Positions 1 through 52,449 of a stretch of DNA of 52,449 nucleotides are shown here, piece by piece. Each line of letters opens with the position of its first letter. Positions within the stretch are counted from its first letter, which is position 1. A program made the translations under genes and the position numbers. The notes beneath the pieces are model-generated. The model did no database searches and was not told the DNA's origin. It saw only the letters and a program-made list of their open reading frames with translations. Origin of the DNA: Salinivenus lutea (GTDB lineage Bacteria > Bacteroidota > Rhodothermia > Rhodothermales > Salinibacteraceae). Location of the stretch: positions 1 to 52,449 of the forward strand of contig NCRC01000026.1 of NCBI GenBank assembly GCA_002894685.1, read 5' to 3'.

Positions 1-1
1 G

Positions 2-331
2 GAGGTGTCCCGCGGGATGGTGCTGTCGGAGCCGGGGACGGTGACCCCGCACAAGGAGTTTGAGTGCGAGGTGTACGTGCTGTCGAAGGAGGAGGGGGGT
101 CGTCACACGCCGTTTTTTGACGGGTACCAGCCGCAGTTTTACTTCCGGACGACGGACGTGACGGGCAGTATCGAACTCGAGGAGGGGGTAGAGATGGTGA
201 TGCCGGGGGACAACGCGACGTTCAAGGCGAAGTTGATCCAGCCGGTGGCCCTGGAGGAGGGGCTTCGGTTTGCGATCCGGGAAGGGGGACAGACGGTGGG
301 CGCGGGCGTCGTCAGTAAGATTCTGGACTAA
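2..331 (+). CDS. tuf: Elongation factor Tu, C-terminal part (5' end outside window)
   Basis: This is the last ~109 codons of EF-Tu, the GTPase that delivers aminoacyl-tRNA to the ribosome. The frame is open from the window edge, so the gene is cut by the window and not broken. The visible part covers domain 3: [17 protein letters not shown], the FRTTDVTG segment and the C-terminal [12 protein letters not shown] run are nearly invariant in the family. The first in-frame start-like codon (GTG at 5) is internal. Its position directly upstream of rpsJ matches the usual end of the str operon (rpsL-rpsG-fusA-tuf). A 132-base spacer carrying a large palindrome separates it from rpsJ. Confidence 0.97.
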
Positions 332-338
332 CGCACAC

Positions 339-449
339 TTTCGAGTTCCGAATGGCGAGTGTCGAATGGCTGCCGGCGGGGTCGGGCGCACTCGGCGCCC
401 GTCGGCAGTAACTGACGCCCATTCGGCATTCGCAACTCGACATTCGAAA
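339..449. repeat. Long imperfect palindrome between tuf and rpsJ
   Basis: Two 31-base arms (339-369 and 419-449) are inverted copies matching at 24 of 31 positions by my alignment. The 49 bases between them contain a second hairpin: CTGCCG...CGGCAG outside a GGGCGC-ACTCG-GCGCCC core. Each arm is built from CGA(A/G)T-type words repeated every 7-8 bases. It could form a large cruciform or an mRNA hairpin in the tuf-rpsJ spacer. No T-tract follows, so it is not a standard intrinsic terminator. A comparable element lies between rpsK and rpsD. Confidence 0.7.
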
Positions 450-463
450 ATCGAGATTGACAC

Positions 464-775
464 ATGGCCACGCAGCAGAAAATCCGTATCAAACTGAAGT
501 CGTACGACCACTCGCTGATTGACAAGAGTGCGGAGAAGATCATCCGCACTGTGAAGTCCACCGGCGCAGTGGTAAGCGGCCCTGTCCCGCTGCCGACGGA
601 GAAAAAAATCTACACGGTGCTGCGTGGGCCGCACGTCGACAAGAAGAGCCGAGAGCAGTTTGAGCGTCGTCACCACAAGCGCCTGATCGACATTCTGTCG
701 TCGAGCAGCGACACGGTAGACGCCCTCATGCAACTTGAGCTTCCGAGTGGAGTCGATGTGGAAATTAAGGTCTGA
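464..775 (+). CDS. rpsJ: 30S ribosomal protein S10
   Basis: At 103 residues this is the normal length for S10, a 3'-domain protein of the small subunit that also serves as NusE in transcription antitermination. The N-terminal [14 protein letters not shown], the central [31 protein letters not shown] loop region (seen in pieces) and the C-terminal SGVDVEIKV are family hallmarks. The start is the ATG at 464; there is no obvious Shine-Dalgarno in GAGATTGACAC just before it. It heads the S10 cluster. The next gene, a lipoprotein, starts 20 bases before its stop codon, which is unusual here. Confidence 0.98.
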
Positions 776-1307
776 CTGGATTGGAGAGAGGCTGTGGCCG
801 GGAGTCCTTGGCGTCCTCCTGAGCGGAGTGCTCCTGGCCGGTTGCGACTCTGGGGGATCTGAGCAGGCCTCTCGGTATCAGACCCTGACGGGAGGACGCT
901 GGGAGATCGCCGAGTTCCGAGTGGACGGAACCGAACTGAGCACTCAGCTCGACCAACAGTATACTTCTGTTTGGATTGAGTTTGCGGGCGGTGGCGACGG
1001 GGGGCGCACGTACGAACTGGTAGGGATCCAGGAACGCGACACCCTCCGGGTCGAAGGAGGCATTTCGCTTCCGGGTCCCGATCTCCTTACTATGGTGGCT
1101 GGGTTTGGGCGTCCGGTAACCTGGACCTTCACGTTGAACCAGCCCGATGAACTTAGCACAAGCGTTCGGTTTCGCCTTCCCAGAGCCCGGGAGGCTGGAT
1201 CCGAGGTCTTCTTAAATACGCTCCTTCCGGGACAAGGATGGGGAGAGGCACAGGCCGTGCGCCTTGACCTTCTCTTTCAGGAGAGTGCCTCACCGAACGA
1301 GAGATAA
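756..1307 (+). CDS. Predicted lipoprotein inserted in the S10 operon, function unknown
   Basis: This is a 183-residue protein with a classic lipoprotein signal: WKLR near the N-terminus, a hydrophobic run, and a lipobox LAGC with the lipidated Cys at residue 30, followed by DSGG. The mature part begins with [19 protein letters not shown] and looks beta-rich, somewhat lipocalin-like, but I do not recognise a family. I chose the ATG at 756, which has GTGGAG just upstream and gives a normal signal peptide; TTG 735 and GTG 747 are in-frame alternatives. The gene overlaps rpsJ by 20 bases and ends 31 bases before rplC, so it is probably co-transcribed and translationally coupled with S10. An envelope protein is not expected between rpsJ and rplC. 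Confidence 0.8.
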
Positions 1308-1338
1308 GCAGAAATTTTTTCGCAAGACGGTTAGTACC

Positions 1339-1986
1339 ATGAGCGCCGGACTGATTGGCAAAAAAGTTGGAATGACCAGCGTCTTCGACGACCAGGGCAA
1401 CAACATTGCCTGCACGGTGGTCGAGGCCGGACCCAACGTCGTCACGCAAGTGAAGAGTGAGGAGGGCCCGGACGGCTACAATGCGGTCCAGCTGGCTTTT
1501 GACGACAAGAAAGAGAAGAATGTGTCCAAGGCCATGAAGGGCCACTTTGCCCAGGCCGATGCGGACCCCAAACACGTCGTCATGGAGTTCCGCGAGTTTG
1601 GCGGCGACGTGGAGCAGGGAGACCAGGTCCGGGTTGAGGACCTGTTCGAGGAGGGAGAGACGGTCGACGTGGTCGGCGTCTCGAAAGGAAAAGGCTTTCA
1701 GGGCGTGGTGAAGCGGCACGGATTCAGCGGGGTGGGAATGACGACGCACGGACAGTCCGACCGCCAGCGCCATCCCGGCTCCATTGGGGCCTCGGCCGAC
1801 CCGTCTCGTGTGTTCAAGGGAATGCGGATGGCGGGGCAGACCGGCGGACGGCGAACCAAGATTCAGAACTTGACGGTTGTGCGGGTTCTCCCCGACCACA
1901 ACGCAATTCTGGTAAAGGGATCCGTGCCAGGGCCTACTGACGGCTACGTCGAACTCCACAAGAAGACGACTGCCGACGCCGAATAA
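1339..1986 (+). CDS. rplC: 50S ribosomal protein L3
   Basis: This is a 215-residue L3, which binds 23S rRNA near the peptidyl-transferase centre. MSAGLIGKKVGMTSVF at the start and GQTGGRRTKIQNLTVVRV near the end are diagnostic. The frame extends upstream to 1264 inside the lipoprotein gene, but the conserved N-terminus fixes the start at ATG 1339. The long loop (KGFQGVVKRHGFSG, then HGQSDRQRHPGSIG) is present. The position after GSIG that is a methylated Gln in E. coli L3 is Ala here (GSIGASADPS), so PrmB-type methylation is not expected. Confidence 0.97.
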   Translation: MSAGLIGKKVGMTSVFDDQGNNIACTVVEAGPNVVTQVKSEEGPDGYNAVQLAFDDKKEKNVSKAMKGHFAQADADPKHVVMEFREFGGDVEQGDQVRVEDLFEEGETVDVVGVSKGKGFQGVVKRHGFSGVGMTTHGQSDRQRHPGSIGASADPSRVFKGMRMAGQTGGRRTKIQNLTVVRVLPDHNAILVKGSVPGPTDGYVELHKKTTADAE

Positions 1987-2069
1987 CGATGAACTTCCGC
2001 ACGGGCGACCGGTACGCCAGGGTTGCGGATTGATGCGCGACTGGAACCACCTGATTTTTCGAACGGACC

Positions 2070-2717
2070 ATGGATGTCGAGATTCTACAGGATGATGGCG
2101 TGGAGGCGGGACGAACCGCCTCCCTTGACCCCTCGATCTTTGAGGTCGAGCCCAATAACCACGTCATCTGGCTGGATGTGAAGCGGATTCAGGCACACCA
2201 GCGACAAGGCACCAACAAGACGAAAGAGCGAAGTGAGGTTCGGGGCTCGGGCCGAAAGCTTTATCGTCAGAAGGGCACCGGGAACGCCCGCGTTGGAGAT
2301 GCCCAGTCGCCCATCCGCCGTGGTGGAGGCCGGGCCCATGGGGCGCGCCCGCGAGACTACTCGCACAACCTGAACCAGAAGGAGAAGCAGCTCGCTCGTC
2401 GCTCCGCCCTCGCCTACAAGGCGCAGGACGACGGCATCCGTGTGGTCGAGGACTTCTCGATGGAGCGCCCGAGCACAGGGGAGCTCACGGACCTGCTCGG
2501 CCTCTTGGGGCTGGGCGATGAGAAGGTGTTGATCGCCACCACCGAGGTGGAGAAGGAAGTGCACCTGAGTGCACAGAACCTTCCGAAGGTCAACGTTCGA
2601 GAAGTGCAGAGCGTGAACACTGTTGATATTCTCGACGCCAACGTGGTCCTCTTCCAGGAGGGGGCGTTGGAATGGATCACGGACGTGCTCTCGACCTCCG
2701 AGCCTGCACACGCATAG
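2070..2717 (+). CDS. rplD: 50S ribosomal protein L4
   Basis: This is a 215-residue L4, an exit-tunnel protein that in E. coli also represses the S10 operon. The conserved RSEVRGSGRKLYRQKGTGNAR segment is seen in pieces around residues 55-75, followed by the extended loop RRGGGRAHGARPRDY that reaches the tunnel constriction, and a C-terminal Rossmann-like half (VLIATTEVE, VNTVDILDANVV). The start is ATG 2070, 83 bases after rplC. An L4-binding leader like that of E. coli is not evident upstream of rpsJ. Confidence 0.96.
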   Translation: MDVEILQDDGVEAGRTASLDPSIFEVEPNNHVIWLDVKRIQAHQRQGTNKTKERSEVRGSGRKLYRQKGTGNARVGDAQSPIRRGGGRAHGARPRDYSHNLNQKEKQLARRSALAYKAQDDGIRVVEDFSMERPSTGELTDLLGLLGLGDEKVLIATTEVEKEVHLSAQNLPKVNVREVQSVNTVDILDANVVLFQEGALEWITDVLSTSEPAHA

Positions 2718-2763
2718 TCCTGGACCGACGACATCCATTTGAGGAGCAAGACCACCGTTTGTC

Positions 2764-3063
2764 ATGAGTAACCGCGTTCTTATCCGCCCGTACGTTACCG
2801 AGAAGACCACCCATCAGATGGAGGAGGGGAAATACTCGTTCGTCTGTGATCTGCGGGCTTCGAAGCCGGAAATCCGTAACGCCATTGAGCAGCGCTACAG
2901 CGGCGTCAATGTGACGAACGTGCGCACGCAGGTTGTGCCGGGCAAGCGCCGGCGCCAGTTTCGTCAGGGCAACATGATTGAGGGCCGCACCTCGGGGTTT
3001 AAGAAGGCCATCGTGGAACTCGATCCTGATGGGGAACAGATTGACTTCTTTGAAGGCATTTAG
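2764..3063 (+). CDS. rplW: 50S ribosomal protein L23
   Basis: At 99 residues this is a normal-length L23, which sits at the exit of the peptide tunnel and docks trigger factor and [27 protein letters not shown] at the N-terminus (seen in pieces) and the basic tip [11 protein letters not shown] are typical. It begins with ATG 2764, 46 bases after rplD, and is followed by an 83-base spacer before rplB, where it is normally found. Confidence 0.96.
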
Positions 3064-3146
3064 CCCGGAGCACGCACCATCACACGCGAATTTCTGAACC
3101 CGTGACAGGCAGCATTGCAGCCTGTCCCAAACCGTCCGAAGACGCC

Positions 3147-3995
3147 ATGGCGATTAAGAAACGCAAGCCGACCATCAACAGTCAGCGGCAGTACTCTGTC
3201 GACGACAAGTCGGACATTACGACGACTGAGCCGGAGCGCAGCCTGCTGGAGCCCCTGAAGAACAAGGGGGGGCGTAACAACCAGGGGCGAATGACGATGC
3301 GCTACCGCGGTGGGGGACACAAGCGCCGCTACCGCCGGATCGACTTCAAGCGGAACGACAAGGACGGGATTCCCGCCCGCGTCGCCACGATTGAGTACGA
3401 CCCGAACCGATCCGCCCGAATTTCGCTGCTGGTGTACGCCGACGGAGAGAAGCGATATATCATCGCGCCGGATGGCATCGAGGTGGGGCAGACGGTCATG
3501 AGCGGTCCCCAGGCGAACACGGATGTTGGGAATTGCCTGTCGCTCAAGAACATTCCCCTTGGCACGCAGGTGCACTGCATTGAGATGAAGCCGGGAAAGG
3601 GAGCGCAGCTCGCCCGGGCCGCCGGCACTCACGCACAGCTTACGGCCCGAGAAGGCGATTACGCCACGCTCGAGCTTCCGAGTGGAGAAACCCGGCTCGT
3701 CCCGTCCAGGTGCCGCGCGACGGTCGGTACAACGAGCAATGTGGAGCACTTCAACATTGAGGTCGGAAAGGCGGGACGCAGCCGCTGGCTGGGACGACGC
3801 CCCCGCACGCGTGGAGTGGCGATGAACCCGATCGATCACCCGATGGGCGGTGGTGAGGGCCGCGCCTCGGGGGGACACCCTCGCTCCCGCAAAGGCGTTC
3901 CGGCGAAGGGCTACAAGACCCGGACCCGCAACAAAGACTCGAACAAGTACATCATTCGGCGCCGCACCGAGTCGAAGAATCGTAAGAAGAAATAA
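3147..3995 (+). CDS. rplB: 50S ribosomal protein L2
   Basis: This is a 282-residue L2, required for subunit association and peptidyl transferase assembly. [18 protein letters not shown] fixes the start at ATG 3147; the frame is open upstream to a GTG at 3102 but those residues are not L2-like. [28 protein letters not shown] (in pieces), [20 protein letters not shown] and [15 protein letters not shown] are conserved. The functionally important His of the NP(V/I)DHP motif is present; the next family His (HPHGGG in E. coli) is Met here (HPMGGG). Confidence 0.97.
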
Positions 3996-4006
3996 CCTTC
4001 CTGAGG

Positions 4007-4023
4007 GCGGCGGACCCCGCCGC
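4007..4023 (+). other. Perfect hairpin in the rplB-rpsS spacer
   Basis: GCGGCGG (4007-4013) and CCGCCGC (4017-4023) form a perfect 7-bp stem around a 3-base loop, 12 bases after the rplB stop. There is no T-tract, so it is not a plain intrinsic terminator; it could mark mRNA processing or stabilise an mRNA end. Confidence 0.5.
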
Positions 4024-4064
4024 TCGCTCACGAGCTTCGTAGGACCTACTGACCGCGACGACTT

Positions 4065-4361
4065 ATGCCCCGTTCCCTCCGCAAAGGACCGTACGTATAT
4101 TACAAGCTTCAGCAGAAGGTTGATGAGCTGAACGAGTCCGACGAAAAGAAGGTCGTAAAGACCTGGAGTCGCGACTCCATTATCACACCGGACTTTGTGG
4201 GACACACCTTTGCTGTGCACAATGGGCACCAGTTTATTCCGGTGTACGTGACCGAGAACATGGTCGGGCACAAGCTCGGAGAGTTTGCTCCTACCCGAAC
4301 CTTTACGGAGCACTCGCGGGCGAAGGTTGACAAGCGTGCCCGCCAGAAGCCCGGACAGTAG
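4065..4361 (+). CDS. rpsS: 30S ribosomal protein S19
   Basis: At 98 residues this is a normal-length S19, a head protein of the small subunit that pairs with S13 near the A site. [11 protein letters not shown] at the start, [24 protein letters not shown] (in pieces) and [14 protein letters not shown] are invariant features. The start is ATG 4065. It follows rplB by 69 bases and precedes rplV by 53 bases in the standard order. Confidence 0.97.
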
Positions 4362-4414
4362 CATCCGCTTCGGTCCCTTCCGACAATCGTCCACCGCCAA
4401 CCGTACGACGAGAC

Positions 4415-4777
4415 ATGCAAGCACGAGCCGTTCGCAAGCACATTCGGAGCTCTCCCATGAAAATGCGCCGCGTGATCAACGTGGTGCGCGGCCGGAGCGT
4501 CCCGGAGGCGGTGGCCATCCTGGACTACATGCCGCAGAAGGTCACCGACGTCATTGAGAAGACGGTCCGGTCCGCGGTCTACAACCTGATGGACCAGTAC
4601 GACGAGCGCTTTGACGAAGGGGAGCTCCAGCTGAAGGAGATCCGGGCGGATGAAGGGCCTACCTTCGACCGCTGGAATGCCCGGGCCCGCGGGCGGGCCG
4701 CCCCGATTCGAAAGCGGACCACCCACCTGACGGTGGTGATTGAGGTCGAAGACGCCGAGCCGGTAGAGGCTGCATAA
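4415..4777 (+). CDS. rplV: 50S ribosomal protein L22
   Basis: This is a 120-residue L22, which binds all 23S domains and lines the exit tunnel. The N-terminal SPMKMRRVINVVRG helix region and the C-terminal hairpin RWNARARGRAAPIRKRTTHLTVV are characteristic; the hairpin is the tunnel-facing, macrolide-relevant loop. The protein ends in an acidic tail (VEDAEPVEAA). The start is ATG 4415. Confidence 0.97.
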   Translation: MQARAVRKHIRSSPMKMRRVINVVRGRSVPEAVAILDYMPQKVTDVIEKTVRSAVYNLMDQYDERFDEGELQLKEIRADEGPTFDRWNARARGRAAPIRKRTTHLTVVIEVEDAEPVEAA

Positions 4778-4825
4778 CACACGCCGACGAGAAACAGTTT
4801 TTGAACAACACGACGAGGTATAGCC

Positions 4826-5542
4826 TTGGGTCAGAAAACACATCCCATCGGATTCCGCCTGGGCGTCATTCGCGGGTGGGACTCCAACTGGTATTCCGAG
4901 GACGACTTTCAGGATAAGCTCGTCGAAGACGAGGAAATCCGACGCTATCTGCACACACGCCTCAAGCGGGCGGGCCTGAGCCGGGTCGTGATTGAGCGCA
5001 CCCCCAAGCGGGTGATCCTCACGCTCCACACCAGCCGTCCCGGCGTCGTGATTGGGCGCGGCGGCTCCGAGGTCGAGAAGCTCAAGGAGGAGCTGGAGAC
5101 CCTGACCGGCAAGGACATCCAGATCAACATCAGCGAGATCAAGCGGCCCGAGCTCGACGCCACACTCGTGGCGAAAAACATTGCGCAGCAGCTGGAGGGC
5201 CGGATCTCCTTTCGTCGTGCGATGAAGCAGGCCATGCAGGCCGCGATGCGCATGGGGGCTGAGGGCGTTCGCATTCGGGCCGCCGGCCGACTGGGGGGCG
5301 CCGAAATGGGCCGGGTGGAGGAGTACCTCGAAGGCCGGGTGCCCCTGCACACGATCCGGGCCGACATCGACTTTGCCCAGGAGACCGCACGGACCATCTA
5401 CGGAACCATCGGAGTGAAGGTCTGGATACACCGCGGAGAGATTCTTGGCCAGCCCGACCTGAGCCCGAACGTGCAGGCGCAGCAGCGCAAGCAAATGAAG
5501 GAGACGCCGGAGGAGCGCCGCAAACGACGCGAAGGCGCGTAG
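4826..5542 (+). CDS. rpsC: 30S ribosomal protein S3 (TTG start)
   Basis: This is a 238-residue S3, part of the mRNA entry site and its helicase activity. Residues 1-15 ([12 protein letters not shown]) match the family start exactly, so translation must begin at the TTG at 4826; GAGGTA lies about 6 bases upstream as a plausible ribosome binding site. A KH domain with the GxxG-type loop IGRGG is present, and the C-terminal domain ends [14 protein letters not shown]. The rare TTG start and modest leader may lower its initiation rate relative to neighbours. Confidence 0.97.
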
Positions 5543-5612
5543 ACCGTCCGGCTCATTTAGGGTCTACTGGACCCGTCCATTCCCGACTCACTGAACGTCC
5601 GATTCTGATTCC

Positions 5613-6053
5613 ATGCTGGAACCCAAGCGAACCAAACACCGAAAGGTGCAGCGCAAGCAAGGCCTCACCCGTGGCGAGTACGCTACCAGCGGGACCCGCC
5701 TCAACTTCGGCGACTTCGGCCTGAAGTCATTGGAGAAGGGACAGCTGACGAGCCGGCAACTTGAGGCCGCTCGTGTGGCGATCAACCGACACCTGCAGCG
5801 CGCCGGAAAGGTGTGGATTCGGGTCTTCCCCGACAAGCCCGTCACCAAGACGCCCGCCGAGACCCGGATGGGGAAGGGGAAGGGAGAGCCCGAGCACTAC
5901 GTGGCGCCGGTCCGGAAGGGGAACGTCATCTTTGAGGTCGGAGGAGGAGTGGCCGAGGAAGTTGCCCGTGAGGCGCTGCGCCTGGGCAAGCACAAGCTTC
6001 CGATTAAAACGAAGTTTGTGGTTCGTCCGGGCTACCAGGCCCAGGATGAGTAG
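5613..6053 (+). CDS. rplP: 50S ribosomal protein L16
   Basis: This is a 146-residue L16, which organises the A-site and P-site tRNA region of the large subunit. The N-terminal [18 protein letters not shown] and the central [22 protein letters not shown] (in pieces) are diagnostic. It ends [15 protein letters not shown], slightly longer than the family mean. The start is ATG 5613, 70 bases after rpsC. Confidence 0.97.
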
Positions 6054-6101
6054 CCCCCTTCGCCCCCGCGTTCCTGCTGACCAACCGATTGCTCGCCACC
6101 G

Positions 6102-6317
6102 ATGGATGCCGATCAGATCCGAGACCTTAGCATTGAGGAAATTGAGAGCCGCATTGACGAAGAGGAAGAGGAACTGGAGGAACTCCAGTTTCAGCACGCC
6201 ATCCGCGGGCGGCTCGAGAACCCGATTCTTCTGCGAACGAAACGGCGCCTCATTGCCCGGTTGAAAACAATCCGGAACGAAAAGCAACGAGACGCCGACG
6301 CGACGGCAGCCCAGTAG
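6102..6317 (+). CDS. rpmC: 50S ribosomal protein L29
   Basis: This is a 71-residue L29, a two-helix protein at the tunnel exit next to L23. MDADQIRDLSIEEIESRIDEEEEELEELQFQ (in pieces) and RLIARLKTIRNEK are typical. It is strongly acidic in the first helix, in keeping with a salt-adapted proteome. It sits in the invariant rplP-rpmC-rpsQ order. Confidence 0.94.
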   Translation: MDADQIRDLSIEEIESRIDEEEEELEELQFQHAIRGRLENPILLRTKRRLIARLKTIRNEKQRDADATAAQ

Positions 6318-6381
6318 CGCCTAGCACGGCGAGCCGGACGCACCGATCGTCCTTCCCGACGAATGAACTGAGGACCCCACG

Positions 6382-6681
6382 ATGGAGACGACAGACCAAG
6401 ACGCAACCGACCAGACGCACCCGACCGACGAGCGCAATGCGCGCAAGGAGCGGATCGGTGTTGTCGTGAGTGACAAGATGGACAAGACCATCACGGTGTC
6501 GGTTCGCCGCCAGATGAAGCACCCGATGTACGGGAAGTATCTTGAGCGGTCGTCGAAGCACATGACTCACGACGAAAACGAAGAAGCGCGCGAGGGCGAC
6601 ACCGTGCGCATCATGGAAACCCGACCGATCAGCAAGAACAAGCGCTGGCGCTTGGTCGAGATTATTGAGCGTGCGAAGTAA
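6382..6681 (+). CDS. rpsQ: 30S ribosomal protein S17
   Basis: This is an S17 OB-fold protein, a primary 16S rRNA binder. At 99 residues it is about 15 longer than the E. coli protein because of a polar N-terminal extension ([19 protein letters not shown]) before the conserved [16 protein letters not shown] core. MKHPMYGKY and the C-terminal [20 protein letters not shown] are conserved. ATG 6382 is the first in-frame start and lies within a reasonable distance (64 bases) of rpmC. Confidence 0.96.
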
Positions 6682-6705
6682 CAGGCGGTCCACTGCCCGT
6701 CTCCC

Positions 6706-6720
6706 GGGGCGTACCGCCCC
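6706..6720 (+). other. Perfect hairpin in the rpsQ-rplN spacer
   Basis: GGGGCG (6706-6711) and CGCCCC (6715-6720) form a 6-bp stem with a TAC loop. There is no following T-run. It is one of several GC hairpins in the ribosomal spacers. Confidence 0.4.
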
Positions 6721-6758
6721 TGTGATTAACCAGTTGAACCCCGGAACTCGAACCCGTC

Positions 6759-7127
6759 ATGATACAGCAAGAGACTCGACTGACCGTCGCCGACAACAGC
6801 GGCGCCAAGGAAGTGCAATGCATTCGTGTGCTCGGCAGTAGCGGACGCCGCTACGCCGGCATCGGTGACGAAATCGTGGTGTCTGTAAAGTCGGCGATCC
6901 CGAGTGGCAATATGAACAAGGGGGACGTGAGCCGGGCGGTGGTCGTGCGGACCCGAAAGGAGACCCGTCGCGACGATGGCAGCTACATCCGGTTCGACGA
7001 GAACGCGGCTGTGCTCATTAACGCGCAGCAAGAGCCGGTGGGCACCCGTGTGTTTGGACCGGTCGCGCGTGAGGTGCGCCAGAAGCAGTTCTCCCGGATT
7101 GTCTCCCTGGCGCCCGAGGTTCTGTAG
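6759..7127 (+). CDS. rplN: 50S ribosomal protein L14
   Basis: At 122 residues this is exactly the family length. L14 forms an intersubunit bridge and is the docking site of the silencing factor Rsf[27 protein letters not shown] and [26 protein letters not shown] (both seen in pieces) are near-invariant. It starts at ATG 6759, 77 bases after rpsQ. Confidence 0.98.
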
Positions 7128-7187
7128 CCGCCTACTTCGGTCTCTCCTGCAAACGGAATTGATGCGAACCACAACTTCCCCAACCCC

Positions 7188-7559
7188 ATGAGGCAGAAAA
7201 AGCTCCACGTAAAACAGGGCGACATGGTCATGCTCAACAAGACCATCACGTCCGCAAAATCCGCCGGGGAGGACCGTGAGGCGGGGTACGTCGGAAAAGT
7301 CCTCAAGGTCTTTCCTGATGAGGAGCGCGTAATCGTGGAAGGGGTCAACATCCGCGTCTTCCACGAGCAGCCCAGTCGCTCGAATCCGGATGGGGGGCGC
7401 ATCGAGCGCGAGGCTCCCATCCACGTGTCAAACGTGAACCCGGTGGACAGCGATGGGGAGGCCACGCGGATTGGCCGGAAGAAGGTAGAAGACCCAGACA
7501 CCGGAAAATCGAAGTGGGTCCGCTACGCGAAGACGACCGGCGAAGAGCTGGACGAATAG
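7188..7559 (+). CDS. rplX: 50S ribosomal protein L24
   Basis: This is a 123-residue L24, an assembly initiator protein with an N-terminal KOW motif: KLHVKQGDMVMLNKTITSAK, then GKVLKVFPDEERVIVEGVN (in pieces). The C-terminal part is longer than in E. coli (about 104 residues) and retains APIHVSNVNPVD and RIGRKKVED. The start is ATG 7188. A long 138-base spacer follows before rplE. Confidence 0.96.
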   Translation: MRQKKLHVKQGDMVMLNKTITSAKSAGEDREAGYVGKVLKVFPDEERVIVEGVNIRVFHEQPSRSNPDGGRIEREAPIHVSNVNPVDSDGEATRIGRKKVEDPDTGKSKWVRYAKTTGEELDE

Positions 7560-7697
7560 CCGCCCACTGGGCGTGAATCGTTCATGCACGAGGAACCGTA
7601 ATTGCAACGAATTTATTCCCTTCGTCTGCGCCAGGCTTGCCGATAGCCGGCACGCCGGGACCAGAAAGCATTCATTCGTAACGAACGAGCCGATCTT

Positions 7698-8276
7698 ATG
7701 GCCGACAACGTCCCCCGATTGAAGGAGCGGTACCGAGAAGAGGTGCGTGCCGAACTGACTGACCGGTTTGGGTACGAGAACGAGATGGAGGTCCCGCGCC
7801 TCAAGAAAATTTGCATCAACAAGGGTGTTGGCGAGGCTTCGGAAAATGAGAAGGCCCTCGACGACGCCGTGGAAGAGCTGCGGAAGATTACCGGTCAGCA
7901 TCCGTCCGTCTCCCGGGCGAAGAAGAGCATTTCCAGTTTCGGGATTCGAAAGGGAATGCCGATTGGAGCCCACGTGACGCTCCGCGACGCCCGGATGTTT
8001 GAGTTCTTGGATCGACTGATTACGCTGGCTCTGCCCAATCTCCGCGACTTCGAGGGGGTTCCGGACCACAGTTTCGACGGACACGGAAACTACACGCTCG
8101 GTCTCGATGAGCAAATCATCTTCCCCGAGATCGATGTGGACAACGTGGACCGGATGGACGGAATGGACGTGACCTTCGTTACGAGTGCCGAGACTGACGA
8201 GGAGGCCTACGCGCTCCTGAAGGAGCTTGGAATGCCGTTTGTCCGACGCGGAGATGATGAGGAGGTAGCGGCGTAA
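7698..8276 (+). CDS. rplE: 50S ribosomal protein L5
   Basis: This is a 192-residue L5, which binds 5S rRNA and contacts the P-site tRNA. The conserved [15 protein letters not shown], the [21 protein letters not shown] segment (in pieces) and the C-terminal [19 protein letters not shown] are clear. The start is ATG 7698. It has an acidic C-terminus ([10 protein letters not shown]). Confidence 0.97.
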
Positions 8277-8327
8277 GGCGCCGAACGCACTGTGCGCGAT
8301 TGATACTGGATAGACCCGACGACCGAC

Positions 8328-8597
8328 ATGGCCAAGAAGAGTTGGATTGCGCGCGAAGAGAAGCGCGAGAAGCTCCACGAAAAATACAAGGACAAGCGCC
8401 AAGAGCTTAAAGAGGAGGGGCGCTGGACCGAGTTGCAGAAGCTTCCGCGCGACTCTAGTCCCGTCCGACAAAATAACCGGTGCGAGCTCTGCGGCCGGAC
8501 GCGCGGGTACCTCCGCAAGTTTGGCGTCTGCCGCATCTGCTTTCGCGAACTGGCCCTGGAAGGAAAAATTCCGGGCATCCGGAAGGCGAGTTGGTAA
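8328..8597 (+). CDS. rpsN: 30S ribosomal protein S14, long form with zinc-binding cysteines
   Basis: This S14 has 89 residues, the length of the long, usually cysteine-free bacterial type, including the N-terminal [16 protein letters not shown] helix. Yet the core carries CELC (C52, C55) and CRIC (C68, C71) separated by 12 residues, the exact spacing of the zinc ribbon of short S14 proteins such as the main one of Bacillus. It ends IPGIRKASW as the family does. S14 assembles late in the 30S head. The combination of long N-terminus and intact zinc motif is noteworthy and may reflect an ancestral or recombinant form. Confidence 0.96.
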
Positions 8598-8659
8598 CGA
8601 CCGGACCTTGCCTTCGACCCTCTCCCGAGTGTATCGACCATTGACGACCTGATAGCATC

Positions 8660-9061
8660 ATGAGTGGTGTTTCTGACCCCGTGGCACAATACATGGCTCG
8701 CATCCGGAATGCCCAACGGGCGGACCACACGTACGTCGATATTCCGGCGTCGAAGCTGAAGCGGGCCATCACGCAGATCCTGCTTGAGAAGGGGTACGTG
8801 AAAAACTACCTCAACATCGACGATGGAAAGCAGGGGCTTCTCCGCGTGTACCTGAAGTACGACGAGTACGGGGACCCCGCCATTCGCATGATGGAGCGCG
8901 TGTCGCAGCCCGGTCGTCGCGAGTACGCTGGCTCCGACAACCTCCCGGAGGTGAAGAACGGCCTCGGGGTGGCGATTCTCTCCACCTCGCGTGGCGTCAT
9001 GAGTGACAAAGAAGCCCGGCGATTTGGGGTTGGAGGCGAGGTCCTTGCGAAGGTATTTTAG
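8660..9061 (+). CDS. rpsH: 30S ribosomal protein S8
   Basis: This is a 133-residue S8, a primary 16S binder and, in E. coli, the translational repressor of the spc operon. DPVAQYMARIRNAQRADHTYVDIPASKLK (in pieces) and the C-terminal VAILSTSRGVMSDKEARRFGVGGEVLAKVF (in pieces) are hallmarks, including the STSRGVM rRNA-binding motif. The start is ATG 8660. Confidence 0.97.
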   Translation: MSGVSDPVAQYMARIRNAQRADHTYVDIPASKLKRAITQILLEKGYVKNYLNIDDGKQGLLRVYLKYDEYGDPAIRMMERVSQPGRREYAGSDNLPEVKNGLGVAILSTSRGVMSDKEARRFGVGGEVLAKVF

Positions 9062-9128
9062 CCTCCCACCCCGGTACGGGGCGTTGCGACGCACCTTCTC
9101 TCCTGCACGATTAAGTTGACCGCTAGTT

Positions 9129-9683
9129 ATGGCCCGCATAGGCAGCAATCCGGTTCCTTTTGACGACCAGGTCACCGTCTCGGTGGCGGACGACAATACT
9201 GTGTCGGTGGAGGGGCCGAAAGGGACTTTGACCGAGAAGATTGATCCGGACCTCACGGTAAAGGTGGGAGACGGCGAGGTTGTGGTCGACCGGCCCACAG
9301 ATCAGAAGCGTCATCGGTCGCTCCACGGGCTCAGCCGCTCGCTCATCAAGAACATGGTGAAGGGCGTGACGGAGGGGTACAAGAAAGAACTGAAAATCAT
9401 TGGGGTGGGGTATCGGGCTCAGATGTCGGGCGACGCCCTGGAGCTCGCCCTTGGCTATTCGCACCCCATTTTCTTCCTTCCGCCGGAGGAGGTGTCGATC
9501 TCCGTGGAATCGGGTCGCGGACAGGATGACGTGATTACAGTAGAGGGGATCGACAAAGAACTGGTGGGCCAGGTGGCTGCCAAGATCCGAAGTTTCCGCC
9601 CCCCCGAGCCCTACAAGGGGAAGGGCGTTCGGTACGTCGACGAAGAAATCACACTGAAGGCCGGGAAGACCGCGGCGCGGTAG
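9129..9683 (+). CDS. rplF: 50S ribosomal protein L6
   Basis: This is a 184-residue L6 made of two similar alpha/beta domains, located near the sarcin-ricin loop. SRIG-type start (MARIGSNPVPF), VEGPKGTL, the IIGVGYRAQMSG segment and the C-terminal IRSFRPPEPYKGKGVRYVDE are conserved. The start is ATG 9129, 67 bases after rpsH. Confidence 0.97.
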   Translation: MARIGSNPVPFDDQVTVSVADDNTVSVEGPKGTLTEKIDPDLTVKVGDGEVVVDRPTDQKRHRSLHGLSRSLIKNMVKGVTEGYKKELKIIGVGYRAQMSGDALELALGYSHPIFFLPPEEVSISVESGRGQDDVITVEGIDKELVGQVAAKIRSFRPPEPYKGKGVRYVDEEITLKAGKTAAR

Positions 9684-9738
9684 CCGTTGAGCATTCCCGC
9701 TGCGATCCGCCGTCACACGAAGAACGATTTACCTCGAT

Positions 9739-10098
9739 ATGGCGAAGGGAACGAGAGAAAAAATCGAGCGACGCCAACGCATTCATTCCAGCATCCGAGA
9801 GTCCGTTATGGGGACCTCGGTGCGTCCACGGTTGTCGGTGTACCGCTCGAACAAGTACATTTACGCACAGCTGATCGACGACTTTGCGGGGCACACCCTC
9901 GCCTCGGCGTCCAGCCTGGAAGACGGCGTGACGGGAGAAACGCCCACGGAGGAGAGCCACTCGGTCGGAGAACTCCTTGCCGACCGGGCCCAGGATGAGG
10001 GGGTCGACAAGGCGGTCTTTGATCGCAGCGGCTACAAGTACCACGGCCGCGTCGAAGCCCTTGCTGAGGGCGCGCGAGAAGGAGGACTGGAGCTGTAA
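9739..10098 (+). CDS. rplR: 50S ribosomal protein L18
   Basis: This is a 119-residue L18, which brings 5S rRNA into the large subunit. [19 protein letters not shown] and the C-terminal [25 protein letters not shown] (in pieces) are family signatures. The start is ATG 9739. A perfect hairpin follows its stop codon. Confidence 0.97.
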
Positions 10099-10105
10099 CT
10101 GACGA

Positions 10106-10124
10106 GCGCCTGCACGGCAGGCGC
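10106..10124 (+). other. Perfect 8-bp hairpin in the rplR-rpsE spacer
   Basis: GCGCCTGC (10106-10113) and GCAGGCGC (10117-10124) pair perfectly around an ACG loop, 7 bases after the rplR stop. There is no T-tract, so full termination is unlikely; a processing or mRNA-stabilising role is possible. Confidence 0.5.
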
Positions 10125-10166
10125 CATTCCAACGCACTACGCACGGAGTAGCAGATACACACCATC

Positions 10167-10694
10167 ATGGCGAATCGAAAGGAGCGCAAACGCGTCAACG
10201 CGGAAAAGCGGCAGGAAAACTGGGTCGACCGTCTCGTGTCCGTCAATCGGGTATCGAAGGTGGTCAAGGGGGGGCGCCGGTTCTCGTTCAACACGGTTGT
10301 CGTTGTTGGGAATGAGGACGGCCTCGTGGGAGTGGGCTTGGGAAAAGCCAACGAGGTGTCGAGTGCGATTTCCAAGGGGGCCGATGACGCCAAGAAGAAC
10401 GTTTTCCGGGTGCCCATCCGCGACGGAACGATTCCGTACAAGGTGGAGGGAAAGCAGGACGCGGGAAAGGTGCTCCTGAAGCCCGGAGCGCCGGGAACGG
10501 GGGTGATTGCCGGAGGAGGCGTCCGGGCCGTGCTTGAGTGCGCGGGCTACCGCAACGTTCTGACGAAGTCGATCGGAACGTCGAACCCGCACAACCAGGT
10601 GAAGGCAACGATTAATGCGCTGGCCAGCCTGGAGGATGCGCTGGAGGTTGCCCGACGCCGCGACATTCCGCTCGAAAAGGTATTTAACGGATAA
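10167..10694 (+). CDS. rpsE: 30S ribosomal protein S5
   Basis: This is a 175-residue S5, involved in decoding accuracy and mRNA unwinding. The double-stranded-RNA-binding-like N-terminal domain ([23 protein letters not shown], in pieces) and the C-terminal [18 protein letters not shown] are diagnostic. The start is ATG 10167. The gene normally after it, rpmD (L30), is absent: only 128 bases separate it from rplO, and none of the frames there resembles L30. Confidence 0.97.
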
Positions 10695-10822
10695 GGGCCC
10701 AGAGCCGATCGGTCCCGGTGGAGCATGCCCGGACGCCCTGGTCGGCGATAGAAGAGGCCCTCGGCCCGATGGGTCGATACGGAAACTGCGACAGACGCGT
10801 GCGCCACAGAACACGAGATATT

Positions 10823-11293
10823 ATGGATCTGAGCAACTTGAAACCTGCCGAAGGGGCGACCCAATCGAAACAGCGACTGGGGCGGGGGGAAGGGTCTGGA
10901 CGCGGGGCTCACAGCTCGACCCGAGGCACAAAGGGACAGAGCAGCCGCTCCGGAGCGAAGAACCGTCCGATCTGGTTCGAGGGCGGGCAGATGCCCCTCT
11001 TCCGCCGAATCCCGAAGCACGGGTTCAACAACCCCCTTCGAACTGAACACAGCATCGCGAACGTGGGGCGGATTCAGGCGCTCGTTGATGAAGGACGGAT
11101 CGATCCAAACGAGCCGGTGACGCCTGAGGTGCTCGAAGAGGTGGGGGCTGTCCGTAGCGCCGAGCGCGTGAAAATTCTCGGCGATGGTCGCCTGGACGCC
11201 TCGCTTGAGGTTTCGGCGCATGCGTACAGCTCCTCCGCCAAGGAGAAAATCGAGAGCAGCGGCGGGTCGACCACAATCCTCGGGGACGAATAG
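10823..11293 (+). CDS. rplO: 50S ribosomal protein L15
   Basis: This is a 156-residue L15, a late large-subunit assembly protein. The glycine/basic-rich N-terminus (RLGRGEGSGRGAHSSTRGTKGQ) and FEGGQMPLFRRIPKHGFNN are diagnostic; the C-terminal domain has VKILGDG and the VSAHAYSSSAKEKIE segment. The open frame extends upstream to a GTG at 10718, but the conserved MDLSNLKP start is at ATG 10823. It is followed by secY after 51 bases, as in most bacteria. Confidence 0.96.
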   Translation: MDLSNLKPAEGATQSKQRLGRGEGSGRGAHSSTRGTKGQSSRSGAKNRPIWFEGGQMPLFRRIPKHGFNNPLRTEHSIANVGRIQALVDEGRIDPNEPVTPEVLEEVGAVRSAERVKILGDGRLDASLEVSAHAYSSSAKEKIESSGGSTTILGDE

Positions 11294-11344
11294 CAGGGCG
11301 CCGTACGCTCCTCCTCAGCACGTTGGACCAAGAAGGGCTGACTG

Positions 11345-12667
11345 ATGGCTGGATTTGCCGAGAGTATCCGAAACATCTGGAAGGTCGACGAGCTGCGCCA
11401 GCGAATCCTGTACACGCTGGGATTGCTCGTTGTGTACCGCCTGGGCACGTTTGTGACCCTGCCCGGTGTTAACGCAGCGGCCCTTTCTGAGATCAATGCG
11501 CAGCAGGGAGGCGGCGGGCTCTTTGGCTTCTTGGATATGTTCGTCGGCGGGGCCTTCATGCAGGCGGGCATCTTTGCCCTGGGCATTATGCCCTACATTA
11601 CGGCGTCGATCATCATTCAGCTGATGGGGGCGGTTGTCCCCTACTTCCAGAAGCTACAACGGGAGGGAGAAGAAGGCCGCCGCCGAATTACGCAGCTCAC
11701 GCGTTACGGCACGATCGGCATTACCGCCCTCCAGTCGATCGGGTACGCAATCAACCTGCTGGCCGGGGCGACCGGCCAGGCCGTGGTGATCAACTCCACG
11801 CTCTTCATGATCACGACGGTGATCGTGCTCACCAGCGGCACGGCCTTCGTGATGTGGCTTGGGGAGCGGATCAGTGAGGATGGGATCGGGAACGGGATTT
11901 CCCTGATCATTATGATCGGGATTATTGCCTTCCTGCCCCAGGCCCTGGTGAATGAGGCCAGCATGGTTGGCGACAACATCTTCATCCTCCTGCTGGAGAT
12001 TGGGGTGTGGGTTCTCGTGACGGGAGGGGTGGTCCTGATCTCGCAGGGCATGCGCCGGATTCCGGTGCAGTACGCCAAGCGAGTGGTCGGGCGCAAGGTG
12101 TACGGAGGCACCACCCAGTACCTGCCGCTTCGGGTGAATGCGGCCGGCGTGATGCCGATCATCTTTGCGCAGTCGATCATGTTCATCCCGTCCACGATTG
12201 CGTCGTTCTTCCCGAACAACGCGACGATGCAACAGATCGGGGGATGGTTCTCCGACATTAGCGGGCTTGGGTACTCGACGCTCTTCTTCTTTGTCGTCGT
12301 CTTCTTCACCTACTTCTACACCGCGATTACGGTGAACCCGAAGGAGATGGCCGACACCATGAAGCGTCAGGGGGGATTCATCCCGGGCATCCGGCCGGGC
12401 AAACAGACGAGTGAGTTCATTGACACGATCCTGACCCGAATTACGCTGCCGGGATCGATTTTCCTCGGCATCGTGGCCATTCTTCCGGCCTTCGCCATGC
12501 GTGCCGGCGTCTCCCAGAGCTTTGCGATGTTCTACGGCGGCACGAGCCTGCTCATTCTTGTCCAGGTCACGCTGGATACCCTGCAGCAGATTGAGAGCCA
12601 CCTCCTCATGCGCCACTACGATGGGTTCATGAAGAGTGGCAAGATGCGAGGCCGCCAGATGCGGTAG
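11345..12667 (+). CDS. secY: Protein translocase subunit SecY
   Basis: This 440-residue protein is the channel-forming subunit of the Sec translocon. Ten hydrophobic segments are visible, starting with YTLGLLVVYRLGTFVTLPGV. The plug and second-helix region (FMQAGIFALGIMPYITASIIIQL), the cytoplasmic loop motif KLQREGEEGRRR and the SecA/ribosome-contacting loops (RRIPVQYAKRVVG, then LPLRVNAAGVMPIIFAQS; NPKEMADTMKRQGGFIPGIRPG) are all present. The C-terminus GRQMR is short and basic. It sits at its standard place between rplO and map. Confidence 0.98.
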   Translation: MAGFAESIRNIWKVDELRQRILYTLGLLVVYRLGTFVTLPGVNAAALSEINAQQGGGGLFGFLDMFVGGAFMQAGIFALGIMPYITASIIIQLMGAVVPYFQKLQREGEEGRRRITQLTRYGTIGITALQSIGYAINLLAGATGQAVVINSTLFMITTVIVLTSGTAFVMWLGERISEDGIGNGISLIIMIGIIAFLPQALVNEASMVGDNIFILLLEIGVWVLVTGGVVLISQGMRRIPVQYAKRVVGRKVYGGTTQYLPLRVNAAGVMPIIFAQSIMFIPSTIASFFPNNATMQQIGGWFSDISGLGYSTLFFFVVVFFTYFYTAITVNPKEMADTMKRQGGFIPGIRPGKQTSEFIDTILTRITLPGSIFLGIVAILPAFAMRAGVSQSFAMFYGGTSLLILVQVTLDTLQQIESHLLMRHYDGFMKSGKMRGRQMR

Positions 12668-12728
12668 CGACGCCGACCCTGGTATGCGATGGCTCCTTTC
12701 CTTTTGGAACCGACTGTTCGACGCCCCT

Positions 12729-13553
12729 ATGGTGCACCTGAAAAGCGAACGCGAAATTGAGCGGCTCCGCGAGAGTGCCGACCTCGTCGGTCGGACCCTC
12801 GCGGAGGTGGCCCGGCACGTGCAGCCGGGCGCCACGCTCAAGGAGATTGACGCGGTCGCGGAGGAGTTCATTCGAACACACGACGCAGAGCCCGCATTCA
12901 AGGGCTATGAGGTGGGCGGCAACGTTTTCCCGAACACCTTGTGCATGTCCGTAAATGATGTCGTGGTGCACGGCATCCCCACGGACTACGCCCTCCAGGA
13001 GGGAGACCTTCTGTCCGTTGATTGCGGGGCCAAGCTGAACGGGTACTTCGGCGACTACGCTTACACATTTGCCGTAGGGGACATCTCGGACGAGGACGCG
13101 GCCCTCTGCCGCACGACCTACGAGGCCCTACACAAGGGGATTAAGCAGGCAGTGGCCGGACGACGCATTGGGGACATCAGCCATGCGGTGCAGTCCCACT
13201 GTGAGGCTCAGGGCTACGGGGTCGTCCGCGACCTCGTGGGCCACGGCATTGGACAGAGCCTGCATGAGGACCCGCAGGTGCCCAACTTCGGGGAGGCCGG
13301 GACGGGCCGGCGGCTTAAGCCGGGGCTGACGATGTGCATCGAGCCGATGATTAATCGCGGGACGTCAGAAATTACGACCGACGCCGACGGGTGGACCGTC
13401 CGCGCGGCCGACGGACTGCCGTCGGCACACTATGAGCACATGGTCGTTGTTCGGGAGGGGGAAGCAGAAATTCTGTCGACGTTTGACTACATCGAGGACG
13501 TTACCCACCCGCCCTACGAACGCAACGCTCTCAAAGAAACACCGACGCGCTAA
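12729..13553 (+). CDS. map: Methionine aminopeptidase type I
   Basis: This 274-residue enzyme removes the initiator Met from nascent proteins. The two Asp ligands ([19 protein letters not shown]), the His in [12 protein letters not shown], and Glu residues in MCIEPMIN and HYEHMVVV give the complete five-ligand dimetal site. I place the start at ATG 12729 ([11 protein letters not shown] matches family N-termini); ATG 12684 in frame would add 15 residues. The stop codon overlaps the infA start (TAATG), so the two are translationally coupled. Compared with E. coli-type map, the [13 protein letters not shown] core is standard. Confidence 0.97.
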
Positions 13554-13774
13554 TGGCCAAGGAAGAAGCGATTGAAAAGGACGGGGAGGTCATTGAGGCG
13601 CTTCCCAACGCCCAGTTTCGCGTGCGCCTGGAAAACGGACACGAGATCCTCGGTCTGTTGTCCGGCAAGATGCGTATGAACTATATCAAGATTCTCCCCG
13701 GCGATCGGGTCAAGGTGGAGATGTCTCCGTATGACTTGTCGAAGGGACGAATTGTGTACCGGTATAAGAACTAG
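13553..13774 (+). CDS. infA: Translation initiation factor IF-1
   Basis: At 73 residues this is the standard one-domain S1/OB-fold IF-1, which occupies the A site during initiation. [24 protein letters not shown] (in pieces), [37 protein letters not shown] (in pieces) are near-identical to the family. The ATG shares its A with the map stop codon (TAATG). The rpmJ (L36) gene usually found directly downstream is not in the 79-base spacer before rpsM. Confidence 0.98.
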
Positions 13775-13853
13775 TCGCCCGCCGGCCCGGGAACGTCCGG
13801 TGCCGGGTGCTCCCAACGTGTTGCTGAACATCTGAACGAACCGACGACATCCC

Positions 13854-14237
13854 ATGCCTCGAATTGCTGGAGTTGACGTACCTGATCACAAGCGGAGTGA
13901 GATTGCCCTGACCGAGATTTACGGCATCGGTCGGTCGCGGGCCAACGACGTACTGGAGGAGGCCGACCTCGACAAGGATTCGCGTCCCCGAGAGTGGTCC
14001 GAGAGTGAAACGAAGCAGGTGCGTCGGATCATTGAGGAAGAGTACACGGTGGAGGGCCAGCTCCGCACGGAGGAGCAAATGAATATCAAGCGCCTGATGG
14101 ACATCGGGTGCTACCGGGGGCAGCGCCATCGCAAGGGACTGCCGGTGCGGGGGCAGCGGACCCGAACGAACGCCCGGACCCGCAAGGGCAAGCGGAAGAC
14201 CGTGGCGGGCCGCAAGCAGTCGACGGAGAAGAAGTAG
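13854..14237 (+). CDS. rpsM: 30S ribosomal protein S13
   Basis: This is a 127-residue S13, which contacts the large subunit and P-site t[33 protein letters not shown] (in pieces), the [28 protein letters not shown] stretch (in pieces) and the basic C-terminal tail are diagnostic. It starts at ATG 13854 and opens the alpha-type cluster. Confidence 0.97.
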
Positions 14238-14294
14238 CATCTCCCGCGACGGCGCCACTACGATTTTCTTTGGAGAGACGATACGTTAGGACTC

Positions 14295-14696
14295 ATGGCA
14301 GATGGAGACAAGAAAGGAAAGCGACGCGTTCGAAAGAAGAACGTGGTCGTCGAATCGAATGGTCGTGCATACGTCAAGGCGACGTTCAACAACGTCATCG
14401 TGACGATCACCGACCAGTATGGCAACACGATTTCGTGGGCCAGTGCCGGGAAGATGGGCTTCAAGGGCAGTCGAAAAAACACGCCCTACGCCGCCCAGAA
14501 GGCCGGTGAGGATGCCGCCCAGGAGGCGTACGACCTTGGGCTTCGCCGTGTCGACGTGTACGTAAAGGGGCCGGGGTCTGGTCGTGAAGGCGCGATTCGC
14601 GCCATGTCGGAGGTGGGCCTGGAGGTAGCGACGATCCGCGACGTAACGCCTCTCCCGCACAACGGCTGTCGCCCACCGAAGCGCCGTCGCGTATAA
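14295..14696 (+). CDS. rpsK: 30S ribosomal protein S11
   Basis: This is a 133-residue S11, a platform protein. A lysine/arginine-rich N-terminus precedes [44 protein letters not shown] (in pieces). The C-terminal [19 protein letters not shown] is the invariant tail. ATG 14295 starts it. A large palindrome lies in the spacer before rpsD. Confidence 0.98.
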
Positions 14697-14703
14697 CGAG
14701 TCG

Positions 14704-14775
14704 GGTTTTTGGATTGCGGATGGTGTGGGAGGCATCCACCGGCCGCAATCAATCCGAGATCAGAAATCCAAAACC
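14704..14775. repeat. Large palindromic element between rpsK and rpsD
   Basis: Nested inverted repeats fill the spacer: GGTTTTTGGATT near 14704-14715 pairs with AATCCAAAACC (14765-14775), then GATTGCGG pairs with CCGCAATC, then GGATG pairs with CATCC around a short loop. Together they could fold into one long interrupted hairpin. It resembles in architecture the element at 339-449, though the words differ (GGATTGCGGAT versus CGAATG). There is no T-tract on the plus strand after the second arm. Confidence 0.65.
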
Positions 14776-14787
14776 GATTATTGCAGC

Positions 14788-15390
14788 ATGGCTCGATATA
14801 GAGGTCCGAAACAGAAAATCGCGCGACGCTTCAAGGAACCCATCTTTGGGCCTTCGAAGGCGTTGGAGCGCAAGCCGTACCCCCCCGGGCAGCACGGGCA
14901 GTCCCGCCGCCGTCGCGAGAGCGAATACGCGGTCCAGCTGAAGGAGAAGCAGAAGGCGAAGTACACGTACGGGCTGCTTGAAAAGCAATTCAAGAACCTG
15001 TTCGACAAGGCGTCCCGAATGCAGGGGGTTACGGGCGAGAAGCTGCTCATCCTGCTGGAGGCGCGCCTTGACAACACCGTTTTCCGAATGGGGATTGCCC
15101 GTACCCGCCGGCAAGCCCGCCAGTTTGTGGCCCATCGTCACATCATGGTGAACGGCGACATCGTCGACATCCCGTCGTACGAGATGTCTCCCGACGACGT
15201 GGTTTCCGTAAAGCCGGGAAGCAAGGACCTCGAGGTGATTCAGGACAACGTTCAGCATCAGAAACGGACGTTCTCCTGGATCGATGTCGATCGGGAAGAG
15301 GTGAAGGGGAAGTTTATTGATTACCCGAATCGGGAAGAGATTCCGGAGAACATCGAGGAGCAGCTGATTGTCGAGCTCTACTCGAAGTAG
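14788..15390 (+). CDS. rpsD: 30S ribosomal protein S4
   Basis: This is a 200-residue S4, a primary 16S assembly protein involved in accuracy. [21 protein letters not shown] (in pieces) fixes the start at ATG 14788, although the frame is open from GTG 14725 within the palindrome. [28 protein letters not shown] (in pieces) and the S4 RNA-binding domain ([31 protein letters not shown], in pieces) are clear. It lacks the N-terminal zinc cysteines, so it is the zinc-free type. Confidence 0.97.
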
Positions 15391-15486
15391 TCCGTTGTAG
15401 CCGGGCGATGGGCCCGGCGTACTGGCCCGCATTGGACCGGGCGTATTACACGAACCGTTACCGCTTAGAAACTGCTGATCGATCGT

Positions 15487-16476
15487 ATGGAAAACTACGG
15501 GCTTCACATGCCGGACGGCGTTCAGGTGGAAGAGGCCGAAGACACGACGGGCGAATTCGTCGTGGAGCCGCTGGAGCGCGGGTATGGCGTGACCATCGGA
15601 AATGCCCTCCGCCGCGTCCTTCTCTCCTCGCTTCGTGGACTGGCCATCACGGCCGTCAAGATTGATGGGGTGCAACATGAGTTCTCGACCATCGAGGGGG
15701 TCACGGAGGATGTGGCCGACATTATTCTGAACCTGAAGGAGGTCCGCTTCAAGGCCGACGAAATGCAGGAAGGGCACCTCCACCTCAGCCTGGAAGGGCC
15801 GGGCCACTGGACGGCGGCCGACATTGGGGAGGCCACTTCGGAGTATGAGGTCCTGAACCCGGAGCAGCACATTGCCACCCTGGCCGAGGACGCCACGGTG
15901 AATGTGGACTTGCGGGTGGGGCATGGCCGCGGCTACGTTCCGTCGGAGGAGAACAAGCGGGAAGACGATCCGATCGGCGTGATTGCCGTCGACTCCATCT
16001 TCACGCCGATCAAAAACGTGAAGTACTCGGTGGAGCCGACCCGTGTTGGACAGAAGATCGACTACGAGAAGCTGATCTTAGATGTCGACACGGACGGCTC
16101 GGTCACGCCGGAAGAAGCGGTGACGCAGGCAGCATCCATTCTCCGCGACCACGTGAACTTCTTTATCCAGCTTGAGGAAGAGCCCGAGCCGATGGTTGAG
16201 GAGCAGGAGGTCGACGAGGAGGTCCAGCGCATCCGCGAGCTCCTTGCCCAGCCGGTTGATGAGCTCGACTTGTCGGTTCGGTCGCACAACTGCCTCAAGG
16301 CCGCCAGCATTAAGACGATTGGTGATCTGGTGCGTCGGGAGGAGGACGAGATGCTTAAGTTCCGCAACTTTGGTCGCAAGTCGCTCCAGGAGCTCGTGGA
16401 AGTTCTGGACGAGCGGGGGCTGGAGTTTGGAATGGATGTCGAGGAGTACCTGGAAGAACGAAAAACGACGAGTTAA
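15487..16476 (+). CDS. rpoA: DNA-directed RNA polymerase alpha subunit
   Basis: This 329-residue protein nucleates RNA polymerase assembly and contacts promoters and activators. The N-terminal domain shows LERGYGVTIGNALRRVLLSSLRGLAITAVKIDG (in pieces) and the FSTIEGVTEDVADIILNLK motif; the linker around residues 235-255 is acidic (EEEPEPMVEEQEVDEEV). The C-terminal domain (VDELDLSVRSHNCLKAASI, FGRKSLQELVEVL) carries the UP-element-binding helices. It begins at ATG 15487, 96 bases after rpsD, and is followed by rplQ. Confidence 0.98.
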   Translation: MENYGLHMPDGVQVEEAEDTTGEFVVEPLERGYGVTIGNALRRVLLSSLRGLAITAVKIDGVQHEFSTIEGVTEDVADIILNLKEVRFKADEMQEGHLHLSLEGPGHWTAADIGEATSEYEVLNPEQHIATLAEDATVNVDLRVGHGRGYVPSEENKREDDPIGVIAVDSIFTPIKNVKYSVEPTRVGQKIDYEKLILDVDTDGSVTPEEAVTQAASILRDHVNFFIQLEEEPEPMVEEQEVDEEVQRIRELLAQPVDELDLSVRSHNCLKAASIKTIGDLVRREEDEMLKFRNFGRKSLQELVEVLDERGLEFGMDVEEYLEERKTTS

Positions 16477-16575
16477 GCGAGGAGCCGAGCGCATCGTCGG
16501 CCGCAGCCCGGTCGTTCGTGTGCGCCGTATCCTTCGCGTGAGGCACTACACTGAATCTGTTATCGCAGGATTGTT

Positions 16576-17199
16576 ATGCGACACCGCAAGAAAGGAAAGA
16601 AACTTGGCCGCACGTCCCCGCACCGCAAGCGGACCCTGCAGGCCCTCTCCAATGCCCTGATCGAGAATAAGAAGATCACCACAACGGTGGCGAAGGCGAA
16701 GGCGCTTCGTCCGTTTGTGGAGCCGCTCATCACGCGGGCCAAGGAGGATACGGAGCACAATCGCCGCCAGGTGTTTCGTCACCTGCAGAACAAAGAAACC
16801 ATCAGCGAACTCTTCACCGAGGTCGCCGACCGGGTCGGAAACCGCCCCGGCGGATACACGCGCATCATCAAGCTGGGGCAGCGCTCGGGAGACGGAGCGG
16901 AGCTCGCGCTGATTGAGCTGGTGGACTACAACGACGTGCAGCCGTCCGGGACGGGGAGTGGTCGCTCGGGAGGCACGCGCCGGGGCAGCGGGAAGGGACG
17001 TCGGGACGACCGCGACGCCGCTTCCGACGACGCCCCGTCCGATGAGGCGGAGTCGGCGGGGAGCGAGGACGCCGCTGACACGGCGACGGCGGAGGCCGAG
17101 GCGGACGATGCCGAAGACGCTGCAGATGCTGATGCCTCCGACGAGGCCTCGCCGGACGCCGACGCTGAGGAAGGCGACGAGCCGAAGAGCAACGGATAG
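16576..17199 (+). CDS. rplQ: 50S ribosomal protein L17 with long acidic C-terminal tail
   Basis: Residues 1-120 are a normal L17 (MRHRKKGKKLGRTSPHRKRTL, KAKALRPFVEPLITRAKED, RPGGYTRIIKLGQRSGDGA), a tunnel-exit protein. After residue 120 the protein continues for another 87 residues: first a Gly/Ser/Arg-rich basic stretch (about 124-146), then a low-complexity Ala/Asp/Glu tail to residue 207. Full length 207 compares with 120-160 in most bacteria. The tail is open and in frame with no sign of error. It is the last gene of the ribosomal block and is followed by a strong terminator. Confidence 0.96.
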   Translation: MRHRKKGKKLGRTSPHRKRTLQALSNALIENKKITTTVAKAKALRPFVEPLITRAKEDTEHNRRQVFRHLQNKETISELFTEVADRVGNRPGGYTRIIKLGQRSGDGAELALIELVDYNDVQPSGTGSGRSGGTRRGSGKGRRDDRDAASDDAPSDEAESAGSEDAADTATAEAEADDAEDAADADASDEASPDADAEEGDEPKSNG

Positions 17200-17230
17200 G
17201 ATCTCCTTTCAACTCCGATCTTACTCCCAG

Positions 17231-17266
17231 AGAGGCGTCGGCATGGCCGGCGCCTCTTTTGTTTTT
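17231..17266 (+). terminator. Intrinsic terminator after rplQ
   Basis: AGAGGCG-T-CGGC and GCCG-G-CGCCTCT (17231-17257) form a stem of 11 paired bases with one mismatch and a 3-base loop, followed by TTTTGTTTTT. It closes the ribosomal/rpoA block. Confidence 0.9.
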
Positions 17267-17357
17267 GAGGGGAGATCGCCGGATCGCAGAAACCCACTGG
17301 ATGCAGGAAGTGTAAAGACACCTTACGCCGCACTCCGCACGCACCCTCCGTTTCTGT

Positions 17358-19601
17358 ATGATTCAGGCATCGGCCGTTCCTGAGCGGGACGAAATCGAAA
17401 TCGACAACCGATTTGAGGATGACCTGAATGCACTTCTTGCCCAATGTCGGGAGCACCTGCCCACGGTGGACGAGGATATGATTCGCCGGGCCTTTCGCCT
17501 GAGCTACTGGGCCCATCGCAACGACTGGCGGGAGTCGGGGGAGCGCTACATCAGCCACCCACTCCAGGTGGCAACCATCGTGGCGCGCGACATCGGACTC
17601 GACGATACCAGTGTGGCCGCCGCACTGCTCCACGACGTGGTGGAGGACACCGAACTCTCTCTGGACCTGATCCGGGAGGAGTTCGGGGAGACGATGGCCT
17701 CGATTATCGATGGGCTTACGAAGATCAGTGGCGTATTCGAGAGCCGGGAGTTGGGGCAGGCCGAGAACGTCCGCAAGCTCATGCTTTCGATGGCGTCGGA
17801 CCTCCGCGTCATCCTGGTGAAGTTCGCGGACCGGCTCCACAACATGCGCACCATCGAGCACCTTCCGAAGAAGAAGCGGCTCAAAAAGGCCAGCGAGACG
17901 CTCGATCTGTTTGCCCCGCTGGCCCACCGGTTCGGACTCTTTACGATCAAGAGCGAGCTGGAGGACCTGTCGTTCAAAATCCTTGACCCCGAGGCGTACC
18001 ACCACATCGTGGATCGGCTGAAAGAGATGGCCGAGCAGCGAGAAGCGTACATTGCCCAGTTTGTCCAGCCGCTGGAGGAACGGCTCGCCGAAGAAGGGTA
18101 TGAGTTCGAGATCTACGGGCGGGTGAAGAACGTGTACTCCATCCACCGGAAGATGAAGCGGAAGAATAAACCGATCGATGAGATCTACGACATCTTCGCG
18201 ATCCGGGTGGTGCTTCAGAGCGGCGGCAAGCGCGGCAAGGAAGATTGCTGGCGCGTCTACTCACTTGTGACGGATCTCTACAAGCCGCTTCCCGAACGCT
18301 TTCGCGACTTTATTTCGGTTCCGAAGTCGAATGGCTACCAAAGCTTGCACACGACGGTCTTTGGGCCGAAGGGGCGGCGCGTGGAGGTGCAAATCCGGAC
18401 ACAGGAGATGCACGAGGTGGCGGAGCGAGGGGTGGCCGCGCACTGGAAGTACAAGGAGGGGAAAAAGAATGTCGACGAGGAGATGGAGAAATTCCTCGAG
18501 TGGGTGCGCGACCTCCTCGACAATCCGGAGCCCGACGAGGCGACAGAGTTCGTCAAAGAGTTTCGCCTCAACCTATACGACGAGGAGATCTACGTCTTAA
18601 CCCCGCAGGGCGACTTGATGACGTTGCCGCAGGGGGCCACGCCGGTCGACTTCGCCTTCAAGGTGCACACGGAGGTGGGCATGCAGTGCATCGGGGCCAA
18701 GGTGAACGGCAAGATGGTGCCGCTCTCGCAGGAGCTCACCAGCGGGGATCAGGTGGAGATCATCACCTCCAAGAAGCAACAGCCGAACCCCGACTGGATG
18801 AACTTCGTGGTCACCCACAAGGCCCGCAGTCGGATCCGGCAGTGGACGAACGAAGAGCGCCGGAAGGCCGCCGAGCTGGGCCGCGAGATGTGGCAGAAGA
18901 AGAAAGACCGTGCCGACCTGGAAATCAGCGACCAGGACCTGCAACAGGTCGCGCACGAATTGAAGTTTCCCGATCTCCAACAGCTCTTCTACGAGATCGG
19001 GAAGGGGCTGTACGACCCCGAGGAACTCGTCGATCACATCAAGGGACAGGCCGACCCCGAGGAGGACGACGAGGAGGAGATTGAGGACGAGGAGGCCCTG
19101 AAGGAGCGATACGAGCGGTTTCTGGACTCGGCCCAGTCGACGGGCAAGCAAACCCTTGTGGTGAATGGCGAGGTGCAGGAGGACCTGGCGGTCAACTATG
19201 CCTCGTGCTGCAACCCCATCCCCGGCGACGAGGTGTTTGGGTTTGTGAGCAAAACCGGCACCATCAACATCCACCGGTCGAATTGCCAGAACGCGTCGGA
19301 CCTCCTGGTCAATCAGGCCGATCGGATCCTGGACGTCGATTGGAGCCGGCAGAAGGACGTGCAATTCGTGGCGGCCCTTCGCCTGATGGGCGAGGACCGG
19401 GTGGGCATGGTGAACGACATCACGGAAGTCATTTCGAAAAACCTGAAGACCAACATCCGGTCCATCACCATCGACACGGAAGACGGCATTTTCTCCGGCA
19501 CCATCATGCTCCACGTGTCGGACCTCGAGCACCTGGAGCGTCTGATGGAGCGCCTGAAACGGATCGACGGCATCCACGGTGTCTATCGCTTCGAAGAGTA
19601 G
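17358..19601 (+). CDS. Bifunctional (p)ppGpp synthetase/hydrolase (RelA/SpoT family)
   Basis: This 747-residue protein makes and degrades the stringent-response alarmone. The N-terminal HD hydrolase domain is intact: H67 (ISHPLQ), H92-D93 (LLHDVVEDTE), and the KFADRLHNMRT motif. The synthetase domain has GRVKNVYSIHRKMKRK, YDIFAIRVV, GYQSLHTTV (around residue 325) and EVQIRTQEMHEVAERGVAAHWKYK (in pieces). A TGS domain (around 410-470, YVLTPQGDLMTLPQGATPVDFAF in pieces), a CC...C zinc-finger-type region (about 616-640) and a C-terminal ACT domain (about 670-747) follow. Both activities are therefore predicted. An acidic insert (EEDDEEEIEDEEAL) precedes the CC region. It is transcribed separately from the ribosomal block; ruvX starts 7 bases after its stop. 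Confidence 0.97.
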   Translation: MIQASAVPERDEIEIDNRFEDDLNALLAQCREHLPTVDEDMIRRAFRLSYWAHRNDWRESGERYISHPLQVATIVARDIGLDDTSVAAALLHDVVEDTELSLDLIREEFGETMASIIDGLTKISGVFESRELGQAENVRKLMLSMASDLRVILVKFADRLHNMRTIEHLPKKKRLKKASETLDLFAPLAHRFGLFTIKSELEDLSFKILDPEAYHHIVDRLKEMAEQREAYIAQFVQPLEERLAEEGYEFEIYGRVKNVYSIHRKMKRKNKPIDEIYDIFAIRVVLQSGGKRGKEDCWRVYSLVTDLYKPLPERFRDFISVPKSNGYQSLHTTVFGPKGRRVEVQIRTQEMHEVAERGVAAHWKYKEGKKNVDEEMEKFLEWVRDLLDNPEPDEATEFVKEFRLNLYDEEIYVLTPQGDLMTLPQGATPVDFAFKVHTEVGMQCIGAKVNGKMVPLSQELTSGDQVEIITSKKQQPNPDWMNFVVTHKARSRIRQWTNEERRKAAELGREMWQKKKDRADLEISDQDLQQVAHELKFPDLQQLFYEIGKGLYDPEELVDHIKGQADPEEDDEEEIEDEEALKERYERFLDSAQSTGKQTLVVNGEVQEDLAVNYASCCNPIPGDEVFGFVSKTGTINIHRSNCQNASDLLVNQADRILDVDWSRQKDVQFVAALRLMGEDRVGMVNDITEVISKNLKTNIRSITIDTEDGIFSGTIMLHVSDLEHLERLMERLKRIDGIHGVYRFEE

Positions 19602-19608
19602 CCCGCCG

Positions 19609-20064
19609 ATGACTGCCGATGCACTGCTTAGCGGCCCCGCGCGCCTGGTGGGCGTCGATGTTGGGACGAAGCGGGTGGGACTTGCGGTGTCCGACCCCCT
19701 CCAACTCTTCGCTCGGCCCCACGGCACCTATTCGCCCGACGACGCCCTCGATGAGCTGGCGCGTCTTGACGAGGGCGACGGAGTCGACGCCGTGGTGGTG
19801 GGCTGGCCCCTGACCGAGGACGGCGGGGAGGACGAGGCGACGGAGATGGTGCGGGCGTTCGTTGAGCGCATTGAAAAGGCGCTCCCGGAGCCCACGATCG
19901 CCCGCTCCGACGAACGGTACACGTCCGAGCGCGCCAAGGAGCTGCTCCGCCGGGCCGGGGTGTCGCAGCCCGGGCGGTACGACAAGGGGCGGGTCGATGC
20001 GGCCGCCGCGGCCGTCATCCTCCAGGATCACCTTGACGCCGCGGACGCGCCCCCTGCGAGCTAG
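19609..20064 (+). CDS. ruvX: Putative pre-16S rRNA nuclease / Holliday junction resolvase-like RuvX (YqgF)
   Basis: This 151-residue RNase H-fold protein shows LVGVDVGTKRVGLAVSDP with the first catalytic Asp, VVVGWPL, the DERYTS motif, and the last Asp in DKGRVDAAAAAVILQ. In E. coli the family (YqgF) matures the 16S 5' end. I chose ATG 19609, 7 bases after the (p)ppGpp synthetase gene; the frame extends to 19579 inside that gene. Its stop overlaps the stop of the convergent DUF72 gene (shared CTAG). Confidence 0.93.
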   Translation: MTADALLSGPARLVGVDVGTKRVGLAVSDPLQLFARPHGTYSPDDALDELARLDEGDGVDAVVVGWPLTEDGGEDEATEMVRAFVERIEKALPEPTIARSDERYTSERAKELLRRAGVSQPGRYDKGRVDAAAAAVILQDHLDAADAPPAS

Positions 20065-21116
20065 GCAGATGCTCGGCGCTCTTCCTCATCCAAAATCCGG
20101 TGGGCGATGGTGCGCGTGAGGTCCGGCGCGTTTCCCCAGGCCCGGTTATTGGCAATCACGTTGAGCAGCACGTCCTGGGCCTGCGCCCGGTACGTGAGCG
20201 CGGTGGCATCGAGCACCATGTCGCGCGCCTCGTCGGTCTCACAGATCTCAGGAGCCGGGGCGTCAAACGGGTGCGCCATCGCGTAGGCATCCGCGTACTT
20301 CGTGTTGCGGGGCGTGAGGAGGCGCGCGACGGCCTGATCGTTGGCCGCGGGAAAGCGTTCGCCGCACCGCGCCCACTGATCCCGAATGGCCGGCAGCCAG
20401 GTCCAGTGGCTGAACACGTGCCCCAGCCCGCGGGTGGCGAGCCAGTCGAAATACCCGGCGTCCATCAGGTGCTCCGAGCGAAGCTCCACGTGGTACTGGA
20501 CGTTGGAGGGCAGGGCGTCGAAGAAGGCATCGAGCTGCTCCACATTGGCCTCGGGCGAGGGGCTGTCGGGCACCCGTCGATACTCCTGCTGGAAGAGGAT
20601 GCCCTCCAGGCGGTCTCCCATCAGGTCGACGGCCGGCCGGTGGAAGGTGTCGACGTACGCCTCGGCGTCGAGGTAGTCGGGGTTCTCGACGAACTCGCCG
20701 CCCCGGCGCAACCGCCGGCCGAAGTACTGCCGCGGGGCCTTCAGCAAGAAGGACGCGTCGTCGGGGGCGTGGTCGAGGTAGTTGGAGAGGACGAAATAAT
20801 TCGAGGAGGGCTCGTCGTGTTCGCGGAGCGGGCGGTAGAAGGTGAAGTCCAGCTCCAACACGTCGAAGTGGTCAAAGTACTCCCGGACGGACTCGATGGG
20901 CAGCTGCCGTTCCTCGAACGTGCGCCCCCCAAGCGTGCGCTTGCGGGACGAGATGCGGTTTCCAAACGTGTCCTCGGAGTAGATTTGGCCCAGCCACCCG
21001 GCGTACCGATCGCTGGCCGTGCCGAACCGAGCGTGCAGGTGGAGGTTGCGGAAGTCGAAGCGGTCGGCCGCCACTCGACGGTCGTCGACCGAACGGGAGG
21101 GGGAAGGGGAAGACAT
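20061..21116 (-). CDS. DUF72 (YecE-like) family protein
   Basis: This 351-residue protein belongs to the DUF72 family, TIM-barrel-like proteins of unknown biochemical role. Features seen are the N-terminal ARFGTASDRYAGWLGQIYS, the FDVLELDFTFYRPLRE strand (family ...EVNSTFY), the FLLKAPRQYFGRRL segment and GILFQQEYR (family ...LFQLPP), then YHVELRSEHLMD (family VEFRHxSW). It is longer than the typical ~250 residues. It lies 15 bases downstream of the HIT gene on the same strand, so the two are probably one operon. Its end overlaps ruvX convergently by 4 bases. Confidence 0.85.
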   Translation of the reverse strand: MSSPSPSRSVDDRRVAADRFDFRNLHLHARFGTASDRYAGWLGQIYSEDTFGNRISSRKRTLGGRTFEERQLPIESVREYFDHFDVLELDFTFYRPLREHDEPSSNYFVLSNYLDHAPDDASFLLKAPRQYFGRRLRRGGEFVENPDYLDAEAYVDTFHRPAVDLMGDRLEGILFQQEYRRVPDSPSPEANVEQLDAFFDALPSNVQYHVELRSEHLMDAGYFDWLATRGLGHVFSHWTWLPAIRDQWARCGERFPAANDQAVARLLTPRNTKYADAYAMAHPFDAPAPEICETDEARDMVLDATALTYRAQAQDVLLNVIANNRAWGNAPDLTRTIAHRILDEEERRASA

Positions 21117-21131
21117 CGGCTTAGAGGGGCG

Positions 21132-21641
21132 TCACGTCGAGGGAGAATCGGCCTCCACGGCCGTGCGAAGCTTGTCGTAGGTCGTCTGCAGGTCCTCCGG
21201 GAGCACCCGCGTGTCCGCGGTCGTTGTCATAAAGTTGGTATCGCCCTCCCAGCGCGGCACCACGTGCATGTGGAGGTGCTCGGGAATGCCGGCCCCGGAC
21301 GCCGCGCCCAGGTTCATCCCCACGTTGAACCCTTCCGGCGACATCGTCTCGCGAAGCCACCGCAGGCACCGGTCGATGGTGGCCGCGAGGGCCTGTTGCT
21401 CCTCCGCGGTGAGCTCGGCGTACTCGGCCACCTCCCGATTGGGAAGGATGAGAAGGTGCCCGTTGTTGTACGGGTAGCGGTTCATGACGACGAACACGTG
21501 CTCTCCCCGCCACAGAATGAGGTTCTCGCGGTCATTGTCCTCGTTGAGCAACTGCGTGAAGAGGGAGGCATCGTCCGGAGGGTCACGATCCGCCGCGCCC
21601 GAAACGTACTCTGAGCGCCAGGGGCTCCACATCCGATCCAT
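21132..21641 (-). CDS. HIT-family nucleotide phosphoesterase/phosphorylase
   Basis: This 169-residue protein carries the histidine triad HLHMH (H122, H124, H126 in EHLHMHVVPRW). The N-terminal MDRMWSPWRSEYVSG and YPYNNGHLLILPNREV match the diadenosine-polyphosphate-hydrolysing branch of the family. It likely cleaves dinucleoside polyphosphates or adenylated compounds, with the middle His region as nucleophile. The frame is open far upstream on this strand, but the family start MDRMW sits at 21641. It is divergent from the PHP gene (start 21765), with a 123-base shared promoter region. Confidence 0.92.
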   Translation of the reverse strand: MDRMWSPWRSEYVSGAADRDPPDDASLFTQLLNEDNDRENLILWRGEHVFVVMNRYPYNNGHLLILPNREVAEYAELTAEEQQALAATIDRCLRWLRETMSPEGFNVGMNLGAASGAGIPEHLHMHVVPRWEGDTNFMTTTADTRVLPEDLQTTYDKLRTAVEADSPST

Positions 21642-21764
21642 GAGACAGGTAGGAATACCGAGAGAAGAGTCAAACGCCTGTCCACAAACTCTGGCCGGGG
21701 CCGGCAGTTCGCCACCCGCCCGCGACTCCACGGAAATTACAGTCTTCTCGCTCCCGACGTGCCC

Positions 21765-22598
21765 ATGCCGACCGCTTCCGTGTACGCCGATCTCCATGCC
21801 CACTCGCAGTGCTCGGACGGACACCGTGCGCCTGCGGATCTCGTCCGACAGGCGGCGGAGCGGGGCCTTGGGGTGCTTGCGCTCACGGATCACGATACCG
21901 TAGAGGGCCTCTCGGCGGCGGCCGACGCGGCCCGGGCGTGCGACATTCAGCTGGTGCCGGGCGTGGAGTTGAGCGTGACGGAGGCCGGGGACGAGGTGCA
22001 TCTGCTGGCGTACGGAATCGATCCGACGCATCCGGCGCTCCAGGACCACCTCACGTCGTTTCGCGAGGCCCGTCGGGAACGCGCGTGGGCCATGGTGGAG
22101 CGGTTGCGCGACCGTGGCCTGTCGATTAGCGACGCCGCCGTCGCCGATGCGTTTTCGGGGTCGACGGCGCTGGGGCGTCCCCATGTCGCGCGCATTCTCG
22201 TGGCGGCCGGGCACGTCGACACGGCGCGCGACGCGTTCGAGCAGTACCTTGGGCGCGACCGGCCGGGCTTCGTGGAAAAGCCCGACGTGCCGGCGGGAGC
22301 GGCGCTCCGCACAGTGCACGAGGCGGGCGGGGTGGGGGTTCTCGCGCACCCCGGGCACTGGACGAGTGCACGGCGCGTTCGGCGCCTGGTGGAGAAGGGG
22401 CTCGACGGGCTGGAGGTCGTGCACCCTTCCCACGATGCGTCCCTCCGCGGCTACTACGAACGACTGGCGGACGGGCACGGACTGTTTGCTACTGGCGGCT
22501 CGGATTACCACGGCGGCCCGCACCGCCCCGATGAGCAGATCGGGGGCATGGGCCTGACCCGGGACGAATGGGAACGTTGTCGGCCACATCTTGCGTAA
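21765..22598 (+). CDS. PHP-domain metal-dependent phosphoesterase
   Basis: This 277-residue protein of the TrpH/RnaAM-like branch of the PHP superfamily shows all motifs: [11 protein letters not shown] (H11, H13), [16 protein letters not shown], a His in [15 protein letters not shown], and GSDYHG near the end. The E. coli relative is a 5'-3' exoribonuclease/3',5'-nucleoside bisphosphate phosphatase. Start ATG 21765 is preferred over GTG 21759 two codons earlier. It is followed by ribH after 41 bases, though they need not be functionally linked. Confidence 0.93.
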
Positions 22599-22639
22599 CA
22601 CCGATCGTCCCAATCTCTTACACTCTCTGTCTCGTCCCC

Positions 22640-23113
22640 ATGCCGACCCAGATCGAAGGTGACCTCGTCGCCGGCGACCATCAGTTTGCGATCGTCGTGA
22701 GCCGCTTTAATGAGTTCATCACGGAGCAGATGGTCGATGGGGCCCTCGACACGCTTGAACGTCACGGCGTCGACACGGAGGTGGACGTGACGGTCGTCCA
22801 CGTGCCGGGGGCGCGCGAAATCCCGGTCGTCGCCCAACGATGTGCCCGGTCGGGGACGTACGATGCCGTCCTGTGCATCGGGGCCGTGATTCGCGGGGCC
22901 ACCGACCACTTCGACTACGTGTGCTCCGGGGTGTCGAGCGGCACCCAACAGGCGGCGATGGACACCGAAGTGCCGGTCATCTTTGGCGTCATTACGACGG
23001 ACACGATCGAGCAGGCCATCGAACGGGCCGGGACGAAGGCGGGCAACAAGGGGCGCGACGCGGCGGCCGCGGCCCTCGAAATGGCAAACGTCATGGATCA
23101 GTTGCCCGGGTGA
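22640..23113 (+). CDS. ribH: 6,7-dimethyl-8-ribityllumazine synthase
   Basis: This 157-residue enzyme catalyses the penultimate step of riboflavin synthesis. Motifs seen: [53 protein letters not shown] with the active-site His, and [20 protein letters not shown] (in pieces), then [13 protein letters not shown]. The start is ATG 22640, matching the family N-terminus; the frame is open upstream into the PHP gene. No FMN riboswitch-like structure is seen in the 41-base leader. No other rib genes are in the window. Confidence 0.97.
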
Positions 23114-23162
23114 GGCCTGCGCGAGGGAGGCGTGATGCCGGGCTCCGAAAAGTTCACGCCAA

Positions 23163-23220
23163 GATCGCGACGCACCGGGAGCATCGCGAAACGTCTCCGA
23201 GACGTTTGCGTCGAAAGATC
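23163..23220. other. Nested inverted repeat between ribH and tRNA-His
   Basis: A perfect dyad AAACGTCT-CCG-AGACGTTT (23189-23207) is enclosed by outer arms GATC..GACGC (23163-23173) and GCGTC....GATC (23208-23220). No T-tract follows. It may be an operator for the downstream tRNA genes or an mRNA 3' structure for ribH. Confidence 0.5.
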
Positions 23221-23233
23221 GTGGATACGAAAT

Positions 23234-23308
23234 GGTGGGCGTAGCTCAGTTGGTTAGAGCGCCAGGTTGTGGTCCTGGAGGCCGTGGGTTCAAATCCCAC
23301 CGCTCACC
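23234..23308 (+). tRNA. tRNA-His (anticodon GTG)
   Basis: All four arms fold: acceptor GTGGGCG/CGCTCAC, anticodon stem CCAGG/CCTGG enclosing TTGTGGT with GTG at 34-36, T arm GTGGG-TTCAAAT-CCCAC. The base before position 1 is G (23234) and the discriminator is C (23308), the extra G-1:C73 pair that identifies histidine tRNAs. The 3' CCA is not encoded. Confidence 0.95.
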
Positions 23309-23347
23309 CACGCCCGACGGATGAGAGCCGTCGACTTGACTTATCGT

Positions 23348-23422
23348 GCCGCGTTCGTCTAGCCTGGTCCAGGACGCCGGCTTTTCACGCCGGTAACACG
23401 GGTTCAAATCCCGTACGCGGTA
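23348..23422 (+). tRNA. tRNA-Glu (anticodon TTC)
   Basis: Acceptor GCCGCGT/ACGCGGT (with a G1-U72 wobble), D arm GTCT/GGAC, anticodon stem CCGGC/GCCGG around TTTTCAC with TTC as anticodon, and T arm ACGGG-TTCAAAT-CCCGT. The 3' CCA is not encoded. It lies 39 bases after tRNA-His and probably shares its transcript. Confidence 0.95.
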
Positions 23423-23428
23423 CCGCCG

Positions 23429-23470
23429 AGCGCTCCGTGAGGGTGGTCCCTCCGGAGCGCTTTTTTATTG
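23429..23470 (+). terminator. Intrinsic terminator after tRNA-Glu
   Basis: AGCGCTCCG and CGGAGCGCT (23429-23461) form a 9-bp stem with further pairing inside the loop (AGGG/CCCT), followed by TTTTTTATT. Confidence 0.9.
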
Positions 23471-23491
23471 GCCCCGGGAGCGGGACGAGGG

Positions 23492-24709
23492 CTACAGCAA
23501 GAAGATGCTTCGGGGCGAGGTGACGAACGCCCACCAGGCGGACCGCACGCCCACCGCAAGGGTCACCGGAAAGAGGGCCCAGTGCAGGTCCTGGGGCCAG
23601 TACGGCCAGCCGACGGCCAGCACGAGGGCCGTGAGGGCCGTGGCGAGAAAGTAGTACCGCAGGCCTTTCGACGTGGGACGGCGCACCACCTGGCGGGCGG
23701 CAATCAGGTGGGTGGGCCAGGCCCAGAGGAGGTTCAAATTGTACGTTGTCACCGAGTAGGTGGAGATGAACCAGAGGAAGCAGAGCAGGAGGCCCACAGT
23801 GCCTACCGACGCAAACAATACCGCGTCGCCCCGGCCCGAGGGCGCGCGCCCCATGAAGGCCTGCCCGCCGGTCCACAGCACGATGAGCCCGAAAAAACCC
23901 CACGCCAGCGTGGTGGGCCACGTGGTGTTGCTCTCGGAGGCATGGTAGCCCTCCACCCATTGCACCGTGTCCGTGCGCGTGACCAGTGATCGGGTGATCC
24001 CATTCCCGGTTACGCGTGCATTGTCGAAGGCCTGCATTAGGTACTCGGGCAGGAACATGACCTCGTTGGGGGTGGCCTCGCGATCGGCCGGGAGGCCCAG
24101 GGCCACGTCGAAGCCCACGTCCAGTGCCGGCCGCCGCTCCACGTACTCGTCCAGGAGGTGCCGAAAACTCAGGTTCGGATTCGGATGGTCTCCGAAGGAG
24201 ATGTCGTCGCCGAGGGTGCGACGAAGGGCGTCCCGAATGCGGGTGGAGCAGTTGTCGAAGAAAAAGTCGTACTGGTAGTATCGGTTGTTCGGCTGGGCAT
24301 TGGTCCGCAGGAACCGGTACAGCTCGGTGCGCTGCTGGGGGGTGAGGTTCAGGCGCTGCTCAATTACGGGCCGCTGTTGCTCCTTATACACCTCCAGTGC
24401 CCGCGAGTACCGGGAGACGCTCAGGAAGTACCGAAGGTGGCCGTAGAGGAATTTCGGGATGAAGAGGGGATCGTTAAAGTTAAACGTCCCATAGTTGTAG
24501 AGCCGGTCGAGTCCCTGCTCGGGGTCGTACACACGGATGGCGCTGTGTCCGGCAAACGTGTGCACCGGATCTCCCGGGAGGATCGTGATGAGCGAGAGGC
24601 GCGAGTCCGCAGAGAGCCGATCGGGACCGGTCTGGGCCGTGGCGCAAGGGGGGGCAGACATGAGTACCAGAAGAAGGATCCCCAGCAGTCCCGCACACGA
24701 ACGAACCAT
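23492..24709 (-). CDS. DUF4105 family membrane protein
   Basis: This 405-residue protein has a signal peptide (MVRSCAGLLGILLLVLMSAPP, in pieces, ending CATAQT), then a DUF4105 domain with its typical features: a serine/His-rich LITILPGDPVHTFAGHSAIRVYDP segment (in pieces), YNYGTFNF, YDFFFDNCSTRIRDALR. The FDNCS motif with Cys is the likely catalytic-type centre, since the domain resembles NlpC/P60-like or permuted papain-fold proteins; this is inference. The last ~150 residues form about five transmembrane helices. The start at 24709 is favoured over 24760 because it begins the signal peptide. The function is unknown; the family is common in Bacteroidota. Confidence 0.85.
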   Translation of the reverse strand: MVRSCAGLLGILLLVLMSAPPCATAQTGPDRLSADSRLSLITILPGDPVHTFAGHSAIRVYDPEQGLDRLYNYGTFNFNDPLFIPKFLYGHLRYFLSVSRYSRALEVYKEQQRPVIEQRLNLTPQQRTELYRFLRTNAQPNNRYYQYDFFFDNCSTRIRDALRRTLGDDISFGDHPNPNLSFRHLLDEYVERRPALDVGFDVALGLPADREATPNEVMFLPEYLMQAFDNARVTGNGITRSLVTRTDTVQWVEGYHASESNTTWPTTLAWGFFGLIVLWTGGQAFMGRAPSGRGDAVLFASVGTVGLLLCFLWFISTYSVTTYNLNLLWAWPTHLIAARQVVRRPTSKGLRYYFLATALTALVLAVGWPYWPQDLHWALFPVTLAVGVRSAWWAFVTSPRSIFLL

Positions 24710-24812
24710 CGGGTAAGAAGGGCAATAAACAGGAAAGTCGACCCTCCAACGTTCCGACATCGGGCGGGTTCAGACCCCCCGCCCCGTTCCCCGAACCAAC
24801 CGCCACCCTCCC

Positions 24813-25661
24813 GTGGGCCGAACGCAACGTGCCGCCGTCGTCCTCGACGCCCTTCGCGATCGCATTGACACCCCGACGACTGAACTGGAGTACGACACCC
24901 CGTACCAGCTCCTCGTGGCCGTCATCCTGTCGGCCCAGTGCACCGACGAGCGGGTGAACAAGGCCACCCCGGCCTTTTTCGAGGCGTACCCCACCGTGGA
25001 GGACCTGGCGGAGGCGACCCCGGACGACATCTACCCCTACATCCAGTCCATCACCTTTCCGAACAACAAGGCGGGCTACCTCGCCAAAACGGCCCGGCGG
25101 ATTGTGGAGGCGTACGATGGCACGGTGCCGTCCAGCGTGCAGGAGCTGCAGACGCTCACGGGCGTGGGCCGAAAAACTGCCCAGGTGGTCGCCAACGTGG
25201 CGTTCGGGGTAGACGCACTCCCGGTCGACACGCACGTCTTCCGGGTGGCCAACCGGATCGGCCTTGTGAAAGAATCCGCCGACACGCCCGAAAAGGTGGA
25301 GCAACAGCTCCGGCGCGTCATTCCCCGAGACGAATGGTCCGACGCGCACCACCTCCTCATCCTCCACGGCCGCTACACGTGCACGGCCCGGTCGCCGGAC
25401 TGCGCCGACTGCCCGCTCTCCGATGTCTGCAAGCACTACACCCGACTTCAACAGCTGCCGGCGGCCCGCACGGACCTCGACGCGTCCGCCGGCACCTACT
25501 ACTGCAGCACCAGCGACCACTACTTCGATGAGCCGGACACGCACGTGGACCGGCACGACATCGAACAAGTTGCCTGCCCGTCCTGCGGCTCAATGCAGGT
25601 CTTTCGGACCCGCGACGGAACGCCGACGAAGCAGGTGAAGGACTACCGCGTAAACGGATAA
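24813..25661 (+). CDS. nth: Endonuclease III with a cysteine-containing C-terminal extension
   Basis: Residues 1-210 form a complete endonuclease III, a base-excision repair glycosylase/AP lyase for oxidised pyrimidines: the helix-hairpin-helix LTGVGRKTAQVV with the catalytic Lys, the catalytic Asp in PVDTHVFRVANRIG, and a [4Fe-4S] motif C190-x6-C197-x2-C200-x5-C206. It starts at GTG 24813 (MGRTQRAAVVLDAL). The unusual part is a C-terminal extension of about 75 residues with C231 (YYCSTSDHYF), several His, and a C255-x2-C258 pair (ACPSCGS), which looks like a small zinc ribbon. It is divergent from the DUF4105 gene. Confidence 0.95.
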   Translation: MGRTQRAAVVLDALRDRIDTPTTELEYDTPYQLLVAVILSAQCTDERVNKATPAFFEAYPTVEDLAEATPDDIYPYIQSITFPNNKAGYLAKTARRIVEAYDGTVPSSVQELQTLTGVGRKTAQVVANVAFGVDALPVDTHVFRVANRIGLVKESADTPEKVEQQLRRVIPRDEWSDAHHLLILHGRYTCTARSPDCADCPLSDVCKHYTRLQQLPAARTDLDASAGTYYCSTSDHYFDEPDTHVDRHDIEQVACPSCGSMQVFRTRDGTPTKQVKDYRVNG

Positions 25662-25722
25662 TCTCCGTCGCCGTCCTTCCCCGACCCGCTTTTTCTTTTA
25701 CGCCCACCCGCCACGCTGTCCC

Positions 25723-27273
25723 ATGGATTCCACCAAGCGCCACCTTCTCCTCATCCTCGACGGCTGGGGCCTCGCCGACGACCCCTCCGTCAGCGCCATC
25801 GAGCAGGCCGATACCCCGTTCGTCGAGTCCCTGTTCGAGCGCTACCCCCACGCCACACTCAAGGCCTCGGGCCGCGCCGTGGGGTTGCCCGACGGCCAGA
25901 TGGGCAACTCGGAGGTTGGCCATACCAACCTGGGCGCCGGGCGCGTGGTGTGGCAGGAGATTCTGCGCATCTCGAAGGCCATCGAGGACGAGTCCTTTTT
26001 CGAAAATGAGGCGCTCGTGTCCGCCGCCCGACACGCCCGCGAGAACGATCAGAAGCTGCATCTAATGGGGTGCTTCTCGGACGGCGGCGTACACAGTCAC
26101 CTGGAGCACCTGTACGGCCTGTTGGAGCTGGCCCGCCGCGAGGACCTGGCCCCGGAGCAGGTCTGCGTCCACGCCTTCACCGACGGGCGTGACACCGACC
26201 CGCACGGCGGCGTCGACTACGTTCGGCAGTTCCAGGACGCGGCGGCGGACGTGGGCGTGGGGCAGCTCGTCTCCATCATCGGCCGCTACTACGCGATGGA
26301 CCGGGACGAGCGCTGGGAGCGCACGGAGCGCGCGTACCGACTGCTGACGGAGGGAACGGGAGCGGCCTTCGACGACCCGGTGGCGGCCCTGGAGGCCAGC
26401 TACGAGGACGATGTGACCGACGAGTTCGTGGAGCCCCGTCGCATCCGCACCGAGGCCGAGGCGGCCTTCGGAGATCACGGGACGCGGGTGGAGGACGGGG
26501 ACGCCGTCATCTACTACAACTTCCGGGCGGACCGGGCCCGCCAGCTCACGCGTGCCTTTACCGATGCGGCGTTCGACGGCTTTGACCGGGAGCGGCCCGA
26601 CGACCTCCGCTTCGTGACGATGGCGCCGTACGACGAATCGTTCGATGTGCCCGTGGCCTTCGACAAGGTGAACCTGAAAGAGACCCTCGGCGAGGCCATC
26701 AGCGAGCGAGGCGGGCGCCAGCTGCGCGTGGCCGAGACGGAGAAGTACGCCCACGTCACCTACTTCTTCAGCGGGGGGCGCGAGGCGGCGTTTGAGGGCG
26801 AGGACCGTATCCTGGTGCCGTCGCCCGACGTGGCGACCTACGACCTGCAGCCTGAGATGAGCGCGCCCGAGGTGGCGGAGCGCACGGCCGACGCGCTCGG
26901 GGAAACCGACTACAACCTCGTCGTCCTCAACTTTGCCAACCCGGACATGGTGGGGCACACCGGCGACTTCGACGCGGCGGTGGCGGCGTGCGAGGCGGTC
27001 GACGCGGCGGCCCGGACCGTGGTTGAGGCCGCCCGGTCACAGGACTATTCCGTGAGTGTCATCGCCGATCACGGCAACGCGGACAAGCTGCGCAACCCCG
27101 ACGGCTCGCCGCATACGGCCCACACCACGGCCCTCGTCCCGCACATCATCCTGAAGGACGGAGTTGACGGGCCGATCCAGGACGGAAAGCTGGGCGACGT
27201 GGCCCCCACGATTCTCGCGCTTCTGGACGAGGACATCCCGGACGCCATGGACGGCGACGTGCTCGTGTCCTAG
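25723..27273 (+). CDS. gpmI: 2,3-bisphosphoglycerate-independent phosphoglycerate mutase
   Basis: This 516-residue manganese enzyme interconverts 3- and 2-phosphoglycerate in glycolysis. LLILDGWGLADDP gives the first metal Asp; the phosphorylated Ser is S63 in GQMGNSEVGHTNLGAGR. FTDGRDTDP, GRYYAMDRDERWERTE, YYNFRADRARQLTRAF, VLNFANPDMVGHTGD and VIADHGNADK complete the alkaline-phosphatase-like active site. Length and order are standard. The start is ATG 25723, 61 bases after nth; the transcription unit is probably separate, with sppA converging from the other side. Confidence 0.98.
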   Translation: MDSTKRHLLLILDGWGLADDPSVSAIEQADTPFVESLFERYPHATLKASGRAVGLPDGQMGNSEVGHTNLGAGRVVWQEILRISKAIEDESFFENEALVSAARHARENDQKLHLMGCFSDGGVHSHLEHLYGLLELARREDLAPEQVCVHAFTDGRDTDPHGGVDYVRQFQDAAADVGVGQLVSIIGRYYAMDRDERWERTERAYRLLTEGTGAAFDDPVAALEASYEDDVTDEFVEPRRIRTEAEAAFGDHGTRVEDGDAVIYYNFRADRARQLTRAFTDAAFDGFDRERPDDLRFVTMAPYDESFDVPVAFDKVNLKETLGEAISERGGRQLRVAETEKYAHVTYFFSGGREAAFEGEDRILVPSPDVATYDLQPEMSAPEVAERTADALGETDYNLVVLNFANPDMVGHTGDFDAAVAACEAVDAAARTVVEAARSQDYSVSVIADHGNADKLRNPDGSPHTAHTTALVPHIILKDGVDGPIQDGKLGDVAPTILALLDEDIPDAMDGDVLVS

Positions 27274-27317
27274 CGGCCGTGCCCGCTGGGGAGGGCGGAG
27301 CCGAGGGCGAGGAGAAA

Positions 27318-27370
27318 GGCCTCCCCTGCCCGAATTGCCGGCGCGGATCAGGTGCGCCGCCGGGGAGGCC
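27318..27370 (-). terminator. Possible terminator for sppA (between convergent gpmI and sppA)
   Basis: GGCCTCCCC (27318-27326) and GGGGAGGCC (27362-27370) form a perfect 9-bp stem with GC-rich pairing inside the 35-base loop. On the minus strand it is followed by only TTT, so it is weak as a classical terminator. Confidence 0.45.
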
Positions 27371-27382
27371 CCTCCGAGACGC

Positions 27383-29188
27383 CTATTCGACGGTGGGGAC
27401 GGCGGGGAGGCGGGTCTGCACGGTGCCGTCGGTTCCCACGACGCGATCGAGGACGCGCCGGTGCCGCCACAGCTTCCGCTCCAGTGGGGTAGAAAGGGTT
27501 GCGTGCCACAGCTGGGTCGCCTGCGTGGAAAAGCTCTCGTTCAGGCGTTCGAGGACCGTCTGCGGGCGAGGCAGCTCCCGGGTGCGGTACGGCCCGTCGC
27601 CCAGGTTGGCGGCCTGTCCCGCCATCGCAATGGCGGACTGGAGCGAGCCCAGCGTGTCCACGAGGCCAACCTCGCGGGCGTCCTGCCCCGACCACACGCG
27701 GCCCTGCGCCACCTCGTGCACCGCGGAGGTGTCCATGCCCCGCCCCTCGGCCACGCGCTCCAGGAAGGTGTTGTACGTCTGGTCGATCGACTGGCCAATC
27801 AGGCGCCGTTCCTGGGAAGAGAGCGGGCGGCTCGACGAGTACATGTCCGCGTACGGGCTGGTCTGCACCCCGTCGAAGGTGACGCCCAGCTGGTCCTCAA
27901 AGAGCTCCTGCGTGTTGAGCAGAAGGCCGATAACCCCGATGGAGCCGGTGACGGTCGTCGGGTTGGCCACGATCGAGTCGGCCGCCGCGGCGAGGTAGTA
28001 CCCGCCGGAGGCCGCCACGTCGCCCATCGACACGATGACCGGCTTCTCCTGAGCCGTCCGATCCACGGCCCGCCACATGGCCTCCGAGGCAGAGGCGCTG
28101 CCGCCGGGCGAGTTCACGCGGAGCACCACGGCCTCCGTCGACGCGTTGGTTCGCGCCTCCTCCAGCGCATCGATCAGGGTGCCGGCGCCGAGGGATTGCT
28201 GGCCGCCGAACGGGCTCTCGCTCGGGTCGCCCGGCACGATGCTGCCCTCCGCGTACACCACGTCGATCGTGCCCGTGCCGGTGTACGACACCCCGGCGCT
28301 GGAGGCCGAGATGCGTTTGTATTTGGAGAGGGACACCGTCGGCAGGCCCGACGTTGTGGGAGAGGTGGGAACCAGGTCCTCCAGCACGTCGCGCACCTCG
28401 TCCTCGTAGTGGAGGCCGTCCACCAGCCCTTCCTCCACCGCGGCGGAGGCGGTGAGCAGGGGCGTCTCATCGGCCATCTGGTCCAGGGCCTCGGCGGAGA
28501 GGGACCGGTCGGCCGCAATGGCCTCGGTGAACTGGGTGTTGATCGTGTTCAGGAGGGCGTTGAGCTGCAGGCGGTTTTCTTCCGACAGGTCCGAGCGGAC
28601 GAAGGTCTCCGCGGCGCTCTTGAACTTGCCGGCCCGGATCACCTGGGGCTCCACGCCCAGCTTTTCAAACGCCCCCTCGAAGAACGACAGGATGGTCGCA
28701 AAGCCGTTGTACTCGAAGCTCGACTGCGGGCCCACGTAGACGCTGTCGGCTGCGCTGGCGACGAAGTAGTCCTTTTCGCTCATTCCAAACTCCTCGCTGG
28801 ACGCGATGACGGGCGTGCCGCTCGCCGAGACCCGCTTCACGGCCTGGCGAACCTCCTCCAGGGTGCCCCACTGCGACGAGGTGCCCTTCATGCGGAGCCA
28901 CACCGCCTCGATCCGGTCGTCCTGCGCGGCATTTCGGAGGGCCGTCTGCAAATCCCGCAGGTCGTAGGTGGGGCCCTCCCCGAAGGCCTGCCGGAAGGGG
29001 TCGTCGGCCGCCTTCTCGGGGATCGTTCCCTGGAGCGGCACCGTGAGCACCGACCCGTCCGTCACCGACGGCGCCGTGTCGGTCGACAGCGCCAGGGCGA
29101 AGAAAAAGAAGACGACGACGAAAACAACGAGGCCGAACGCAAGGAGCGTCCCGAGGACACTGGCAGCGAGCGTCGAGAGAAAGCGCAT
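27383..29188 (-). CDS. sppA: Signal peptide peptidase SppA, 67K type
   Basis: This 601-residue membrane-bound serine protease degrades cleaved signal peptides. One N-terminal transmembrane helix (about residues 8-33) precedes two tandem SppA/ClpP-like domains. The catalytic Lys is K190 in GKFKSAAE (first domain) and the Ser nucleophile is S394 in GDVAASGGYYLAA (second domain), the split dyad of E. coli-type SppA. RVNSPGGSASASEAMWRAV and TVTGSIGVIG are also conserved. The start at 29188 is the only one giving the membrane anchor. It is divergent from hrcA. Confidence 0.96.
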   Translation of the reverse strand: MRFLSTLAASVLGTLLAFGLVVFVVVFFFFALALSTDTAPSVTDGSVLTVPLQGTIPEKAADDPFRQAFGEGPTYDLRDLQTALRNAAQDDRIEAVWLRMKGTSSQWGTLEEVRQAVKRVSASGTPVIASSEEFGMSEKDYFVASAADSVYVGPQSSFEYNGFATILSFFEGAFEKLGVEPQVIRAGKFKSAAETFVRSDLSEENRLQLNALLNTINTQFTEAIAADRSLSAEALDQMADETPLLTASAAVEEGLVDGLHYEDEVRDVLEDLVPTSPTTSGLPTVSLSKYKRISASSAGVSYTGTGTIDVVYAEGSIVPGDPSESPFGGQQSLGAGTLIDALEEARTNASTEAVVLRVNSPGGSASASEAMWRAVDRTAQEKPVIVSMGDVAASGGYYLAAAADSIVANPTTVTGSIGVIGLLLNTQELFEDQLGVTFDGVQTSPYADMYSSSRPLSSQERRLIGQSIDQTYNTFLERVAEGRGMDTSAVHEVAQGRVWSGQDAREVGLVDTLGSLQSAIAMAGQAANLGDGPYRTRELPRPQTVLERLNESFSTQATQLWHATLSTPLERKLWRHRRVLDRVVGTDGTVQTRLPAVPTVE

Positions 29189-29368
29189 AGGGCAGGGGGC
29201 GAGCGAGAAGGAACGAGACGGGCGGGCCGCGGCAACAATGCCGCCGGCGGCACACCGGTGCTGTATGCGGGGGGCAGGCGAGCGTTTCGGTGGGAGCGCT
29301 TACGCGGCGTCTCCCCGCCAAAAGGAAACCTGATGCGACGACGCATGTACAGCATAGCGATCTCAACG

Positions 29369-29422
29369 ACCTCTCACTGCCGGTCCTCGGCCCTGAGGCC
29401 GTAGGGGGCGCTGAGAGGTTTT
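29369..29422 (+). promoter_or_regulatory. Hairpin with T-run in the hrcA leader
   Basis: ACCTCTCA (29369-29376) and TGAGAGGT (29412-29419) form a perfect 8-bp stem; a small CCTC/GAGG stem lies inside the loop, and TTTT ends at 29422. It lies 39 bases before the hrcA start and could be an attenuator-like structure. No CIRCE element (TTAGCACTC-N9-GAGTGCTAA) was seen here. Confidence 0.45.
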
Positions 29423-29460
29423 CCGCACTGGGAAGGCAGGATAACCGCGTCCGCAATAAC

Positions 29461-30573
29461 GTGAGCAGGAGCACTGATGGCGCCACACCGGGACGGGACG
29501 AGCGTCCGTCCCTCAGCGATCGGGAGCGGACCATCCTCCGCCTGGTCGTTGAAGGCTTTGTCGATTCGGCGGGGCCCGTGGGCTCGCGCCGTCTAGCCAA
29601 AAACAGTTCGCTGGACCTCAGTGCCGCCTCCATCCGCAACACGATGGCGGACCTGGAGGACATGGGGTACCTCGATCACCCGTACACCTCCGCCGGACGC
29701 GTGCCCACCCGGCTCGGCTACCGCACCTTCGTGGACGACCTGATGAACAAGCCGGAGCTGTCGCCGGTGGAGCGGCAGGTGCTTCGGATGAAGCTGGCCC
29801 GCCTGGCCGATGACACGGAGCAGCTGCTGCGGGAGAGCACGCGCCTGCTCAGCAAGCTGTCCAACCTCCTGGGCATTGCACTCACCCCGCGCCTCTCGAC
29901 GGGCGTGCTGGAGCGGATCGACATTGTGCCGCTCTCGGGCAACCGCATCATGTTTGTTCTGAGCGTGCGCGGGGGGCTCGTGAAGACCATCGTGCTCAGC
30001 TTTGAGTCGGACCTGAACCGGTCGGAAATCGACCGGGTGGTGTCCATCCTGAACGAGCGGCTGGCCGGCCTCACCCTCCAGGAAATCCGCGAGACCCACG
30101 AGGAGCGCATAAAGGACCTGCGCGACGACACCGGCCTCGTGCAGCTGGTCATGAAGGAGTCGGCCCTGCTGTTTAGCGAGCCGGAGGAGGGGCGGCTGCA
30201 GTTCGACGGCACGCAGAACATTCTCGCGCAGCCCGAATTCCAGGAGCCGGACGATATTCGCCACCTGATCGAAACGATCGAGGACGAGGATCGGGTGGTG
30301 CAGGTGCTCGAAAACCTATTCGAATCCGACCCCGACGCTGTGGGGCAGGCCACCGTTCGTATCGGCAGCACGGAGGATGAGGAGGAGATGGATGCCTACT
30401 CCATCGTCACCTCGCCCTACCAGCTGGGCGATACGATTGGCACGCTCGGCGTCATCGGACCGCCCCGCATGGACTATGCCCGCGCCGTGGCCCTGGTTGA
30501 GAGTGCCGCCCACGCGGTCAACCGGCCCGCGGACGATGCGTCCTCGGATGCCCCTGAGGGGCGTGACGACTAG
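29461..30573 (+). CDS. hrcA: Heat-inducible transcription repressor HrcA
   Basis: This 370-residue repressor has an N-terminal winged helix (LSDRERTILRLVVEGFVDSAGPVGSRRLAK in pieces, then SAASIRNTMADLEDMGYLDHPYTSAGRVPTRLGYR in pieces), a central GAF-like/dimerisation part and the conserved C-terminal GTLGVIGPPRMDYARAVALV. The long frame opens at 29290, but the family N-terminus suggests GTG 29461 as the start; ATG codons are absent nearby. It normally binds CIRCE operators and controls chaperone genes. It heads the hrcA-grpE-dnaJ cluster. An acidic insert EDEEEMDAYSI lies near residue 305. Confidence 0.95.
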   Translation: MSRSTDGATPGRDERPSLSDRERTILRLVVEGFVDSAGPVGSRRLAKNSSLDLSAASIRNTMADLEDMGYLDHPYTSAGRVPTRLGYRTFVDDLMNKPELSPVERQVLRMKLARLADDTEQLLRESTRLLSKLSNLLGIALTPRLSTGVLERIDIVPLSGNRIMFVLSVRGGLVKTIVLSFESDLNRSEIDRVVSILNERLAGLTLQEIRETHEERIKDLRDDTGLVQLVMKESALLFSEPEEGRLQFDGTQNILAQPEFQEPDDIRHLIETIEDEDRVVQVLENLFESDPDAVGQATVRIGSTEDEEEMDAYSIVTSPYQLGDTIGTLGVIGPPRMDYARAVALVESAAHAVNRPADDASSDAPEGRDD

Positions 30574-30580
30574 CACTCCC

Positions 30581-30620
30581 GAGCGACGCCCGGTGTAGGA
30601 CCCCTGGACCCTCGTCGCTC
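30581..30620 (+). other. Hairpin downstream of hrcA
   Basis: GAGCGACG (30581-30588) and CGTCGCTC (30613-30620) form a perfect 8-bp stem starting 8 bases after the hrcA stop, with no T-tract. The rest of the 326-base hrcA-grpE spacer (30574-30899) contains a T-rich TGTTTTGTTTG near 30651 and no other recognisable feature; no CIRCE operator was found in it. Confidence 0.45.
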
Positions 30621-30899
30621 AAAGCGTGCCTCGGAGCGACAGCGGAATCTGTTTTGTTTGAGGCTCTACCGATCGCGCAAGCCCGCTTGTACACCATTGC
30701 ACTCCTACCGTCCGCTCTATCGGAGGGAAGGAGCCTTTTCGTTATTGGACGAGTTTCGGACTCCCCGGTCGAGCCCCGAAGGGACGATCGTTGATCGAGG
30801 GCTTGGGCGGTCCCCGGCGGCCGGTCCCGGCCCCATGAGCGCCGGTGCCGACGCCTCGTTCGTTGTTCACCCATCTTGTCTCTAAACCCTACTCCCAAC

Positions 30900-31529
30900 G
30901 TGAGCACAAACGCCACCAATGGCTCCCAGACGACCGACGATCCGCCCGAGACGGCGGACGAAAACGAGACGTCCGCCGACGGCCCCCCCGATGCGTCGGA
31001 GGACGCAGCGGGAGAACCGGACGAGCGGATCGACGAGCTGGAGGCGCACGTCGAGTCCCTGAAGGACGAGCGCGACGAGCTCAACGAACGCCTGCTCCGC
31101 AAGGCCGCCGAGTTCGACAACTTCCGGCGCCGCATGAAGCGCGAGAAGGAACGGCGCTACACGAACGGCAAGCTCGACGTCATCGAGCCGCTTTTGGAGG
31201 TCGTCGACGACTTTGAGCGGTCGCTGGAGGCGACCGAGGACCTGGAGGACTCGCAGGACGCCGAGTCGGCCTACGAGTCGCTGAAGGGAGGGGTCGAGAT
31301 GGTATTCCGTAAATTCCGGGACACCCTGGAAACCCTGGGGGTGGAGCCGATTGAAGCCGAGGGCGAGCCCTTCGACGAGAACCTGCACGAGGCCATGATG
31401 CGTCAGCCCACGGACGACGCGGAGCCGGGGACGGTGCTCCACGAGATTCGGAAAGGGTACCGCATGGGGGACCGCGTGGTGCGGCACAGCCGGGTAGTGG
31501 TCGCCGCGCAGGAGGAAGAAGGAGAATAG
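30900..31529 (+). CDS. grpE: Nucleotide exchange factor GrpE
   Basis: This 209-residue GrpE is the nucleotide exchange factor of DnaK. A disordered acidic N-terminus (about 50 residues) leads to the long helix with LKDERDELNERLLRKAAEFDNFRRRMKREKE (in pieces), the four-helix bundle, and the beta domain: GEPFDENLHEAMMRQPTDDAEPGTVLHEIRKGYRMGDRVVRHSRV (in pieces). I chose GTG 30900 (MSTNATNG); an in-frame TTG at 30876 would add eight residues, and neither has a clear Shine-Dalgarno. dnaJ follows after 74 bases; dnaK is not in the window. Confidence 0.95.
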   Translation: MSTNATNGSQTTDDPPETADENETSADGPPDASEDAAGEPDERIDELEAHVESLKDERDELNERLLRKAAEFDNFRRRMKREKERRYTNGKLDVIEPLLEVVDDFERSLEATEDLEDSQDAESAYESLKGGVEMVFRKFRDTLETLGVEPIEAEGEPFDENLHEAMMRQPTDDAEPGTVLHEIRKGYRMGDRVVRHSRVVVAAQEEEGE

Positions 31530-31603
31530 GACGCGGGCGCCTGCCCAGTGCCGCCGCACCCCGGGGCCCGACGCTTGTTTTGAATTGAGGTCAATCTACG
31601 TTT

Positions 31604-32782
31604 ATGCCGCGCGATTACTACGACATTCTGGGGGTCGACTCCGACGCCTCCGAAAAAGAGATCAAGAAAGCGTACCGGGAGAAGGCGATGGAGTACCACC
31701 CGGACCGCAACCCGGACGACCCGGAGGCCGAGAAAAAGTTCAAGGAGGCCTCGGAGGCGTACGAGGTGCTTTCGGACACTGAGCAGCGCCGGCGCTACGA
31801 CCAGTACGGCCACGCGGGCGTCAATCAGAATGGAGGCGGCGGGCGTGGTCGCGGTCGGGGGCGCGGCGGCTTCCACGACGTGGAAGACATCTTCAGCGCC
31901 TTCGACGAGATCTTTGGCGGGCGCGGCGGACGTCGTGGGGGCGGCGGGCGCGGACGGTCGAGCCGTCAGGGCGGCCGCCCCGGCAGCGACCTTCGCGTGA
32001 CCCTTCCCCTGACGCTCGAAGAGATTGCGGAGGGCACCGAGAAGGAGCTCAAGATTCGCAAGTACGTCGAGTGCGAGACGTGCGATGGCACGGGCGCCGA
32101 GGGCGGCATGTCGGGCAACAACTACGCCATGTGTCCGAAGTGCGACGGCACCGGCGAGCTGCGGCAGGTGTCGCGCTCCGTCTTTGGGCAGTTCGTGAAC
32201 GTGCAGGCGTGCCCCCGCTGCGACGGCGACGGGCGCATCATTGAGGACGCGTGTGGGGACTGCGGCGGCGACGGGCGCGTGGAGCGCGACGAGACGATCT
32301 CGGTGAACGTGCCGGCCGGCGTGATGGAGGGCAACTACCTGACGCTCTCCGGCGGCGGCAACGCGGGGACGCGCGGCGGGCCCGCGGGAGACCTCCGCAT
32401 CGAAATCGAGGAGAAGCCGCACGACGACTTCGTGCGGGACGGCCTCGACATCTACCACGACGTGTACCTCTCCATCCCCGAGGCGGCGCTCGGCACGGAG
32501 GTCGAGGTCCCGACGCTCGACGGACGGGCGCGCCTCGAAATCGATCCGGGGGTGCAGGGCGGCAAGATTCTCCGGATGCGCGACCGAGGCATCCCGGACC
32601 TGGAGGGGGCGGGCCGCGGCGATCAGATGAACCGCATTCACGTGTGGACGCCCAGCACGCTGACCGACGAGGAAGAGGAAATGATGCGGGAGCTTCGGGG
32701 CCGCGAGAATTTTCAGCCCCAGCCGTCCGAACCGAACACCGAAAAGTCGTTCTTTGAGCGGGTATCGGATGTGTTCTCGTAA
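31604..32782 (+). CDS. dnaJ: Chaperone DnaJ
   Basis: This 392-residue type I J-protein stimulates DnaK's ATPase and binds substrates. It has a J domain ([22 protein letters not shown] in pieces) with H32-P33-D34, a Gly/Arg/Phe-rich linker unusually rich in arginine (around residues 75-125), four zinc-binding repeats ([32 protein letters not shown]) and the C-terminal substrate-binding domain ([40 protein letters not shown]). The ATG at 31604 is preceded by TTTTG...TACGTTT, which resembles a Bacteroidota-type promoter very close to the start; this is weak. Confidence 0.97.
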
Positions 32783-32907
32783 CGGATCCGGGAGCGGCCG
32801 AACGGCCGGGGGCACTCTCGGTATCGGACGTATCCCCCGTCGCGTTCGGTTACGTCTGTAGCGAGGGCGCGACGATCATCCATTCCCGCACTGAACCTGC
32901 CGACCCT

Positions 32908-33453
32908 ATGCCCGATCCCGTTCCGGGAGACGCGTTTCGCGCAGTGATGCGCCGAGTTCCCTCGCCCGTCGTGGTGGTTACGGCGCAGGGGCCCCGTGAA
33001 GCCCGCGGCATCACCATCGGCTCCTTCACGAGCCTGGCCCTCGACCCCCCGCTCGTCAGCTTCAACGTGGGCTGTGGGGCCCGCATGCACGAGGTGATGG
33101 AGGCGTGTGATCGCTTTGCCGTGCACGTGCTGGGGGAGGAGCAGGCGCACCTCGCCAAGCGGTTTGCCATTCCGGGCCTCACGGGCGCGGAGCAGTTCGA
33201 GTCGGTGCCCTACCACGAAGACGCGCACGGCCTACCGGTCCTCGATGGGGTGACGGCCGTCTTTCACTGCGTGCCCGAGGACTCCCTCGTGGCCGGCGAC
33301 CATGAGCTGTACGTGGGCCGGGTGGTGGAGATGGAGGAGCATCCCGACCACGGCGCGGTGCTCTACTACCAGAGCGGGTATCACAGCGTCGGGAGCGAGC
33401 TTCCGTCCAGAGAATTCTCCCCGGTGAAGCGGCTGTCGAGCGAGTCGTCCTGA
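32908..33453 (+). CDS. Flavin reductase-like FMN-binding protein
   Basis: This 181-residue protein fits the flavin reductase-like domain family: FRAVMRRVPSPVVVVTAQGP, the GITIGSFTSLALDPPLVSFNVG flavin-binding strand-loop (in pieces), FAVHVLGEEQAHLAKRFA, and HELYVGRVVEMEEHPD. Such proteins reduce FMN with NAD(P)H for partner monooxygenases, or act as flavoproteins on their own. No partner enzyme is adjacent. Its last 73 bases overlap the 3' end of the convergent TIGR02757 gene. Confidence 0.88.
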   Translation: MPDPVPGDAFRAVMRRVPSPVVVVTAQGPREARGITIGSFTSLALDPPLVSFNVGCGARMHEVMEACDRFAVHVLGEEQAHLAKRFAIPGLTGAEQFESVPYHEDAHGLPVLDGVTAVFHCVPEDSLVAGDHELYVGRVVEMEEHPDHGAVLYYQSGYHSVGSELPSREFSPVKRLSSESS

Positions 33454-34223
33454 GCGCCGACGCCGTAGAAGGCGAAGTCGTACCGGGCGGGGTCTGTGGG
33501 CGCAAAATGGCGGCAGATGGCCGTGACGCGCCGGACCGCCGTCCAGTCCCTACTCTTCCGATCCAGAAGCCCCAGCGCCCGCACCTGCCGGCCGGCGTGC
33601 ACGTCGAGGGGCAGCATCAGGTCGCCCGGATCGAGGCACGACCACAGGCCGAGGTCTACCGGCCCGTCCCGCACCATCCAGCGCAGGTACATGTTCAGCC
33701 GCTTGCAGGCGCTGCCGGCGGCGGGGCGCGCGAGGTGTTTGCGGAGGCGCTCCGGCGTGTCGTCGTGAACGGTGAGCAGCGTCGTGCTCAGGCCCTGCAG
33801 GCCCGCCGCGACCGGTTCCTCGTCGGAAGCGGCCGCCGGTAGATGCGCGTCGACCAGGTTCTCCACCGAGCCGTAGCGGTCGAGCACGGCGCTCAGGTTG
33901 CGCGTGAGCCACACCGCGTCGATCGGCTGGAAGGTACGGTGCACGAAGCCGTCGAGCGCCCCGGCGTCGTCGGCCGGGTCGAAGGAGCGGACGAAGGCGA
34001 ACGGCGCGTGGTCCATCCGCTCGCAGAGCTCCTGGAGCTTGCGCAGCATCACATCGCGCCGGCCCCAGGCGAGCAGCGCCGCGTACAGTCCAATCACTTC
34101 CTGGTCGCGGGGATCGTCGAACGCGTGGGGAATCGAAATGGGATCGTCGTCGATGAACGCCGGGGTCTCGTAGCGGTCGACGAGGGTGTCGAGGTACTGC
34201 TGAAGAGCGTCCAGGGACGGCAC
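33381..34223 (-). CDS. TIGR02757 (DUF2400) family protein
   Basis: This 280-residue protein matches the TIGR02757/DUF2400 family of unknown function, common in Bacteroidota: FIDDDPISIPHAFDDPRDQEVIGLYAALLAWGRRD (in pieces), then the C-terminal KRLNMYLRWMVRDGPVDLGLW, PLDVHAGRQVRALGLLDRK and YDFAFYGVG. The fold is related to helix-hairpin-helix DNA glycosylases (PLDVH plays the role of the VD(T/V)H loop), so a DNA-repair relation is possible; this is inference. The start is at 34223. Confidence 0.85.
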   Translation of the reverse strand: MPSLDALQQYLDTLVDRYETPAFIDDDPISIPHAFDDPRDQEVIGLYAALLAWGRRDVMLRKLQELCERMDHAPFAFVRSFDPADDAGALDGFVHRTFQPIDAVWLTRNLSAVLDRYGSVENLVDAHLPAAASDEEPVAAGLQGLSTTLLTVHDDTPERLRKHLARPAAGSACKRLNMYLRWMVRDGPVDLGLWSCLDPGDLMLPLDVHAGRQVRALGLLDRKSRDWTAVRRVTAICRHFAPTDPARYDFAFYGVGAQDDSLDSRFTGENSLDGSSLPTL

Positions 34224-34349
34224 GGTCGACGAGGGCGGGGTGGTTAGGCAGAATCGAAACGGGGCGATTGGACGCGGCGACGGTCCCGGAGTTCGAATGC
34301 CCGGCCCGGGGCCGGGAGCGCCGAGTCGGGCCGTGGCGCGGAGCCCCGG

Positions 34350-35342
34350 CTATTCCAGCCCGTGCGCCTCAAACAGCGCGGCCGCCCGGCCCAGGTCCAC
34401 GTTCCCCCCGCTGATGACGACCCCCACGCGCTCGTCCTCGGCGGACACCACCTCGTCGAGCAGGGCGGCGGCCCCCAGCGCGCCCGTCGGCTCCACCACC
34501 AGCTTCATCCGCTCCCACAGCAGGTGCATGGCGCGGACCAGCGCGCCGTCCGAGACCGTGACCATGTCGTCGACGTGGTCGAGCACGAGCGGGAACGTGA
34601 CGTCGCCCAGGTAGGGGGTGCGCGCCCCGTCCGCAATCGTGTCCGGGTTCTCGACGGTCTGCAGCTCGCCCGAGTGAAAGGAGCGGGTGGCGTCGTCGCC
34701 GGCGGCGGGCTCCACGCCCACCACCGTACAGTCGGGCGCGTGGTGGCGGGCCGCCAGGGCGCAGCCCGAGAGCAGGCCGCCGCCCCCGCAGCACACGAGC
34801 AGCCGATCGAGCGGGCCCGCCTGGTCGAACAGCTCATCGCCCACGGTGCCCTGCCCGGCCACCACGTCCGGGTGGTCGTAGGGGGGCACGAGGGTCAGCC
34901 CGCGCTCCGCCGCCAACTGTTGGCCCAGCGTTTCGCGGGTCGTCGTGTCCGGGTCGTACGTCACGATTTCGGCCCCGTAGCCGCGGGTGGCGTCCAGCTT
35001 CACCTGGGGCGCGTCCTCCGGCATCACGATGGTGGCGTCCACCCCCAGCTCGCGCCCGGCCAGGGCCACCGCCTGCGCGTGGTTGCCGGACGAGTAGGTG
35101 ATCACGCCGCGCGCCTTTTCCGCGTCGGAGAGCTGGGCGACCGCGTTGTATCCCCCCCGGATCTTGAAGGCGCCGGTGCGCTGCAGATTCTCGCACTTGA
35201 AGACCACCTCGGCCCCGGTGCGGCCGTTGACGGTGCGGGAGGTCATGACGGGCGTGCGGTGGGCCACGCCGTCGAGGCGACGGGCCGCGGCGGCGACGTC
35301 GTCGTACGCAACGGAGGGCGCGTCGGAGACGGGAGGGGGCAT
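34350..35342 (-). CDS. PLP-dependent threonine dehydratase / serine racemase-like enzyme
   Basis: This 330-residue fold-type II PLP enzyme shows the Lys Schiff-base site K60 (RTGAFKIRGGYNA), SSGNHAQAVALAG, QGTVGDELFDQ, the glycine loop CCGGGGLLSGCALA and SGGNVD near the end. It has no C-terminal ACT regulatory domain, so it is the short, catabolic or racemase/hydroxyaspartate-type branch and not biosynthetic IlvA. The exact substrate cannot be assigned from sequence alone. The gene starts at 35342, close to the end of the histidine kinase gene upstream on the same strand. Confidence 0.9.
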   Translation of the reverse strand: MPPPVSDAPSVAYDDVAAAARRLDGVAHRTPVMTSRTVNGRTGAEVVFKCENLQRTGAFKIRGGYNAVAQLSDAEKARGVITYSSGNHAQAVALAGRELGVDATIVMPEDAPQVKLDATRGYGAEIVTYDPDTTTRETLGQQLAAERGLTLVPPYDHPDVVAGQGTVGDELFDQAGPLDRLLVCCGGGGLLSGCALAARHHAPDCTVVGVEPAAGDDATRSFHSGELQTVENPDTIADGARTPYLGDVTFPLVLDHVDDMVTVSDGALVRAMHLLWERMKLVVEPTGALGAAALLDEVVSAEDERVGVVISGGNVDLGRAAALFEAHGLE

Positions 35343-35432
35343 GGAGCGAGCGGACGGTGAGACAGGCGCGACATCCAGTTCAATGCATGCCGCCCCGGCC
35401 CGTTCGGCGGCCCGGGCGACTGGACGGGCGGA

Positions 35433-37598
35433 CTAGGCCTGCGCCGCTGCGCCAGGGGCAGACGACTCGGCGTGGGGAAGCTGGATCGTAAAGGTCGTGC
35501 CCTCGCCCTTCGCCGTCGCCACGTCGATCGTGCCGTCCATCCGGTCCACGAGGCGCTGCACCACGGCCAGTCCCAGCCCGCTCCCGTCGTAAGACTGCGA
35601 GGGGGACGAGGCGGCCTGCTGAAACGGCGAAAACAGATCGTCGACCTCGTCCGGGTCCATGCCGATGCCGGTGTCGTCCACCTCCAGGATGCCGGCCTCC
35701 GGGCCCGATCGGACGCGGACGTGCACCGTGCCGCCGTCCTCCGTATACTTGAGGGCGTTGGTCAGCAGGTTGCGCTGCACGCGGCGCAGCGCGCCCTGGT
35801 TGGCCCGAACGTGCACGGGGGCGTCCGGCGTGTCCGACTGGAGCGTGATGCCGTCCGCGTCCGCCTCCTGCTCGTACATCTCGACCATCTCGTCGGCCTC
35901 CGTCGTGAGGTCGACGGGGCGGAGGCGGAGATCGATGGCCTCGGCCTCCAGCTTGGAGAGGTTGAGCACCGAGTCGAGCGTTTCCAGCAGCCGCTCCCCG
36001 CCCTTCGTGATGCGACGGCTGAAGTCCTCGAGGGGCACGTCGGGCTCGCCGGGGGCCGTCACGGCGTCCTCAATCGCCTCCGAAAACCCGAGAATCGAGG
36101 TGAGGGGCGTGCGGATTTCGTGGCTCATGTTTGCCAGGAAGGTCGACTTCTGTCGGTTCCGCCGTTCCGCCTCCTCCTTGGACCGCTTGAGCTTGTGCTC
36201 GCGCCGCTTCCGCTCGGTGATGTCCACGAACATCGCGTACCCCTCCACAACGTCGTCGGGCCGGCGCTGCACCGCAAACTGCAGGGCGAAGTGGCGGGGC
36301 CCCTGCGCCGTGTGGCACGACAGCTCGATCTGCTGCACGGGCGTGGTGAGGGCCCGCTCCACGAGGGCCTCCATGTTGTCGGGGTCGTCGGGGTCGAGGA
36401 GGCCGCAGAGGTCCTCGCCCGCGGCGTCCTCCGTGTTGGCCCCGAAGACCGACGCGAAGGCCTGGTTCACGCGCTGGATGGTGCCCACGCCGTCCGCCAC
36501 GCGGCAGTGGACGACCGGGGTCGGCAGGTGCTCAAACAGCGTCTCGAAGCGGTCGCGCTCCCGCTGCAGGGCCTGCTCCCGCTGCTTCCGTCGGGTAATG
36601 TCCTGCAGCGTGCCGGTGAGGCGGGGCGACCGCCCGGGGCGCCGGCGGGCCTGGCCGCGGATGCGGGCCCACTGGGGGGCGTCCGCGGCGTCCAGCGGCA
36701 CCTCCAGGTCGAACGATTCGCCCTCCGTGAGGCAGCGGTCGAAGGTGGCGGCCACCTTGGTTTGCGTCTCGGGCGGGTACACGCTCAGTCCAATCTCGCG
36801 GCTAATGTCGCGATCCGACGACACCCCGAGCAGGCGGTGGAGGGACGTGGTTGCGTGCACCGTGTCCGTGTCCGGGTCGTACTCCCACCCGCCCACGCGG
36901 GCCACCTCCTGCACGCGCCGGAGCCGATCGCGGGTCTGCTGGAGCTCGGCCTGCGCCCGGCCAAAGGACAGGTGTCGCCGGTAGAGGGCCGCGCTGGTGG
37001 CCGTGATGAGCACCGCACTGCCGCCCACGAACGTGAGGTGGGTGGCCATGCTGGAGGAGACGGCGGCCGACCCGCTCCACACCGGCCCGGTCGGGCCGAA
37101 GGCGTACACCACGAGGGCCACGGCCCCGCCCACGCCGAGCACTTGGCGGGGGCGGAACGGGACGATCGCCACAATCACCAGGTAGGCCGGCACCACGTAG
37201 ACCGTCCCGAAGGTGTCCCGCAGCCCGCCCTCGAACATGGCGACGGTGGCGGTGAGCAGGATCGCCACGACCCCAAACCCCCGCCCGGTGCGCAGGCGGC
37301 ATTGCATCTGCGCCAGGACCAGCGCGCTCACGCTGAGGGCGGCCACGATGAGCGTGCCGAGCACCACCACCTGATTCGCCTCCGCGACGGCCAGGGTGTC
37401 GTAGGTCCAGCGGACGTTGTAGCCCAGGCCCAGGGCGCTGAGGCCCACGTGCAGCAGTGTGCCCACCAGCCCAATCGCGCCACACTGCCGGAGGCTGGTG
37501 TGCAACACGTCGGTGAGCACCGACCGCACGGCCGGGTCCTGCTCCTGCGTGGCGGCAGAGGCGAGGAGGGAGAGCATCGACGGGCCGGTGGACGCCAT
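35433..37598 (-). CDS. Membrane-bound PAS-domain sensor histidine kinase
   Basis: This 721-residue kinase has about six to seven N-terminal transmembrane helices (residues ~35-200), a first PAS-type domain (VGGWEYDPDTDTVHAT; ends GTLQDITRRKQREQ), a second PAS domain (FETLFEHLPTPVVHCRV; ends FVDITERKRREH), then HisKA with phospho-acceptor H493 in ANMSHEIRTPLTSILGF, and HATPase (NLLTNALKYTEDGGT, VDDTGIGMD, GSGLGLAVVQRLV). No receiver domain is attached and no response regulator is adjacent. The open frame extends to 37727, but MASTGPS at 37598 gives the best N-terminus. It is divergent from the pilus locus, whose input it might share; the signal is unknown. Confidence 0.93.
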   Translation of the reverse strand: MASTGPSMLSLLASAATQEQDPAVRSVLTDVLHTSLRQCGAIGLVGTLLHVGLSALGLGYNVRWTYDTLAVAEANQVVVLGTLIVAALSVSALVLAQMQCRLRTGRGFGVVAILLTATVAMFEGGLRDTFGTVYVVPAYLVIVAIVPFRPRQVLGVGGAVALVVYAFGPTGPVWSGSAAVSSSMATHLTFVGGSAVLITATSAALYRRHLSFGRAQAELQQTRDRLRRVQEVARVGGWEYDPDTDTVHATTSLHRLLGVSSDRDISREIGLSVYPPETQTKVAATFDRCLTEGESFDLEVPLDAADAPQWARIRGQARRRPGRSPRLTGTLQDITRRKQREQALQRERDRFETLFEHLPTPVVHCRVADGVGTIQRVNQAFASVFGANTEDAAGEDLCGLLDPDDPDNMEALVERALTTPVQQIELSCHTAQGPRHFALQFAVQRRPDDVVEGYAMFVDITERKRREHKLKRSKEEAERRNRQKSTFLANMSHEIRTPLTSILGFSEAIEDAVTAPGEPDVPLEDFSRRITKGGERLLETLDSVLNLSKLEAEAIDLRLRPVDLTTEADEMVEMYEQEADADGITLQSDTPDAPVHVRANQGALRRVQRNLLTNALKYTEDGGTVHVRVRSGPEAGILEVDDTGIGMDPDEVDDLFSPFQQAASSPSQSYDGSGLGLAVVQRLVDRMDGTIDVATAKGEGTTFTIQLPHAESSAPGAAAQA

Positions 37599-37863
37599 GG
37601 GGCAAGCCCCGCAGTGAAAATAGACGTAGGTGCAACTCGATTCGGCGCAACGACTATTCCAGCCGGGGGCGGGATCCCGGCGGATTGCGGCTGCTCCGTG
37701 CAAAGAATGGATGCACCGATGGTGCACCCGACGGAGAGCGAATGGTGCCCACCATTGGCCCAGTCACTACGGATCGAGGGGCGAGGCCGATGGGCGACAC
37801 GGGGGTATGAACAGGGGGCACCTGATGTCTACGGGTCGACGTGGACGGACGTTTTTACCCATG

Positions 37864-37899
37864 CTGGTACAGAACGTACCAGTCGAACCTGCGAGGTTC
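37864..37899. promoter_or_regulatory. Two adjacent perfect dyads upstream of the pilus locus
   Basis: CTGGTAC-AGAAC-GTACCAG (37864-37882) is followed two bases later by GAACCT-GCG-AGGTTC (37885-37899). Both are perfect inverted repeats of operator size. They lie in the 566-base gap between the divergent histidine kinase and pilin genes (37599-38164). No other gene was found in the gap. Confidence 0.4.
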
Positions 37900-37981
37900 C
37901 GAAGAGACGGACGGCAAATCCCCTCAATAGATCTGGATCTCACGTGAAGAGACCAGTCCCAACGGCCTGATGGGGGCGGGA

Positions 37982-38007
37982 CGGGAGAAGGTGGAGCGGT
38001 TCTCCCG
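37982..38007 (+). other. Hairpin in the kinase-pilin intergenic region
   Basis: CGGGAGAA (37982-37989) and TTCTCCCG (38000-38007) form a perfect 8-bp stem with a 10-base loop, 158 bases before the first pilin-like gene. There is no T-tract; it may be part of the leader RNA. Confidence 0.4.
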
Positions 38008-38164
38008 CGGCGGGCCCTCGTTGGCATGGTTCCTGTCCAGTTGTAGGGTGAGCTTAGAAACGCCTCGGGGCGCCGGGTCCGGTGATGGGGCCGTTGTCTG
38101 GCGAACGGGACGAGGCAGTCGCCCCCATCAACGACGTTCTCTCTTCTAGCAACACGATAGTACC

Positions 38165-38623
38165 ATGGGACAGCAACAACTTTTACTTCTCGTTCTCGCT
38201 ACGGTGATCGTCGGCCTTGCCACGGTGGCCGGGATTCAGGCGTTTGAACAAGGATCTAATCGTGCCAACCAAGATGCGCTCAATCAAACGGCTGTCAAGA
38301 TCGCTAGTGATATTCAGGCACATCTCCAAGAGCCAACGCAACTTGGGGGAGCTGGACGAGACTCTTGGGGCAATGTTGTCAGTGGAGATGTTCCTGCCCT
38401 TTCGCGTTTAGGTTACGATACCAAAAGTAGCACAGGGAGCAACGCTGACTTTAGTCCCAATAGTAAGGGTGTATACAAGACAGCAGATGGAGAGTGCGGG
38501 ATAAGCTCCGTTGGGCCCCCTATTAATGTCACGTGTGAAAGCGCGGATGCTGAGGTTGTCGTGGAGATCAGTGGACTTGACTCTGATGGAATCACCACCT
38601 CAAGTCAGAATATCAAATCATAG
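38165..38623 (+). CDS. Type IV pilin-like protein, copy 1 of a tandem pair
   Basis: This 152-residue protein begins MGQQQLLLLVLATVIVGLAT, a single hydrophobic N-terminal helix followed by an amphipathic stretch (ANQDALNQTAVKIASDIQA) and a variable, beta-rich, acidic C-terminal part with two Cys (about residues 110 and 124) that could form a disulfide. This is the layout of a type IV pilin, but it lacks the Phe at +1 and Glu at +5 after the Gly. Residues 1-31 are identical to the next gene's and only three of the first 52 differ, while the C-terminal halves are unrelated in detail. The context (pilC, pilB, pilT, pilMNOPQ) supports a pilin or pseudopilin role. GC is lower than in the surrounding genes. 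Confidence 0.75.
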   Translation: MGQQQLLLLVLATVIVGLATVAGIQAFEQGSNRANQDALNQTAVKIASDIQAHLQEPTQLGGAGRDSWGNVVSGDVPALSRLGYDTKSSTGSNADFSPNSKGVYKTADGECGISSVGPPINVTCESADAEVVVEISGLDSDGITTSSQNIKS

Positions 38624-38750
38624 CCTTGAAGCCTCCCCCTAGGGAGCGTAAACAAGGGTCTTACTCATAGCCGCAACATGCAGTGTCTAAGCGGCTGGCC
38701 CAGTGCCTCCTGACTGAATTGAAATATACATCAACAACCACCGTTGAATC

Positions 38751-39191
38751 ATGGGACAGCAACAACTTTTACTTCTTGTACTCGCCACAGTGATTGTGGG
38801 CCTCGCCACAGTGGCCGGGATTCAAGCATTTGAGCAGGGATCTACGCGCGCGAACCAAGATGCTCTGACGCAAACAGCTGTTACGATTGCCAGTGACATT
38901 CAGGCGAAGGTAGAGGAGCCTTCACAGTTTGGTGGGTACGGAGGGAGCATTTCAGATGCGAGTGGTGATATCTCCCTCTCAGACCTTGGCTATCAGACTG
39001 ACGGCAGCGAGTACGTGACTGCGGACGGTTCTTGCGCCTTGGAATCCCCAGACAACCTTAGTAAGCCCAGCAACGCCGGGTCTACCAACATTGTGGTTAC
39101 TTGTGAGAGCTCCGACAATGAGGTAGGCGTCTGGGTTGACGGTACTACATCTGAGAACGTTTTTACTGCGTCTGTGACACTTGGCAGCTAG
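38751..39191 (+). CDS. Type IV pilin-like protein, copy 2 of a tandem pair
   Basis: This 146-residue paralogue of the upstream gene has the same first 31 residues, followed by a Gly/Ser/Asp-rich globular part with two Cys (GSCALES, VTCESSD). At DNA level the first 26 bases are identical, and later codons differ mostly at third positions, so the N-terminal match is kept by selection and not by very recent copying. A strong hairpin terminator follows, so copies 1 and 2 may form their own abundant transcript. Which copy is the major pilin cannot be told from sequence. Confidence 0.75.
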   Translation: MGQQQLLLLVLATVIVGLATVAGIQAFEQGSTRANQDALTQTAVTIASDIQAKVEEPSQFGGYGGSISDASGDISLSDLGYQTDGSEYVTADGSCALESPDNLSKPSNAGSTNIVVTCESSDNEVGVWVDGTTSENVFTASVTLGS

Positions 39192-39253
39192 GATGCACGA
39201 GCGTACTAGCCTTCTCGCCAGTACGCAAAGCTTATTTAAGAACCTTGAACGGA

Positions 39254-39293
39254 GGGCGGCCCTCTACCATAGAGTGGCCGCCCCTTCTATTTT
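39254..39293 (+). terminator. Intrinsic terminator after the tandem pilin-like genes
   Basis: GGGCGGCC (39254-39261) and GGCCGCCC (39276-39283) form a perfect 8-bp stem with a 14-base loop that can pair further (CTCTA/TAGAG); CTTCTATTTT follows. Confidence 0.8.
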
Positions 39294-39318
39294 AAGAAAG
39301 TGAGACAGGTACTACTCT

Positions 39319-40836
39319 GTGCTCAACTTAATTACCTTCGACTCAAGGAATCTCAATCTGCCAGGTCCAGATTCGTGGGGTATCTTGTGTGTCACCTTTT
39401 CTGTTTGTACCTACGTTGTCATCGCTCCGAGCATCTCCGTCATCCCTTCGTTTGGACTCTACAACAACAAGCGAGTTTTTCAACTTGTACTGATTGGTAT
39501 CTGTGCAGGTACCCTTCTCGTGTCTCGTAGGACCTGTAAGCAATGGTTGGTCGGATTCGGGAATTTACCAACTGCCGGATGGATTGGACTGACCGCGGTA
39601 CTCATACTCGGTGTTTTCTCGGTTACACAAGCACCGGCATGGGAGAATGCAGCTCTGGAATTAAGCCACTTCGTGGTTCTGTTCGCTTTGGCCGGTACAG
39701 TGGCCGCAGTGTCGCGGATCGATCCGCGGCGTACCGCGGCCTTCATTCTTGGGGCAGTATTGCTCAGTGTACTGCTCTACATGGTGCACTTCAGCGTAAG
39801 TTACAGCCTTTCTGTTGCATGGCCGTCGGTCGAGCCTGGGAAAGAAAGTATTACGGGCTTCGCGAATACGCGGCACTTCAACCAGTACCAGACTTGGACT
39901 CTTCCACTGCTGGGTTCGGCCCTGCTGTCTATGCCTCAGCGGTGGCGTACTGGGCGCGGTTTCGTTTTTATCTTACTTGCGGTCTGGTGGATGCTCGTGT
40001 TAGTCTCCAACGTGCGGGGAACCGTCGTTGCATTGGGACTTGCAGTCGTCGGCGTCGGGCTCCTGTTTCGTCGGCATGCTGTCCGGTGGTTGAGCATCCA
40101 AGTCGGTGCGGTGGTGGGAGGGGGGATACTGTACTACCTGTTGTTTGACCTCATCGCGGGAACCACTCCCCAGGTGGCTGAACGGCTCGGAAGCATTAGC
40201 GGAGAGGCCTGGCGCATCCAGCGGTGGACCATGAGTCTGGAGCTGGCGTGGGCGCATCCGTGGCTGGGATTGGGTCCCATGCACTTTGCCTGGCCACCCT
40301 ATCATTTCTTGCCAGGGGCACATCCCCACAACGCGCTCCTGCAGTGGATGGTCGAGTGGGGCCTGCCGTCCGCCTCTATTATGACTGGACTTGTCGTCTG
40401 GGGTGGGTGGTCGTGGATGCGGCAGGAGCGGCGCGAGGCCCCCGGGGCGACCCGTCGGGAAAACGCCGTGCGCGTCGGGCTTGTGGCGGCGGTGTTGGCC
40501 GGCGCGGCCCACTCCATGGTGAGCGGGATTATTGTAATGCCAGTGAGTCAGGTGCTTCTAGCCCTTGTGGGCGGCTGGGCGTGGGGGCGGTACCGGTACG
40601 AACGCCGGCCTTCCAAGGAAACTTCCTGGATCTCCCACGCCGTGTTATGTGTCCTACTTATCGGTTCCGTGGGCATTGTGGGGAGTAGTGTTCGGGATGT
40701 TCTTGATGCGGAAGAACGGCAGTTGGCATATCTTGAGGCGGTTGAGGAACCCACGTTTTGGCCACGATACTGGAAGCAGGGATACATTGGCGTACGGAAA
40801 CCGAAGGTAATGGAGCGTGCGGCCGAAGCTCCCTAG
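39319..40836 (+). CDS. O-antigen ligase (Wzy_C)-type membrane protein, candidate pilin O-glycosyltransferase
   Basis: This 505-residue protein has about eleven transmembrane helices and the hallmarks of the O-antigen ligase/PglL superfamily: GFANTRHFNQYQTWTLPLL in the middle, the large periplasmic loop with GLGPMHFAWPPYHF, and HPHNALLQWMVEWG with the conserved His/Glu. These enzymes transfer lipid-linked glycans to lipid A or to proteins. Its position right after two pilins and before pilC suggests pilin glycosylation, as in TfpO/PglL systems; this is inference. The start is GTG 39319, just after the pilin terminator. The 5' third is AT-richer than the rest. Confidence 0.82.
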   Translation: MLNLITFDSRNLNLPGPDSWGILCVTFSVCTYVVIAPSISVIPSFGLYNNKRVFQLVLIGICAGTLLVSRRTCKQWLVGFGNLPTAGWIGLTAVLILGVFSVTQAPAWENAALELSHFVVLFALAGTVAAVSRIDPRRTAAFILGAVLLSVLLYMVHFSVSYSLSVAWPSVEPGKESITGFANTRHFNQYQTWTLPLLGSALLSMPQRWRTGRGFVFILLAVWWMLVLVSNVRGTVVALGLAVVGVGLLFRRHAVRWLSIQVGAVVGGGILYYLLFDLIAGTTPQVAERLGSISGEAWRIQRWTMSLELAWAHPWLGLGPMHFAWPPYHFLPGAHPHNALLQWMVEWGLPSASIMTGLVVWGGWSWMRQERREAPGATRRENAVRVGLVAAVLAGAAHSMVSGIIVMPVSQVLLALVGGWAWGRYRYERRPSKETSWISHAVLCVLLIGSVGIVGSSVRDVLDAEERQLAYLEAVEEPTFWPRYWKQGYIGVRKPKVMERAAEAP

Positions 40837-40959
40837 CGTTATTGGATATTCGGCACAGTTTGTGCTTTCTAAGGTCAATGCTGATGCTGGTCGGATACGA
40901 TTGGGGCGTTAATCCGCCCTCTCGTCGTTCACATGTCCATACGGTTTCTTCTTTGCTTC

Positions 40960-42315
40960 ATGGCTGTTCGCGAATTTAGATTTCAGGGCGTCGCGCCGGG
41001 CGGGCAGCCCGTGCAGGGCACCATCATGGCCTCCTCGAAAAGCACGGCCCGCGAAAAGGTGGAGGAGCTGGCCGACGAGCACGGCTTCAACCCGTCGGAG
41101 CTGCAGAAGCGGCGCACCTTCCTCTACAAAGTGCGCACCCGGAAGGGCAACGTGAAGAAGGGGGAGCAGAAGGCCTTCTCGCAGGAGGAGGTGGAGGAGG
41201 CCCTGGAGAACATGGGCCTGGAAGTGATTCGGGTGCAGCGGAAGTGGCTCGACTTTGAGTTCTCGCCCCCGCAGTCGGACCTCATCATGTTCGTGCGGCT
41301 GGCGGCCAACCTGCTCCGCGAGAACATGCCGTTCGACGAGGTGCTGGAGCTGCTGGTGAACGACGTCTCGTCGAAGAGCCTGCGGCAGGTGATCCGCGAT
41401 CTGAACTCGGACCTGAAGGGCGGGATGGACCCCGAGAAGGCGTTCAACAAGCACCGCGACAAGCTCGGCAAGTTTACCGCCTACATGCTGGGCATCGCCT
41501 CCAAAAGCGGGAACATGGCGGAGATCTACGAGGCCACGGCGAAGTTTCTGGAGCGCAAGGACGAGTTCAAGTCCCGCATCCGCAGCTCCATGATTATGCC
41601 GGCGGTGACCACGGTGGGCCTGATCGGCGCGCTCATCTGGTACATCTGGTACATCGTGCCGGCCACGGCCGGACTGTTCGAGGGCATGGACGTCACGATG
41701 CCGCCCCTCACCCAGATGTCGCTCTCCATGGCCGACTGGCTGGATCAGAACTGGCTCTGGTTGCTGATCGGGACGGTCGTGCCGCTCCTCGGCTTTGTGG
41801 CGTGGGCCCGTACGGATCGGGGCAAGTTTTACCTCCACAAGTACATGATTAAGGTCCCGGTGATCGGGAAGCTGCTGCACAAGCTGAACATCGAGATTTT
41901 CTGCCGGGTATTCGCCATCCTGTACTCGGGCAGCGGCGACAACCTGCGCGTGATGCGGGTGGCGGCGGAGGCGTGTGGCAATAAATACATGGAGTACAAA
42001 ATCCGAAACGTCACCATCCCCATGATGGCCGCGCAGGGGGCGAGCCTGGTGGATGCAATGAAGGCGAGCGGCGTGTTCACGTCCATGGCCGTCACGCGCT
42101 TTAAGAGCGGGCAGGAGACCGGGACCGTGCGGAATAGCGCCCGCCAGATGGCCGACTACTACCAAAAAGAAACGGAGCTCAGCCTGGACGCTGCCGTGCA
42201 GGGCATCCAGACCGCCGTGTCCGTCATCATCGCCATCGGAGTCCTGTTTCTCACCATCCTTTCTGCGGAAATGGCCTTCATTCAGCCGTCGCAGGCCGAT
42301 ATGATGGGCATGTAA
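40960..42315 (+). CDS. pilC: Type IV pilus inner-membrane platform protein PilC
   Basis: This 451-residue member of the GspF/PilC family has an N-terminal ~115-residue cytoplasmic part (VREFRFQGVAPGGQPVQGTI; QEEVEEALENMGLEVIRV), then two copies of the T2SSF domain: the first with FVRLAANLLRENMPFDEVLELL and GIASKSGNMAEIYEATAKFLERKDEFK (in pieces), the second with FCRVFAILYSGSGDNLRVMRVA and FKSGQETGTVRNSARQMADYYQKE (in pieces). Each copy is followed by transmembrane helices, the last near residues 425-445. I start at ATG 40960 (MAVREFRFQG), not the upstream 40933. It couples the PilB and PilT motors to pilus assembly. Confidence 0.95.
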   Translation: MAVREFRFQGVAPGGQPVQGTIMASSKSTAREKVEELADEHGFNPSELQKRRTFLYKVRTRKGNVKKGEQKAFSQEEVEEALENMGLEVIRVQRKWLDFEFSPPQSDLIMFVRLAANLLRENMPFDEVLELLVNDVSSKSLRQVIRDLNSDLKGGMDPEKAFNKHRDKLGKFTAYMLGIASKSGNMAEIYEATAKFLERKDEFKSRIRSSMIMPAVTTVGLIGALIWYIWYIVPATAGLFEGMDVTMPPLTQMSLSMADWLDQNWLWLLIGTVVPLLGFVAWARTDRGKFYLHKYMIKVPVIGKLLHKLNIEIFCRVFAILYSGSGDNLRVMRVAAEACGNKYMEYKIRNVTIPMMAAQGASLVDAMKASGVFTSMAVTRFKSGQETGTVRNSARQMADYYQKETELSLDAAVQGIQTAVSVIIAIGVLFLTILSAEMAFIQPSQADMMGM

Positions 42316-42405
42316 TGCCCTTGAACCATCGGTGGGACCTGCCGTTACCGATGTATTCACGCCTGTTCCAAGCGCGTCACTCTCCTTTCGTTGACGCCCG
42401 GTCCC

Positions 42406-44607
42406 ATGAACGACGCCGACGACTTTCGCCCGCCCGCCGCCGACGCGAGTGCTGAGCCGAGCTTCGGCGACGGACTGCCCGACCCGATTGACCTGCACCT
42501 GGGCCCGGTCGATTCCCCGCGGTTCGCCAATCCGCCGTTTGCGCTGAGCCACGCCCTGCCGGCCCGGACCCTCTCGGACGCGGCGTCGACCGAGTCGTCT
42601 GCGGATGCCTCGGACGAGGAGCCCTCTCCCTTCGACGAGGATCTGCCCACCGAGGGGCTCCCCACCGAAGATGTCAGCAATCCGACGCCGAGCGACGACG
42701 GCGGGCCGGACGGGGACGGGGCGGCGTCCAACATCCCGGAGCTCGACGCCCTGGAGGCCCAGATCGACGCCGACCAGATCGACGAGTTCGCCTCCCGCAT
42801 GGCGTCGAACAAGTCGATGTCGGTGGGGTCGAACGACCGCGTGGTGGAAATGCTGCTCCGTCGCGGCGAGGTCGAGGAGAAGCACGTGTGGACCGCGCAG
42901 AAGAAACGGGACGAAAACCACCCCGACGCGTCCCTCTGGCGGGTGCTGGCGACCCATCAGGAGGTGGACAAGGAGACGGTGTACGGCCGGGCGGCGCGGA
43001 TTTACGCGTTCGAAGTGGTAGACCTGGACGACTACGAGACCGATCTCAACTACATCAAGTCCGCGGTCGAGTCCTTTACCGAAGACCAGCAGGAGCGGCT
43101 GCTGGACCTCAAGGTGGTCCCCTACCGGCGCGAGACGGTGAAGCGGGGGCAGGAGAAGGTGTATTTCCTGACCCACGATCCCATGCGCCCCGAGGTGCAC
43201 CGTGCGGTGCGCAAGCTGGGCCTCAATCAGTTTGAGCTGCAGTACGCGCCGGAGTCCAGGGTCACGGACCTGATTTCCGATGCCCTGCCCCGCGACAACG
43301 AGTACCTGCAGCGCCTCGACGAGGAGAGCGCGGTCAACCTGGGACAGAGCTTCGAGGAGGAAGAGGACCTGGTCGACCAGGAGAAGCTGGAGGAGGAGAT
43401 CAACCGGTCGACCCTCATCAATCTGTTCGAGGCCACCCTCGTGGAGGCGGTGCGCGAGGGCGCGTCGGACATTCACATCTACCCGAATTCTAACAAAGAA
43501 GTGGAGATCCACTTCCGCATGAACGGCCAGCTCAACCACTGGCACACCGAGGATCGGGTGCACCCGGAGGCGCTCCTTTCGGTGGTGAAGGACAACTCGA
43601 TGGAGGTGGACCGCTTCGAGCGCGACGCGGCGCAGGACGGATTCATTCAGCGCACGGTGGACGGCACGCGCATCCGGTACCGCGTCTCCATCATGCCGAT
43701 CGCCAGTTCCAGCCAGGACATCGATTCGGAGAGCGTCGTCATCCGCGTGCTCGACGACCGGAAGGTCATTACGGACCTCGACAAGTTGGGGCTGGGGCCG
43801 CGGGCGCTGGAGCAGTTCGAGCACGCCATCAACCAGCCCTACGGCATGGTCATTTTGACCGGTCCTACGGGCTCGGGAAAGAGCACGACGCTGGTGGCGG
43901 CCCTGCACCGCGTCATCGGCCCGCAGGAAAACGTGCTCACCATCGAGGACCCGGTGGAGTACATCATCGAGGGCGCGCGGCAGGTGCGCCTCAGCGATAA
44001 GCTGGCCCTCAAGGATGCGCTCCGGTCCATCCTGCGCCACGACCCAGACACCGTGATGGTGGGGGAGATGCGGGACAAAGAAACGGCCGAGCTCGCCATC
44101 AAGCTCGCCAACACGGGGCACCTCACGTTCTCGACGCTCCACACCAACGATGCGCCGAGTGCCGTGAGTCGGCTGTACAAGATGGGCATCGAGCCCTTCC
44201 TGATTGCCTACGCCATCAACCTGGTGGTGGCACAGCGTTTGATTCGAACACTGTGCCCCAAGTGCAAGGTAGAGCACCGGGACCCTGACCCCGTATTGAT
44301 GGAGCAGCTGGGCTTCACGGACGAGCAGATTGAAAACGAGACGCTTTACACCTCCAGCGACAGCGACCACTGCGACCGCTGTGGCGGCACGGGGTATGAC
44401 GGCCGTCGGGCGATCGCCGAGGCGCTGCACTTTTCGCGTGAGATCCGACACATGATTGTAGAGGCCGAGGGCATGGTCGACGAGGGCGACATCCGGGAGC
44501 ACGCCCGCGAGGAAGACGGCATGCGCTCCCTTCAGGCGTCGGCCCGCCGGGTCGTGCTCGACGGCGAGTCGTCGATTGAGGAAATGATGCGGGTTGTGGC
44601 GTCGTAG
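42406..44607 (+). CDS. pilB: Type IV pilus assembly ATPase PilB
   Basis: This 733-residue hexameric motor ATPase drives pilus extension. An acidic ~125-residue N-terminal linker precedes an N-terminal GspE/MshEN-type domain. The catalytic core has Walker A GPTGSGKSTT (from residue 486), the Asp box (TIEDPVEYI), a Walker B VMVGEMRDKETAE, and the His box (LTFSTLHTND). The zinc motif CPKC (617-620) ... CDRC (656-659) is complete. ATG 42406 is preferred to TTG 42391. The acidic linker fits salt adaptation. Confidence 0.95.
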   Translation: MNDADDFRPPAADASAEPSFGDGLPDPIDLHLGPVDSPRFANPPFALSHALPARTLSDAASTESSADASDEEPSPFDEDLPTEGLPTEDVSNPTPSDDGGPDGDGAASNIPELDALEAQIDADQIDEFASRMASNKSMSVGSNDRVVEMLLRRGEVEEKHVWTAQKKRDENHPDASLWRVLATHQEVDKETVYGRAARIYAFEVVDLDDYETDLNYIKSAVESFTEDQQERLLDLKVVPYRRETVKRGQEKVYFLTHDPMRPEVHRAVRKLGLNQFELQYAPESRVTDLISDALPRDNEYLQRLDEESAVNLGQSFEEEEDLVDQEKLEEEINRSTLINLFEATLVEAVREGASDIHIYPNSNKEVEIHFRMNGQLNHWHTEDRVHPEALLSVVKDNSMEVDRFERDAAQDGFIQRTVDGTRIRYRVSIMPIASSSQDIDSESVVIRVLDDRKVITDLDKLGLGPRALEQFEHAINQPYGMVILTGPTGSGKSTTLVAALHRVIGPQENVLTIEDPVEYIIEGARQVRLSDKLALKDALRSILRHDPDTVMVGEMRDKETAELAIKLANTGHLTFSTLHTNDAPSAVSRLYKMGIEPFLIAYAINLVVAQRLIRTLCPKCKVEHRDPDPVLMEQLGFTDEQIENETLYTSSDSDHCDRCGGTGYDGRRAIAEALHFSREIRHMIVEAEGMVDEGDIREHAREEDGMRSLQASARRVVLDGESSIEEMMRVVAS

Positions 44608-44666
44608 TCGGATCTATGAAGCACGCCCCCTACCGGTCTTCAGTGCACTGATGCACGCACTCCATT

Positions 44667-45203
44667 ATGCAGCAGACACTTCTCTCTTTCGCTGCTCTAC
44701 TGGTGGCCACAATTCTGAGCTTTAATCAGATACAGGCCAGCATGCAGAGCCGAAAACAAGCGGTGCGGGCCGAACTGGAACAGATGGCCTTGGGGGTGGC
44801 CATGCAAACGATGGAAGTAATTCGAGCTCGCGCGTTTGATGCAGCCACCGTGGGGCGCTCGTCGGAAAATCGTGCATCCACTTCAGAGTTTACCTCTCCA
44901 CCCTTCTCGACGGGAAATCATTGTCAGGTATTTGGAGGGGGGGATCTCTGTGACGATGTAGACGACTTCCACGAAATGGAACCTGCGACGGTAGAGTTTC
45001 CGCTTCCGGAGTCCAATATGGATTTCGAAGTGCAGGCTGAGGTGCATTATGTCTGCTCCGATCTACAGCGTGTGGACAAGGGGGGATGCACGGCCCCGAC
45101 CCCGCGGAAGGAAGTTGTGTTGAAGGTCCAGGATCAACGATCGGACGGACGCTCGCGGTTGCCGACGCCCATCAGGTATTCGGAAGTTATTGCCTACCCC
45201 TGA
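44667..45203 (+). CDS. Minor pilin-like protein (PilV-like position)
   Basis: This 178-residue protein has one N-terminal membrane helix (QQTLLSFAALLVATILSFNQ) followed by a helix rich in charged residues (RKQAVRAELEQMALGVAMQTMEVI, in pieces) and a globular part with four Cys. It has no canonical G|FxxxE cleavage motif. Together with the next two genes it forms a set of three single-helix proteins between pilB and pilT, the position of minor pilins. The particular identity is tentative. Confidence 0.65.
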   Translation: MQQTLLSFAALLVATILSFNQIQASMQSRKQAVRAELEQMALGVAMQTMEVIRARAFDAATVGRSSENRASTSEFTSPPFSTGNHCQVFGGGDLCDDVDDFHEMEPATVEFPLPESNMDFEVQAEVHYVCSDLQRVDKGGCTAPTPRKEVVLKVQDQRSDGRSRLPTPIRYSEVIAYP

Positions 45204-45266
45204 GGAAACGATGAGGCCCCGGTAGGGAAAAGCGTTTGTTGACCCACACACGGTTCGTGATTCCTC

Positions 45267-45875
45267 ATGCCTTTTATCTACGACAACCTGATCGCATCGG
45301 TTGTGGGTGCGACTGTGCTGCTTATTCTGGCATCTATTCAGATGCGGGCCACTGGAGAACAGGTGGCACAGACGGCCCGAAACACGGCGTTGAGTCAGAC
45401 GACTTCACTCGCCACATGGTTGGAGGAGGATCTTGAGGCGATGGGGCGGAATCGGGAGGCCGGGGAGGTTGTCTTCAAAAACATTAGTCGTACAGGGAAT
45501 GAGGCGTCACCGACTGGTGAGGTCCTTACGAGTCTTACCTTTCGTTATGAGGACGACGGGGGCGATTCAACGACTGTCACGTACGAGGTGCGGAGTTCAG
45601 AGAACCGGACCGTGGCGGGGGAGGAACGACCGATCTACACGTTGGACCGTCAACAGAATGGAAGCGTGAGCGGAGGGGCGTCCACGGTACTGGGATACTT
45701 TGATCTCCACTTTATTGATGGGAATGCGCAGCGGGTGACGGATCCTGCGAACAATCGAGGGGAAATCCAGGCCCTTCAGCTTTATTTTTCAGTGGTCCCT
45801 TCGTTCGAGAGTGACCGAATGATCCTGGATGAGGTTCGCCGAATGGTTGTGGTGCCATATACACCGGCGCAGTAG
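45267..45875 (+). CDS. Minor pilin-like protein (PilW-like position)
   Basis: This 202-residue protein starts MPFIYDNLIASVVGATVLLILASI, a short N-terminus and one membrane helix, then the amphipathic QVAQTARNTALSQTTSLATWLEEDLEAMG (in pieces), which resembles the PilW family stretch ending in LEEDLR-type residues. The rest is beta-rich (LTFRYEDDGG, VTYEVRSSENR). No canonical prepilin cleavage site is present. It is 64 bases after the previous pilin-like gene. Confidence 0.65.
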   Translation: MPFIYDNLIASVVGATVLLILASIQMRATGEQVAQTARNTALSQTTSLATWLEEDLEAMGRNREAGEVVFKNISRTGNEASPTGEVLTSLTFRYEDDGGDSTTVTYEVRSSENRTVAGEERPIYTLDRQQNGSVSGGASTVLGYFDLHFIDGNAQRVTDPANNRGEIQALQLYFSVVPSFESDRMILDEVRRMVVVPYTPAQ

Positions 45876-46074
45876 ATATTTGCGCGATTACGCACCAGAG
45901 TGGTCTAGTTGGTATTGACCATATGGGTAAAAATTGCCTTCTGGGGGTGCGCTTACCCGGCTTTTGAGGCGAGAATGTCTCGTGGCATCCTCTTTGATCT
46001 GTTTATTTCTCAAGGTGTTGAGGTCGAGAGCAAAGAGGCTGCCTTCGATTTTTCCAAACTGATCTGGCTTCCCG

Positions 46075-47094
46075 ATGGGAAAATATGCTCTTTTACTTGC
46101 GTTCGCCAGTGCGCTCGGCTTGGCCTACTTTGCACAGCAGTCCAACCAGACCAGTCAGGACACCAGTCAAGACCAGGCGCAGCGGCAGGAGACGGTTATT
46201 GCGCGGCAAATTGCTCGATCCGCGTTCAACGATGGAGTGAGCGAGGTACAAAGAGAGTTCTCGGGGGTCACAGATAAGAGTACATCGGGCACTTATGAAC
46301 AGGGAGAGTACCGGCTGGAGTATAGTGTGTCCAATGCCGGGACGGAGAATAAATCCGTGCTGATTACAGCAGAGGGAACGTACGATGAGACAACCTACCG
46401 AATTCAAGGGCGTGCTCAGCAGCGTTCACAGGTTTCGTCGTTGTTCAATGGCATCACGGCCTCCGGTCTTGTGACCTTTCAGGTTAAGGGAGGAGGGTGC
46501 AGTGGGGGGCCCTGCGTGTCCGGGGTTGATGCGGGAGGCGGAGAGACTCGACATGGAATTACTCTTCCTAACAGTGCGGATACAGATCAAGTCTGTGACG
46601 AATTTGACAATGAGGTGGAAGGGATCGAGGATGGATGTGATGTGGTGAGTCGGAGTGAGAAGCGTGATGATTGGGTCGAAAAGAAAATGGGAGAGCTCGA
46701 AGATGAAATATTAAGTGCAAAGGAAAATGGATCAAGCAAAATAGTCGAATGTGACGGGTGCAGTCTAGATAAAATGGAAGAAGATAGTGGAATATTATAT
46801 GTGACTGGAGAGCTAACATTTAACGGCGACCGCACCTGGAAAGGGATTGTCTATGTAGACTCATTTGGGTCAATTCGGATAAATGGAGGGGGCGGAGAAC
46901 GAAATATAAATGGTGGGCTGTTGATGGAGGGGGCGACAGAATATGACGATGATGAAGACTTCGATATGAGAGGAGGGAATAGAGTAAAGTACAACACAGA
47001 AAACATTAAAGAGTATATTGATGTGTTGCCCTCGATAGAGTCGAAAAGCGTCCAAATTGCTGATCGAAGCGGCGGGGTTGTTCGGTCGGAATAA
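46075..47094 (+). CDS. Minor pilin-like protein with AT-rich 3' half (PilX-like position)
   Basis: This 339-residue protein begins MGKYALLLAFASALGLAYF, a membrane helix, then a Gln/Thr/Ser-rich segment and QETVIARQIARSAFNDGVSEV, like the N-terminal region of PilX-type minor pilins. The middle has six Cys (GGGCSGGPC, then VCDEF, DGCDVV, ECDGC). The final part (GDRTWKGIVYVDSFGSIRINGGGGERNINGG, in pieces) is beta-helix-like. From about 46600 the DNA is only about 35% GC by my counts in 46681-46800, against roughly 60-65% in neighbours, suggesting recent gain of the C-terminal half. Position between the other minor pilins and pilT supports a pilus role. Confidence 0.62.
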   Translation: MGKYALLLAFASALGLAYFAQQSNQTSQDTSQDQAQRQETVIARQIARSAFNDGVSEVQREFSGVTDKSTSGTYEQGEYRLEYSVSNAGTENKSVLITAEGTYDETTYRIQGRAQQRSQVSSLFNGITASGLVTFQVKGGGCSGGPCVSGVDAGGGETRHGITLPNSADTDQVCDEFDNEVEGIEDGCDVVSRSEKRDDWVEKKMGELEDEILSAKENGSSKIVECDGCSLDKMEEDSGILYVTGELTFNGDRTWKGIVYVDSFGSIRINGGGGERNINGGLLMEGATEYDDDEDFDMRGGNRVKYNTENIKEYIDVLPSIESKSVQIADRSGGVVRSE

Positions 47095-47216
47095 GATGAG
47101 TCCGTCGGTCCCCCATCAGCACAACACCAGGTTGCTCCCCGCCAGGTATTGTTGATCGGGTACGGTTGAGGGTTGGCTCGCCAGTTTGATTTTCCATTAT
47201 CAGTTTCCCAAGGCCC

Positions 47217-48518
47217 GTGTCACAAGAGGCGCTTAGCAACTTTTTAGACCAGAGCACCCAATCGGACGGGACATCGAATGGAATGTCCTCCCGGCCACCG
47301 GGGGCTGTGGCCCTGAAGGACATCACCTCGATGATTGTGGACTCGATGCCCGATTCGTGCCGCGGCCAGCGCCGGTTCCAGTACTTGGCCGAGCAGACCG
47401 ATCAATTGTCGCCCGAGAAAAGCACATCCCTCCGCACGCTGGCGGAGCGCTTCATCCGCCGGACCCTGGAGCTGGACGCCAGCGACATGGATCTCGGGGG
47501 CCGCGCCTGCGACGGCAACGTGTGGTACCGTGTCGACGGGGAGAAGCGGCGGGAAGAAGAGTTCGGGACGTACGACCCACTGGAGACGGATATTTTGGTC
47601 TTTAATCTTCTGAACGACAAGCAGACCCGCCAGCTGCTCGACAAGGGGGCGACGGACTTCTCCTATCGGCTGGAGGTCGAGGAGAGCGACCGGCCCCGCC
47701 GCTTCCGCGCCACGGCGTACTCGGACTACGACCACGCCGCCCTCAACATGCGCGCCATCTCGGACGAGATTTTTCCGCTGGACACCCTGGGCTTCCACCC
47801 GAAGATCCAGAAGGGCATGATGTTCAGGCACGTGCGGGACGGCCTCACGCTCATCACCGGGGTCACGGGCTCCGGAAAGAGCACGACGCTGGACGCCATC
47901 ATTGACGCCAACAACGAGGACTACCCGGGGCACATTGTCGTCATCGCCGATCCCATCGAGTACATGCACGAGCCGAAGGAGTCGATCGTGCGGCACCGGG
48001 AGGTGGGCAAGGACGTCGTGAGCTTCAAGGACGGCATCACGCAGGCCCTGCGCCAGGACCCCGACATTGTGGTGATTGGGGAGATGCGGGACCCGGAAAC
48101 GATCCAGGCGGCCCTCGAGGTGACGGACTCCGGCCACAAGGTCTTCTCCACCCTCCACACGTCCTCGGCCATGGAAACGATCGACCGCATCGTGGCCGAG
48201 GTGCCCACCGACGAACAGGAGCGCGTGCGCCACCGCCTGGCCGATGTGCTCCGCTGCGTCGTGTCCCAGAAGCTGTTGCCGAAAATCGGAGGCGGGCGGC
48301 AGCTTGCGAAAGAGGTCCTGTGGGTCGACGCCTCGGCCCGGGCCGCCATCAAAAACGACAATGTGGGAGAGGTCTACCAGATGATGTGGCAGGGCGGAAA
48401 GCAGGGCCAGACCACCCTCGAACAGGACCTCTACAAACTGGTGCGGAAGCGCAAAATTGAGCCGGAGACGGCGATGGACTACGCGAATAACAAAAAGCGT
48501 CTCCGGCGCCTCATGTAG
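47217..48518 (+). CDS. pilT: Type IV pilus retraction ATPase PilT
   Basis: This 433-residue ATPase is longer than typical PilT (about 345) owing to an N-terminal extension of about 60 residues. The core has Walker A GVTGSGKSTT (215-224), the Asp box (VIADPIEYMHE), Walker B VVIGEMRDPETIQAALEV and the His box STLHTSSAMETIDRI. The C-terminal SARAAIKNDNVGEVYQMM matches the AIRNLIRE retraction motif region. No zinc cysteines are present, which separates it from PilB. It starts with GTG 47217 and lies 122 bases after the minor pilin. Confidence 0.93.
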   Translation: MSQEALSNFLDQSTQSDGTSNGMSSRPPGAVALKDITSMIVDSMPDSCRGQRRFQYLAEQTDQLSPEKSTSLRTLAERFIRRTLELDASDMDLGGRACDGNVWYRVDGEKRREEEFGTYDPLETDILVFNLLNDKQTRQLLDKGATDFSYRLEVEESDRPRRFRATAYSDYDHAALNMRAISDEIFPLDTLGFHPKIQKGMMFRHVRDGLTLITGVTGSGKSTTLDAIIDANNEDYPGHIVVIADPIEYMHEPKESIVRHREVGKDVVSFKDGITQALRQDPDIVVIGEMRDPETIQAALEVTDSGHKVFSTLHTSSAMETIDRIVAEVPTDEQERVRHRLADVLRCVVSQKLLPKIGGGRQLAKEVLWVDASARAAIKNDNVGEVYQMMWQGGKQGQTTLEQDLYKLVRKRKIEPETAMDYANNKKRLRRLM

Positions 48519-48570
48519 AGCGAGACTTGATTCCGCGGCGTCGTTCGCCGAGATTCATGCCATCGGAGCG

Positions 48571-48607
48571 CCCCCACCGGGACTGTCGTCCGCTCCCCCC
48601 ACCGGGA
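48571..48607. repeat. Short direct repeat upstream of pilM-N
   Basis: CCCCCACCGGGA occurs at 48571-48582 and again at 48596-48607. A rare AT-rich run, GTTAACTTTATACC (near 48616-48629), follows just before the gene start and could be a promoter -10 region. Confidence 0.4.
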
Positions 48608-48641
48608 ACTCGTCTGTTAACTTTATACCACCCCCGTTTGG

Positions 48642-50327
48642 ATGAGCACGTACGCACTCGGCGTCATGGTGTCGGCGTCTACCCTTCACGCTGTGCTGCT
48701 GGAACGCACAGAGGAGGAGACCGTCGTGCGGTTCCAGCGAAGCCGATCGCGGGGCGGGATGGAGGCGACCGATCTGCCCTTCGACGAGCCGGAAGAGTCG
48801 ACGCCGGGGATCGACGACGAGCCGGACGACGTGACGATTGAGTTTGGGGACTCGGGGGGTGGGGACGATCTGTTCCTGGGAGGGGAGTTCGATGAGTTTG
48901 AGGACGAAGGCGATGACTTTGCCGCGGACCCCCAGCCGGAGACCTGGAACTTCCGGTCGGCCCTCGACGACCTGTTGGAGGAGTGTGAGGACCGAGGGTA
49001 CGAAGATCCGGAGGTGGCATTTTGTACGTCCGCCTCCGACGTGGACGAGGTGGAGCTCCGCCTCCCGGCGGACGAGAGCGGGCCGGCGGGCGAGGAGGGC
49101 TCCACCGGCCTCCCGCTGCCGGCATCCCGATCGACTCTCCTGGGGATGCTGGAGGAGCAGTACGACGGCGCGGTGGAGAAGGAGCGGGTGGGGTTCGTGC
49201 CGATGCACCGCACCGGAGACGGTCGGCAGCGGGTCCTGGCGCTCATTGCACGGCCCGGCGGCTCGGTGATCTCCACGTTGTCGGAGATGCAGGAGCAGAC
49301 GCTCGCCCGCAGTCCGCGCGCCCGGTTCCTCGACACCGAGGTGCCGCTGTATCTGGGCCTCGCCCGGTCGGCGCTCCAGCTGCCGCCCGACACGGCCGAG
49401 AAGACGATTCTGGTCCGGGCGGGCACCGACAACACGCTCGTGCTCTTTATGGAGGGCAATACGCTGCGTCAGGCCGAGCAGCTGCCGGAGTTGACGGTTG
49501 AGGACCCGGCGGAGACCATTTGTAGTCGCGTGCTGCTGCTGCAGGACGAGTACGGGATGGGCGACGTGCAGCACCTGCTCCTCGCCGCGGAGGACAGCGA
49601 GGAGATGCTTGCCGACGCCTTCAAGTCGTACTTTGCGAGCTCGAAGGTTCGTCTTCTCCGCACCCACCTCCCGAACGGGGAGGCGGAGTCGAGCCAGTAC
49701 CTCGCGGCCACCGGGGCGGCGCTCCGTCAGATTGACGACCCGGATTTTGGGCCGTCGTTCCAGGACGTGGACCTGCTGCCCGCGACGTGTCGGCCCAGCC
49801 CGTTCCGAATTCCGGTGGGCTGGTCGGTGCCCGTGCTGCTGGTGCTGCTGGGCGTGACCACCCTCGGCTTCGTGTGGTACTACGTCGCGAACGCCAATGC
49901 CATCAGCGAGCGGCGCACGCAACTGCGCACGCTGGAGCGGGAGGTGGCGCAGGCCGACCCCGAGGCCCTGGAGCGGCGCATCGACAGCCTGGAGTCCGCG
50001 GCCGCCCAGTACGCACAGGGGCTCAATGTGCTCGATGAGCTCCTCCAGGGCAGCAACAAGTGGAGCAAAGGCCTGGCCACCGTGACCGGACGGATGAACA
50101 GCGTGCAGGGGGTGTCGATTGCGGAGTGGAGCCCGGCCGGGGACGCACGGGTCACCGTGTCGGGCCGGGCCTCCTCGCGCCCCCGCGTCGTCCGCCTCGC
50201 ACAGGAGCTGGGGGCGGACATCAACAGCCTCACGTTCACGGAGGTGCGGGACGCCTCGCTCTACGACTTCAACGTGACGGTGCCGCTCGACACCACCAAG
50301 CCGGCGGCGATTGAGTACTGGCGCTAG
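48642..50327 (+). CDS. PilM-PilN fusion protein (frame ends in an amber codon followed by in-frame SPOR domain)
   Basis: This 561-residue protein joins a PilM-like actin-fold part and a PilN-like part. Residues 1-380 contain a degenerate actin-like domain (YALGVMVSASTLHAVLLE; TILVRAGTDNTLVLFMEG) with acidic insertions. A transmembrane helix lies at about 390-412 (VPVLLVLLGVTTLGFVWYY), then a coiled coil (~415-450) and a PilN-type domain (LDELLQGSNKWSKGLATVTG, VTVSGRASSRPRVVRLAQEL). The M-N complex links the cytoplasmic motor platform with PilO/P in the periplasm. The frame ends EYWR-TAG at 50325-50327, and remains open beyond it for 157 codons (see the SPOR entry). A start at ATG 48642 follows a promoter-like AT-rich patch. 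Confidence 0.82.
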   Translation: MSTYALGVMVSASTLHAVLLERTEEETVVRFQRSRSRGGMEATDLPFDEPEESTPGIDDEPDDVTIEFGDSGGGDDLFLGGEFDEFEDEGDDFAADPQPETWNFRSALDDLLEECEDRGYEDPEVAFCTSASDVDEVELRLPADESGPAGEEGSTGLPLPASRSTLLGMLEEQYDGAVEKERVGFVPMHRTGDGRQRVLALIARPGGSVISTLSEMQEQTLARSPRARFLDTEVPLYLGLARSALQLPPDTAEKTILVRAGTDNTLVLFMEGNTLRQAEQLPELTVEDPAETICSRVLLLQDEYGMGDVQHLLLAAEDSEEMLADAFKSYFASSKVRLLRTHLPNGEAESSQYLAATGAALRQIDDPDFGPSFQDVDLLPATCRPSPFRIPVGWSVPVLLVLLGVTTLGFVWYYVANANAISERRTQLRTLEREVAQADPEALERRIDSLESAAAQYAQGLNVLDELLQGSNKWSKGLATVTGRMNSVQGVSIAEWSPAGDARVTVSGRASSRPRVVRLAQELGADINSLTFTEVRDASLYDFNVTVPLDTTKPAAIEYWR

Positions 50328-50513
50328 CAGCGGCTGACGGCGGCCACCGCGGGGAGCACCGAGGCGCCATCCGCCCAATCGGCCCAACCGCGTGCCGAGT
50401 CGACTGAGCGGGCGGGGGCCGTCGGAGAAGAGGCGGGAGGGGAGGCCGCGTCGGCGTCCGCGTCCGCCACGCCTGCTTCCGCCGATACGCAGTCGACCCC
50501 CCCCTTCTGGACG

Positions 50514-50801
50514 GTGGTGGCGGCCTCTCTGGCGCGCCGAGACTCGGCGATGAGTGCCCACGCCCGGGTTCGGTCCACCCTGTCGGGACGCTCCCACGAC
50601 GTCACGATCTGCCATGCCCCCGAAAATCGGTGGTATCGTGTGTCGGTGGGGGCCTTCTCGTCCTTCGACGACGCCCTGGCGGCCCTCAAGGACATGCAGC
50701 CGGATTTGCCCGAGGGGGCGTGGATCCACGAGTGCACGGCCGTCCCCATACGCCCCGCTGCGGCGTCCACTGACCCGTCCGTGGACGCCTCCCGCGGATA
50801 G
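50514..50801 (+). CDS. SPOR-domain segment in frame with and downstream of pilM-N
   Basis: From GTG 50514 the frame encodes 95 residues containing most of a SPOR domain, a peptidoglycan-binding fold for denuded glycans: the TVVAASLARRDSAMSAHARV strand-helix and NRWYRVSVGAFSSFDDALAALKDM, matching the family pattern of two (Y/W)xVxVG(S/A)F-like repeats. The preceding 62 codons (50328-50513) are also open, in the same frame as pilM-N, Ala/Ser-rich like a linker, and have no ATG, GTG or TTG; the first usable start (GTG 50514) lies inside the SPOR fold and would cut its first strand (FWT). Thus the more natural protein is PilM-PilN-linker-SPOR interrupted by a single TAG. Alternatives are reinitiation at 50514 or a sequencing error. 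Confidence 0.65.
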   Translation: MVAASLARRDSAMSAHARVRSTLSGRSHDVTICHAPENRWYRVSVGAFSSFDDALAALKDMQPDLPEGAWIHECTAVPIRPAAASTDPSVDASRG

Positions 50802-50865
50802 CGTCCCCCCGCTCGTCCTCGCCGCATTCTCTGCCCGTTTTCTCACCGGTACCGCCCGGCCCATC

Positions 50866-51855
50866 ATGTTCAACATTGGGACCAACCAGATCCTGTTGCT
50901 TTCGTGTCTGGTCCTCGTGATGGGGGCCGGCGCGTACGTCACGTATTTCCATCAGCAAAACATCCTCGAGTCGCTGGACCAGCAGATTGAGGAGACGCAG
51001 CAGGAGAAGGAGCGCATCCAGACCCTGCAGACCGACCTGACCGACGCCGAGGAGACCCTGGAGTCGACCCGCGAGCGCTGGGAGACGCGCTATAAGATCG
51101 TTCCCGAACACGTTTCGTCGCCGATGGTGATGGGCTACCTCACCGAACTCACACAAACGGGGTTCCAGACGTTTAACGTGGCCGCCTCGGGAACGGAGGA
51201 GCAAAGCGGATACAGCTCCTACACGGTGACGGCGGAGGGAGAAGCCTACTTTTCCAGTCTGTACCGCTTCGTCTGGACGATTGAGAACAACCGGCCCTTC
51301 TATCGGGTCCGGGACCTGAATCTGAACTACCTGGAAGAGCGGAGCACGGACGAGGAAACGGGACGCACGTCGATGGACGTGCTCGTGTCGTTTCAGATGG
51401 ACCTGGAGGCCATTCACGGGCTCGCGGGGGGAACGGAGCGGGGGGAGGCGACCGACGAGCGCCAATTGCAGGCGCTCCCGGTGGCCCAGAGCAGCCCGTC
51501 CCCGCCGCTTCCCGCGCGGGTGGTGCCCAATCCGGACCCCGAGATCAACCCGTTCTATCCGCTCGTCTTTGAGGAGGTGCCGCCCAACGAGTACGACCGC
51601 CTGAACGTGGAGTCGGCCCGGCTCATCTCCATCGTTGACGGGCAGGCCGTCTTCGAAACCGGCGGCGGCATTGAGCGGGTGGGCGAGGGCGATCGCGTGT
51701 ACCTCGGCCGCATTACCGAGGTGGACGCGTCGGAGGGCACGGTCGTGGCGCGGCTCAACCGGGGCGGCATCGTCGATGAGGTCGAACTCAGCCTCAACCC
51801 CCAAAGTCCACTCCAGCAGGTGCCCGGCGAGCGTGCATCCGACCCGGAGCGATAA
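50866..51855 (+). CDS. PilO-PilP fusion protein
   Basis: Residues 1-190 resemble PilO: an N-terminal membrane helix (NQILLLSCLVLVMGAGAYVTYF), a coiled coil (QQNILESLDQQIEETQQEKERIQTLQ, in pieces) and a ferredoxin-like domain (GYLTELTQTGFQTFNVAASG; YFSSLYRFVWTIENNRPFYRVRDLNL). After a Pro/Ser-rich linker (about 195-220) comes a PilP/GspC-type beta-sandwich (VESARLISIVDGQAVFETGGGIERVGEGDRVYLGRITEVDASEGTVV, in pieces), which contacts the secretin. Usually these are two genes. It starts at ATG 50866; its stop overlaps the start of the secretin gene (TAATG). Confidence 0.85.
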   Translation: MFNIGTNQILLLSCLVLVMGAGAYVTYFHQQNILESLDQQIEETQQEKERIQTLQTDLTDAEETLESTRERWETRYKIVPEHVSSPMVMGYLTELTQTGFQTFNVAASGTEEQSGYSSYTVTAEGEAYFSSLYRFVWTIENNRPFYRVRDLNLNYLEERSTDEETGRTSMDVLVSFQMDLEAIHGLAGGTERGEATDERQLQALPVAQSSPSPPLPARVVPNPDPEINPFYPLVFEEVPPNEYDRLNVESARLISIVDGQAVFETGGGIERVGEGDRVYLGRITEVDASEGTVVARLNRGGIVDEVELSLNPQSPLQQVPGERASDPER

Positions 51856-52449
51856 TGCATCCTTTCTTTCAAAGCCCCCACCGAGTGTTGTTCGTGCCTA
51901 TGCGACGTGTTACGACCCCGTTTCTCCTCACGCTCACCCTGTCTGCCCTGCTTTTGGTGGGGGGCGTGGCGCCGGCGCAGGCCCAGGACCGACCGGACCG
52001 CCGCGTAACGCAGACCAACATCCCGCCGGAGCAGCTGGTGTCGTTCCAGCCGGATACCCCCTTCAACCAGTTCCTGGAGCTCATTAACCCGGTGTTTGAG
52101 AAGGTGGCGGGAAAGACGGTGGTGGACCCACAGGATCGGACCATGCCGATCGGGGTCTCCATCTCCGGCATGCACTACCTGGATGCCCTGGAGCAGGTGC
52201 TTGAGGCCAACGGCCTTACGTACGAGGAGACGCAGACGGCCTTTCTTGTCCGGGAGCCCGAGCAAGAGTCCCAGGCCGCTCAGGCTCCGCAGGGAGAGGA
52301 AGGGGAAGTGCTGGCGACCCTCGGCACCCGGGAGATCCGGATCAACGCGATCCTGTTCAACATGAACCTCACCAAGATCCGGGACCTGGGGCTCCGATGG
52401 AGTGAGCTCTTTCCCTCCTTTCAGCAAGGAGGCGGCCAGGGGGGCGGGG
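51855..52449 (+). CDS. pilQ: Type IV pilus secretin PilQ, 5' part (cut by window end)
   Basis: This open frame has no stop before the window edge. It overlaps the PilO-PilP stop (TAATG at 51853-51857). A second ATG at 51900 begins a clear Sec signal peptide (MRRVTTPFLLTLTLSALLLV, cleavage near PAQAQ). After it come a secretin N0-like segment (FNQFLELINPVFEKVAGKTVV; GVSISGMHYLDALEQVLEANGLTYEE) and the beginning of a secretin repeat region (EIRINAILFNMNLTKIRDLGLRW). The outer-membrane ring is expected beyond the window. The order pilM-N, pilO-P, pilQ is the standard pilMNOPQ operon order. Confidence 0.85.
   Translation, partial: MHPFFQSPHRVLFVPMRRVTTPFLLTLTLSALLLVGGVAPAQAQDRPDRRVTQTNIPPEQLVSFQPDTPFNQFLELINPVFEKVAGKTVVDPQDRTMPIGVSISGMHYLDALEQVLEANGLTYEETQTAFLVREPEQESQAAQAPQGEEGEVLATLGTREIRINAILFNMNLTKIRDLGLRWSELFPSFQQGGGQGGG

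Follow-up and report, generated by a model that had tools for sequence, protein, structure and literature searches.

A SPOR domain behind an in-frame TAG in the fused pilM-pilN gene of Salinivenus lutea, and the attachment of SPOR domains to pilus genes across its class

In the parts of the literature covered here, PilM and PilN of the pilus machine are likened to the division proteins FtsA and FtsN (PMC7613929), and FtsN carries a SPOR domain (PMC6895207). The same sources describe several contacts between secretin machines and the cell wall. In Pseudomonas aeruginosa, the peptidoglycan contacts made by the AMIN domain of PilQ and the LysM domain of FimV are needed for the placement of the pilus machine (PMC5285504), TsaP is a wall-binding module of the pilus machine (PMC9239104), and LspD of Legionella has a SPOR domain at the N-terminus of a type II secretion secretin (PMC9239104, PMC6617341). 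Within the passages covered, the pilus machines with a known wall anchor belong to proteobacteria and myxobacteria and use AMIN or LysM domains. A search of open-access PMC text returned, in the passages retrieved, no description of a SPOR domain on PilN or on the PilQ of a type IV pilus.

This study analyzed a stretch of 52,449 nucleotides from Salinivenus lutea (contig NCRC01000026.1, forward strand), hereafter the window, which closes with a row of pilus genes on the plus strand. The first gene of the row encodes a T2SSE-family, PilT/PilB-like ATPase (47217-48518; Pfam T2SSE, E 2e-38). It is followed by pilMN, which encodes a fused PilM-PilN of 561 aa and ends at a TAG (48642-50327), by a pilO-pilP-like gene with an ATG at 50866 (50866-51855), and by the start of the secretin gene pilQ, whose open frame (51855-52449) covers the N-terminus and runs off the contig. 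The pilO-pilP-like gene was named from its open frame and its position in the row, and its sole Pfam match was a weak one to DivIC, below the cut-off. The naming of pilQ relies on Pfam Secretin, which was detected in 10 of 10 homologues from other loci. The window contig ends inside pilQ at position 52449, and the matching contig of a congener that we took as Salinivenus iranica CB7 (G012; placed by NCBI in Rhodothermales, Rhodothermia) ends inside pilQ too, its base 1 lying about 1.7 kb beyond pilMN; this shared break perhaps reflects a repeat in common with a paralogous pilQ.

The assignment of PilN, and more tentatively that of PilM, came through homologues. A profile built from 31 of them matched a PDB chain named PilN (3jc8, which we take to be the pilus machine of M. 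xanthus) at E 7.3e-10. At E up to 0.01, Pfam PilN was found in 9 of the 31 homologues and the NCBIfam Amuc_1101 PilM-like family in 6, and the window protein alone matched neither Pfam PilN nor the NCBIfam PilM family at E 0.01. AlphaFold models, obtained from alignments of 2 and 3 sequences, had mean pLDDT values of 48.0 and 36.7 and were too poor for use. Single-frame PilMN-like ORFs of approximately 510-590 aa recur through the class and the phylum. A preliminary description of this DNA, made from its letters and open reading frames, had singled out a PilMN-SPOR fusion; the fusion of PilM with PilN is ordinary in the phylum, and it is the SPOR tail that is unusual.

The pilMN gene starts at ATG 48642 and reaches its TAG at 50325-50327, beyond which the same frame continues for 157 sense codons up to a second TAG (50799-50801), the stop of the full-length frame and a TAG in G012 as well. 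According to the translation and the ORF list, the tail opens with an Ala/Ser/Glu-rich linker without an in-frame ATG, GTG, or TTG (50328-50501). It continues with a SPOR domain (50502-50699), which matched Pfam PF05036 with 29.6 bits against a gathering cut-off of 21 (E 9.1e-7; E 3.9e-6 in a whole-genome search). These results bear out the preliminary description, which had reported the stop, the 157 open codons, and the lack of a start before a GTG in the SPOR fold, and had proposed searching 50328-50801 with the SPOR profile. The length of the frame is weak evidence by itself, because the opposite strand is also open over the same stretch (795 aa, 48555-50942). Nevertheless, the tail goes beyond chance, because it combines the SPOR match with a homologous frame that runs through the junction in 7 of the 12 other genomes of the genus.

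The SPOR part could in principle be translated separately by reinitiation, since the GTG at 50514 opens a mechanical ORF of 95 aa (50514-50801). However, 186 bases separate the stop from this first start among ATG, GTG, and TTG, which falls four codons into the Pfam match, and its product would miss the beginning of the domain. Furthermore, no signal peptide was seen by eye, and a separate gene was present at this place in none of the seven tail-bearing congeners. We regard reinitiation as extremely improbable.

The genus comparison covered 13 genomes, including that of the window (G000). PilMN with a tail was identified in eight of them (the window's own, G012, G011, G004, G002, G010, G006, and G003) and PilMN without SPOR in two (G001 and G007), whereas three showed no PilMN match (G008, G009, and G005, the last with a match to the SPOR region only). 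In all seven tail-bearing congeners, PilN and SPOR lie in one frame with no stop at the junction. This finding agrees with the preliminary proposal of a single PilM-PilN-SPOR protein, and the arrangement that had been named as speaking against it, a separate gene starting before the linker, was absent at the locus in these genomes. Elsewhere in its sequence, the gene of G003 breaks near codon 90, where a frameshift or an assembly error leaves two overlapping frames (L043, 8414-10465 and 10215-10646). In G001 and G007, inspection of the other frames by eye gave no sign that a frameshift conceals a SPOR domain after the tail-less PilMN.

The codon at the position of the TAG is GAG in six of the seven tail-bearing congeners and AAA in G004, and the SPOR-less G001 likewise has GAG. 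The TAG is thus one base away from a Glu codon and, among the genomes compared, private to that of the window. The preliminary description had suggested a CAG-to-TAG transition; because the relatives have GAG or AAA instead, the nearest route is a G-to-T transversion. A frame that is intact in close relatives and a stop that is private to one genome are what a recent nonsense allele leaves behind, and such an allele is the most likely nature of the TAG, followed by an error in the consensus sequence. The preliminary description had listed pseudogene formation and sequencing error among its possibilities. A private TAG would fit both.

We further compared the gene with that of G012, whose protein is 97% identical to that of the window. 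The 72-codon SPOR core differed by 1 amino-acid change and 3 silent changes, the linker by 4 amino-acid and 4 silent changes plus a two-codon gap, and the PilMN body by 9 amino-acid and 31 silent changes. The sole amino-acid change in the SPOR core, E/K at codon 661, seems to have occurred in G012. Such a lack of decay is compatible with a very young allele, with a sequence error, or with a tail that is still in use. Across three intact-tail pairs drawn from five genomes, dN/dS was 0.18-0.28 in the SPOR core and 0.09-0.16 in the body, and because of the former value the intact tails look kept by selection.

The tail would remain in use if some ribosomes passed the TAG, so that the gene yielded both a short PilMN and a long PilMN-SPOR. 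The intact tail is compatible with such readthrough, as is the codon after the TAG, CAG, which agrees in part with the beginning of a known leaky stop context. However, the four codons past the TAG are identical in G012, which has no stop there, and the context has therefore not evolved for readthrough. The genome of the window also has RF1. Rfam identified 48 tRNA loci in it, and none of the 46 that ARAGORN could read has a CUA anticodon, the other two being tRNA-like by Rfam. One tRNA found by Rfam and unread by ARAGORN (L108, G000:C2:94676-94785) carries approximately 45 extra bases in the anticodon arm, possibly an intron or the mark of a broken copy. TAG is, moreover, a common terminator. 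Within 520,450 bases of the genome, window included, 216 non-overlapping frames of at least 300 codons were counted, and 70 of the 205 with the stop in view end with TAG. With RF1 present, no suppressor tRNA among the loci read, and TAG in frequent use, the results for the genome of the window were negative for recoding. A search for stop-split genes in the same 520,450 bases yielded 20 candidates, none with a start-free run of more than 31 codons, although the filter missed pilMN as well and is thus a poor guide to the frequency of such genes. Readthrough, which the preliminary description had entertained together with reinitiation, gained no more support than the latter and is in our judgment very improbable.

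If the TAG were instead an error in the consensus sequence, the strain would make a full PilM-PilN-SPOR like its relatives. This explanation is favored by the sequence after the TAG, which is intact and nearly identical to that of G012, and by the state of the assembly, a draft of 76 contigs in which the TAG lies approximately 2.1 kb from a contig end. It is opposed by the change itself, which is one clean base substitution, by the 99.59% completeness at which the genome is rated, and by the adjacent ATPase, pilOP, and partial pilQ frames, all of which are free of stops. A comparison of the 22-kb contig of G012 with the window flagged the pilMN TAG together with stops in two further ORFs, which may be wrong-frame readings; neither the ATPase nor pilOP was covered in its proper frame by this comparison, and a separate check of the window found both frames open. 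We rate a consensus error slightly higher than we otherwise would, because the TAG is near a contig end and the G012 comparison lends no support to an otherwise clean row, but we still hold it to be unlikely.

To place the fused tail in a wider context, we examined pilus loci across the class, in which SPOR domains are joined to pilus genes in three ways: at the end of PilN, at the C-terminus of PilQ, and in a separate PKD-SPOR gene. Of 20 loci taken, ten came from one genus (g60) of family f16, which belongs to the same class and is presumably Balneolaceae. They were chosen for open frames of at least 731 codons and represent 10 of the 13 such g60 frames among the matches listed. In each of the ten, PilN is followed by a linker and a SPOR-like end, and other g60 genomes have short PilMN frames. 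When the fused tails were scanned alone, all 18 (the window, seven congeners, and the ten f16 loci) matched Pfam SPOR with E values no higher than 0.01. Two of these tails are weak: that of G002 scored 19.8 bits, below the cut-off of 21, in a whole-genome search, and that of L136 gave no SPOR match as a whole protein or with a home-made profile. A further 22 PilMN ORFs had no SPOR domain; their tails measure 9-62 aa, except for that of G001, which has 123 aa. A search of the PDB with the fused tails returned no solved SPOR structure and one chance match (E 0.87).

The second arrangement was found at 12 further f16 loci (L180, L181, L185-L187, L189, L192-L195, L198, and L199), where PilQ is long (616-673 codons) and its last part aligns as one family. 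Pfam SPOR was detected in 7 of these 12 C-termini at E up to 0.05, and L190 and L191 of the same family have a short PilQ without SPOR. The third arrangement occurs in the genome of the window itself. Its paralogous pilus locus (L058, G000:C24) consists of an ATPase, a tail-less PilMN, PilOP, and PilQ, directly followed on the minus strand by a gene with PKD and SPOR domains (L058 5217-6080). G025 (SPOR E 4.8e-7) and G202 (SPOR below the cut-off, E 0.0063) have a similar PKD gene at a distance of 1-2 kb past pilQ, and G027 has one two genes after pilOP (PF05036 E 7.5e-4). In G016, a gene with a Pfam PKD domain lies 1-2 kb beyond pilQ and matched SPOR by the home-made profile only (E 0.005).

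We then considered how often SPOR had been joined to PilN. In a tree of 57 PilMN bodies, which is unrooted and has some long branches, the PilN-SPOR label required two changes, and the PilQ-SPOR and separate-gene labels required one each, with 23 unlabelled rows omitted from the count. A common origin of both PilMN-SPOR groups was disfavored, the trees with one change making up 0% of 200 bootstrap trees. Outside their own group, the ten f16 tails all had their top score with L157, which is a stand-alone SPOR from G096 (31-51 bits). For five of the eight tails of the genus, the top-scoring partners were stand-alone SPORs from G002 (29-37 bits). For the window and G012 the partner was a PilQ tail (21-22 bits), the window tail having no clear affinity at 21 bits, and for one congener it was an f16 tail (26.9 bits). 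The stand-alone set comprised 12 SPORs from four genomes only. Between the two PilMN-SPOR groups, all 160 comparisons gave 5-27 bits. Two separate attachments of SPOR to PilN are the simplest reading, on an unrooted tree and with a short domain.

The Gln of the first strand of SPOR domains makes a key glycan contact in RlpA, according to the part of the source covered (PMC6895207). Matched by eye to SPORs that bear it, this position holds Val in every one of the 18 fused tails, and their glycan binding may therefore be weaker or different. The SPOR tail could accordingly be a protein-protein or steric module, or a functionless passenger, instead of a wall anchor; besides the Val, this view is favored by G001 and G007, two congeners that lack the tail. 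On the other hand, the Arg that we aligned by eye with R309/R285 does not vary among the 18 fused tails, the dN/dS of the SPOR core is well under 1 in the intact pairs, and the same kind of domain is joined to pilus genes in several ways. We consider a tail without an anchoring role decidedly unlikely, and we infer that the SPOR tail binds peptidoglycan and anchors the machine to it. The loss of AMIN from PilQ was also considered as a reason for the gain of SPOR and was rejected: AMIN was detected in none of the 10 PilQs tested, at SPOR-bearing and SPOR-less loci alike.

These findings suggest the following explanation. In the congeners, one gene would encode one chain comprising a cytoplasmic FtsA-like PilM, a membrane helix, a periplasmic PilN, a flexible linker, and SPOR. 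The SPOR tail would hold the PilMNOP alignment complex, and via it the secretin, to the glycan strands of peptidoglycan, and would thus do in one chain the job performed elsewhere by the AMIN domain of PilQ, FimV, and TsaP. In the genome of the window, a single substitution in a conserved Glu codon would have produced a TAG directly after the last conserved PilN residues, a point at which the SPOR-less PilMN proteins, with the short tails given above, also end. The strain would then produce a 561-aa PilMN that closely resembles the PilMN proteins elsewhere in the order that lack SPOR by nature, and no useful amount of the SPOR part. We consider this combination, a wall-holding PilM-PilN-SPOR in the congeners and a real private TAG allele that truncates it here, to be probable. 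Its architecture and conservation, the private TAG, and the absence of a start ahead of SPOR and of a CUA anticodon among the tRNAs read were observed; the topology, the glycan binding, the anchoring, and the allele being real and not a consensus error are its inferred parts.

A broader proposal is made tentatively, our confidence in it being a little short of even. A SPOR anchor may be a regular part of many pili of the class, attached anew to PilN in the genus and in a clade of f16, to PilQ in other f16 members, and in the form of a separate PKD-SPOR gene next to a paralogous locus. On this view, PilM-PilN-SPOR would correspond, in one chain, to FtsA-FtsN and would guide pilus machines to glycan that cell division leaves behind, and the strain of the window would be a natural tail-off mutant. 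The presence of SPOR domains on different parts of one machine suggests that another bacterial class anchors its pili to the wall in a different way, which would tie the placement of pili directly to the glycan that division produces. G000, with the TAG, and Salinivenus iranica CB7, without it, are nearly identical and provide a natural comparison.

Compared with the type IVa PilM-PilN of M. xanthus (3jc8), the locus is alike in its row of ATPase, pilMN, pilOP, and pilQ and in the PilN profile match, but here M and N form one chain with a C-terminal SPOR. The AMIN domain of PilQ, the LysM domain of FimV, and TsaP are, as far as the sources covered describe them, wall-binding modules of the same machine, although they have other folds and belong to other proteins. 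In the same sources, LspD of Legionella resembles the present case in having a SPOR domain built into a secretin machine; that domain is N-terminal on a type II secretin, whereas here it is C-terminal on PilN or PilQ. The FtsA-FtsN pair of the divisome, again as described in the passages covered, similarly combines an actin-like cytoplasmic partner with a bitopic protein, FtsN, that has a SPOR domain, but it consists of two proteins acting in cell division, whereas the congeners encode one chain in a pilus row. The parts of this locus are ordinary and their recurring arrangement is unusual, and the TAG itself looks like an ordinary private change or a sequence error.
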